Assembly (NCBI GenBank): GCA_016213405.1
Contig: JACRAM010000023.1
Span: forward strand, 1-39,902
DNA length: 39,902 nt
Source: Bacteroidota bacterium
GTDB taxonomy: Bacteria > Bacteroidota > Bacteroidia > Palsa-948
Direction of reading: 5' to 3'
Positions 1 to 39,902 of this stretch are shown in pieces (the stretch's first letter is position 1; every line of letters starts with the position of its first letter). Under the pieces are notes generated by a model. That model was not told the DNA's origin and ran no database searches. It saw only the letters and a program-made list of their open reading frames with translations. The position numbers were made by a program, and so were the translations under genes.

Positions 1-1593
1 AAAATGATTATTGTAGAAAATCTTTTCTCCATATACATTATAGATTTCAATACTCTTCATTTTCAAATTCTCAAATTGACCCATCTTCAAATTAAACACC
101 CCGCCCGTGGGATTAGGATAAATATTTATTTCTTCTTTATTGATAAATTCATTGACTCCGGTAACTATGCCTAACTTTGCAATAAACATCTTATGTATCT
201 GAGCGCTGGTGCTTAATGTAGTGGCGTCAAAGGAAATTGACGGACTTTCAAAATATCCTGCCACATATACATAGCCAGAAGCATCTGCAACAATAGATTT
301 AGGAATATCTGCATCATTTCCACCAACTCTTATCGCCCAAATCACACTCCCAGACGAATCGTATTTTACCACAAATATGTCTGCTGAATTATTGGGAGAA
401 CTTAAAATAGTTGAGCCAAAGATGATGGTATTACTTGAAAATTCTCCTGTCAAATAGATATTACCTGAATTATCTACAACCATCGACCACGCAGCATCAT
501 TATTACCTCCCCCACCCGCCCTTTGCGCCCAAAGCACATTTCCCAAAGTATCGTATTTTACAATGAATATATCAGAAGCATTGATATGTGGCAGGGTAAT
601 AGAAGCAAAAGTGATAGAGGAACTATAAGAATATCCTGCCATATAAACATTACCAAACGCATCACAAGAAACAGAGGTTGCATAATCACCCGTAATTCCA
701 CTGGCGCTTTTTGCCCATAGAGCATTTCCAGATGCATCGTATTTAACAATAAATATTTCTGCCCATCCAGAATTCGTATTTGTTAATGTAGTAGAGCCAA
801 AAGTAATGGAAGAACTCCTAAACGTTCCCGCCACATAAACATTACCGGAGGCATCGGAAGAAACGGATGCTGGACAATCAGGATTATTTCCACCCGCGCT
901 TTTTGCCCACAGAACATTGCCGTTGGCATCGTACTTCACAATAAACATAGCATAATTACCACCTGCATTGGTCAATGTAGTAGAGCCAAAGGTGATGGAT
1001 GAACTTTTAAAACTTCCAACCACATAAACATTTCCGAAAGCATCGGCAGTAACAGATAATGCAGAATCACCCAAAGTTCCTCCCGCCCTTTTTGCCCAAA
1101 GGATATTTCCGGCAGTATCGTATTTCGCAATAAACATATCTGTAGTGCCGATAGGATAACCGGAGACACCGGCATTGATTAAGGTATCGGAGCCAAAAAT
1201 GATGGTGTCACTCCAATACCATCCTGCCATATATAAATTTCCAAAACCATCAGAAGCAACTGATTCGCCTTGATCCCAATCCTTTCCCCCTGCATTTTTT
1301 GCCCAAACCACACCTCCAATGGCATTATATTTAACAAGAAATATGTCGCCAGTTACTGTGGAACCAACAAGAGCGTTCAACGTAGTGCTACCAAAGGTGA
1401 TAGATGTTCCTGCGAACATTCCCATCACATAACTATTGCCTGAAGCATCGGCAGTAACGGAAAACGCCTCTACATTCATGTTTGTTCCTGCTTGTTTTGC
1501 CCATGCCCAGCTTGGAATTTGCGCACAAGAAACAGGCGGAAGAAAACCTCTGACGGCAAATAAAATAAAAATTAATTGTAAGTTATTTTTCAT
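1..1593 (-). CDS. Secreted SBBP-repeat beta-propeller protein with T9SS sorting domain, 3' end outside window
   Basis: An open frame of 531 codons starts at ATG 1593 and reaches the left edge without a stop. Residues 1-25 form a signal peptide ending in SCAQ. Seven repeats of about 65 residues follow. Each has the pattern KYDxxGNxLWAKxAGG, then SVxxDxxGNVYVAGxF, then SITFGSTTL, which is the SBBP (seven-bladed propeller) type. After the last repeat comes INIYPNPTGGVFNL, the beginning of a type A T9SS C-terminal domain, which is cut by the edge. The protein should cross the outer membrane through T9SS and be anchored or released. It is a neighbour in the same direction of a second propeller protein at 1666-3504, but a strong terminator lies between them, so it is probably transcribed separately. 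The ligand is unknown. Confidence 0.9.
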   Translation of the reverse strand, partial: MKNNLQLIFILFAVRGFLPPVSCAQIPSWAWAKQAGTNMNVEAFSVTADASGNSYVMGMFAGTSITFGSTTLNALVGSTVTGDIFLVKYNAIGGVVWAKNAGGKDWDQGESVASDGFGNLYMAGWYWSDTIIFGSDTLINAGVSGYPIGTTDMFIAKYDTAGNILWAKRAGGTLGDSALSVTADAFGNVYVVGSFKSSSITFGSTTLTNAGGNYAMFIVKYDANGNVLWAKSAGGNNPDCPASVSSDASGNVYVAGTFRSSSITFGSTTLTNTNSGWAEIFIVKYDASGNALWAKSASGITGDYATSVSCDAFGNVYMAGYSYSSSITFASITLPHINASDIFIVKYDTLGNVLWAQRAGGGGNNDAAWSMVVDNSGNIYLTGEFSSNTIIFGSTILSSPNNSADIFVVKYDSSGSVIWAIRVGGNDADIPKSIVADASGYVYVAGYFESPSISFDATTLSTSAQIHKMFIAKLGIVTGVNEFINKEEINIYPNPTGGVFNLKMGQFENLKMKSIEIYNVYGEKIFYNNHF

Positions 1594-1604
1594 TTCATAA
1601 AGGT

Positions 1605-1650
1605 ATTAAAAAAAGCAGAGAGCGCCAAAAAAATCAATGGCACTCTCTGC
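1605..1650 (-). terminator. Rho-independent terminator after the 1666-3504 gene
   Basis: On the minus strand the arms GCAGAGAGTGCC (1650-1639) and GGCGCTCTCTGC (1626-1615) pair over 12 positions with one mismatch around a 12-nt loop. A run of seven T follows at once (1614-1608). It lies 16 nt after the stop of the upstream gene. Confidence 0.85.
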
Positions 1651-1665
1651 ATAAATTTATTTGTA

Positions 1666-3504
1666 TTAATCTGCAATAATAAATTTTCCGTATGCAATAA
1701 TTCCTGCGCTATCAGATAACTTATAAAAATACAAACCTTGCGGCATATTTCCTCTGTCAATAACAATATCGCCTGAGTTAATATTATTGATTGCTGAAAC
1801 TACTCTGCCTGTAATATCATAAACCGATAAAACCGCATTGTTGATTTTAGTTTCAGCAGCCAATGTTAAAACAGCATTTGTAGAAAATGGATTGGGATAT
1901 AGTCCATACTCAACAGAGTTGCTTTCTGATAATTGTGCATACCGCCCTCCATCAAGTACAGGTCCATCACAGGCACCAGTTGCACCATATTCTAAGGTGA
2001 TAAAATCATTACTTTCATTCTGAACAACACTATTTCCTTCCACATAAACAAAATCTATTCCATAGCAACTTTTGTAAACAGTTTTTAAACCATATTTCCA
2101 AAACATCCCATCATCTGCTAAAATGGCATCAGAACCATAATCATAAGAAGCACTCCAAACATTGCTTCCATTAGTAGCATTATATCCCCGCGTAGTAATA
2201 TTTATGGTCTTGGTACTGCCAACAAGTTCATCACTCATACCCGATATATATATTCTGTTTGTTATGGATGCATATTCTATTGCATATCCGTAATCAGTTC
2301 CACTTGCTTCAGGTGCAGATGCTGCACCATCATAAGTTACAGGATTTGTACTCCAACATGTAGAAAGTCCTCCTGCATTTGCATCATAAGCGGCAAGCAA
2401 ATAATCGGCATCCGCTGAAGCACCCGTATTTTTTACCATATATCCTCCAGCATATACTATATCATAGGAAGTGCATTTAACACCAATCGCCACATCAGTG
2501 AAAACTTCATCTTTATTATAACTTGAATTGTTGTAGGGGGTTGTCCATATTAGACTACCGCTGCTGTTATATTTTATTATCACACCATCCGTTCCATTTG
2601 AAGAGGTAGTTCTATAACCCGCAACATAAACATTGCCTGCACCATCAACAGCCAAAGCGTTTGGAACATCAGACAATGTGCTTGCACTATTATCATATTG
2701 AGCGCCCCATGTTTGTGAACCGGTTGAAGCGTTGAGTTGAGCTGTCCACCAATCTCTCCCTTGGCTAGTATTTTGTATCCATCCCGTTACATATACAGCG
2801 CTTGAGGTCGCCTTTAAATCGGTTGCACAATGTTCCTTTCCGTAACCGGCAGAACTTCCTGATTTGGTGTATGGCGTACCGCTCCATCCCCACCCAGAAT
2901 TGCCGACATTATCCTTGAGAACAATTAATTTCCAGTTGGTACCGTCAAATGAAGAACCTCCTACATATACGTTACTTGCGTCATAAACTGCAAGGCAAAT
3001 TCCCCTTGGAACACCTCCACCCGTACCGCAATTATCTAAATCAACATAATGTTTTGGATAATTAGTTTGAACAACTCCTGAAGAGTTATATCTAATCAGT
3101 GTAAGGTCATCATATTCTGAAGCAGAAGTAGTATAAGTAACAGCAGCAACCCAAACATTCCCGCTGGCATCAACTGCAATTGCGTAGCCGGCTTCTACAT
3201 CACAATTGCCTGTAGAGGAAACAACATTAGTTCGTGTATTCCATACTAAAGTACCTGAAGGGTTATACTTAATGGTTTGTATAGAACGATCTGTAGTTAC
3301 CGGATTAGAAGTATTCTCTGCTCCTGTTACATACACATTTCCTGATGCATCGGTGGTTATAGCATATCCAGCATCAATTTTAGTGCTTGAACTGTTCCAT
3401 GTTTTTGCCCATGTTGGCGTAGTTGGTTGTGCAAACACTCCATTTGCCGTTAAGCAAATTGCCACTCCCAGCAATATTGTCTTTGTAAAGTTAAGTTTTT
3501 TCAT
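1666..3504 (-). CDS. Secreted beta-propeller-like protein with T9SS type A sorting domain
   Basis: A 612-residue protein with a signal peptide (about residues 1-26, ending NGVFAQ). The body is made of propeller-like repeats with the signature DASGNVYVTG/VDGAGNVYVAG and interleaved IKYNSSGxLIWxT strands, as in SBBP and related PQQ-like repeats. The last 75 residues carry LYPNPFSTNAVLTL, VYDITGRVV and PQGLYFYKL, a complete type A sorting domain. It should therefore be exported by Sec and then by T9SS. The repeats are less regular than those of the neighbour at 1-1593 and have longer Ser/Thr-rich loops. No catalytic motif is visible; a binding or adhesive role is a guess. The stop is followed by a terminator. 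Confidence 0.88.
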   Translation of the reverse strand: MKKLNFTKTILLGVAICLTANGVFAQPTTPTWAKTWNSSSTKIDAGYAITTDASGNVYVTGAENTSNPVTTDRSIQTIKYNPSGTLVWNTRTNVVSSTGNCDVEAGYAIAVDASGNVWVAAVTYTTSASEYDDLTLIRYNSSGVVQTNYPKHYVDLDNCGTGGGVPRGICLAVYDASNVYVGGSSFDGTNWKLIVLKDNVGNSGWGWSGTPYTKSGSSAGYGKEHCATDLKATSSAVYVTGWIQNTSQGRDWWTAQLNASTGSQTWGAQYDNSASTLSDVPNALAVDGAGNVYVAGYRTTSSNGTDGVIIKYNSSGSLIWTTPYNNSSYNKDEVFTDVAIGVKCTSYDIVYAGGYMVKNTGASADADYLLAAYDANAGGLSTCWSTNPVTYDGAASAPEASGTDYGYAIEYASITNRIYISGMSDELVGSTKTINITTRGYNATNGSNVWSASYDYGSDAILADDGMFWKYGLKTVYKSCYGIDFVYVEGNSVVQNESNDFITLEYGATGACDGPVLDGGRYAQLSESNSVEYGLYPNPFSTNAVLTLAAETKINNAVLSVYDITGRVVSAINNINSGDIVIDRGNMPQGLYFYKLSDSAGIIAYGKFIIAD

Positions 3505-3534
3505 TTTGATTTTGTTTTTATTGTTTGTGTTTTA

Positions 3535-3679
3535 CCCCTACTCTAAAGGGAGATTAATTATACGAAATACGAAGTACGAGTTAAATCCATCCCTCGTATA
3601 TCGTATTTCGTAACTCGTACTTTGCCTTTCATCCTTTAGGGATTTAGCAACTGTTTTTTTTCTCCCTTTAAGGCAGGGG
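3535..3679. repeat. Nested inverted repeat with heptad-period inner arms
   Basis: The outer arms are 3535-3553 (CCCCTACTCTAAAGGGAGA) and 3661-3679, matching at 15 of 19 positions when inverted. Inside, 3561-3580 and 3593-3612 are inverted copies matching at 18 of 20 positions with a 12-nt loop. The inner arms are tandem heptamers: TACGAAA, TACGAAG, TACGAGT on the left; CCTCGTA, TATCGTA, TTTCGTA, ACTCGTA on the right (3592-3619). The outer right arm encodes the C-terminus of the small gene at 3668-3853. Confidence 0.85.
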
Positions 3680-3853
3680 CATCGTCAAATAACCTTTCAA
3701 CAAATGCCACAGGGGCTTGAGCACATATTCGCACAACGCCCCCGCGGCAATCACCAGCAAGGCAACAAAAAATATATTCTCAAGCAAACCGTTTATGGCT
3801 TTGTAGTTGAACATATCCTTTATGCCGTTGCTGGTTTTATTGTTTTGTTTCAT
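3668..3853 (-). CDS. Small single-pass membrane protein, unrecognised
   Basis: 61 residues with a hydrophilic N-terminus and one hydrophobic segment at about residues 25-43 (ENIFFVALLVIAAGALCEYV), then a short basic tail. I do not recognise the family. It lies 23 bp downstream of the small secreted gene at 3877-4140 in the same direction, so the two are probably cotranscribed. Its last codons (MPLP and the stop) lie in the outer arm of the repeat at 3535-3679, so the natural C-terminus may have been altered by that repeat. The chance that this is not a real gene is moderate because of its short length. Confidence 0.5.
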   Translation of the reverse strand: MKQNNKTSNGIKDMFNYKAINGLLENIFFVALLVIAAGALCEYVLKPLWHLLKGYLTMPLP

Positions 3854-3876
3854 AGCGATGTTTTTTCTTTTCTTTA

Positions 3877-4140
3877 TTAATTAGGCGATTTTGGATCCGC
3901 ATGACTAACAATAACTCCATTGCTTACGTAAACCGTGGCGGTTCCTAGTTCAATTCCTGCTGCCGAGTTGCATGTGCCCACAATATCACGCACCCAATAA
4001 ACCGTGTGATGATGCGAGCAGGTTTGCAGATAGTAGGCAATCTGGTCATCGCTCACACCGCACTGCACTTTTGCTGCAGGAGCCGCGCTGATGGCAAACA
4101 TGCCGAACAGCATGACGGAAGAAAGAATTAATTTTTTCAT
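3877..4140 (-). CDS. Small secreted protein with three cysteines, unrecognised
   Basis: 87 residues. Residues 1-19 are a clear signal peptide (MKKLILSSVMLFGMFAISAA). The mature part of about 65 residues holds C27, C41 and C57, a CSHHHTVYWV stretch and an aromatic, beta-rich C-terminal half. The clean signal peptide makes it a credible gene. It is the first gene of a probable two-gene unit with 3668-3853. The start ATG is preceded by a purine-poor, A-rich leader rather than a Shine-Dalgarno sequence. Function unknown; the Cys/His content could serve metal binding or a disulfide, which I cannot decide. Confidence 0.65.
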   Translation of the reverse strand: MKKLILSSVMLFGMFAISAAPAAKVQCGVSDDQIAYYLQTCSHHHTVYWVRDIVGTCNSAAGIELGTATVYVSNGVIVSHADPKSPN

Positions 4141-4156
4141 TGTGTTTTGTTTTTGT

Positions 4157-4279
4157 GATTACACAGATTTCAGAAATAGATTACACAGATGGTTTTTTAT
4201 CAGTGGAATCATTGGTTTTCAGAATCGGTGTAATCGGTTTAGAAAACAAAGGAACAACCCCCGTTGAAAAAATCGGGGG
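4157..4279. repeat. GATTACACAGATT inverted repeat and adjoining hairpin
   Basis: GATTACACAGATT at 4157-4169 and its inverted copy AATCGGTGTAATC at 4223-4235 differ at one base. A further partial copy (GATTACACAGAT) lies at 4179-4190. A separate hairpin CCCCCG/CGGGGG spans 4258-4279. The stretch occupies the gap between the divergent genes starting at 4140 and 4354. Confidence 0.7.
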
Positions 4280-4319
4280 ACAAAATCGGCTTCTGATTAC
4301 ATTCGGCTATATAATTTTG

Positions 4320-4349
4320 TTTGAAAATTGTTTTTTTCTTATACCTTTG
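4320..4349 (+). promoter_or_regulatory. Bacteroidota-type promoter for the 4354 gene
   Basis: TTTG at 4320-4323, an 18-nt spacer, then TACCTTTG at 4342-4349 match the -33/-7 consensus TTTG...TAnnTTTG. The start ATG is only 4 nt after the -7 box, so the transcript is predicted to be leaderless or nearly so. Confidence 0.7.
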
Positions 4350-4353
4350 TTTA

Positions 4354-4731
4354 ATGATTAATCCAAACACCATAGAACATCTTCATGAATTCATTCACGG
4401 TTTAACGCCCGAAGCAATACGATATGAAAAAAAATTCATGCGTTTTGTGGAGGCAAACACCTTTATAAAAAGATTATTCGATTACCTGCTCAGTCAAAAA
4501 AAATGCCCTGCTCTAAAGGATTGTAGTAAAGAAATTTGGTGCGGCTTCACAGATAAAAAATCGCAGGAGTTTCTTTTAAAACTGTGCATCCGGCTGCGAG
4601 ACATATTGCTGGAAGCGATGATTCTGGATAACGCGCCAGTACCCTTTTTTAATGATTCGCCAGCCAGACAAGAAGATACCCTTCCTGAGGCAATGTTGCT
4701 CCGTAGAAGAATGGGGTATTTGAATGATTAA
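4354..4731 (+). CDS. Short protein sharing the N-terminal domain of the following TPR protein
   Basis: 125 residues from ATG 4354; the frame extends upstream to 4321, but those codons lie across the promoter. The sequence aligns by eye with the first 100 residues of the 535-residue protein at 4753-6360: HEFIHGLTPEAIRYEKKFMRF against YSLIHSLTPNETQLVKKFLSCF, then LFDYLLSQKKCP against LFDYLQSRSELP, then a LRDILLEAMI-like helix. It ends with an acidic/basic tail instead of the TPR body. It is therefore either a stand-alone copy of the domain or the remnant of a full-length duplicate. The two genes are 21 bp apart and probably cotranscribed. The domain resembles the helical N-terminus of a Bacteroidota TPR family; its role is unknown. 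Confidence 0.7.
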   Translation: MINPNTIEHLHEFIHGLTPEAIRYEKKFMRFVEANTFIKRLFDYLLSQKKCPALKDCSKEIWCGFTDKKSQEFLLKLCIRLRDILLEAMILDNAPVPFFNDSPARQEDTLPEAMLLRRRMGYLND

Positions 4732-4752
4732 TTCTGATTTGCAATACACAAC

Positions 4753-6360
4753 ATGGAAATACTTTATTCGCTCATACACAGTTTAACGCCCAACGAAACA
4801 CAACTTGTTAAAAAATTTCTTTCCTGCTTTGCCAGCAGAGAGGGAGAAGAAAACACCCTGTCATTAAAACTCTTTGATTACCTGCAAAGCCGCAGCGAAC
4901 TGCCGGAAGCGGAAACCTGCTGCATTTATATTTACGGAACTCCCCAAAAAGCAGAAACATTTGTGGTGCTCAAACACCGCCTGAAAGAAAAAATATTAGA
5001 CCTGCTGCTCACCGATATTTCTGACGACAAACAGAAGGATTTGGACGAAGCCGATTATGCCATCGTCAAGATAAATAAGAAGAGCGCCCAGTTCAGGCAA
5101 TTGTATTTTTCTAAAAAGAAATTACCATTGCTGCCTTATATGCTCGATGAAATTATTCTTCTCGCAAAAGAATACGAGGAGTATTCCATCCTAGTAGAAC
5201 ATCTTAAGCTAAAGAAAACAACAATAAACTGGAAGAAAGGAAAAAAAGAGTTTGAACAGATTAATAAGGAAATGGAAAAGTATTTGGAGTTCAACCGCAT
5301 GATGAATAAAGCGGAGCATTGTTATCATGAGTTAAAACTATTAAGCGATTATACAAGCAAGCCCGATGATAAAAAGCTAAATACATTTTTTGCAATAGCC
5401 ACTGCCGAGCTAGACGGATATTACGAGCAGACAAAATCCGCCTACATAAAATATTATCACAAGTTTTTAGAGCTGGGGTTTTATCAGCACCGCAATAATT
5501 ATTCTAAAGCCCGCAGCGTTTGTCTGGAATTATTAGATGTTGTTATGGAGAACAAATCGGTTTACCGCAGGCAGCGTTTGGGAGTGGTGTATGATAATCT
5601 TTCGCGCTGCGAGTTTTATTTAAAAGATTATACGCAGGCGGCAAAGGATGCACGCGAAGCGCAAAAGTATTTCAATGCCGGTTCAGAAAACTATTGCATC
5701 GCCCTTGAGCAGGAGTTTTACGCCCTGTTTGCCATGGAGAAATATGAAGATGCCATTACGATGGCGGAGAAAATGATTTCGTCCGCCACCCGCAAAGAAC
5801 TGGGCGAGTTCCGCGATGCCAAATACCATTACCTGCTTGCCAACGCGCTCTTCAAGAAAGAAAGATTCCGCGAGGCGCTCAACCTTCTTTCGCAGGAAAG
5901 AGAACTATCGGCAGACAAAGCCGGCTGGGAAATAGGCAGGCGCACGCTCAAAATAATGACGCTGGTTGAAATGAACCAATTGGATGAAGCCAGTTTGGCG
6001 GTGTATAGTTTAAAAAAGTTTTTCTCCCGCACAAAAGCTGAAGCTCCTATCAGCGCGCGCGATAAAATAATACGCAACCTGCTGCTGATGGCGGAAAGAA
6101 AAGGATTTGGGTTCAACCTATTGAATGGCGGCACGGATAAATACATGGAAAAGTTAGGAGCAGGGAGTTCGGAGTTTGAAGGAAATTCAAAATCAAAAAT
6201 GGCTGCTCACTCCCAACTCAAAACTCCAGACTCCGAACTAAAATGGGAGCCCTTCACCCACGAGCTTTTCCCTTTTCATGAGTGGTTTGCAAGTAAGATG
6301 AAGAAGCCCATCCCCGCCCCTTCTCCAAGTAAAGGGAAAAAGAAAGTTGTTTTCCAGTAA
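4753..6360 (+). CDS. Helical TPR-like protein with conserved Bacteroidota N-terminal domain
   Basis: 535 residues, no signal peptide, so probably cytoplasmic. The N-terminal 110 residues are the LIHSLTPNETQLVKKF domain also present in the gene just upstream. Residues about 110-440 are all-helical with TPR-like pairs, for example RLGVVYDNLSRCEFYLKDYTQAAKDAREAQKYF and YHYLLANALFKKERFREALNLL. The C-terminal 70 residues are low-complexity, contain a heptad-repeat insertion (6154-6244, residues about 468-498) and end in a Lys/Pro-rich tail. TPR proteins are usually scaffolds; no enzyme motif is visible. A role beside the large TPR/SpoIIE signalling protein downstream on the other strand is possible but not shown. 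Confidence 0.75.
   Translation: MEILYSLIHSLTPNETQLVKKFLSCFASREGEENTLSLKLFDYLQSRSELPEAETCCIYIYGTPQKAETFVVLKHRLKEKILDLLLTDISDDKQKDLDEADYAIVKINKKSAQFRQLYFSKKKLPLLPYMLDEIILLAKEYEEYSILVEHLKLKKTTINWKKGKKEFEQINKEMEKYLEFNRMMNKAEHCYHELKLLSDYTSKPDDKKLNTFFAIATAELDGYYEQTKSAYIKYYHKFLELGFYQHRNNYSKARSVCLELLDVVMENKSVYRRQRLGVVYDNLSRCEFYLKDYTQAAKDAREAQKYFNAGSENYCIALEQEFYALFAMEKYEDAITMAEKMISSATRKELGEFRDAKYHYLLANALFKKERFREALNLLSQERELSADKAGWEIGRRTLKIMTLVEMNQLDEASLAVYSLKKFFSRTKAEAPISARDKIIRNLLLMAERKGFGFNLLNGGTDKYMEKLGAGSSEFEGNSKSKMAAHSQLKTPDSELKWEPFTHELFPFHEWFASKMKKPIPAPSPSKGKKKVVFQ
6154..6244. repeat. Inverted heptamer array inside the 4753-6360 gene
   Basis: The left arm reads TTAGGAG, CAGGGAG, TTCGGAG, TTTGAAG (6154-6181). 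The right arm reads CTCCCAA, CTCAAAA, CTCCAGA, CTCCGAA, CTAAAAT (6210-6244). Both have an exact 7-nt period and the right arm is the inverse of the left (shared AGTTCGGAGT). It is in frame and adds a Ser/Lys-rich linker. Confidence 0.85.
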
Positions 6361-6388
6361 ATCATTTCTCTTCTATATTTAACTTAAA

Positions 6389-6662
6389 TTCGGGTTCAAA
6401 CTTATTCTACATAAGACTTACGCACTCTTTTGGCTGAAGCCATTTTTTCGGTTATTTCAATAGCCACGACCTTAAGGTCGTGGCAAATAATGAAAAATAA
6501 TAGGGACTTTAGTCCAAAGTGCGTAAGTCCTACTACATTGATTTTAATCCGAAAGCATTGTTTGTTATTGGACTCCTTTGGAGTCCAATGTGAATAGAAA
6601 AACATTTAGCTATTCACATCCGACCCCTTCGGGGTCGAACAACATTTTACTTTGAACCCGAA
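6389..6662. repeat. 274-bp miniature element: terminal inverted repeats enclosing five hairpins
   Basis: Perfect 12-bp terminal inverted repeats, TTCGGGTTCAAA (6389-6400) and TTTGAACCCGAA (6651-6662). Inside: inverted arms AGACTTACGCACT/AGTGCGTAAGTCC (6414-6426, 6518-6530) that enclose hairpins TGGCTGAAGCCA (6431-6442), GCCACGACCTT plus its inverse (6463-6484) and GGACTTTAGTCC (6504-6515). Then ATTGGACTCC-TTT-GGAGTCCAAT (6567-6589), ATGTGAATAG/CTATTCACAT (6588-6597, 6610-6619) and CGACCCC-TTC-GGGGTCG (6621-6637). No transposase gene is present. It fills most of the 382-bp gap 6361-6742; nothing else is seen there. Confidence 0.85.
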
Positions 6663-6742
6663 CTCACGGTAAATTTACTTTACCCTCTGCCATCCCTGTG
6701 TTGAGCAAAGCCGAACCATGCCCTCTTACATCTTCCTTGTCC

Positions 6743-9700
6743 TTACACCCTCACCCCAATCACGCAGATATCGTCCACCTGTTCTAAATCGCCCATCCAG
6801 CTTAAAATTGTTTTGTCAAGAACTTCTTTTTGCTCTGTCATTGGTTTATCCTGCATGGAGAGAAGCATGGCTTTAAACTGGTTGTACTTGAATTTCTTTG
6901 CATGCGAGCCGCCAAACTGGTCGGCATAGCCATCGGAGAAAATATAAATTGAATCGTTCTCTTTTATACTGATGATTTGGTTGGTAAACTTTTTTCTGTT
7001 CTCGAAAGCGCCTACGGGCTGCTTGTCGCCTTTTATTTCGGTGAGCGCCCCGTTGCTGATGTGATACAGCGGATTGTTGGCTCCGGCAAACTCCAGTGTT
7101 TTATTCTTGCGGTCATAACAGCAAAGCGCAATATCCATTCCGTCTTTTATCTCGCCATTGCTGCTCTGCCTGAAAGTTTCTTCCACCAGTTCGTTCAGTT
7201 TATCGAGTATCTCTGAGGGTTTCTCCAATCCGAATTCATTCACAGCGCGGTACAATCCGTTATTGCCAATGATGCTGACAAACGCTCCGGGCACGCCATG
7301 ACCGGTGCAATCCACTACCGAAAAAAATAGTTTATCGCCTTTCTCCGCCATCCAGTAAAAATCTCCGCTCACAATATCTCTCGGCTTAAGAAAAACAAAA
7401 TAATCCATCAACTGTTTGCTGATGTAATCATCGCTTGCCAGCAGCGCGTGCTGAATGCGCGATGCATATTTGATGCTGTCGGTGATGTCTTTGTTTTTTT
7501 CTTCCAGCTCTTCTTTCTGTTTCACCACTTCCATGGTTCGGTCTTTCACTTTTTGTTCTACCCCTTCATACATCAACGCGTTTTCAAGAGCGATGTTCAC
7601 AAACACGGCAAGACTCTTCAGAATGTTCTGGTGATATTCCGTGTAGGCATTCTTTTTGAAACTCTGAACGGTTATCACGCCCACCTCTTTGTTGTTTTTC
7701 GAGATCAACGGCAGGTAAATGATGGAGGATACCATTTCTCCCATCACGGCTCCATAGGAAGTAAGGTGCGGAAGGTAATTGCGGAATCCGTTTTGAACAT
7801 CGTTCAGGAAAATACTTTGCTTGTTGTTGAAGCACCAGGAGGAAAGCTTGTTGTGATCGTCCAGCGGAATAAAAAAGAACGGAAGTCTTTTTCTTTTCTC
7901 AAATGCTCCCGGAAAATCCAAACGGTTCCCGGGCTGATTATAAATTCCAATCCAGAAAACAGACGCGTCCATCAGGCGGTTAATGTTTTCATACGCTGTC
8001 TCAATAATTTTCTCCACCGAGAGGCAGGAAGTGATCTGCTGCCCTATTTCGCTGAGCAGTTTTATATTCTTATAGGTGAGTTCAATTTCTTCTTTCTGTT
8101 TCACCACCTGGGCGGTGCGCTCTTTAACTTTTCGCTCCACTTGCTCATACATCAGTGCGTTTTCAACAGCGATGGAAGTAAAGAGCGCCAGATTCCTGAC
8201 AATGTTAAGGTGATATTCGGTGTACGAATTTTTCTTGAAACTCTGAATGGTGATAATGCCCAGCGTGTGCCTGTCTTTTGAAATGAGCGGAATCCAGATA
8301 GATGATTCAGGCATTTCTCCGGCAACGGGTTTAGGAGGCATGCCGTTAGGAATGTATTTAGCATAGTCCTTCAAATAATCATTCACAAAAGCTTCTTTCT
8401 GGTTTTTGAACGCCCAAACAGGCAGGTGGTTGTTTTCAGATAAATTGTAATACGCAGAGCCCACTGTTTTTCCTTTTTCTTTTCCGAGCGGATATTCAAG
8501 GCGCTGCGTGGTTTCATTGTAAATGCCGATCCAGAAGGAGGAAGCATCCATCAGCTGATTAATATTTTCATACGTGGTCTCGATGATTTTCTCTACCGTG
8601 AGGCAGGACGTGATTTGTTTTCCGATTTCGCTCAAAAGTTTTACATTCTGATAAGTGTTTTCAATTTCTTTTTTCTGAGAGGAGATTTCTGAATTAAAAC
8701 GGGAAAGCTGTTCATTTGTTTTCCGGTTTCTCAAATAGCCGCGAAAGGCGAAAAACACCAGCAGCAGGGTGAGAATAACTCCAACTATTGCCGCGTAAAT
8801 AATGGTGCGCTGTTTTTTCAGTTCTGCTTCTTTCAGTTGCGCGTCTTTATTCAGCAGTTCAATCGCTTTCTGATTTTTTTCATTCTCCAGACTGAAATGC
8901 ATGCGGCTTACGCGCTCAATATTTTCCTGGTTCATGATGCTGTCGCGCACCTGAGAAAATAGTTTATAGGACTGAAATGCCTTTTTGTAATCTCCCATCT
9001 TTTGATAGACATCGGCAAACCCTTCATACGAATTTTTTGTTTCGTAATCATTACTTTCACTCTTCGCAACATCTAATCCTTTCTGAAGATTCTCAATTGC
9101 TTTATCATACTTATCCAGATTACTATATGCATTTCCAATATTGTTATACGCTTCTGCCACCCCACCGAAATCTTTGTTCCTTTCAAAAAGCGCCATTGCC
9201 TTTGTTGAATACTCAATGGCTTTTTCAAACGCGCCCAATTGGTTGTAAATGATTCCGAGATTTCCGAGCGGATAAGCGATATTCACATCGTCTCCTGTTT
9301 CAACATACAACCTATATGATTTGAGTTGCAGTTCAAGCGCTCTCAGATAATCGCCTGTTAACTGATAGCCCCATCCGGCATTGTTATTTGCCAGCGCCTG
9401 ATCGTGCTTTGTTCCGATTTCTTCCCGTATCGCTAATATTTTCCGGTAATATTCCTGCGCCTTCTGATAATTTCCGGTATTCTCATAGAGGTTTCCAATA
9501 TCATAATAATCTGTGGAGAGCCGCTTCTTGTCATTCTTCTCCAAATGAAGATGCATGGCTTTGTTTAAAAATTCGGCTGACTTTTCATAATCTCCTTCTT
9601 TGAAATAAAACTTTCCGATTTTATTATATACTATTCCACGCAAACTATCGCCTGAAGAGTTATTGACTAACTCATGAGCGCGGTTTAAATAACCGGCAGC

Positions 9701-10246
9701 ATTCTTTGCATCATCCATTTTTTTGTAATGAACGTTCCAGAGCGAAATAAAAATATCAACCGTGCGCATGGTGTCGCCCAGGTATTCGCAAAGTTTCACC
9801 GCATCCAGAAAATTAGACACCGCTTTCGGATACTGCTTGGTGGTTACGTACAACTTAGCAATCCGTTCGTAACAAACAGCCATCTTATCTTTTCGGCTCG
9901 AAAGCGTTTCAAGGTCAAGAGCTTTTGTGTACTCCTGCAACGCTTCAACATAATCTCCCGTGTAGTTGAAGTAATCTCCGTACCGCCTGTAAAGAATAGC
10001 AAGTTCGGAATGGTGTTTAAGTTTTTCTCCCAGCGCAATACCATCCTTAATATATTTTAACGACTCATCATATTTGTCAATGTTATGCAGTTGCCAGGCA
10101 AGGTTGGAGAGTGTATTGACTTTATTAGTGTCCTCTTTCGCTGACTTCAAAACATTTTTAAGGCTGTCAATTACCTGAGAATGAGAAAAAGAAAAATAAT
10201 AAAGAAAGAAGAATAGTACTAGCGGATATTGTCTGGGGAATTTCAC
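6743..10246 (-). CDS. TPR / transmembrane / GAF-GAF / SpoIIE-type PP2C phosphatase
   Basis: 1167 residues. A signal peptide (1-23, ending SHSQ) is followed by about nine TPR units to residue 430, a coiled segment, one membrane helix (about 481-501), a linker coil, two GAF domains (about 550-700 and 743-895), another coil, and a SpoIIE-type PP2C domain (about 945-1167). The phosphatase metal-binding acids are visible in SGDFYW and VVDCTGHGVPGA, and in FSDGYADQ near the end. The TPRs would be periplasmic and the GAF/phosphatase part cytoplasmic. The GAF domains are near-copies of each other (LLSEIGKQITSCLTVEKIIE and LLSEIGQQITSCLSVEKIIE), a recent internal duplication. SpoIIE phosphatases usually dephosphorylate an anti-anti-sigma factor; none is encoded nearby. 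The start is GTG 10246. Confidence 0.9.
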   Translation of the reverse strand: MKFPRQYPLVLFFFLYYFSFSHSQVIDSLKNVLKSAKEDTNKVNTLSNLAWQLHNIDKYDESLKYIKDGIALGEKLKHHSELAILYRRYGDYFNYTGDYVEALQEYTKALDLETLSSRKDKMAVCYERIAKLYVTTKQYPKAVSNFLDAVKLCEYLGDTMRTVDIFISLWNVHYKKMDDAKNAAGYLNRAHELVNNSSGDSLRGIVYNKIGKFYFKEGDYEKSAEFLNKAMHLHLEKNDKKRLSTDYYDIGNLYENTGNYQKAQEYYRKILAIREEIGTKHDQALANNNAGWGYQLTGDYLRALELQLKSYRLYVETGDDVNIAYPLGNLGIIYNQLGAFEKAIEYSTKAMALFERNKDFGGVAEAYNNIGNAYSNLDKYDKAIENLQKGLDVAKSESNDYETKNSYEGFADVYQKMGDYKKAFQSYKLFSQVRDSIMNQENIERVSRMHFSLENEKNQKAIELLNKDAQLKEAELKKQRTIIYAAIVGVILTLLLVFFAFRGYLRNRKTNEQLSRFNSEISSQKKEIENTYQNVKLLSEIGKQITSCLTVEKIIETTYENINQLMDASSFWIGIYNETTQRLEYPLGKEKGKTVGSAYYNLSENNHLPVWAFKNQKEAFVNDYLKDYAKYIPNGMPPKPVAGEMPESSIWIPLISKDRHTLGIITIQSFKKNSYTEYHLNIVRNLALFTSIAVENALMYEQVERKVKERTAQVVKQKEEIELTYKNIKLLSEIGQQITSCLSVEKIIETAYENINRLMDASVFWIGIYNQPGNRLDFPGAFEKRKRLPFFFIPLDDHNKLSSWCFNNKQSIFLNDVQNGFRNYLPHLTSYGAVMGEMVSSIIYLPLISKNNKEVGVITVQSFKKNAYTEYHQNILKSLAVFVNIALENALMYEGVEQKVKDRTMEVVKQKEELEEKNKDITDSIKYASRIQHALLASDDYISKQLMDYFVFLKPRDIVSGDFYWMAEKGDKLFFSVVDCTGHGVPGAFVSIIGNNGLYRAVNEFGLEKPSEILDKLNELVEETFRQSSNGEIKDGMDIALCCYDRKNKTLEFAGANNPLYHISNGALTEIKGDKQPVGAFENRKKFTNQIISIKENDSIYIFSDGYADQFGGSHAKKFKYNQFKAMLLSMQDKPMTEQKEVLDKTILSWMGDLEQVDDICVIGVRV

Positions 10247-10257
10247 GATAAAAAAAA

Positions 10258-10265
10258 CAAATTTA
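10258..10265 (-). promoter_or_regulatory. -7 promoter box for the SpoIIE-type gene
   Basis: TAAATTTG on the minus strand, 11 nt before the GTG start at 10246, overlapping the stop codon of the cysteine desulfurase gene. It matches TAnnTTTG; no -33 element was identified. Confidence 0.4.
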
Positions 10266-11417
10266 AACTTTCACTAAGAACAACTCTTTCAATTTTGCAA
10301 CGCAATAGTCAATTTCTTTTATTGTATTGTATTTGCTGAAAGAAAATCTTACTGACGGACGATTCATATCTGCACCAATCGTTTTCAGAACATGCGAGCC
10401 CTGGTTGCTGCCAGAAGCGCAGGCGCTTCCGCCCGATACAGCAATTCCTGCTATGTCAAGATTAAAAAGCATCATCTCTGCGTTTTCTGTAGGGGGGAAC
10501 TGCACATTCAGAACCGTGTAAAGCGAACTTCCTTTTGCGTCACCGTTAAATTCAATTCCCGGAATATTTTTTTCCAGCAGTTCAATCATGTAGGTTTTCA
10601 ATCCCTGAATATGAGCGTGATGCGCTTGCATCTCACGATGGGCAATCTCAAACGCTTTTCCGATTCCAACAATGCCATAAAGATTTTCAGTTCCACCACG
10701 CATGTTTCTTTCCTGCGAGCCACCATAAATCAGCGGTTGAATTTTGACTTTGCTGCTGATATATAAAAAACCAATTCCTTTCGGCCCGTGAAATTTATGT
10801 GCTGTGCCATTTACCATATGAACATTCACGCTTTGCAAATCTATTTTATAATGCGCCATCGTTTGCGTAGAGTCGCAGTGAAAAATTGCATTGTGTTTTT
10901 CACATATCTCCCCCACTCTCTTCATCGGGAGAAGATTTCCGATTTCATTGTTGGCGTGCATCAACGTAACAAATGTCCGTTGTTGCTTATCACCTGACGG
11001 CTGACCACTTGCAACTAACTCTTCCAAATGATTCAAATCAATATGGCCTTTCTTATCGAGATTGATATAACTTAGTTTTATTTTTCCTGCACGTTCAAGC
11101 GCTTCAACACAATGAAGAACTGCATAGTGTTCGATTTTACTGGTGATGATATGTTTCACCGCTAAATCATCCACTGCACTTCTGATGGCGGTGTTGATGG
11201 CTTCTGTTCCTCCGGAAGTAAAAAATATTTCGGCAGGGGAAACATTCAGATTCTTTGCAATTATTTTTCTGGCTCCTTCAATGGCAGCGCGCGTTTTTCT
11301 GCCAAAAGAATGTATGGAAGAAGGATTTCCGAAATGCTCCTGCATGAATGGAAGCATTGCATCTAAAACTTCTTTGTCGAGAGGAGTGGTAGCGGCATTG
11401 TCCAGATAAACCGTCAT
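10263..11417 (-). CDS. Cysteine desulfurase (NifS/IscS family)
   Basis: 384 residues, full length for the family. It converts cysteine to alanine and passes the sulfur as a persulfide for Fe-S clusters or tRNA thiolation. Class V aminotransferase signatures are present: YLDNAATTPL at the start, SGGTEAINTAI, the PLP lysine in GTAHKFHGPKGIGFLY, and the active cysteine in SGGSACASGSNQGSHVL. The long serine-rich loop around that cysteine is of the short NifS-like kind. A Gln/Ser-rich insert (ASGQPSGDKQQ) precedes the conserved MHANNEIG. The start overlaps the stop of glmM by 4 nt, so the two are translationally coupled. No scaffold gene (iscU/sufU) is nearby. Confidence 0.93.
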   Translation of the reverse strand: MTVYLDNAATTPLDKEVLDAMLPFMQEHFGNPSSIHSFGRKTRAAIEGARKIIAKNLNVSPAEIFFTSGGTEAINTAIRSAVDDLAVKHIITSKIEHYAVLHCVEALERAGKIKLSYINLDKKGHIDLNHLEELVASGQPSGDKQQRTFVTLMHANNEIGNLLPMKRVGEICEKHNAIFHCDSTQTMAHYKIDLQSVNVHMVNGTAHKFHGPKGIGFLYISSKVKIQPLIYGGSQERNMRGGTENLYGIVGIGKAFEIAHREMQAHHAHIQGLKTYMIELLEKNIPGIEFNGDAKGSSLYTVLNVQFPPTENAEMMLFNLDIAGIAVSGGSACASGSNQGSHVLKTIGADMNRPSVRFSFSKYNTIKEIDYCVAKLKELFLVKV

Positions 11418-12829
11418 GATGAATGCACGTTTCGGTTTGACTTAATAAGTTCTTTGATATCTGAAATTATTTTTTGGGACAAATTATCTGCTGTTGACTG
11501 CGACTCGCTTTCAGAATAAATCCGGATGATGGGCTCTGTGTTTGACCTTCGGAGATGAACCCATTCTTTTCCGAATTCAATCTTAACTCCGTCCACCGTA
11601 CTGATCGGCTGCTTTTTATATTTTTCTTTTACACCTGCCAGAATTTTATCTACATCAATTCCATTTATCAGTTCTATTTTATTTTTTGAAATATGATAAT
11701 CCGGATAACTGGCTCTGAGCATAGAACATGATTTTCCAAACTTTGCAAGATGTGTAAGAAACAAAGCAATGCCTGCCAGCGCATCTCTTCCGTAGTGTAT
11801 TTCAGGATAGATCACTCCGCCATTACCTTCTCCGCCAATCACTGCTTTCTGTTTTTTCATCATCTCCACCACATTCACTTCTCCGACTGCGGAAGCAAAA
11901 TAACTTCCTCCGGCTTTTTCTGTTACATCTTTCAGCGCGCGGGTGGAGGAAAGGTTTGAAACGGTATTTCCTTTTTTTGAATGCTTCAAAATATAATCCG
12001 CTACAGCCACCAGTGTATATTCTTCACCGAACATTTCTCCGTCTTCGCAAACTATCGCAAGGCGGTCCACATCAGGGTCAACCGCTATGCCGAGGTGCGC
12101 TTTATTTTTTGTTACCGCTTTAGATAAATCACGAAGGTGTTCCGGCAGAGGTTCAGGATTATGGGCGAAATCACCGGTAGGATCGCAATTCACTTTAAAA
12201 ATAGTTTCAACACCAAGCGCCTCCAGAAGCATCGGAACAGCGATTCCACCTGTGGAGTTCACAGCGTCAACAGCAATCCTGAATTTCTTTTCCTTGATTG
12301 CTTTTTTATCAACTAAATTGAGTGCAAGAATTTTATCTATGTGTTTCTTAAAATAATCATTTACTTCTGTCTTCCTTCCGAGAGAAGCAACATCCGCAAA
12401 TGCAAAATTTTCTTCTTCAGCTATTTTCAAAACCAGCTGTCCTTCTTTTTCAGAAATAAATTCACCATCAGCATTCAGAAGTTTCAAGGCGTTCCATTGT
12501 TTCGGGTTATGGCTGGCTGTAATAATGATTCCTCCGTTCGCTTTTTCATCTGTCACTGCAATCTCAACCGTGGGTGTTGTGGATAACCCCAAATCAACCA
12601 CATCAATTCCGAGACCTAGTAAAGCAGATGAAACTAATTTACTCACCATTTCTCCAGAGATTCTCGCATCTCTTCCAATCACTACTTTTACTTTTTTCCC
12701 TTTCGTTTTTTGGTTAATCACCCAGGTTCCATAAGCAGAAGTGAATTTTACAATATCGGCAGGAGTCAGGTTCTCGCCCGTCTTGCCGCCAATTGTTCCG
12801 CGAATTCCTGATATGGATTTTATAAGCAC
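11414..12829 (-). CDS. glmM: Phosphoglucosamine mutase
   Basis: 471 residues from GTG 12829 (VLIKSISGIRGTIGG). The frame opens earlier at TTG 12853, but that codon is part of the promoter box. The enzyme turns glucosamine-6-P into glucosamine-1-P for peptidoglycan and LPS precursors. Alpha-D-phosphohexomutase motifs occur in order: catalytic serine loop TASHNPKQWNALKLL, metal loop DPDVDRLAIV, sugar loop GGEGNGGVIYPEIHYGRDA, phosphate loop RRSNTEPIIRIYSES. The motifs also fit a phosphomannomutase, so the substrate is likely rather than certain. It is the first gene of a unit with the cysteine desulfurase. Confidence 0.88.
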   Translation of the reverse strand: MLIKSISGIRGTIGGKTGENLTPADIVKFTSAYGTWVINQKTKGKKVKVVIGRDARISGEMVSKLVSSALLGLGIDVVDLGLSTTPTVEIAVTDEKANGGIIITASHNPKQWNALKLLNADGEFISEKEGQLVLKIAEEENFAFADVASLGRKTEVNDYFKKHIDKILALNLVDKKAIKEKKFRIAVDAVNSTGGIAVPMLLEALGVETIFKVNCDPTGDFAHNPEPLPEHLRDLSKAVTKNKAHLGIAVDPDVDRLAIVCEDGEMFGEEYTLVAVADYILKHSKKGNTVSNLSSTRALKDVTEKAGGSYFASAVGEVNVVEMMKKQKAVIGGEGNGGVIYPEIHYGRDALAGIALFLTHLAKFGKSCSMLRASYPDYHISKNKIELINGIDVDKILAGVKEKYKKQPISTVDGVKIEFGKEWVHLRRSNTEPIIRIYSESESQSTADNLSQKIISDIKELIKSNRNVHSS

Positions 12830-12850
12830 GTTGCCTGATTTTAAGAGGAA

Positions 12851-12858
12851 CAAAGATA
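12851..12858 (-). promoter_or_regulatory. -7 promoter box for glmM
   Basis: TATCTTTG on the minus strand, 21 nt before the GTG start at 12829. It supports the choice of the downstream start, since the alternative TTG would lie inside the box. No clear -33 element. Confidence 0.55.
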
Positions 12859-12934
12859 ATTTTTCGGGTGGATTAAGAGTTAAAAAAAATAAAACGTGTG
12901 AATGATTTCAAAATATCCGCTATTCATTTTCTTT

Positions 12935-12942
12935 TAACTTTG
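12935..12942 (+). promoter_or_regulatory. -7 promoter box, near-leaderless, for the 12949 TPR gene
   Basis: TAACTTTG matches TAnnTTTG and ends 6 nt before ATG 12949. The region 12830-12948 is a divergent promoter region shared with glmM. Confidence 0.55.
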
Positions 12943-12948
12943 TTTGCC

Positions 12949-14337
12949 ATGCAGCACAATGATTTGATAAAGCGCTTTGAAGAAATGCTTGAAAATAATA
13001 CACGCGCTTTTTTTGATGCGGATGAATTCGACATTCTTATAGATTATTTTCTCACTTCCAACCAATATCAGAAGGCGCTCAAGGCGGTTGATTTTGCGCT
13101 GGAGCAATATCCTTTCTCCATAGAATTTACCATCCGAAAATCACAGATGCTCAGCGCGAACAAGGAAACACGCAAGGCGCTTGAACTTCTCTCACAGGCG
13201 GAAATCATTGACCCGCTTCATCCGGAAATTTTTATGACACGCGGTTCTATTTACAGCCTGACAGGACTTCCTGAAAAAGCAATTGAGAATTTCAAAAAAG
13301 CAATTGAGCATGCCGAAGGTCAGAAAGAACTTATTGAAGACGGATATTTGTATCTCGCATTCGAACATGAGAACCTTGAAGAGTTTGATGATGCAATTTT
13401 TTGTCTGAAGAAAGTGATAGATATTAATCCTAAGAACGATGCTGCGCTCTATGAAATCTCCTATTGTTTTGAAGTGGGTGGAAAAGATAACGAAGCGGTA
13501 GAATACTTTAATAAATTTCTTGACAAGCATTCTTACAGCAGCTGCGCCTGGTTTAATTTGGGTGTCGTATATAACCGCCTCGGCAATTTTGAAAAAGCAA
13601 TTGAAGCGTATGATTATGTCATCGCAATAAAAGAAGATTTCGCGCCAGCCTATTTCAACAAAGCAAACTCGCTCGCCAATCTGGATAAGCTCAAAGAAGC
13701 GATTGCCTGCTACGAAGAAACATTCAAGCATGAAAAACCTGAAGCGATAACGTATTGCTATATCGGAGAGTGCTATGAGAAGCTGAAAAATTTTGAGCAG
13801 TCGCTCGTCAATTACAATCGGGCAGTTTCACTTGACCCGAATCTTGCTGATGCGTGGATAGGAATGGGAATTGTTCTTGACCAGCAGGATAAACTTACAC
13901 AGGGAATTCATTACCTGAAAAAGGCAATTGAGATTGACAAAACAAACGCGGATTATTGGTATGTGATAGGAGATGCCTATCAGAAATTAGGTTTCATTGA
14001 TGAAGCCATTGATGCCTACAAAAAAGTAACTGAGATTGATCCTTCCGTAGAAAATATCTGGCTGGATTATTCCAATTTACTTTTTGAAGAGGGACAAAAA
14101 GAAGAAGCTGTTGAAATTCTCGCTATGGGAATCAAGCATCACCCCGACAGTGCAGAACTTTTTTACCGAATGGCTGCTTGCCTTTTGTGGGTTGGGAAAA
14201 AACAAGAAGCGCTCACGTATCTTCAGAGCGCACTTCAACTGGATTACAAAAAACACAAAGAGATTTTTAAATTCCTACCCGAACTCAGAAAAAACAGAAC
14301 CGTGATTGACATGATTAAATCCTACAGAAAAAGATGA
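12949..14337 (+). CDS. Cytoplasmic TPR-repeat protein
   Basis: 462 residues from ATG 12949 (MQHNDLIKRFEEML); an upstream in-frame ATG at 12898 would place the promoter box inside the coding region. Eleven or so TPR units are visible, such as AWFNLGVVYNRLGNFEKAIEAYDYVIAI and DYWYVIGDAYQKLGFIDEAIDAYKKV. There is no signal peptide or membrane segment. It overlaps the ComA-like gene by 4 nt (ATGA), so they are translationally coupled. The protein has no other domain and most likely acts as a scaffold. Confidence 0.85.
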   Translation: MQHNDLIKRFEEMLENNTRAFFDADEFDILIDYFLTSNQYQKALKAVDFALEQYPFSIEFTIRKSQMLSANKETRKALELLSQAEIIDPLHPEIFMTRGSIYSLTGLPEKAIENFKKAIEHAEGQKELIEDGYLYLAFEHENLEEFDDAIFCLKKVIDINPKNDAALYEISYCFEVGGKDNEAVEYFNKFLDKHSYSSCAWFNLGVVYNRLGNFEKAIEAYDYVIAIKEDFAPAYFNKANSLANLDKLKEAIACYEETFKHEKPEAITYCYIGECYEKLKNFEQSLVNYNRAVSLDPNLADAWIGMGIVLDQQDKLTQGIHYLKKAIEIDKTNADYWYVIGDAYQKLGFIDEAIDAYKKVTEIDPSVENIWLDYSNLLFEEGQKEEAVEILAMGIKHHPDSAELFYRMAACLLWVGKKQEALTYLQSALQLDYKKHKEIFKFLPELRKNRTVIDMIKSYRKR

Positions 14338-15113
14338 ATATAACACTCCCGCATATTCCAAAAAGAACAAAACGCCCGAGAAAAGATGGCGTTACGATGG
14401 TGATGGATAAAGGGCTCAGCATCCGTCAGGCAGAAGACCTGATTGAAAGCGCCAGCGATTTCATTGACTTCATCAAACTCGGATTCGGCACTTCTGTGAT
14501 TACAAAAAATCTTGCCGAAAAAATAAAACTTTACAAGGAAGCAGATATGAAAGTTTATTTTGGCGGTACACTCTTTGAAGCATTTATTATTCGGGGAATG
14601 TTTGACGAGTATTGCGAGTTCATAGACAAATATAAACTTGATGCAGCAGAAGTATCTGATGGCTCTATAGAAATTAAACACGATAAAAAATGCGAATACA
14701 TTTCAAAACTCTCTAAGAATTACACAGTGCTATCAGAAGTTGGTTCAAAAGAAGAAGGAATCATTATTCATCCCGCCATGTGGATTAAGATGATGAACAA
14801 AGAAATTGAAGCAGGCTCATGGAAAGTAATTGCGGAAGCAAGAGAAAGCGGAACAGTTGGAATTTACCGTTCAAGCGGACATGCTCACGAATCTCTTGTG
14901 AAAAAAATTACAGCTAATGTAAAACAGGAAAACATCATCTGGGAAGCGCCAAAAAAATCGCAACAGGTGTGGTGGATTAAACAATTAGGCGTGAATGTGA
15001 ATCTCGGAAATATCGCGCCTGAAGAAGCGCTGTCGCTTGAAACATTACGCCTTGGTTTGAGAGGAGATACATTTTTTACTTTCCTTCCTAAAGAATTAAT
15101 TAAAAAAACATAG
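14334..15113 (+). CDS. Phosphosulfolactate synthase (ComA family)
   Basis: 259 residues. The family joins sulfite to phosphoenolpyruvate to give (2R)-phospho-3-sulfolactate, the first step of the methanogen coenzyme M route. Recognisable blocks of this TIM-barrel family are RKDGVTMVMDKGLSI near the start, DFIDFIKLGFGTSVI, VYFGGTLFEAFII, EVSDGSIEI, VLSEVGSKE and WEAPKKSQQVWWIKQLGVNVNLGNI. Homologues exist in bacteria that make no coenzyme M, where the product could feed another sulfonate. No comB, comC or sulfonate gene is in the window. It is coupled to the TPR gene upstream. Confidence 0.85.
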   Translation: MNITLPHIPKRTKRPRKDGVTMVMDKGLSIRQAEDLIESASDFIDFIKLGFGTSVITKNLAEKIKLYKEADMKVYFGGTLFEAFIIRGMFDEYCEFIDKYKLDAAEVSDGSIEIKHDKKCEYISKLSKNYTVLSEVGSKEEGIIIHPAMWIKMMNKEIEAGSWKVIAEARESGTVGIYRSSGHAHESLVKKITANVKQENIIWEAPKKSQQVWWIKQLGVNVNLGNIAPEEALSLETLRLGLRGDTFFTFLPKELIKKT

Positions 15114-15219
15114 AGATTGTAGCGAATGTTTTAGGAATGAAGCAAAAGGCATGTTATCATCCATAATGATTTACAAAATTCACTTCAAAGAATATGAAAA
15201 TCATCTACAAAAAAAATAG

Positions 15220-15681
15220 ATGCATAACAATCACAATACTACAACGCAGATGATTTTAGAAAACAGTCTGAAATCATTGATGGTTTTATTTATCGGGTCC
15301 TTATTATTTGTAATTATCATTACTATTTTTCCATTAGTTGGCTCTTTGACAATGGATAATTTCCCCATACTAGAAATAATAAAAGACAATTTCAAATTAC
15401 TGATTCCATTATTTATAGCGAGCCTGCTAATTAGTCCTTTGTTAGGATGGGGTTCCTGTAAATTCAAAAAAAGAAGATTCTTTTCTTTATTTGGAATTTG
15501 TATTGGTGGCTGTTGGGTGGCAATTGTTTTTACTTTATTTATTTGGTCGGACTTTACCATAGACAGAAAAGAATTTGGTTCTTTTATGCTTATCTCTGCG
15601 TGGGGACTTATAGCCTATTCCTTTATAATAGTTCCTATTCTAGTACCTGCAATTATAATAATTGAAAAATGGACTCGTTAA
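15220..15681 (+). CDS. Small four-helix membrane protein, unrecognised
   Basis: 153 residues. Four hydrophobic segments are visible: about 19-39 (VLFIGSLLFVIIITIFPLVG), 59-75, 90-108 and 121-146. The cytoplasmic loop KFKKRRFF after the second helix is strongly basic. I do not recognise the family. A second possible start lies at ATG 15250, which would remove the polar MHNNHNTTTQ segment; the first start sits in a small hairpin (CATCTA 15202-15207, TAGATG 15217-15222). It is followed 29 bp later by the rhodanese gene in the same direction. Confidence 0.6.
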   Translation: MHNNHNTTTQMILENSLKSLMVLFIGSLLFVIIITIFPLVGSLTMDNFPILEIIKDNFKLLIPLFIASLLISPLLGWGSCKFKKRRFFSLFGICIGGCWVAIVFTLFIWSDFTIDRKEFGSFMLISAWGLIAYSFIIVPILVPAIIIIEKWTR

Positions 15682-15710
15682 TATTAACAACCACTAAAAA
15701 ACAAAGTCGT

Positions 15711-16025
15711 ATGAAGGAGATTACTTGTACAGATCTAAAAAAGATGATGGATGCTGAAGAAGATTTTCAGCTCATTGATGTGCGCGAAGAAAATGAAGTG
15801 GATATTGCCAGCATTGGAGGCCAGTTAATTCCCATGGGGGAAGTAATGGATAACCTTGATAAAATTTCTAAAGACAAAAAAGTAGTCGTGTATTGCCGTT
15901 CAGGAAAACGTTCAGGTGCCATTGCACAAGCACTGGAACAAAACGGATTTACTAATATTCACAACCTCAAAGGCGGAATTCTCGCATGGGCGGATGAAAT
16001 TGATACTGCCATGACAAAATATTAA
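15711..16025 (+). CDS. Single-domain rhodanese-like sulfurtransferase
   Basis: 104 residues from ATG 15711 (MKEITCTDLKKMM); upstream in-frame codons back to 15669 overlap the previous gene and are not family-like. It has the rhodanese fold signatures FQLIDVREENEVDIASI and the active loop VVYCRSGKRSGAIA, whose cysteine carries the persulfide, then GGILAWADE at the C-terminus. Such small proteins transfer sulfane sulfur. It lies 6 bp before the DedA gene and is probably in the same transcript. Confidence 0.88.
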   Translation: MKEITCTDLKKMMDAEEDFQLIDVREENEVDIASIGGQLIPMGEVMDNLDKISKDKKVVVYCRSGKRSGAIAQALEQNGFTNIHNLKGGILAWADEIDTAMTKY

Positions 16026-16031
16026 TTCCGC

Positions 16032-16664
16032 TTGATAGAATTATTCAAACATATTCTTCATCTTGATTTTGAATGGCTGTTCCAGCAATACGGAACAGCA
16101 GTGTATGTAATTTTATTTATTGTTATTTTTATTGAGACGGGTGTAGTTGCTTTTCCGTTTCTCCCGGGCGATTCTCTTCTTTTTACTGCAGGGTTGTTTG
16201 CAAGACTCGGATATATGAATATTAGTTTTCTTCTTCTTCTTCTTCTTGTAGCAGCTGTGCTTGGCGATAATTCAAACTACTGGATTGGAAGAACTCTCGG
16301 ACTGAAAGTGCTGAAAATAAAACTAAGAGGAAAGAATATCGTTAAACAGGAATACCTGAACAAAACACATTCCTTCTATGAAAAATACGGAATAAAGACA
16401 ATAATTATGGCAAGGTTTGTTCCCATTGTACGAACTTTCGCACCATTCGTTGCGGGCATAGCACAAATGGATTATAAAAAATTTTTACCGTTTGATATTA
16501 TAGGAGGAGCCATATGGATTCTGAGTTTGACATTTGCCGGATATTTCCTGGGAGAAATTGAATGGATAAGAAAAAACATTGAACTGGTTGCGCTTGGAAT
16601 TATTTTCATTTCCATTCTTCCTATTATTTTTGAATATATGAAACACAAACTTGCGAAGAAATGA
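16032..16664 (+). CDS. DedA family membrane protein
   Basis: 210 residues; the only plausible start is TTG 16032, 6 bp after the rhodanese stop. Family motifs are visible: ETGVVAFPFLPGDSLLFTAG in the first half and the ARFVPIVRTFAPFVAG re-entrant segment, with Tyr/Gly-rich GDNSNYWIGR between. The SNARE-associated/VTT fold places it in the inner membrane. Some DedA proteins are flippases recycling undecaprenyl phosphate; others are linked to membrane potential and drug tolerance. Which applies here cannot be told. Its stop overlaps the aroE start by 4 nt (ATGA). Confidence 0.88.
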   Translation: MIELFKHILHLDFEWLFQQYGTAVYVILFIVIFIETGVVAFPFLPGDSLLFTAGLFARLGYMNISFLLLLLLVAAVLGDNSNYWIGRTLGLKVLKIKLRGKNIVKQEYLNKTHSFYEKYGIKTIIMARFVPIVRTFAPFVAGIAQMDYKKFLPFDIIGGAIWILSLTFAGYFLGEIEWIRKNIELVALGIIFISILPIIFEYMKHKLAKK

Positions 16665-17407
16665 AAACATACGGACTGATTGGTTTTCCTCTCTCTCACT
16701 CTTTCTCTCAAAAATACTTTACTGAAAAATTTAAGATTGAAAATATTCCAGATTGCGAATTCAGAAATTTTCTTTTAGATGACATAAATAAATTTCCAGA
16801 ACTCATTAAGTCTACACCATCGCTATGTGGATTAAGCATTACGATTCCTCATAAGCAGAATGTGATTAAGTTTCTGGATGTAGTGGATGCTTCTGCAAAA
16901 GAAATTGGCGCAGTAAACTGCATAAAACGATGGCAGATGGCGGATGGCGGATGGCGGATGGCTGGATACAACACAGATATTTTTGGTTTTGAGAAATCAT
17001 TAATTCCTCTTCTCAAATCTTATCATACACACGCTCTTATCTTAGGAACTGGCGGAGCAGCAAAAGCAGTAGTATATGTTTTAGATAAGCTTAAAATTAA
17101 ATTTAGGTATGTTTCAAGAACTATAAACCATTTATCTTACACAGAAATAAACCAAAAAATAATTCAAGAAAATTTATTAATTATCAATGCAACTCCTCTG
17201 GGAATGTTTCCTAACATTAATAACTATCCGAATATACCTTATAAGTTTCTTTCTTCAGCGCATTTGCTCTACGACCTAACTTACAATCCTGAAGAAACTC
17301 TATTCCTGAAAAAAGGGAAAGAAAATGGAGCGCAGGCAAAAAACGGATTGGAGATGCTACACCTGCAAGCTGAAAAGTCTTGGGAAATCTGGAACAGCCC
17401 ATCCTAA
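16661..17407 (+). CDS. aroE: Shikimate dehydrogenase
   Basis: 248 residues, slightly short for the family. It reduces 3-dehydroshikimate to shikimate with NADPH. The substrate site is seen in GFPLSHSFSQ, the catalytic Lys in SITIPHKQNV, and Asn/Asp in GAVNCI and GYNTDIFGF. The nucleotide loop is LILGTGGAAKAVVYVL, followed by INATPLGMFPN, YDLTYNPEET and NGLEMLHLQA. Between GAVNCI and GYNTD, where most homologues have a short variable turn, sits a stretch encoded by four tandem heptamers (16930-16964). It is translationally coupled to the DedA gene. Confidence 0.92.
   Translation: MKTYGLIGFPLSHSFSQKYFTEKFKIENIPDCEFRNFLLDDINKFPELIKSTPSLCGLSITIPHKQNVIKFLDVVDASAKEIGAVNCIKRWQMADGGWRMAGYNTDIFGFEKSLIPLLKSYHTHALILGTGGAAKAVVYVLDKLKIKFRYVSRTINHLSYTEINQKIIQENLLIINATPLGMFPNINNYPNIPYKFLSSAHLLYDLTYNPEETLFLKKGKENGAQAKNGLEMLHLQAEKSWEIWNSPS
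16930..16964. repeat. Heptamer array inside aroE
   Basis: ATGGCAG, then ATGGCGG three times, then ATGGCTG: an exact 7-nt period over 35 nt with a single arm. It encodes about residues 90-102 (RWQMADGGWRMAG) in a surface turn between two active-site motifs. Confidence 0.9.
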
Positions 17408-17433
17408 ATCCTTCCCAAAGGGATGGACTTTAT

Positions 17434-17441
17434 TAACTTTG
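17434..17441 (+). promoter_or_regulatory. -7 promoter box, near-leaderless, for uvrB
   Basis: TAACTTTG ends 5 nt before ATG 17447. The protein family begins right at that ATG, so the box cannot be coding; the transcript is predicted to have almost no leader. Confidence 0.55.
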
Positions 17442-17446
17442 TATTG

Positions 17447-19459
17447 ATGAATTTTAATCTCACATCCTCATTTTACCCCACAGGCGACCAGCCAGATGCA
17501 ATCAAACAATTGGTGAAAGGCGTGAATAACAAAATGTCTTTTCAAACTCTGCTTGGCGTAACAGGTTCAGGAAAAACTTTTACAGTGGCGAATGTGATTC
17601 AGCAGACTCAAAAACCAACGCTCGTGCTCAGCCACAACAAAACACTCGCTGCACAATTATTCGGTGAGTTCAAGCAATTCTTTCCAAAGAATGCAGTGGA
17701 ATATTTTGTTTCTTACTATGATTATTACCAGCCGGAAGCATTTCTTCCTTCAAGCAATACTTATATTGAAAAAGATTTAGCGATCAACGATGAGATAGAA
17801 AAATTTCGCCTGAGCGCTACTTCCGCCTTGCTCTCCGGCAGAAGGGATGTAATTGTGATTTCATCCGTGAGTTGCATTTACGGCATCGGAAATCCTGCAG
17901 AGTTTCATAAAAATATTGTATCCATAAAAAAAGGAGATAAGATCAGCAGAAATAAATTTCTTCATCAATTAGTTGCTTCCCTATATTCAAGAACAGAAAT
18001 AGATTTCAATCGTGGAAACTTTCGTGTGAAAGGAGATACTGTTGATGTGAATCTTGCCTATGCGGATTATTCCGTTCGCATATTATTTTTCGGAGATGAG
18101 ATAGAGGAAATTAAAACTTTTGAAACATCTACAGGAAGGATGATGGAAAAGTTTGACAGCTACATAATTTATCCTGCAAATATTTTTGTCACATCACCTG
18201 ACACCATCAATAAGGCTATCTCTAACATTCAACTCGATTTGGGCAAACAAGTTGATTATTATACCGAAATCGGAAAAGCAGAAGAAGCAAAACGTTTGTA
18301 CGACCGCGTTACGCACGATGTAGAGATGATGAAAGAACTCGGTTATTGTTCGGGAATAGAAAACTACTCGCGCTACTTTGACGGAAGAAAACCAGGCACC
18401 CGTCCGTTCTGCCTGCTGGATTATTTCCCGGATGATTTCCTGATGGTGATCGATGAAAGCCACGCCACCATTCCGCAGATACATGCGATGTATGGAGGCG
18501 ACCGCTCGCGCAAAGAAGTTCTGGTGGAATATGGCTTCCGCCTTCCCGCAGCTATGGATAATCGCCCGCTCAAGTTTGACGAGTTTGAACAACTTTTGAA
18601 TCAGGTAATTTTTGTGAGCGCAACACCTTCTGAGTTTGAATTAAAATTATCCGAAGGGATTGTAGTGGAGCAACTAATCCGACCTACAGGTTTGCTTGAT
18701 CCGATGATTGAAATTCGTTCCACACAAAATCAAATTGACGATTTGCTGGAAGAAATAAGAATAGTAGCAGAGCGTGATGAACGCGTACTCGTCACCACAC
18801 TCACAAAAAGAATGGCAGAAGAACTCGCCAAATTTCTTGCCAACGCTGGAGTGCGCTGCCGTTATATTCATTCTGACATTGACACAATGGAGCGCGTGGA
18901 AATACTCAGAGATTTGCGTCTTGGTTTATTTGATGTTCTCGTTGGGATAAATCTTTTACGCGAAGGATTGGATTTGCCTGAAGTCTCCCTTGTTGCAATT
19001 CTTGACGCTGATAAAGAAGGATTCCTTCGTTCGGAGCGCTCACTCGTGCAAGTAACAGGAAGATCCGCGCGCAACGTGAATGGAAAAGTTATCATGTACG
19101 GAGATAAAATTACCGACTCCATGCAAAAAACCATGGATGAAACTACACGCAGAAGAAAAAAACAAATTGAATATAATTACAAACACAACATTACCCCACA
19201 GTCCATCATAAAAGCAAAAAGCAAATTAACTCCTTTAGGAGGAGGCGCAGGAGGAACATCTCCATATGCCTATATAGAAAAAGAAACTCTTGATTACGCA
19301 GCCGACCCTGTTACCCAATACATGACGCAGGAACAAGTTGAAAAAGTAATTTTAAAACTGAGAAAAGAAATCTCCCGTGCGGCAAAAGAAATGGATTTTA
19401 TGGAAGCCGCCAGATTGAGGGACGAACTGTTTGCAATGGAGAAAAAATTAAAAAAATAA
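17447..19459 (+). CDS. uvrB: Excinuclease ABC subunit B
   Basis: 670 residues from ATG 17447 (MNFNLTSSFYPTGDQPDAIKQLVKG, the family's usual beginning). UvrB receives damaged DNA from UvrA and recruits UvrC in nucleotide excision repair. Walker A GVTGSGKT, the beta-hairpin VSYYDYYQPEAFLPSSNTYIEKD, helicase motif II DESHATIPQIHAMYGGDRSRK, and motifs V-VI (GINLLREGLDLPEVSLVAILDADKEG, QVTGRSARN) are all intact. The C-terminal UVR motif EMDFMEAARLRDELFAMEKKL, which binds UvrC, is present. The in-frame ATG at 17423 is rejected because it precedes the promoter box. Confidence 0.97.
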   Translation: MNFNLTSSFYPTGDQPDAIKQLVKGVNNKMSFQTLLGVTGSGKTFTVANVIQQTQKPTLVLSHNKTLAAQLFGEFKQFFPKNAVEYFVSYYDYYQPEAFLPSSNTYIEKDLAINDEIEKFRLSATSALLSGRRDVIVISSVSCIYGIGNPAEFHKNIVSIKKGDKISRNKFLHQLVASLYSRTEIDFNRGNFRVKGDTVDVNLAYADYSVRILFFGDEIEEIKTFETSTGRMMEKFDSYIIYPANIFVTSPDTINKAISNIQLDLGKQVDYYTEIGKAEEAKRLYDRVTHDVEMMKELGYCSGIENYSRYFDGRKPGTRPFCLLDYFPDDFLMVIDESHATIPQIHAMYGGDRSRKEVLVEYGFRLPAAMDNRPLKFDEFEQLLNQVIFVSATPSEFELKLSEGIVVEQLIRPTGLLDPMIEIRSTQNQIDDLLEEIRIVAERDERVLVTTLTKRMAEELAKFLANAGVRCRYIHSDIDTMERVEILRDLRLGLFDVLVGINLLREGLDLPEVSLVAILDADKEGFLRSERSLVQVTGRSARNVNGKVIMYGDKITDSMQKTMDETTRRRKKQIEYNYKHNITPQSIIKAKSKLTPLGGGAGGTSPYAYIEKETLDYAADPVTQYMTQEQVEKVILKLRKEISRAAKEMDFMEAARLRDELFAMEKKLKK

Positions 19460-19482
19460 TTTTTTTGTTCTCTTTATTATTT

Positions 19483-19490
19483 TATCTTTG
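19483..19490 (+). promoter_or_regulatory. -7 promoter box for the 19514 gene
   Basis: TATCTTTG matches TAnnTTTG, with TTTG at 19464-19467 upstream (15-nt spacer, shorter than usual). A leader of about 20 nt precedes ATG 19514. Confidence 0.5.
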
Positions 19491-19513
19491 TTTAACAATT
19501 AAATTTCACGCAA

Positions 19514-20470
19514 ATGAAAATACTATTACCAATTATTCTTTCCCTCACGTTTATCACAAGTATTTCCTTTTCTCAATGCTATACAGCCGATTCAATACTC
19601 TATGCTCCGGAAAGCAATGCAGGAACTCCTGCTCTAGTAAACATAGACGATCAGTGGTCCGGAGTAATTCCAATCGGATTTACTTTTTGTTTTTATGGAG
19701 ATACTTTCAACCAGTGTGTCATCGGCTCCAATGAAGTTATTTCTTTTAATTTGGCAAACGCAAGCGGATATAATACATGGCCCATCAGCGCTGCCATTCC
19801 TTCTACAACTCCGGCCGATTTATTAAACTCCATCATGGCTCCATGGCAGGATGTGGATGCTTCATTAGGAGGCGCCATTACCTACAATACAAGTGGAACT
19901 ACTCCCAACCGGAAATTTGTTGTGTCATTTAACAACATACCGATGTTTTCTGCTACATGCAATAATTTGACTTCAACGAGCCAGATAATTCTTTATGAAA
20001 CTTCAAACGTAATCGAAATACATATTCTCAACAAAGATACTTGCACTACATGGAACAGCGGTGCGGCTATTGAAGGAATACAAGATGCTACCGGCACTCT
20101 GGCACTCGCAGTTCCCGGCAGAAATTATCCGACTCAATGGGTGGCAACTAATGATGGATACAGATTCACTCCCGGTTGCGCACCCTGCGGCAATCCGATT
20201 TCAGTAAATGAAAACAATCAATCTGAAGATGTGTTGATTTATCCAAATCCTGCCGGCAATGAAGTGACCCTATCGCTTCCTTCAAATCAAAAAGAAAAAT
20301 TTTCTTTAGTTATGCGAAACGTTCTTGGACAGGAAATTTTGAATCTGAAAAATATTTCCGGAACTACACAAATCAACATTGCAAATATTCATAACGGAAT
20401 ATACCTAATAGAACTTACTTCAAATAATTCTGAGAGAAGGATTGTTGAAAAACTTGTAGTTGAAAAATAA
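19514..20470 (+). CDS. Secreted protein with T9SS type A sorting domain, nidogen-like body
   Basis: 318 residues. Signal peptide 1-20 (ending SFSQ). The body (about 21-230) contains IPIGFTFCFYGDTFNQCVIGSNEVISF and NRKFVVSFNNIPMF, a pattern seen in nidogen-like/PKD-associated extracellular beta-sandwiches of Bacteroidota. Cysteines are numerous (CAPCG). The C-terminal 80 residues hold VLIYPNPAGNEVTLSL, VLGQEILNL and NGIYLIELTSN, a complete type A sorting domain. It is monocistronic. Its stop (20468-20470) directly abuts the stop of the convergent gene with no terminator between. Confidence 0.85.
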   Translation: MKILLPIILSLTFITSISFSQCYTADSILYAPESNAGTPALVNIDDQWSGVIPIGFTFCFYGDTFNQCVIGSNEVISFNLANASGYNTWPISAAIPSTTPADLLNSIMAPWQDVDASLGGAITYNTSGTTPNRKFVVSFNNIPMFSATCNNLTSTSQIILYETSNVIEIHILNKDTCTTWNSGAAIEGIQDATGTLALAVPGRNYPTQWVATNDGYRFTPGCAPCGNPISVNENNQSEDVLIYPNPAGNEVTLSLPSNQKEKFSLVMRNVLGQEILNLKNISGTTQINIANIHNGIYLIELTSNNSERRIVEKLVVEK

Positions 20471-21823
20471 TTACGGGAATTTAATCCCGCTGCATTCAGG
20501 GCAATTCACCCATGGAACTGTTGCATTGTATTTTGAATTAATCGCACGTATAAATTCATTGGCAACAAGCACATACCCCTTTTGATTGGGATGATAACCA
20601 TCCAGTGAAAAAAATCCTCCGCTCACAAACTCCGCGTTGAAATCCTCTCCATCCCATTTTATTCCTGTTTGAACTTTTTTGAAATACGCATTCATATCCA
20701 CTAAGGCGAGTTTATATTTCTGCGCCATTACTGTAATTACATTATTGTAGTCAGCAATAATCTGGTTAACCACTTTAACCTCTGAAGTATCTAAAACATA
20801 TTGGTCTGGCATTGGAGTAAACGCTCCAAGAAAATTACATTTCATTGAATCTATCGGCACACTGAGCAAAATATAATCTCCGTTTCTCATTTTGCGGTAG
20901 CCGGGAGGTGGAGCCGTTGAAGCAGGGTCTTCTATCATAAAACCATTTTTTCCTATTTGAAAAGCTGTAGAACCGGAATATAAAGAATCGCCAAAGTATA
21001 GCATATTAAGAGAATCTTTAAGATTCCTGGTGAGTTCAAGACCATCCCAAGGTATAGTTGTGTAAAAAGGAAATGAAGTAAAATCAGGAATATTCGCAAT
21101 CACTCCCTGTGAGGGAAGTTGCGAAAGAACAGAGTCAAGTTTTGTATAGAAGGATGAAGGAGAAAGAATGGTAGTGCTATAAGCGCCATGACTCACATAA
21201 TCATAAACATCTTCCATGCCTGCCCACAAAGCAAAAAATGTTGGCTGTTGCGCTTTCGCATCGCTGAGCATAGTGGAGACTCCTGCGCTACTGGCAAAAC
21301 GAGCGTAATACGGATTGCTATTTCCTGAATTTCCGAGAGAAGAATTAGTATAATCAGAAATTTTCGCAAAAGGCACTCCGAAGTTTTGAAAGTTGCCGCT
21401 CTGATGCTGCAAATAAATTCCGGCAGAAGAAATATTGAAATCATCTTTTATGGGAAACAAAGAAGAAACTCCCTTGCAATCTGCTTTGAAACGAAGCTTG
21501 CTTGATGTTTCAAAATCACTTTCCCACGACTTTGGATTTAGTCCAAGTCCGGAATTATCCGGCATGAATGGCTGAACAAATTCAGCGGGTCCTCCTGCAA
21601 GGTGAATGTATTTTGCCAGTTGATAGGCAAGCGAATATTGCTGTCCGTCTTTATACAACGCGCCATCCTGATATCCAGCAATGAAACTTCCGCCTAATGC
21701 AATGAATTTTGAAAAGTCGGCATCGCCTGATGAAGGTTCAGGGTTTTTCAAATTGGGACGGCAAGTAGAAAGTAAGAAGTAAGAAGTAAGAAGTAAGAAA
21801 TAAATACAAATTTTAGTTTTCAT
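20471..21823 (-). CDS. SGNH/GDSL-like lipoprotein hydrolase
   Basis: 450 residues. The signal ends in the lipobox LLST-C21, so it should be a lipoprotein. After a short linker, FIALGGSFIAGYQDGALY resembles block I of SGNH hydrolases with S46 as nucleophile (GGS instead of GDS). Near the C-terminus, LDGYHPNQKGYVLVANEFI supplies D408 and H411, the usual Asp-x-x-His block V. Such enzymes cleave esters, often lipids or acetylated sugars. A CPEC motif lies in the last 15 residues. The signal region is encoded by tandem heptamers. It is the last gene of a minus-strand group with two T9SS esterases and a FadL-like porin. Confidence 0.8.
   Translation of the reverse strand: MKTKICIYFLLLTSYFLLSTCRPNLKNPEPSSGDADFSKFIALGGSFIAGYQDGALYKDGQQYSLAYQLAKYIHLAGGPAEFVQPFMPDNSGLGLNPKSWESDFETSSKLRFKADCKGVSSLFPIKDDFNISSAGIYLQHQSGNFQNFGVPFAKISDYTNSSLGNSGNSNPYYARFASSAGVSTMLSDAKAQQPTFFALWAGMEDVYDYVSHGAYSTTILSPSSFYTKLDSVLSQLPSQGVIANIPDFTSFPFYTTIPWDGLELTRNLKDSLNMLYFGDSLYSGSTAFQIGKNGFMIEDPASTAPPPGYRKMRNGDYILLSVPIDSMKCNFLGAFTPMPDQYVLDTSEVKVVNQIIADYNNVITVMAQKYKLALVDMNAYFKKVQTGIKWDGEDFNAEFVSGGFFSLDGYHPNQKGYVLVANEFIRAINSKYNATVPWVNCPECSGIKFP
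21764..21805. repeat. Heptamer array in lipoprotein signal-peptide codons
   Basis: AGTAGAA, four perfect AGTAAGA units, then AATAAAT: 42 nt with exact 7-nt period. On the minus strand it encodes residues about 7-20 (YFLLLTSYFLLST), nearly the whole hydrophobic core and lipobox. Confidence 0.92.
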
Positions 21824-21835
21824 GAGTCCACGCTT

Positions 21836-23125
21836 TTAGTCAGTGAAAATAATTTTTGTTGTAAATGATTCTCCTGCATCGGTTTTCAATTTCAGAAGAT
21901 AAATACCAGATTGAATTCCATTTCTCATGATGAGGTAATTATCACTGTTGAAATTAAATTCATTTATTTTTCTTCCCGTGATGTCAAGAATTTCCCCAAA
22001 AAAATTTCTTCCTTTCGTTTCCAATAACGTAAGAGTCAAATTTTCTGAAGCGGGATTGGGATAAAGAAATACTTTTTCATTAGTCAAAACAATATCATTT
22101 GTTCCTGCATTCAAAATACATGCAGGAGTATTGGGAAGGTTCGTAAGGCATAGAGGACTGTTCGTATAATCGACTGTATTAGATGGGATACATCCCATCT
22201 GTTTATAAAGAAAATCGCTTGCAAGAACGATGGTTGTATCAATATTAATGGTATCACCTGGAGAACCATGATCCTGTCCATAAAATGTATGTACAGGATT
22301 ATAAAGCCCTATGTGATTTGCGCGCTGAACCATTGTTCCAAGTCCGTGAATGATCATGATTTTGAAAGAGATTAAGTAAACAAAGTCCGAGCAGTAAGGA
22401 ACTGTATTATCATTATTTCCCTGCAAACTCACCATATTTTTATCACCCGGTTTCATCCAGCATGTATCGGCAATCGCACCACAAATATTAATAATCGCTT
22501 TTACATCGGAAGAATAACCGGAGTTGCCGCTGGCTCCTTCAAGTCCACCAACAATAGTTGTATCGATAGTAGATGGAATTTCTGCCGGCTGGTCAAGATA
22601 CGCATAATGCACTGCCATGATTGCTCCAGCAGAAGCGCCACCAATAAAAATCATGTTTGGATCTATTTTATAACTATTCGTGGTTGCAGCATCTTTCCTG
22701 AAGAAGCGGACGGATGCTTTCATATCCTGAGTTGCGCGCCAAACTGCTCTCATCGCATGAATGCTGTCAATCGGAAAACCTATTCCTAACCTGTAATTAA
22801 TTGACACAGCCACATAGCCGCGCTTCGCCATTTCCATACATATATATGACATATCCCTTTTATCTCCGCCCATAAAACTTCCGCCATGAGCCAAAATAAT
22901 TAACGGGCGAATTGCCGCAGTGTCACCGGTTGGCTGGTAAACATTCAATTTAAGTATTTCTGTCTGATTGTTGATATTTGTGTTCGAGCCATAAACAACA
23001 GTGCTGTCTATAGTCACATTACTAAACACAACCGTATCATACCGCGAAGAGCCGCAATAGTTCTGAGCGAAAAGAATGTAAGAAGTCAGAAGACAGGTGG
23101 CAGAAGTGATGAAAAGTTTTTTCAT
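21836..23125 (-). CDS. Secreted alpha/beta-hydrolase esterase with T9SS domain (copy 2)
   Basis: 429 residues. Signal peptide 1-20, then CGSSRYD. The hydrolase domain has the oxyanion motif AHGGSFMGGDKRD (80-82) and nucleophile elbow GGASAGA with S165, as in bacterial carboxylesterase/BD-FAE-type enzymes; the acid and histidine probably lie around YCSDF and YGQDHG. The end carries LYPNPASENLTLTL, ILDITGRKINEF and SGIYLLKLKTD, a type A T9SS domain. It is a clear tandem paralogue of 23137-24411, 11 bp upstream, with near-identical layout (AVWRATQDMKASVRFFRKDAATTN). The two were produced by gene duplication and have diverged. Confidence 0.87.
   Translation of the reverse strand: MKKLFITSATCLLTSYILFAQNYCGSSRYDTVVFSNVTIDSTVVYGSNTNINNQTEILKLNVYQPTGDTAAIRPLIILAHGGSFMGGDKRDMSYICMEMAKRGYVAVSINYRLGIGFPIDSIHAMRAVWRATQDMKASVRFFRKDAATTNSYKIDPNMIFIGGASAGAIMAVHYAYLDQPAEIPSTIDTTIVGGLEGASGNSGYSSDVKAIINICGAIADTCWMKPGDKNMVSLQGNNDNTVPYCSDFVYLISFKIMIIHGLGTMVQRANHIGLYNPVHTFYGQDHGSPGDTINIDTTIVLASDFLYKQMGCIPSNTVDYTNSPLCLTNLPNTPACILNAGTNDIVLTNEKVFLYPNPASENLTLTLLETKGRNFFGEILDITGRKINEFNFNSDNYLIMRNGIQSGIYLLKLKTDAGESFTTKIIFTD
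23078..23112. repeat. Degenerate heptamer array in esterase signal-peptide codons
   Basis: GTAAGAA, GTCAGAA, GACAGGT, GGCAGAA, GTGATGA: a 7-nt period with drift. It encodes about residues 5-16 of the 21836-23125 protein. Confidence 0.6.
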
Positions 23126-23136
23126 TCGGAGAGAAA

Positions 23137-24411
23137 TTATTTTTCTGTGAATATAACTTTCGTTGCAAAAAATTCATTCTCATTTGAAATTAATTTCAAG
23201 AAATAAATTCCTGCGGGAATGTTCCCTCTTTCAATAGTAATGTTATGTCCAGAAAAATTGATCTGCTGAATCTTTCTTCCTGTAATGTCGGTGATATCAG
23301 CAGAAAAAGTTTTTCCTCTCGCATCAGCAATCGTAAGCTGAAAGCTTTCTGAAGCCGGATTAGGATACAGGGAAACATTTTCAGCACCCAAAACTACATT
23401 CTCAATTCCAGTTACACCCGGAACACAGGTTTGATTGTTTATGTAAATGTCAGGGTTGCCGGAAGGAGTGCATCCTAATTTCTTGTACAGGAAATCGCTG
23501 ACAAGGTTACATGTTGAATCCATATTAGCGGCAAGAATATCCGCATCATGATCCAATCCGTAGTAAGTATGAATGGGGTTTTCAAGACCGATATTGAAAC
23601 AGCGAATGTGCATGTTGCCCCCACCGCTCACATACATAATAGGAAAACCAGAAACATAAATCATGGCGTAACAATAAGGAACAGTGCCGTCAACATTTCC
23701 CTGTGCGGTTACCATCGGCTCATCGCCCGGCTTTATCCATAAAGTATCGCCAACAGCTCCAGCAAGATTCAATACTCCATTTATCGCGGTAGAATATCCC
23801 GGGTTGCCGCTGCTTCCTTCTAATCCACCAAGAGTTGTAGTGTCAATAGCAGAAGGAACTTCAGATGACTGGTCGAGATACGCATAGTGAACTCCCATGA
23901 AAGCGCCTGCGGAATAACCTCCGGCAAAAACATAATTGGGGTCTACCTTATAAGTATTGGTTGTAGCAGCATCCTGACGGAAGAAACGCACTGCCGCTTT
24001 CATATCCTGCGTGGCGCGCCAAACAGCTTTCTGCGCGCTTGCCTGATTGATGGGAAAACCCATTCCTAACCGGTAGTCAATGGAAGCAACCACATAACCA
24101 CGCTTGGCAAAGCGTGTACAGAAATCAATGGCATACGAATCGGTTTTGGAGCCGCCAATAAAACTTCCTCCGTGCGCAAAAACAATAACGGGACGCATGG
24201 GAGCGACATCACCGGTAGGTTCATAAATATCCATCTTTAATATCGTCATCGTGCTATTCAAATTCAGGTTTTGTCCGTACGTAACATTGCTTGTAGTCGT
24301 CACAGTGCTGAACATTTCGGTATCATACCTTGATGAACCGCAATACGTTTGAGCCATAAGCGCTGTTGAGATGATGAGGGGCGATGTGAGAGTGAGTAGG
24401 ATTTTTTTCAT
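23137..24411 (-). CDS. Secreted alpha/beta-hydrolase esterase with T9SS domain (copy 1)
   Basis: 424 residues. Signal peptide 1-20 (ending LMAQ), then CGSSRYD as in its paralogue. The oxyanion loop is AHGGSFIGGSKTD; the nucleophile elbow is GGYSAGA with S167; a YGLDHDADIL segment near the end of the domain may hold the histidine. The C-terminus has LYPNPASESFQLTI, ITDITGRKIQQI and PAGIYFLKLIS, a type A sorting domain. It probably hydrolyses esters at the cell surface. It lies 33 bp downstream of the FadL-like gene and 11 bp upstream of the second esterase. Confidence 0.87.
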   Translation of the reverse strand: MKKILLTLTSPLIISTALMAQTYCGSSRYDTEMFSTVTTTSNVTYGQNLNLNSTMTILKMDIYEPTGDVAPMRPVIVFAHGGSFIGGSKTDSYAIDFCTRFAKRGYVVASIDYRLGMGFPINQASAQKAVWRATQDMKAAVRFFRQDAATTNTYKVDPNYVFAGGYSAGAFMGVHYAYLDQSSEVPSAIDTTTLGGLEGSSGNPGYSTAINGVLNLAGAVGDTLWIKPGDEPMVTAQGNVDGTVPYCYAMIYVSGFPIMYVSGGGNMHIRCFNIGLENPIHTYYGLDHDADILAANMDSTCNLVSDFLYKKLGCTPSGNPDIYINNQTCVPGVTGIENVVLGAENVSLYPNPASESFQLTIADARGKTFSADITDITGRKIQQINFSGHNITIERGNIPAGIYFLKLISNENEFFATKVIFTEK

Positions 24412-24443
24412 GTATATATGTTTATTTGTTTGTTTATTATTTC

Positions 24444-25682
24444 CTAAAATAAATATTCAATTGCAAACCCGGGAGCTACAGCCCTGGCTTTGTATGTGCC
24501 GCTGAAATCCTTTTCAATGTTTGTATCCGTGCGTTTCATTCCTTCTATATATAATAAAGAGAAATCAAGATTGAGCTTTTTGTTGATTCTCCACGATGCT
24601 CCCGCTGTTAATCCGATTCTGTTTGCATCAGGAGTTTCGGGAGTCAGATAACCATCTTGAACCGGAGTTTTGTCAAAATAAGCTCCACCTCTTAAAAATA
24701 TATTTTCTTTCAGATGATACTGCGCTCCTGCACGAACGATGAACGTATTTTTGTACATGCGTGCGGAGTGAACATCTTTGAGCAATTCCGTATTATCGGC
24801 AAAATCAAACGAAAGGGTGTCATACACTCCCCATCCGATATAATTTATATCCAGCGCGAGTTTTATTTTTTCATTCAGGACATAACCAAAGCCAAACGTT
24901 GTAGTGGAAGGAAGCGTAAGAGTAGCAACAAATGTTGTGCTGGGAAAAGAATCTGCAAGTGCTGAAGCTACATTGAAATCAGCAGTGCCGTTTTCCATTT
25001 TTAGTTTTACAGAAGATCGGTAATCCAGCCCGACAGAAAATTTTTCATTTGGTTTGAAATAAATTCCCGCATTATATCCATAGCCATTTGCTGAACCCTG
25101 AAGCGATGCGGAGCCATATTTTCCCATGGTATCCTGAATAGGAACTCCCTGCGATAAGCTGAAATCTCCTTTGGCAAAAACAAATCCTGCACCAACTCCA
25201 AGTTTGTCATTAATCTTATAAGATAAAGTCGGCTGGAAGAAAATTGCTTTCAAATCTATTTCGCGAAGAAGAAATTGTCCTTTCCAATCACTGGGCCATT
25301 CTTCGCGACTTCCGAAGGGAGTGTAAATTGCCAGTCCAAAATTAAGTTTGTCAGCTTTTTTTATTTTTCCGACAGCATAAACAGAAAAAGGTGTTCCTAC
25401 ATGATGAACCATTTCTGTAGAGTAAATCCCTGGAGCAGGTTCTAAATAAACTGTTCGCGGAATAATGAAACTTGCACCTATCTGCACCAAACGAATTGAA
25501 TCAAGAAAAGAAGTTGCACCCGGATTGAAAAGCAGAGAAGCGCCATCGAGCAGGAGTCCTGTGCCAGTATGCCCCATGCCCATTTGTTTTTGTCCCTGAA
25601 GGTTTACCTGAAAGCCGCCAGCGAAAACCAGTTGGCAGTTGGCGGTAAGCAGTAGGCAAAAAGAAAAAAACAACTTCTTCAT
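24444..25682 (-). CDS. FadL/OmpP1/TodX-type outer membrane transporter
   Basis: 412 residues from ATG 25682 (MKKLFFSFCLLLTANCQLVFA signal peptide). The longer frame to 25736 runs through a dispersed hairpin and is rejected. After cleavage the N-terminal FQVNLQGQKQMGMGHTGTGLLLDGASLLFNPGA is the typical hatch-domain start of FadL proteins; the rest is alternating beta strands such as YNAGIYFKPNEKFSVGLDYRSSVKLKM, and the C-terminus ends in an aromatic (AIEYLF). FadL porins import long-chain fatty acids or other hydrophobic compounds. Lying upstream of three hydrolases, it may take up their products; that link is inference. Confidence 0.88.
   Translation of the reverse strand: MKKLFFSFCLLLTANCQLVFAGGFQVNLQGQKQMGMGHTGTGLLLDGASLLFNPGATSFLDSIRLVQIGASFIIPRTVYLEPAPGIYSTEMVHHVGTPFSVYAVGKIKKADKLNFGLAIYTPFGSREEWPSDWKGQFLLREIDLKAIFFQPTLSYKINDKLGVGAGFVFAKGDFSLSQGVPIQDTMGKYGSASLQGSANGYGYNAGIYFKPNEKFSVGLDYRSSVKLKMENGTADFNVASALADSFPSTTFVATLTLPSTTTFGFGYVLNEKIKLALDINYIGWGVYDTLSFDFADNTELLKDVHSARMYKNTFIVRAGAQYHLKENIFLRGGAYFDKTPVQDGYLTPETPDANRIGLTAGASWRINKKLNLDFSLLYIEGMKRTDTNIEKDFSGTYKARAVAPGFAIEYLF
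25630..25662. repeat. Heptamer array in FadL-like signal-peptide codons
   Basis: CAGTTGG twice, CGGTAAG, CAGTAGG, CAAAA: a 7-nt period. On the minus strand it encodes about residues 9-18 (LLLTANCQLV). Confidence 0.85.
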
Positions 25683-25693
25683 AATGTATTGTC

Positions 25694-26572
25694 TTAACGC
25701 CCTCTCCTTGAGGAGAGGGTTGGGGTGAAGCGACATTCTTTATTAACCGTTTCTTCAAACATTTTCATTAATTCTTTCGTGTTCTTTCCAACTTTTCCGT
25801 TACCAATTTTCATTTTATCAATCTGAACTACCGGAGTTATGCCACGTGTGGTTCCGGTGATAAAACTTTCAGAGCACCAAGTTAATTCTTCTTTCAATAC
25901 CTCGCGGATTTCAAGCTTGAATTTTTTCAGCGTAATATTAGTAATCAACTTTCGGGTAATACCCAGCAGCATTCCTTCATCTGCAGTTACTAATGTGTTT
26001 CCGTGAAACAGAAAAAAATTATTTCTGGTTGTTTCAAGAATTTTTCCATCTGAACAATACAGTGTGTCTTGTGCTTTAGCTTTTCTTCTTTCATCGGCAA
26101 GGCGGATCGCTGTGAGATAATTTGTCGTCTTCACTCTTGCCATTTCCCTGCTATGTTCGTGAAGCATTAGTTTGATTCCTTTCTCTGACCACCATTCAGG
26201 ATACAGAGGCAAATCTTCCATGAGAATAAATAAATTCGGTTTTACTGCAGGAAGATATGAGTCGAGCGAGTAGCCACCTGTGAGAAGAAGTCTGATTCCA
26301 AAATCTTTTTTAACTGAAACTTTGTTTTTCTTTAGAAGAGAATGAATCGCAGAAATAATTTCTTTTTTCTTTAAAGGAAGTTTCAACATCATTCCATTGG
26401 CAGAATTTTCAAACCTATCAAGATAATCGTTGATTCGGAAAGGAACACCATAATATGTGCGCATGTAATCAAACGCGCCATACCCTCGAAGCATTACTAA
26501 ATCAGTTATCCCGACTTTGATTTCATTCTTGCGAAGAATTTTTCCGTTTGAATAACAATAATAGTTCATCAT
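25694..26572 (-). CDS. Class IV aminotransferase (branched-chain / D-amino acid / ADC lyase family)
   Basis: 292 residues from ATG 26572 (MMNYYCYSNGKILRKNEI). The frame extends to 26734, but those codons read through the inverted repeat at 26579-26668. Fold-type IV signatures are FDYMRTYYGVPFRINDYLDRFENSA, the PLP lysine region ARVKTTNYLTAIRLADERRKAKAQDTLYCSDGKILETTRNNFF, and SFITGTTRGITPVVQID. Whether it acts on branched-chain amino acids, D-amino acids or aminodeoxychorismate cannot be read off. The last 14 residues (RFTPTLSSRRGR) are encoded by the hairpin at 25700-25719 and look like a replaced C-terminus. It probably heads the minus-strand group. Confidence 0.85.
   Translation of the reverse strand: MMNYYCYSNGKILRKNEIKVGITDLVMLRGYGAFDYMRTYYGVPFRINDYLDRFENSANGMMLKLPLKKKEIISAIHSLLKKNKVSVKKDFGIRLLLTGGYSLDSYLPAVKPNLFILMEDLPLYPEWWSEKGIKLMLHEHSREMARVKTTNYLTAIRLADERRKAKAQDTLYCSDGKILETTRNNFFLFHGNTLVTADEGMLLGITRKLITNITLKKFKLEIREVLKEELTWCSESFITGTTRGITPVVQIDKMKIGNGKVGKNTKELMKMFEETVNKECRFTPTLSSRRGR
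25700..25719. repeat. Hairpin CCCTCTCC-TTGA-GGAGAGGG
   Basis: A perfect 8-bp stem with a 4-nt loop between the aminotransferase and FadL-like genes; it supplies the last codons of the former. The sequence with its trailing TTGGGGTGAAG is, from memory, a common dispersed repeat in Bacteroidota drafts. Confidence 0.7.
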
Positions 26573-26578
26573 TTTCCC

Positions 26579-26668
26579 GGTTACGAAGTAACGAATCATT
26601 TTGCGAATTTTACGAATACTACTTTTGCAATTCGTAATATTCGTTACCAAATTCGTTACTTCGTTACC
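26579..26668. repeat. Nested inverted repeat between aminotransferase and recR
   Basis: Outer arms 26579-26596 (GGTTACGAAGTAACGAAT) and 26651-26668 match at 17 of 18 when inverted. Inner arms 26604-26617 (CGAATTTTACGAAT) and 26630-26643 match at 13 of 14 with a 12-nt loop. All arms are built of related TTACGAA/TTCGTAA words. It fills most of the divergent gap 26573-26713. Confidence 0.88.
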
Positions 26669-26713
26669 AGCAAATATAGCACAACAAATAATCCGTAAAT
26701 TCGCTTTCGAATT

Positions 26714-27334
26714 ATGAATTTCAGTTCTAAACATATTGAAACTCTCATTGATGAATTTGCCAAACTACCCGGTGTGGGAAGAAAAACCGCAACCAGATAT
26801 GTTTTGCATGTTCTGAAGCAGGATACAAAAGATGTGGAAGGATTTGTGAACGCGATAGTGAATCTGAAAAACGAATTGAAGTATTGCTCAGTCTGTAATA
26901 ATATTTCCGACAAAGAAATCTGCAATATCTGTTCCAATCATAACCGCGATAAAAGTTTAGTATGCGTAGTGGAAGACATCCGCGATGTAATGGCAATTGA
27001 AAGTACCCAGCAATATAAAGGAGTGTTTCACGTTCTCGGTGGAATTATTTCTCCGCTGGATGGAATCGGTCCGGGTGATTTGAATATTGAATCGCTTGTT
27101 CAACGAATTGCTGAAGGAAAAATACAGGAAGTAATTATGGCATTAAGCACTACGATGGAAGGTGACACTACAAATTTCTATATCTACAAACGCCTGAAAG
27201 ATTTCAATGTAACTGTTTCCACGATCGCACGCGGAATTTCTATTGGCGATGAACTGGAATACACGGATGAGATTACGCTGGGAAGATCAATCACAAACAG
27301 AATCCCTTACGAAAACGTATTGCCAATTAGATAA
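26714..27334 (+). CDS. recR: Recombination protein RecR
   Basis: 206 residues, full length. RecR acts with RecO (and RecF) to load RecA on gapped DNA. It shows the helix-hairpin-helix [17 protein letters not shown], the four-cysteine zinc site [16 protein letters not shown], the Toprim core [28 protein letters not shown] with LDGIGPGDL, and the family C-terminus [30 protein letters not shown]. The stop codon is immediately followed by the octamer array flanking the next gene. Confidence 0.97.
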
Positions 27335-27361
27335 TGTGCGGATGTGCAGATGTGCGGATTA
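27334..27361. repeat. Left octamer arm flanking the four-helix-bundle gene
   Basis: ATGTGCGG, ATGTGCAG, ATGTGCGG, ATT. It begins on the recR stop codon. Positions 27341-27361 match the inverse of 27743-27763 at 19 of 21 bases, so the gene between is enclosed by an inverted repeat. Confidence 0.88.
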
Positions 27362-27378
27362 ATACACAAATAAATTAA

Positions 27379-27726
27379 ATGGAAAACACAAAAAAAAACC
27401 TAATTGTTGAATTAACTTTTCAGTTCTCGCTTGATATAATAGAATTTTCTGAGCTTCTAGAAAGCAAAAGAAAGTTTAATATGGCTAATCAGCTTTTCAG
27501 AAGCGGAACAGGAATTGGAGCTAATGTAAGAGAAGCTCAAAGCGAGGAAAGCAAGGCAGATTTTATACATAAAATTAAAATTGCGTCTAAAGAAGCTGAA
27601 GAAACCGAATACTGGCTTCTGTTATGCAAACATTCAAAGAACTATCCTGATTGCGACAACCTTCTGCTTCAGATTGCAAGTATTCTTAAAGTTCTTGGAA
27701 AAATAATTTCATCATCCAGAAAATAA
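27379..27726 (+). CDS. Four-helix-bundle protein (23S rRNA intervening-sequence protein family)
   Basis: 115 residues. The hallmark ANQLFRSGTGIGANVREAQ, then SEESKADFIHKIKIASKEAEETEYWL, places it in the family first found inside intervening sequences of 23S rRNA genes and now known as free-standing genes in many Bacteroidota. The fold is a four-helix bundle that makes pentamers; its role is unknown. Here the gene sits between recR and a glycosyltransferase, precisely enclosed by inverted octamer arrays at 27334-27361 and 27733-27764. The rRNA-borne copies are likewise closed by complementary ends. This suggests a mobile cassette rather than a member of the neighbouring operons. Confidence 0.93.
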   Translation: MENTKKNLIVELTFQFSLDIIEFSELLESKRKFNMANQLFRSGTGIGANVREAQSEESKADFIHKIKIASKEAEETEYWLLLCKHSKNYPDCDNLLLQIASILKVLGKIISSSRK

Positions 27727-27732
27727 TTCATT

Positions 27733-27764
27733 TGCACATCAGTAATCTACACATCTGCACATCG
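27733..27764. repeat. Right octamer arm flanking the four-helix-bundle gene
   Basis: TGCACATC, AGTAATCT, ACACATCT, GCACATCG: 8-nt period, inverse of the left arm. It ends 2 nt before the ATG of the glycosyltransferase. Confidence 0.88.
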
Positions 27765-27766
27765 GA

Positions 27767-29764
27767 ATGAAGCTTTCAGTCATCATAGTTAACTACAACG
27801 TTGAGCATTTTCTCGAACAATGTCTGCATTCTGTAGAGAAGGCGGTGAAAAATATTCCAACAGAAATTTTTGTTGTTGATAATAGTTCCGTGGATGGCTC
27901 GATTGAAATGGTGAAGAAGAAATTTCCTGAAGTAAAAATCATAGCCAATGAAAAGAATCTTGGTTTTTCCAGAGCGAATAACCAGGCAATCAAAGAAGCA
28001 AAAGGTGAATACGTTTTGCTCCTGAATCCGGACACAGTTGTACAGGAAGATACTTTTGAGAAGACGATAAAATTCATGGATGAGAAAAAAGATGGTGGCG
28101 CGCTGGGCGTAATGATGTTGGATGGCAAAGGAAATTTTCTTCCTGAATCAAAGCGCGGACTCCCTACTCCTTCGGTTGCGTTTTATAAAGTGTTCGGACT
28201 TTCATTTTTATTTCCAAAATCAAGAACATTTGGCAAATATCATCTGGGCTATCTCGATAAAAACAAAACTCATGAAGTAGATGTGCTCGCAGGCGCGTTC
28301 ATTCTCATTCGAAAATCTGTTCTTGATAAAATCGGTTTGCTCGATGAAACTTTTTTTATGTACGGAGAGGATATTGATTTGTCCTATCGCATTACGCTTG
28401 CGGGCTATAAGAATTATTACTTCTCCGAAACGCGCATTATTCATTACAAAGGAGAAAGCACCAAGAAGAGTTCGGTGAATTATGTGCTGGTGTTTTATAA
28501 CGCCATGGCAATCTTTGCTAAGAAACATTTTGCGAAGAACCAGGCGACTATGTTTTCTCTGCTGATATATTTTGCAATCGCCTTTCGGGCAGGAATCGCT
28601 ATTGTAAAAAGATTTCTGAAACAAATATTTGTTCCGCTGCTGGATGCCTCCATTCTTTATGCCGGATTATATTTCATAAAAAATTATTATGAGCACAATG
28701 TAAAAAATGTTGCCTATCCTGAAAACCTTGTACTGGCTGCATTTGGGATATATGTTTTCATCTGGCTCTTCTCGGTTTTTCTCAGCGGTGGCTATGACAA
28801 ACCCATTCGCCTTCAAAAAATTGTGCGCGGAATTTTCTGGGGAACAGGAATCATTCTTGCTATGTATGCACTGCTTCCTGAAGCATACCGTTTCTCGCGT
28901 GCGCTTATTCTCATCGGCACGGGATGGGCAACCATCTCCATGCTTGCAACACGGATGCTGTTTCATCTTTTTGGAATAATGGGCTTCCATCCCTTCGGGA
29001 AAGATTTTCTTCTTGAAGGAAGCACCAGCAAGCGATTGGCAATTGTGGGAAGTGAAGAAGAATACAAAAGAGTGTTCGCGCTTATAAAAGAATCTTCTCT
29101 CAAATCAAACTTTATCGGCTTTGTTAATTCAGATGCTGGTAACTGGCAACTGGCAACTGGCAAACAGCAAGAAACATATTTAGGAAAGTTCTCTCAGTTA
29201 AACGAAATCATAGACATCTACAAAATTGACGAAGTAATTTTCTGCGCGAAGAATATTTCTTCAGAAAAAATTATTGACGCGATGAGTTTGCAGGGAAATG
29301 AAGGAGTAGAATTTAAAATCGCTCCGCAGGAAAGTTTTTCCATCATCGGAAGCAATTCTATTGACACGGCTGGCGACCTTTACACCCTTGATGTGAACTC
29401 GATGAACAAACCTTCCAATCGCAGAAAAAAGAGAATCATAGATATTTTCTTTTCGATACTTTTTGTTTGCCTGCTTCCTGTTTTAATTTTCATTGTAAAA
29501 AATCCGTTGAACTATATTGCAAACATTTTCAAAGTGCTGTTTGGTTTTAATTCGTGGGTGGGATACGGAGAAAATCTGAATTCTGAATTCAGAATTCAGA
29601 ATAACAGCCGGAAAGGAATTTTATCTCCTGCTGATTCCTTGAAATCAAATCACGTGACTCAAGAAATTGCCGAACGACTGAATAAAATTTACGCGAAGGA
29701 TTACAGCGTACGCAATGACATGAATATCCTGCTAAAGGGAATTAGAAACCTAGGAAGAGCGTAA
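27767..29764 (+). CDS. GT2 glycosyltransferase fused to a degenerate sugar-phosphate transferase-like module
   Basis: 665 residues. Residues 1-240 are a GT-A family 2 domain: SVIIVNYNVEHFLEQCLHS, VDNSSVDGS, NLGFSRANNQAI, LLLNPDTVV, and YGEDIDLSYRI. Membrane helices follow (about 265-400). Residues 420-545 look like the Rossmann-type region found before polyprenyl-phosphate sugar transferases (RLAIVGSEEEYKRVF, KIDEVIFCAKNIS). From 555 on, RRKKRIIDIFFSILFVCLLPVLIF resembles the membrane anchor of those transferases, but the catalytic part that should follow is reduced to about 80 unusual residues. Two repeat insertions interrupt this half (residues about 457-468 and 603-612). The GT2 part is likely active in envelope polysaccharide synthesis. 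Confidence 0.82.
   Translation: MKLSVIIVNYNVEHFLEQCLHSVEKAVKNIPTEIFVVDNSSVDGSIEMVKKKFPEVKIIANEKNLGFSRANNQAIKEAKGEYVLLLNPDTVVQEDTFEKTIKFMDEKKDGGALGVMMLDGKGNFLPESKRGLPTPSVAFYKVFGLSFLFPKSRTFGKYHLGYLDKNKTHEVDVLAGAFILIRKSVLDKIGLLDETFFMYGEDIDLSYRITLAGYKNYYFSETRIIHYKGESTKKSSVNYVLVFYNAMAIFAKKHFAKNQATMFSLLIYFAIAFRAGIAIVKRFLKQIFVPLLDASILYAGLYFIKNYYEHNVKNVAYPENLVLAAFGIYVFIWLFSVFLSGGYDKPIRLQKIVRGIFWGTGIILAMYALLPEAYRFSRALILIGTGWATISMLATRMLFHLFGIMGFHPFGKDFLLEGSTSKRLAIVGSEEEYKRVFALIKESSLKSNFIGFVNSDAGNWQLATGKQQETYLGKFSQLNEIIDIYKIDEVIFCAKNISSEKIIDAMSLQGNEGVEFKIAPQESFSIIGSNSIDTAGDLYTLDVNSMNKPSNRRKKRIIDIFFSILFVCLLPVLIFIVKNPLNYIANIFKVLFGFNSWVGYGENLNSEFRIQNNSRKGILSPADSLKSNHVTQEIAERLNKIYAKDYSVRNDMNILLKGIRNLGRA
29135..29169. 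repeat. Heptamer array inside the glycosyltransferase
   Basis: GCTGGTA, ACTGGCA three times, AACAGCA: exact 7-nt period, single arm, encoding about residues 457-468 (AGNWQLATGKQQ). Confidence 0.9.
29575..29600. repeat. Perfect 26-bp palindrome made of heptamers
   Basis: TCTGAATTCTGAA followed directly by its reverse complement. Read as units it is CTGAATT twice then CAGAATT and CAGAATA, that is two inverted heptamer arms with no loop. It lies in the degenerate C-terminal part of the glycosyltransferase. Confidence 0.92.
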
Positions 29765-29787
29765 AACAATTCTTCTCCTCTATTTCT

Positions 29788-30978
29788 CTATTTCAAAACC
29801 TTCTGCACAAGGTCAGCGGCTTCCTGCAATTCAATAGCCGAATGCACCTTGAGACCTGAGTTATCAATAATCTTTTTTGCTTCCACCGCATTGGTTCCCT
29901 GCAGGCGCACAATGATGGGCACAGAAATGTTGCCCATGTTTTTGTAAGCATCCACAATGCCCTGCGCAACACGGTCGCAGCGCACAATGCCTCCGAAAAT
30001 ATTTACAAGGATTGCTTTTACATTCGGGTCTTTCAGAATAATACGGAATGCAACTTCAACACGCTGAGCGTTTGCGGTTCCACCAACATCTAAAAAGTTT
30101 GCCGGCTCTCCGCCAGAAAGTTTGATGATGTCCATGGTTGCCATGGCAAGCCCGGCACCGTTCACCATACAGCCCACGTTTCCATCGAGCTTTACATAGT
30201 TGAGTTCGTGTTCACCGGCTTCCACTTCGGTTGGGTCTTCTTCCAGTTTATCGCGCATGGCAGCGTAATCAGGATGGCGGTACAATGCGTTTTCATCAAG
30301 CGCGACTTTTGAATCAACCGCAACAATTTTATTATCGGATGTTTTCAGCAGAGGATTTATTTCGAAGAGGGAAGCGTCAATGGATTCATACGCTTTATAT
30401 AAAGAAGCGACACACTTTGTCATATTCTTGAATGCTTCTCCGCTGAGTCCGAGATTGAACGCAATTTTTCTGCACTGAAAATCTTTCAAGCCAACTTTGG
30501 GATCAATTTCTTCTTTAAAAATCCGTTCAGGAGTTTTTGCTGCCACTTCTTCAATTTCCATTCCGCCTTCCTGAGAATAGATAATCATGTTTCTTCCAAT
30601 CGCGCGGTTGAGCAGCACGCTCATGTAATATTCTTTTGTAGGAGTTTCTCCGGGATAGTAAACATCCTGTGCAATCAAAACCTTGTGAACAATTTTTCCG
30701 TGAGGTCCTGTTTGTCGCGAAACAAGATTCATCCCGAGAATTGCTTTTGCTTTTTCTTTTACATCATCCAGCGTTTTCGCCATCTTCACTCCTCCGGCTT
30801 TTCCTCTTCCGCCTGCGTGCACCTGCGCTTTCACAATCCAGATGGGAGTGTTGGTTTCTTTCTGAAGTTCTTTTGCAACTTCAAATGCTTGTTCTACTGT
30901 TTCGGCAACTTTGCCTTCCTGAATGGAAACACCGAAACTTTTTAAGATTTGTTTGCCTTGATATTCGTGGAGGTTCAT
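29788..30978 (-). CDS. sucC: Succinyl-CoA synthetase (ADP-forming) beta subunit
   Basis: 396 residues from ATG 30978 (MNLHEYQGKQILKSFGV, the family start). The longer frame to 31077 reads through an octamer repeat. It makes succinate, CoA and nucleoside triphosphate from succinyl-CoA in the TCA cycle with SucD. ATP-grasp features: WIVKAQVHAGGRGKAGGVKMA, LFEINPLLKTSDNKIVAVDSKVALDENALYRHP, and the CoA-ligase part NGAGLAMATMDIIKLSGGEPANFLDVGG and NIFGGIVRCDRVAQGIV. sucD is not in the window, which is common in this phylum. Confidence 0.96.
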   Translation of the reverse strand: MNLHEYQGKQILKSFGVSIQEGKVAETVEQAFEVAKELQKETNTPIWIVKAQVHAGGRGKAGGVKMAKTLDDVKEKAKAILGMNLVSRQTGPHGKIVHKVLIAQDVYYPGETPTKEYYMSVLLNRAIGRNMIIYSQEGGMEIEEVAAKTPERIFKEEIDPKVGLKDFQCRKIAFNLGLSGEAFKNMTKCVASLYKAYESIDASLFEINPLLKTSDNKIVAVDSKVALDENALYRHPDYAAMRDKLEEDPTEVEAGEHELNYVKLDGNVGCMVNGAGLAMATMDIIKLSGGEPANFLDVGGTANAQRVEVAFRIILKDPNVKAILVNIFGGIVRCDRVAQGIVDAYKNMGNISVPIIVRLQGTNAVEAKKIIDNSGLKVHSAIELQEAADLVQKVLK

Positions 30979-31040
30979 AATTGATTGTTTGAGGAGATTT
31001 AGTAATGCGAATATAACAATAGATATAAATGGCAGGCAGG

Positions 31041-31104
31041 TGAGAAAATGGGAAAGTGTGCTGATGTGCCGGCTCATTTTCTCACTCTCTCACTTTCTCT
31101 CTTT
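31041..31104. repeat. Octamer array in two inverted arms between sucC and the ABC gene
   Basis: Left units TGAGAAAA, TGGGAAAG, TGTGCTGA, TGTGCCGG (31041-31072) abut right units CTCATTTT, CTCACTCT, CTCACTTT, CTCTCTTT (31073-31104). GTGAGAAAATG at 31040-31050 is inverted at 31075-31085. Just before, GGCAGGCAGG (31031-31040) equals half of the palindrome at 39717-39736. Confidence 0.8.
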
Positions 31105-31122
31105 CGTATATTAGCATTCGGT

Positions 31123-31776
31123 ATGATACAAGCAAACGATGTTTATAAGTCTTATGGAACTCTTCATGTATTGAAAGGAGTTTCGCTCGAAGTAAAGAAA
31201 GGGGAAATCGTTTCTATCGTGGGCGCTTCGGGAGCAGGAAAGACAACACTACTTCAAATACTCGGAACGCTTGACAGAGCGGATAATGGAGAAGTAAAAA
31301 TCAATGACACTAATCTCAGAACTCTCAGCGAACGAAAACTTTCAGATTTCAGAAATAAACAAATAGGTTTTGTATTTCAGTTTCATCATTTACTTCCGGA
31401 ATTCACAGCGCTGGAAAATGTTTGCCTGCCAGCTTTCATTGCTGGAAAAACAAAAACCGAAGCAGAAGCAAAGGCGAATGAACTATTAAACTTTCTTGGG
31501 CTTACAGAACGGGCGCACCACAAACCTTCTGAACTTTCCGGTGGAGAGCAGCAAAGAGTTGCCGTTGCACGCGCGCTGATAAATAATCCTTCTGTAATTC
31601 TTGCGGATGAACCTTCCGGAAATCTGGATTCTGCCACGGCAAAAGAACTTCACAATTTATTTTTTACTCTCCGGGAAAAATTCCAGCAAACTTTCGTTAT
31701 CGTTACGCACAACGAGGAACTCGCAAACATGGCGGACAGGAAATTGACTATGAAAGACGGGATGATTAGCAATTAA
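31123..31776 (+). CDS. ABC transporter ATPase, LolD/MacB-like
   Basis: 217 residues from ATG 31123 ([20 protein letters not shown]); the upstream extension to 31048 is repeat-encoded. Walker A is [14 protein letters not shown], the signature is [16 protein letters not shown], Walker B is [16 protein letters not shown], followed by the switch VTHNEEL. The size and the [22 protein letters not shown] stretch fit the LolD/MacB/FtsE subgroup. LolD releases lipoproteins from the inner membrane with LolC/E. No permease gene is adjacent, so the partner must lie elsewhere. Confidence 0.9.
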
Positions 31777-31779
31777 GAA

Positions 31780-31860
31780 TGTCATTTCGACCGCAGGGAG
31801 AAATCTCCTGAATTATTACTGCAATTAAATAGGAGATTCCTCGCTTTGCTCGGAATGACA
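31780..31860. repeat. TGTCATTTCGA inverted dispersed repeat
   Basis: TGTCATTTCGA (31780-31790) and TCGGAATGACA (31850-31860) pair at 10 of 11. Inside, GGAGAAATCTCCT (31797-31809) and AGGAGATTCCTC (31831-31842) form further pairs. It fills the gap between the convergent genes ending at 31776 and 31865 and could end transcription both ways. From memory, very similar repeats are widespread in Bacteroidota. Confidence 0.8.
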
Positions 31861-31864
31861 ACGC

Positions 31865-32743
31865 TCAAAACGAAAACTTCTGCTCCTTTCTCACTTGCCC
31901 GTCAAATCTCAAGCGTGCGTAATAATCTCCTTGCGGTAAGTTGCTGGTCTTGAATTCATAATTGAAAAGATAAAAACCTTTATCGCGGGGAACATCGGTG
32001 AAAAACATTTCTACTACATGACCTTGTGCGTCATAAATACCAAAAGTGACTAATCCGTTTGTGTAAATTTCGTATTCAAATGTCCCGCTGATTTTAGCCG
32101 GATGATTATAAAATGCAGTTCCGTTATTGCTCTCCTCATAATCTATTTTGTATTTCGGAATTGCTTTTCCTGTAAGATTTGAAACAAACTTCTGCAGTTG
32201 CTTGCTGACTGCGTCATCCCCTCCAATGCTTTCCATTCCGTTGCCATCCGAAACAATCCACACAGCGCTTTGAGCGATGGGATTTTTATACCATTTATTC
32301 AGGTCAATGTATTTAGCAAGCTGAACGAGATTTGTATCTGCCATTTCTCCTATAGAAAAAACCGAACTACTGTCGGGCGAAGCGTTGTGCGCCTGGCAGC
32401 ACATTCCGTAAAGATCAAATATTTTTGTTTCGTTCGGAAGCAGCGCGAGTGTTACAGCTTTAGTGACAAGAATGTCCTGTTCAGAATTGTTCTCTGAATC
32501 CAGCCGTCTCCCCGCTTCCATTGAATAGGCTACAGGATGATTCTGATTGTTCTTGAGCTTCATTTTAATCACATCTCCTGTGTGACCACCTTTGCCAAAG
32601 ATTTTAGCTTTCACCAAATTCTTTTTCAAGGCATTTTCAACGGACATTATTTTGTTTTCTGCAAGCTTGTCCGCAAAAGCCATTGCAAAAACGGATTGAG
32701 TGATTGCGATAAACATCATGGGGAGGAAGAATGATGTTTTCAT
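31865..32743 (-). CDS. Secreted protein with C-terminal beta-sandwich, unrecognised
   Basis: 292 residues. Signal peptide 1-24 (ending AMAFA). Residues about 30-200 carry GGHTGDVIKMKLKNNQNHPVAYSMEAGRRL, DLYGMCCQAHNASPD (paired cysteines) and IAQSAVWIVSDG. The last 75 residues (FEYEIYTNGLVTFGIYDAQGHVVEMFFTDV, then PQGDYYARLRFDGQVRKEQKF) resemble a FlgD-type Ig or T9SS-like beta-sandwich, but the YPNP start motif is missing, so T9SS export is doubtful. I do not recognise the N-terminal family. It is 52 bp downstream of the DUF5916 gene in the same direction. Confidence 0.7.
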   Translation of the reverse strand: MKTSFFLPMMFIAITQSVFAMAFADKLAENKIMSVENALKKNLVKAKIFGKGGHTGDVIKMKLKNNQNHPVAYSMEAGRRLDSENNSEQDILVTKAVTLALLPNETKIFDLYGMCCQAHNASPDSSSVFSIGEMADTNLVQLAKYIDLNKWYKNPIAQSAVWIVSDGNGMESIGGDDAVSKQLQKFVSNLTGKAIPKYKIDYEESNNGTAFYNHPAKISGTFEYEIYTNGLVTFGIYDAQGHVVEMFFTDVPRDKGFYLFNYEFKTSNLPQGDYYARLRFDGQVRKEQKFSF

Positions 32744-32794
32744 GATAATAAGATTTAAAGAGCGTTAGAAGGATACAACGAAGAAGAAAGGAAT

Positions 32795-35215
32795 TTATTT
32801 TCTTCGCTTCAAACTTTGATAATCGAGGTAGTAAAGAATTTTTATAGAAAAACTATTTAATTGAGGAGATTCGAATGTTTTATTAAAATTATCGAGATAA
32901 TTATTGATTAGCTGCGTTCCTTCGGTGAAGATGGCATTCTTCCATACAAAGCTTAGTTCGCTTGCGGGAGCAAACTGCCATGTGTAAATCATGTCAACTG
33001 TCACTGCGTTAAAGTTGATGTTATTGTTTTGGTTGTAAGAAGTGGTTGATTCTTTTCCATTATCATTTAGCGCAAAATATTCTTTATACTTCACCTGACT
33101 CCAGTAATGGCGCGCACGTAGAGAAAGCGACATAGTAGCTGTGAAAATATAATTTGCCTGGAGTGTATTAATAATATCATTTCTGTCTCTCACTCCAAAA
33201 ATAATTGTATCGTTCACATTATCTGCCCATCCCACATCATCAAAATGACTTTCTGAATGATGAAAAAATTGCATGTTAAATTTATCATTGAAACGGAAAC
33301 GAGGCGAGAATCCCCATGAAAGTTTATTCCTGTTACGCTGATTAAACGGCATGTCACTGATTTCTCCTGAAAGTCCGAATCGTTTTCTTGAATCAGAAGA
33401 AAAATAAGTTCCCACATCATAACAGGTAGGCATTTGATAATATCTTCCGTCTATACGGGGTTCATAGTAATCATAATACTTTACCGGCCGAACTCCCCAT
33501 GTAAATCCCCAAGTGAAATAATTTTTAAAATCAATATCTGTACTCCAATCAATGTTCAGTTTGGCAAAGGTGCGCGGGCTTTCAAGCATGTAATAATCAA
33601 TTCCTAAATTGTTGGTCATCTTAATTATTTTCCAGAATGGTTTGTAAATGTTGTAACTCTGGTTGAAGAAAACAGCCGCTTCATTATTTCTTTCGAGATA
33701 ACCTAAATCATTCGGATTATACTTTTTATCTTTCACGCGATAGGTCAGTTCATTCTGATAACTCCCGCTAATTTTTTGAATGGTGGCTCTGTAAAGTATT
33801 CCGAGTTCAGGCATTGATGAATCGGGATAAAAGAGTTGACTCACACAAGCATTTCCATTTACAGACCATTTATTCGCTTTGTTGTTCAGTTTGAATTGCG
33901 TTCCTGTCACATTCGCGTCATACCAGTCACCGTCACGCGTAACATTTGTATTTGTCAGGCTCATATAAGAATTATTTCTCAGCGACTGGTCAAGCACAAA
34001 TACATTGTAATTTGTCAGCGGGTCCGTCATTATTTGTCTTTCTTGTCCGGAAATAGTGTCAAGCGCAACGGCAAAAGTATTTGCAGTGGTTGCATTCAGA
34101 AATCCGATTCCGAGTTTGCCTCTGGTTCTTCCGGAAATTTTTGTTGCGTTATACAATTGTGATGAAGAAGGATTTTTGGTAATGATTTCGTTTGAGTCTT
34201 TCAGATAATCGGCAGATCCATAACCCAACGGCTCTCCTCCTATTCTTCTGGAATAAAAAATATTGGAACGGTTGAATAATTCAATTCCCTCTGTAAAAAA
34301 AGAACGTTGTTCATCATAACGAGTTTCAAACGGAGAAAGATTCAGAACTTTATCATCGCTCCTCACTTGTCCGAAATCCGGAATCAGTGTCATGTCCATC
34401 GTAAAACTTTCGTTGATTCCGTATTTCACATCCGCTCCACCATTAATGGAATGAGCCGTATTGCCATCGTAAATATCAAGCGAAGAAGAAATGTAGGGAG
34501 AGAAAGAAAGACGGAGCGGAGATTCAATATGGGTGATACCTTTCAGAATACCAGACTGATGAATCAAACCTTGCTCTTCGGGATTGACAGGATTCCAGTC
34601 GCTGAATTCGCGATACCTTCTTATCTGGCGAAAAAAATTTATTCCCCATTCCTGATTTTCTTTTTTTGGGAAACGGATTGCAGAGTAAGGAATTTTTATT
34701 TCAGCCATCCATCCATTGTTAGAAATTTTTACTTTGCTTTCCCATGCCACATTCCACGAATCGTCAAAGTTATCCGGTTCAGAAGCTTTTGTATCGGCTT
34801 GCACTCCGCAGGAAGTAACTCCGAAAAAAAGTGCGTTCTGTCCGTCATTATAGGTGTCTATTAAAAAACCAAACGCATCGGCATTCGGACCAAAAAAAGC
34901 ATTATCGCGTTTTGATAATTCACACAAAATACTGTCGGGATGAGTATCATACATCATCGCACTGATGTATATGAAGAAATTATCATAAACGAATTTCACC
35001 TCTGTTTTTTGCCGGGAAGAATTTCCGGGATTCGGTTCTGATTGTGTGAAATCAGTTGCAATGGCAACATTCATCCAGCAGGAATCATCAAGAACGCCAT
35101 CAATCTTTGGAGAAGAAGAAATACGGACAGCTGTGTATTCTTTTTTTTGCGGAGTTTGGGTAAAAGAAAATAATGAAGTAAAAACAAACAAAATACAGAG
35201 CGAGCCTCTTTTCAT
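32795..35215 (-). CDS. DUF5916 protein: CBM9-like domain plus outer-membrane beta-barrel
   Basis: 806 residues from ATG 35215 (MKRGSLCILFVFTSLFSFTQ signal peptide); the frame to 35254 includes the promoter box and repeat hairpin. Residues about 25-220 form a carbohydrate-binding family 9-like domain (KIDGVLDDSCWMNVAIATDFTQ, DNFFIYISAMMYD, DAFGFLIDTYNDGQNALFFGV, GWMAEIKIPYSAIRF). The remainder is long runs of amphipathic strands ending in an Arg/Lys tail, as in outer-membrane barrels of the DUF5916 family. The function of that family is not established; sugar or glycan handling is suggested by the CBM9 part. Confidence 0.87.
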   Translation of the reverse strand: MKRGSLCILFVFTSLFSFTQTPQKKEYTAVRISSSPKIDGVLDDSCWMNVAIATDFTQSEPNPGNSSRQKTEVKFVYDNFFIYISAMMYDTHPDSILCELSKRDNAFFGPNADAFGFLIDTYNDGQNALFFGVTSCGVQADTKASEPDNFDDSWNVAWESKVKISNNGWMAEIKIPYSAIRFPKKENQEWGINFFRQIRRYREFSDWNPVNPEEQGLIHQSGILKGITHIESPLRLSFSPYISSSLDIYDGNTAHSINGGADVKYGINESFTMDMTLIPDFGQVRSDDKVLNLSPFETRYDEQRSFFTEGIELFNRSNIFYSRRIGGEPLGYGSADYLKDSNEIITKNPSSSQLYNATKISGRTRGKLGIGFLNATTANTFAVALDTISGQERQIMTDPLTNYNVFVLDQSLRNNSYMSLTNTNVTRDGDWYDANVTGTQFKLNNKANKWSVNGNACVSQLFYPDSSMPELGILYRATIQKISGSYQNELTYRVKDKKYNPNDLGYLERNNEAAVFFNQSYNIYKPFWKIIKMTNNLGIDYYMLESPRTFAKLNIDWSTDIDFKNYFTWGFTWGVRPVKYYDYYEPRIDGRYYQMPTCYDVGTYFSSDSRKRFGLSGEISDMPFNQRNRNKLSWGFSPRFRFNDKFNMQFFHHSESHFDDVGWADNVNDTIIFGVRDRNDIINTLQANYIFTATMSLSLRARHYWSQVKYKEYFALNDNGKESTTSYNQNNNINFNAVTVDMIYTWQFAPASELSFVWKNAIFTEGTQLINNYLDNFNKTFESPQLNSFSIKILYYLDYQSLKRRK

Positions 35216-35221
35216 AGAAAA

Positions 35222-35229
35222 CAAAGTTA
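35222..35229 (-). promoter_or_regulatory. -7 promoter box, near-leaderless, for the DUF5916 gene
   Basis: TAACTTTG on the minus strand ends 6 nt before ATG 35215, the same geometry as for the 4354, 12949 and uvrB genes. Confidence 0.55.
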
Positions 35230-35241
35230 GAATATCTATTT

Positions 35242-35327
35242 TGGCTAAAGCCATATTAGATAAAACAAATTGCCACGACCTTAAGGTCGTGGCAAAAATA
35301 GAAAGACGACTGAAAGGACTTTAGTCC
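35242..35327. repeat. Three-hairpin cassette, second copy
   Basis: TGGCTAAAGCCA (35242-35253), a perfect 26-bp palindrome built on TTGCCACGACCTT (35270-35295), and GGACTTTAGTCC (35316-35327). The same three hairpins in the same order and orientation lie at 6431-6515. Here the cassette fills the gap between the DUF5916 start and the purC stop; its last hairpin is 3 nt from that stop and may help to end purC transcription. Confidence 0.9.
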
Positions 35328-35329
35328 AA

Positions 35330-36301
35330 TCAAATTTTAACTGCTTCTTTAGAAGATGAATATTTCTTCAGGAACAAATTAATGTTTGCCTCTACCCTGC
35401 TAAGTACATTTGAAGTTTCAGTTCGTTGGAATTTTTCTCCGAGAATATTTTCGTAAAGTTCAATGTAGCGGTCTGAAATTTGTTTTACCACTTCATCTGT
35501 CATTTCAGGTACTTTCTGTCCGTCTTTCCCCATAAAATTATTTGCGATGAGCCATTCGCGCACAAATTCTTTTGATAATTGTTTTTGCGCTTCTCCTTTT
35601 GCCTGACGTTCAGCATAACCTTCTTTATAAAAATATCTGGATGAATCAGGAGTATGAATTTCATCTATCAAGTAAATCTTTCCATCTTTTTTCCCGAACT
35701 CATATTTAGTGTCAACCAGAATCAATCCCATCTTATCTGCCAACTCTGTTCCGCGCTGGAAAACTCCACGCGTATATTTTTCCAGTTGCCCGTAATCTTC
35801 TTTCGAAACAATTCCACGTTTCAGAATTTCTTCTCTTGAAATATCTTCATCATGCCCAACGCTTGCTTTTGTTGATGGAGTAATTATCGGTTCAGGAAAC
35901 TTATCATTCTCTTTCATTCCTTCCGGAAGTTTCACTCCACACAATTCTCTTTTTCCTGATTTATAAGTTCTCCACGCGTGTCCGGATAAATATCCGCGAA
36001 TCACCATTTCAACTTTGAAGGGTTCGCACATTCTCCCCACTGTTACCATCGGATCGGGGGAATCAATCACCCAGTTGGGGACAATATCAGAAGTTGCTTT
36101 CAAAAACTTTGAGGCAATCTGATTCAACACTTGTCCTTTGTATGGAATTCCTCTTGGCAACACGACATCAAAAGCAGAAATTCTGTCTGACACAATCATG
36201 ACAAGAATTTCATCATTGATATTGTACACTTCGCGGACTTTTCCTTTGTAATAACTCTTCTGATTAGGAAACTTAAAATTGGTTGAGGTAATTGCGTCCA
36301 T
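35330..36301 (-). CDS. purC: Phosphoribosylaminoimidazole-succinocarboxamide synthase
   Basis: 323 residues, the long form. It joins aspartate to CAIR with ATP in purine synthesis. Motifs: [83 protein letters not shown] and [13 protein letters not shown]. It starts 14 bp after the phoH stop and is probably cotranscribed with it. Confidence 0.96.
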
Positions 36302-36315
36302 AGAAAAAAATCGTT

Positions 36316-37281
36316 TTAAGTTGTATTTAATTTATTTGGTTCGATTTTAGCATACGCTTCAATAACACTTCTTACAATTCGGTGGCGCACTACATCGCTT
36401 CCGTCCAAGAAAATAAAATCAATTCCTTTGATACCGTTAAGAATTTGCGCAGCACTTATTAAACCTGAAGGATGGTTTCTGGGTAAATCAATTTGAGTTA
36501 TATCGCCAGTGATAATAAATTTTGCGGTGGTGCCCATCCTTGTTAAAAACATTTTCAATTGTCCTTCGGTTGCGTTTTGCGCTTCGTCAAGTATCACATA
36601 CGCGTGGTCAAGTGTTCTGCCTCGCATGAAAGCAAGCGGAGCAATTTCAAGCACGCGGCTTTCCATATAACTCTGCATTTTTTCAGCGGGAATCATATCA
36701 TAAAGCGCATCATATAAAGGTTGCAGATAAGGGTCGAGTTTTTCTTTCATGTCTCCGGGAAGAAAACCCAGACTCTCCCCTGCTTCTACAGCAGGACGGC
36801 ACAAAACAATTCTTCTCACTTCTTTATTTTTCAATGCCCGCACAGCCATCGCCACCGCTGTATATGTTTTTCCAGTTCCTGCCGGACCAATTGCAAAAAT
36901 CACATCATTCTTTTTCGCACTTTCCACCATCTTGCGCTGGTTCGCGGTGCGTGCCTTCACCACAATTCCGTTGTTGCCGAAAACTATTACATCGTTCTGG
37001 TCAGGAGAATTTGCAGTAAGTTTTTCTCCGTTGCCGTTCATGATCTCTTCAATCACATCTTCAGATAATCTGCCGTTGGTGGAAAAATAATTCTGAAGCG
37101 TCTGAATCCTCTTTTCAAAGAGGTCGAGTTCTTCCTGTTCACCCAAAACCTTCAACGTGTCACCGCGCGCGACAATTTTAAGTTTCGGAAAATGTTTTTT
37201 TATTAAGTAAAGGTTTCGGTCGTTTATCCCATAGAATTCTACAGGATTGTCGGATTCGATTCGGATCAGTAATTCGTTCAA
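36316..37281 (-). CDS. PhoH-like ATPase
   Basis: 321 residues from TTG 37281 ([12 protein letters not shown]); no ATG is available further upstream in frame. An N-terminal KH-like region ([18 protein letters not shown]) is followed by the PhoH domain: Walker [56 protein letters not shown], Walker [25 protein letters not shown], and [10 protein letters not shown]. These are thought to be RNA-related ATPases, in some bacteria linked to ribosome and YbeY function. It is divergent from the SAM hydroxide adenosyltransferase gene. Confidence 0.93.
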
Positions 37282-37286
37282 GAAAG

Positions 37287-37314
37287 TTGGATTCGTTTAT
37301 TGTTTTTACTTTTG
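37287..37314 (+). promoter_or_regulatory. Promoter of the 37374 gene
   Basis: TTG at 37287-37289, 17-nt spacer, TACTTTTG at 37307-37314 (fits TAnnTTTG). It lies in the divergent gap 37282-37373 and would give a leader of roughly 55 nt. Confidence 0.45.
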
Positions 37315-37373
37315 TAAAGCGAAAATAAATATTTCTGTCGTTTTTTCCTTTATAAGTTATTGACATTTCAACA

Positions 37374-38156
37374 ATGCCTGTCATCACTCTCACCACTGAC
37401 CTTGGAATAAACGACCACTACGTAGGCTCACTGAAAGGAACTATTCTTACCCAAATGCCCGAAGCCACCATTGTTGACATCACTCATCTTGTTCCTCCGT
37501 TCAACATTCATCACGCTGCCTATATTTTGAAAAATGCTTATCCGAATTTTCCGAAAGGCACTGTTCATATTCTTGGAGTGAATGCGGAATCATCTCCTGA
37601 ACAGAAACATCTTGCCATGTATTGCGATGGTCATTATTTCATTGGCGCTGATAACGGAGCTTTCTCCATCCTGTTTGAAAAAGTTCCTGACAAAATTGTT
37701 GACCTGAGCAACCTACGGCAGGATACCGAACTGCTGACCTTTCCTGTGCGCGATGTGTTTGTGAAAGCTGCCTGCCACATTGCGCGCGGTGGCACGCTGG
37801 AGATTCTTGGCGCTGAGCAATCTGTTTTTTCTAAGGTTGATTTGTTTAAGCCCACGCTTGAGAACAATACTATTCAGGCAGTGATAACCTATATTGATTC
37901 ATACGGAAATGCGGTGTTGAATATTACCCGCCCGTTTTTTAACGAAACAGTAAAAGGAAGAAAGTTTGCAATTGAATTTCCTCCCGGAGAAGAAATCACT
38001 TCCATTTCTCTAACCTACAGTGATGTGCCGAAGGGAGAAATTTCAGCGCTCTTCAACAGCGCAGGTTATCTCGAACTCTCCATGAATCAGGGAAAAATTT
38101 CTGAAATGTATGGGTCTGGGATTAACAATATTATCACCATTAGAATTGAAGAATAG
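37374..38156 (+). CDS. SAM hydroxide adenosyltransferase (SAM hydrolase, DUF62 family)
   Basis: 260 residues, full length. The family splits S-adenosylmethionine into adenosine and methionine with water; fluorinase and chlorinase are relatives. Seen here: ITLTTDLGINDHYVGSLKGTIL, ATIVDITHLVPPFNIHHAAYIL, GTVHILGVN, YFIGADNGAFSIL, TFPVRDVFVKAACHIARG and YIDSYGNAVLNITR. The halogen-binding loop typical of the fluorinase is not evident, in keeping with the hydrolase. It stands alone on the plus strand. Confidence 0.92.
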   Translation: MPVITLTTDLGINDHYVGSLKGTILTQMPEATIVDITHLVPPFNIHHAAYILKNAYPNFPKGTVHILGVNAESSPEQKHLAMYCDGHYFIGADNGAFSILFEKVPDKIVDLSNLRQDTELLTFPVRDVFVKAACHIARGGTLEILGAEQSVFSKVDLFKPTLENNTIQAVITYIDSYGNAVLNITRPFFNETVKGRKFAIEFPPGEEITSISLTYSDVPKGEISALFNSAGYLELSMNQGKISEMYGSGINNIITIRIEE

Positions 38157-38310
38157 TATAGACATCTTTTCCTAATTGGATGAAAACAAAGTAAAATGAA
38201 AAAATTGCCACTAAGACACCAAGTCACGAAGAATACACACAAATACTTTCGTGAAATTTTGTGCTTTTGTGCTTTTGTGGCGAGAAATTTAATTAGGAAA
38301 GATGTCCTAT
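38157..38310. repeat. Nested inverted repeat with octamer inner arms
   Basis: Outer arms ATAGACATCTTTTCCTAATT (38158-38177) and AATTAGGAAAGATGTCCTAT (38291-38310) are inverted copies apart from two single-nt indels. Inner units: CCACTAAG, ACACCAAG, TCACGAAG (38208-38231), then CTTTCGTG (38246-38253), ATTTTGTG, CTTTTGTG, CTTTTGTG (38256-38279). The outer right arm contains the first bases of the start codon of the next gene. Confidence 0.85.
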
Positions 38311-38590
38311 GAAAAAATATTTATTGTTACTCTTTGTATTCCTTTTATTTTCATTGAGCAAAATATTTTCACAAACTGTTTATGTTAATCAAAGCGGAAA
38401 CCATTATCACACCAGAGCATGCAAATTATATACAAAGAATTTTGAAGCTGTGCCATTATGGAAAGCAAGGGATGTTTACCAAAAAAAACCCTGTGAGAAA
38501 TGCCATCCTCCAACCAAAGATATTAAATCAGTACCGAAAAAAAAGTCTGGCAAGACAAAACCCAAGCAAACTACCCCAGTGAAAAAGTGA
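38309..38590 (+). CDS. Small secreted Cys/His protein
   Basis: 93 residues. Signal peptide 1-21 (ending IFSQ). The mature start VYVNQSGNHYHTRACKLYTKNFEAVPLWKARDVYQKKPCEKCHPP follows the pattern YxxxxGxxYHxxxC...A....PCxxC, a small probable metal-binding module often attached to the end of secreted thermonuclease-like proteins; here it stands alone. The C-terminal 25 residues are a Lys/Pro-rich tail. The ATG overlaps the right outer arm of the repeat at 38157-38310. Role unknown. Confidence 0.8.
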   Translation: MKKYLLLLFVFLLFSLSKIFSQTVYVNQSGNHYHTRACKLYTKNFEAVPLWKARDVYQKKPCEKCHPPTKDIKSVPKKKSGKTKPKQTTPVKK

Positions 38591-38694
38591 GTCTTCAACC
38601 TAACCTTGATAAACAGCCGACTGTGTTTTTGTTGGGAAGATAATTGGCACGAAGGAATGTCTTTGTGCTTATTGCGAAGCAAAAAATCATTTGT

Positions 38695-39453
38695 TTAATT
38701 TATATAGCCGTAACCTTGTTGATTTAATCGTAAATTGTTTTCATTATTATCTACCAATTTCTTTCCTTGTAATATATGATTCGGTATAAGATTTCCAACA
38801 AATTCCCATCTGCGCTTTGTGTTTTCATTTGTGCGTGATGACATTGTAGCTCCCGCTGGAAACCAAGCTTCTATTTTGTAAACATTAATAACCACACTAT
38901 CATATATTGCTAAAGCAGTTGGGTATTCTAATTTACCTGCTTTCTGAGTGCGCGTATCCTTTGACACGTTTGACCAAAATTGCCTTGTACAATCATATAA
39001 TTGAGTTTCATTTTTTGTTGGTGAAAAAGTTTCATTAATAGAAAAATACATGTATTTTTCTTTGATGTCTTTTACACAAATTGGCTTTGAGCCATAAAGT
39101 CTTTCAATTTCATTAACAGATAATCTTCCTTTCTCTATCCCATGCCCCCTAACACTATTTGTTAGGTTTTCTATTCCTACCGTATCAATAATTGACGCTT
39201 CAACTTCGAGTGCTATTTTTTCGGAAGCAAGACCGTATCTGATTATCTCAACAATTGGTTGTTTGTTCCGAGAACGGATTTCTTTAATTTTCTTTATCTT
39301 TTTGGATTCTGAATTTGTTGCTTTAAGATGATCGTACGCTCTATTGTTAGAAGAAGCTTTCCCAACGTAAAATATTTTTTTATCGAAGGGGTCAATAAGA
39401 GCATATACATAGTGTCCTAAATGTTTCAAAACATTTTTATTAAATTTATTCAT
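38695..39453 (-). CDS. GIY-YIG domain protein with unassigned C-terminal domain
   Basis: 252 residues. The N-terminus is a GIY-YIG nuclease fold of the LEM-3/COG3680 kind: GHYVYALIDPFDKKIFYVGKA (13-33), R38 in NNRAYDHL, and a candidate metal-binding Glu around 83-85 (ALEVEASIID). Residues about 130-250 (YMYFSINETF, LYDCTRQFWSNV, ALAIYDSVVINVYKIEAWFPAG, RRWEFVGNLIPNHILQGKKL) form a second, beta-rich domain whose layout recalls PUA-like readers of modified bases; that is inference. The combination suggests a DNA-modification-sensing nuclease, but housekeeping roles are possible. No partner gene adjoins it; repeats lie on both sides. Confidence 0.78.
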   Translation of the reverse strand: MNKFNKNVLKHLGHYVYALIDPFDKKIFYVGKASSNNRAYDHLKATNSESKKIKKIKEIRSRNKQPIVEIIRYGLASEKIALEVEASIIDTVGIENLTNSVRGHGIEKGRLSVNEIERLYGSKPICVKDIKEKYMYFSINETFSPTKNETQLYDCTRQFWSNVSKDTRTQKAGKLEYPTALAIYDSVVINVYKIEAWFPAGATMSSRTNENTKRRWEFVGNLIPNHILQGKKLVDNNENNLRLNQQGYGYIN

Positions 39454-39498
39454 ATAATTATTTTTTGGTGCTTGCGATAGTAAATTTACAAAATCATC

Positions 39499-39563
39499 TC
39501 ACCCCGTTGGATATTTATTTTAAAAATTCATTCTGCTATCTGACAGATTATCCTACGGGGTGA
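39499..39563. repeat. TCACCCCGT inverted repeat
   Basis: TCACCCCGTTGGATA (39499-39513) and TATCCTACGGGGTGA (39549-39563) pair at 14 of 15 with a 35-nt loop. It begins 45 bp upstream of the GIY-YIG start. Confidence 0.85.
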
Positions 39564-39598
39564 ACCTCACAAACCATAATATACCAAATCAATTACTG

Positions 39599-39779
39599 AC
39601 TGATGTTACGCACAAGTCATTTTAAAAAAAAATATTCAATATTCAATACGCAATGTTCAATGTTCAATGAATTGCACTGTTTTTTTTACTTGAGAATTGA
39701 GAATTGAACATTGAATACCTGCCTGCGCAGGCAGGTTGAACATTTTTGCGTAAGGTGAGTGATTAACTGATGTTACGCA
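39599..39779. repeat. Composite repeat: 14-bp direct repeats around inverted heptamer arms and a perfect palindrome
   Basis: ACTGATGTTACGCA occurs at 39599-39612 and 39766-39779. Between them: left heptamers ATTCAAT twice, ACGCAAT, GTTCAAT twice (39634-39668); right heptamers TTGAGAA twice, TTGAACA, TTGAATA (39690-39717); then the perfect 20-bp palindrome ACCTGCCTGC plus its inverse (39717-39736); then one more heptamer TTGAACA (39736-39742). The palindrome thus interrupts the heptamer array. Confidence 0.88.
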
Positions 39780-39791
39780 GAAAAGCAATTA

Positions 39792-39894
39792 ACCGCAGAG
39801 AACACAGAGAAAACAACACGCGGAGAGCCGCAGAGAAAATGCAATCTTGTATTCTCAGCGGTTCTCTGCGTAAAACCTCAGCGAACTCTGCGGT
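39792..39894. repeat. ACCGCAGAG inverted array with about 9-nt period
   Basis: ACCGCAGAG, AACACAGAG, AAAACAACA, CGCGGAGAG, CCGCAGAGA run from 39792. The inverted arm with CTCAGCG/CTCTGCG words ends in CTCTGCGGT (39886-39894). The 449 bp from 39454 to the window end hold only this and the two preceding repeats; no gene is seen. Confidence 0.85.
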
Positions 39895-39902
39895 AAAAAT
39901 GT

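Follow-up and report, generated by a model that had tools for sequence, protein, structure and literature searches.

Tandem arrays of seven-nucleotide units are abundant in the uncultured Bacteroidota genome that contains the window (the whole 39,902-nucleotide stretch of DNA analyzed here), and within genes they accumulate in the code for signal peptides (SPs). Most likely, this pile-up marks places where the exact sequence hardly matters rather than sites of on/off switching. The fuller account, which we consider probable, is that a lineage-specific process generates heptamer arrays and that selection removes these arrays from coding sequence unless the residues concerned are disposable, as is the case chiefly in SPs. 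The genome comprises 3.65 Mb in 127 contigs, and its closest named relatives are unclassified Bacteroidetes MAGs.

Heptamer arrays in the window

The preliminary description had pointed to arrays in the hydrophobic SP cores of three genes of one group and had offered two readings, namely that SPs merely tolerate arrays or that arrays are a tuning device whose copy number changes export or, through frameshift, switches expression on and off. We scored the window arrays against 500 shuffles each (Table 1). The array of the gene starting at 21823 is clear; it consists mostly of TTCTTAC on the coding strand and encodes IYFLLLTSYFLLSTC, lipobox included. That of the gene starting at 25682 is moderate and eroded but significant, despite falling under the threshold of the genome survey. 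In the gene starting at 23125 there is only a marginal trace, which was not flagged by TRF. The description of these three genes was confirmed in part. The paralogous esterase gene served as an internal control, and the score of its array-free SP lay at the shuffle mean (363 of 500 shuffles matched it). Because of the families to which their mature parts belong, both esterases and the FadL-type gene product count as secreted or envelope proteins whatever their N-termini look like.

The mature-protein arrays of the window, in the shikimate dehydrogenase-family and glycosyltransferase genes, lie in loops that differ in sequence and length among congeners; at one such loop, two congeners encode different, NHQP-containing peptides. 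The window also carries a palindrome, CCCTCTCCTTGAGGAGAGGG, followed by TTGGGG (25694-25736), between the FadL gene and a class-IV aminotransferase gene. It encodes the C-terminus of the aminotransferase (TPTLSSRRGR), and its core pattern, which is REP-like, occurs at about 10 sites in the 1.19-Mb sample described below.

Table 1. Genes and heptamer arrays of the window
Feature	Position	Strand	Remarks
GDSL-lipase family lipoprotein gene	20471..21823	-	PF00657; orthologues in four congeners
Heptamer array, SP core and lipobox of the GDSL-lipase lipoprotein	21763..21803	-	41 nt; 0/500 shuffles
BD-FAE-type esterase with T9SS tail	21836..23125	-	PF20434, PF18962
Eroded, marginal heptamer run in esterase SP (CLLTSYIL)	23078..23103	-	4/500 shuffles match score
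Paralogous BD-FAE esterase with T9SS tail, array-free SP (internal control)	23137..24411	-	Family assignment and shuffle test
FadL/Toluene_X outer-membrane protein gene	24444..25682	-	PF03349; ATG at 25682 used as start
Degenerate array of CTGCCAA-like units, FadL-type SP (CLLLTANCQL)	25629..25669	-	0/500 shuffles
Heptamer array, variable loop of shikimate dehydrogenase-family gene	16929..16962	+	RWQMADGGWRMA
Heptamer array, variable loop of glycosyltransferase gene 27767-29764	29136..29163	+	NWQLATGK
Second array of glycosyltransferase gene 27767-29764, variable C-terminal loop	29575..29602	+	NSEFRIQN
Intergenic heptamer array	39631..39669		
Second intergenic heptamer array	39690..39715		

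Abundance and placement in the genome

The survey covered 80 stretches of the window's own genome (1.19 Mb including the window), of which four were picked for matches to the window's array and the remainder were taken in contig order, many of them being contig ends. With a tolerant detector, blind to arrays shorter than 18 nt, 150 heptamer arrays were found as against 0-2 in simulations, which corresponds to about 126 per Mb and, by extrapolation, to roughly 460 in the genome. Perfect arrays of at least three copies numbered 47 at period 7 and 0 in two order-4 Markov simulations; periods 5, 6, and 8-15 gave at most four each, and period 4 gave 32, as simulated. With the tolerant detector, octamer (period-8) arrays in the sample were also far above chance (47 vs 1-5). 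The units recur, since the 150 arrays fall into 82 distinct classes compared with a mean of 134 in random draws (never below 124 in 200 trials), and the consensus shared by all units is only slightly above that of random sets (4.07 vs 3.4-3.9). Whether in coding or in intergenic DNA, arrays are most often 27-33 nt long, and their lengths are similar across SP, interior, and intergenic positions.

Coding DNA holds 95 of the 150 arrays. Counting over the first 35 codons of SP genes, we found 37 arrays in 36.6 kb (1.01 per kb) where random placement would put 4.6, the SP heuristic itself leaning partly on hydrophobicity supplied by the arrays. The first 35 codons of non-SP genes contain five arrays (0.079 per kb), three or more of them in what look to be SPs missed by the heuristic, and the density is 0.056 per kb in the remaining coding DNA and 0.058 per kb in all coding DNA outside SP N-termini. 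The odds ratio for SPs against other coding DNA, computed in bins of 35 nt, was 18 (p about 3e-29). The preliminary description had proposed such a survey of positions, with arrays equally common at random coding positions as the outcome that would speak against it, and the distribution in this genome is far from equal. Within SPs, the density is highest over codons 10-20 (1.90 per kb). Both gene starts and SPs were called heuristically, and the genomes are MAG assemblies, one per species. By the same heuristic, a positive n-region, a hydrophobic core, a cleavage site or lipobox, and an envelope protein downstream were found at the array genes, and SP identity is backed by the families of the mature parts and by array-free orthologous N-termini.

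Intergenic DNA has 0.37 arrays per kb, SPs being 2.8 times denser (p about 8e-6). Intergenic arrays are densest just before starts (0.70 per kb within 50 bp) and just after stops, with 1.25 per kb after the stop codons of non-SP genes. Internal TM-like segments, which are similarly hydrophobic to SPs, hold a single array in 42.6 kb (0.02 per kb), and this one can be read as an SP whose start was misassigned. Thus, a hydrophobic coding sequence does not by itself attract visible arrays, and the likelier common factor of array sites would be a segment indifferent to its sequence. As for other periods, the SPs of this genome contain no 6-mer array and one 9-mer array, and the octamer density is the same in SPs as in intergenic DNA. 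When three genomes were pooled, the SP bias of heptamers exceeded that of octamers (p = 0.017).

Two further observations concern individual loci. One SP (L012:16928-17013) has two arrays, AAAGTAC in the n-region and GTACTTT/GTACATT-like units in the core, which seem to be mutual inversions. Some interior arrays lie near YPNP-type motifs of T9SS C-terminal tails, which are fast-evolving (for example, L042:5778-5808, L055:3920-3954, and L057:13212-13241).

Strand and encoded peptide

The coding strand is pyrimidine-rich in 26 of 27 SP-core arrays, and SP-core units are more strand-asymmetric than intergenic units (p about 6e-8). The hydropathy of SP-core arrays is +1.6 as read and -1.8 when inverted, while three n-region arrays read hydrophilic and interior arrays are balanced and mildly hydrophilic. 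This pattern is what would be left if arrays were filtered by the peptide that they encode. Since 7 is not divisible by 3, a stop-free array gives one and the same cycle of seven residues whichever frame of its strand is read, and one pyrimidine-rich unit therefore yields a core rich in Leu, Phe, Ser, Thr, Tyr, and Cys. SP code is pyrimidine-rich, and a small lag-7 excess stays after the arrays are removed.

Arrays in congeners and in other genomes

SPs were denser in arrays than intergenic DNA also in two congeners, with 0.48 vs 0.19 per kb in G006 (five SP arrays) and 1.07 vs 0.046 per kb in G001, a 23-fold difference based on few arrays (9 vs 2). Of the 53 congener orthologues of 14 SP-array genes, 17 have an N-terminal array, often of another unit (LptE, GDSL, and others), and one of these is low-complexity; in most of the array-lacking orthologues, an SP devoid of arrays precedes a mature part that starts at the same place. 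Some SP arrays are common to several species and eroded. In the FadL SPs, an eroded CTGCCAA-type array is common to the window's genome and G003, the SP of G004 is array-free and of the same length, and TTTTTAA and TTATTCC units are present in G006 and G001, respectively. The GDSL orthologue of G006 (L263) has a longer SP region in which other insert-like repeats (PARHLLLNILTAGG and SVAEV) stand beside a TTCTTAC array, and the LptE orthologue of the same species (L245), which has an SP array, also has a different tandem repeat just upstream.

Among the matches listed for (CTTCTTA)x3, every one of the nine distinct loci of the genus reads as an SP, six according to the heuristic and three on inspection by eye, and so does one locus from a different family; for four further Bacteroidia genomes, a check of the ORFs revealed no coding frame that spans the array. 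Dozens of matches to (CTGCCAA)x3 occur in a few unrelated genomes of other classes of the phylum (G712, G571, G484, and G466), and none of the loci examined there scored as an SP. Beyond the genus, 313 kb of FadL neighborhoods held 10 heptamer arrays and none of them in SPs; accordingly, the SP bias is demonstrated for the genus only.

Origin and fate of the arrays

A lineage-specific process that favors period 7, the period dominating the counts, would make arrays of about 30 nt, perhaps by slippage-like amplification. Purifying selection may purge them from most coding DNA, as the low density outside SP N-termini relative to intergenic DNA suggests. In genes, arrays would survive at disposable residues and above all in SPs, to which their location, strand bias, and replacement among congeners point. 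An SP may need no more than a hydrophobic stretch of appropriate length without stops, so that selection in SPs would retain readings of this kind, and SP arrays would erode and be replaced over species-level time. The first of the two readings offered at the outset, that SPs merely tolerate arrays, is supported in that the mature-protein arrays checked lie in variable loops, units differ between species, and the hydrophobic strand is the one read. However, pure tolerance predicts an SP density no higher than the intergenic one, and the excess in the window's genome and in G001 argues against it; the octamers, which have no SP excess over intergenic DNA, also count against it. The SP excess could come from constraint on the short intergenic regions, from slower loss under selection for hydrophobicity, or from reuse of arrays as SP material.

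Active reuse would mean that SP cores gain or keep arrays more than neutral DNA does and that export tags are rewritten in this way. The SP density above the intergenic level, the stronger SP bias of heptamers than of octamers, the recurrence of arrays with differing units in one and the same SP of several species, the strand asymmetry of SP-core units, and the nine listed (CTTCTTA)x3 loci are consistent with reuse. Nevertheless, slower loss under hydrophobicity selection or intergenic constraint would look identical, and arrays in n-regions, after cleavage sites, and in variable loops are tolerated alike without an SP-core role; we consider active reuse unlikely. It is possible, though doubtful, that arrays of about 30 nt act as an engine of SP turnover in heptamer-rich lineages, new units replacing cores and being gained or kept above the level of neutral DNA.

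The second reading makes the arrays contingency loci, in which gain or loss of a heptamer in an SP shifts the frame and toggles the protein as CTCTT does in Neisseria opa. Since opa shows that an SP repeat can switch, such a mechanism is possible for SP heptamer arrays, and location and logic are as in opa: in silico, adding or removing one unit truncated the product in all 32 SP-array genes (36 arrays, arrays ending beyond codon 36 being excluded). However, as every one-unit change truncates, frequent slippage would be costly, and the hosts include LptE (PF04390), GldD, PorP/SprF, and SurA-like PPIases as well as hydrolases. The SP-core arrays are not the long, pure, slippage-prone tracts of opa-type contingency loci either, with a median of 2.9 perfect copies, a maximum of 5.9, and only three arrays with at least five. 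SP arrays are often imperfect and not longer than intergenic ones, some are eroded and shared between species, and alternative-frame ATGs upstream of them show no excess (1/32 vs 40/318). In favor of switching, the LptE orthologue of G006 has no in-frame ATG beside its SP array, and the nearest and sole adjacent ATG is off by a one-heptamer amount; start and assembly are uncertain at this locus, and start choice, an assembly error, and an off allele cannot be told apart. Nothing in the SP-array data demands switching. Copy-number switching is not needed to explain them, the tuning device or frameshift switch of the preliminary description found no support, and contingency loci are quite unlikely.

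It is very improbable that the arrays are regulatory elements near start codons that SPs hold through start proximity alone. Intergenic arrays are indeed densest within 50 bp of starts, and according to the excerpted text of PMC4679880 the TAACTGA repeats of Beggiatoaceae sit just upstream of start codons; however, arrays are equally dense just after the stops of non-SP genes, many different units occur, and the strand of SP-core arrays follows the encoded peptide. Start proximity alone is rejected by the nearly array-free N-termini of non-SP genes. Finally, we give almost no credence to T-rich repetitive code of hydrophobic segments seeding slippage so that arrays form by composition alone, because, for all the pyrimidine richness and residual lag-7 excess of SP code, no more than one array lies in internal TM-like segments (unless selection purges them there) and octamers lack an SP excess over intergenic DNA.

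Comparison with known repeat systems

The preferred account, a heptamer process with clearance outside disposable residues, would make these genomes a natural experiment on SP requirements, in which near-arbitrary repeats of a heptapeptide appear to serve dozens of envelope proteins that are unrelated to one another. The units that survive would reveal what passes as an SP, and arrays would also point to disposable coding DNA. Heptamer-rich lineages make the dominance of period 7 and the length near 30 nt testable. A repeat in an SP is by itself no evidence of phase variation.

Heptamer repeats are already known, and we found no earlier report of their concentration in SPs; literature pairing signal peptides with repeats, searched with most subscription journals outside coverage, gave no report of heptamers in SPs. 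The arrays described here belong to the heptanucleotide simple sequence repeats, period 7 being far above chance and above other periods. In the excerpted account of Mrazek et al. 2007 (cited in PMC4679880), heptamers outnumber all other classes of longer bacterial repeats, and slippage favored by a 7-nt interaction with the polymerase is proposed. Repeats in coding DNA favor multiples of three in that account, whereas in the genome studied here coding DNA contains many non-triplet heptamers, with a concentration in SPs.

The excerpt of PMC4679880 also reports TAACTGA direct repeats in Beggiatoaceae, Cyanobacteria, and some Bacteroidetes. As described there, they have one fixed unit and are mostly intergenic, with no SP link mentioned in that excerpt, in contrast to the many units and SP-rich distribution found here. 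Two exact copies of TAACTGA were absent from the 1.19-Mb sample, as was any array with this unit. The mostly intergenic placement upstream of starts is not seen either, because most of the arrays are coding and the intergenic ones also follow stops. Like the heptamers of Xanthomonas and Nostoc (PMC4692102), the arrays are many per genome and variable between related species; unlike the arrays of the window's genome, those heptamers are G-rich, over-represented mainly between genes, and discussed as G-quadruplexes.

In position, the SP arrays resemble the CTCTT repeats of Neisseria opa genes, which lie in signal-peptide code and switch expression (PMC4534519, PMC5354566). As in opa, a non-triplet tandem repeat stands in SP code and one unit shifts the frame. 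Unlike in opa, the unit has 7 nt, the arrays are short and often degenerate, and they are spread over many unrelated genes, including LptE and SurA-like genes.
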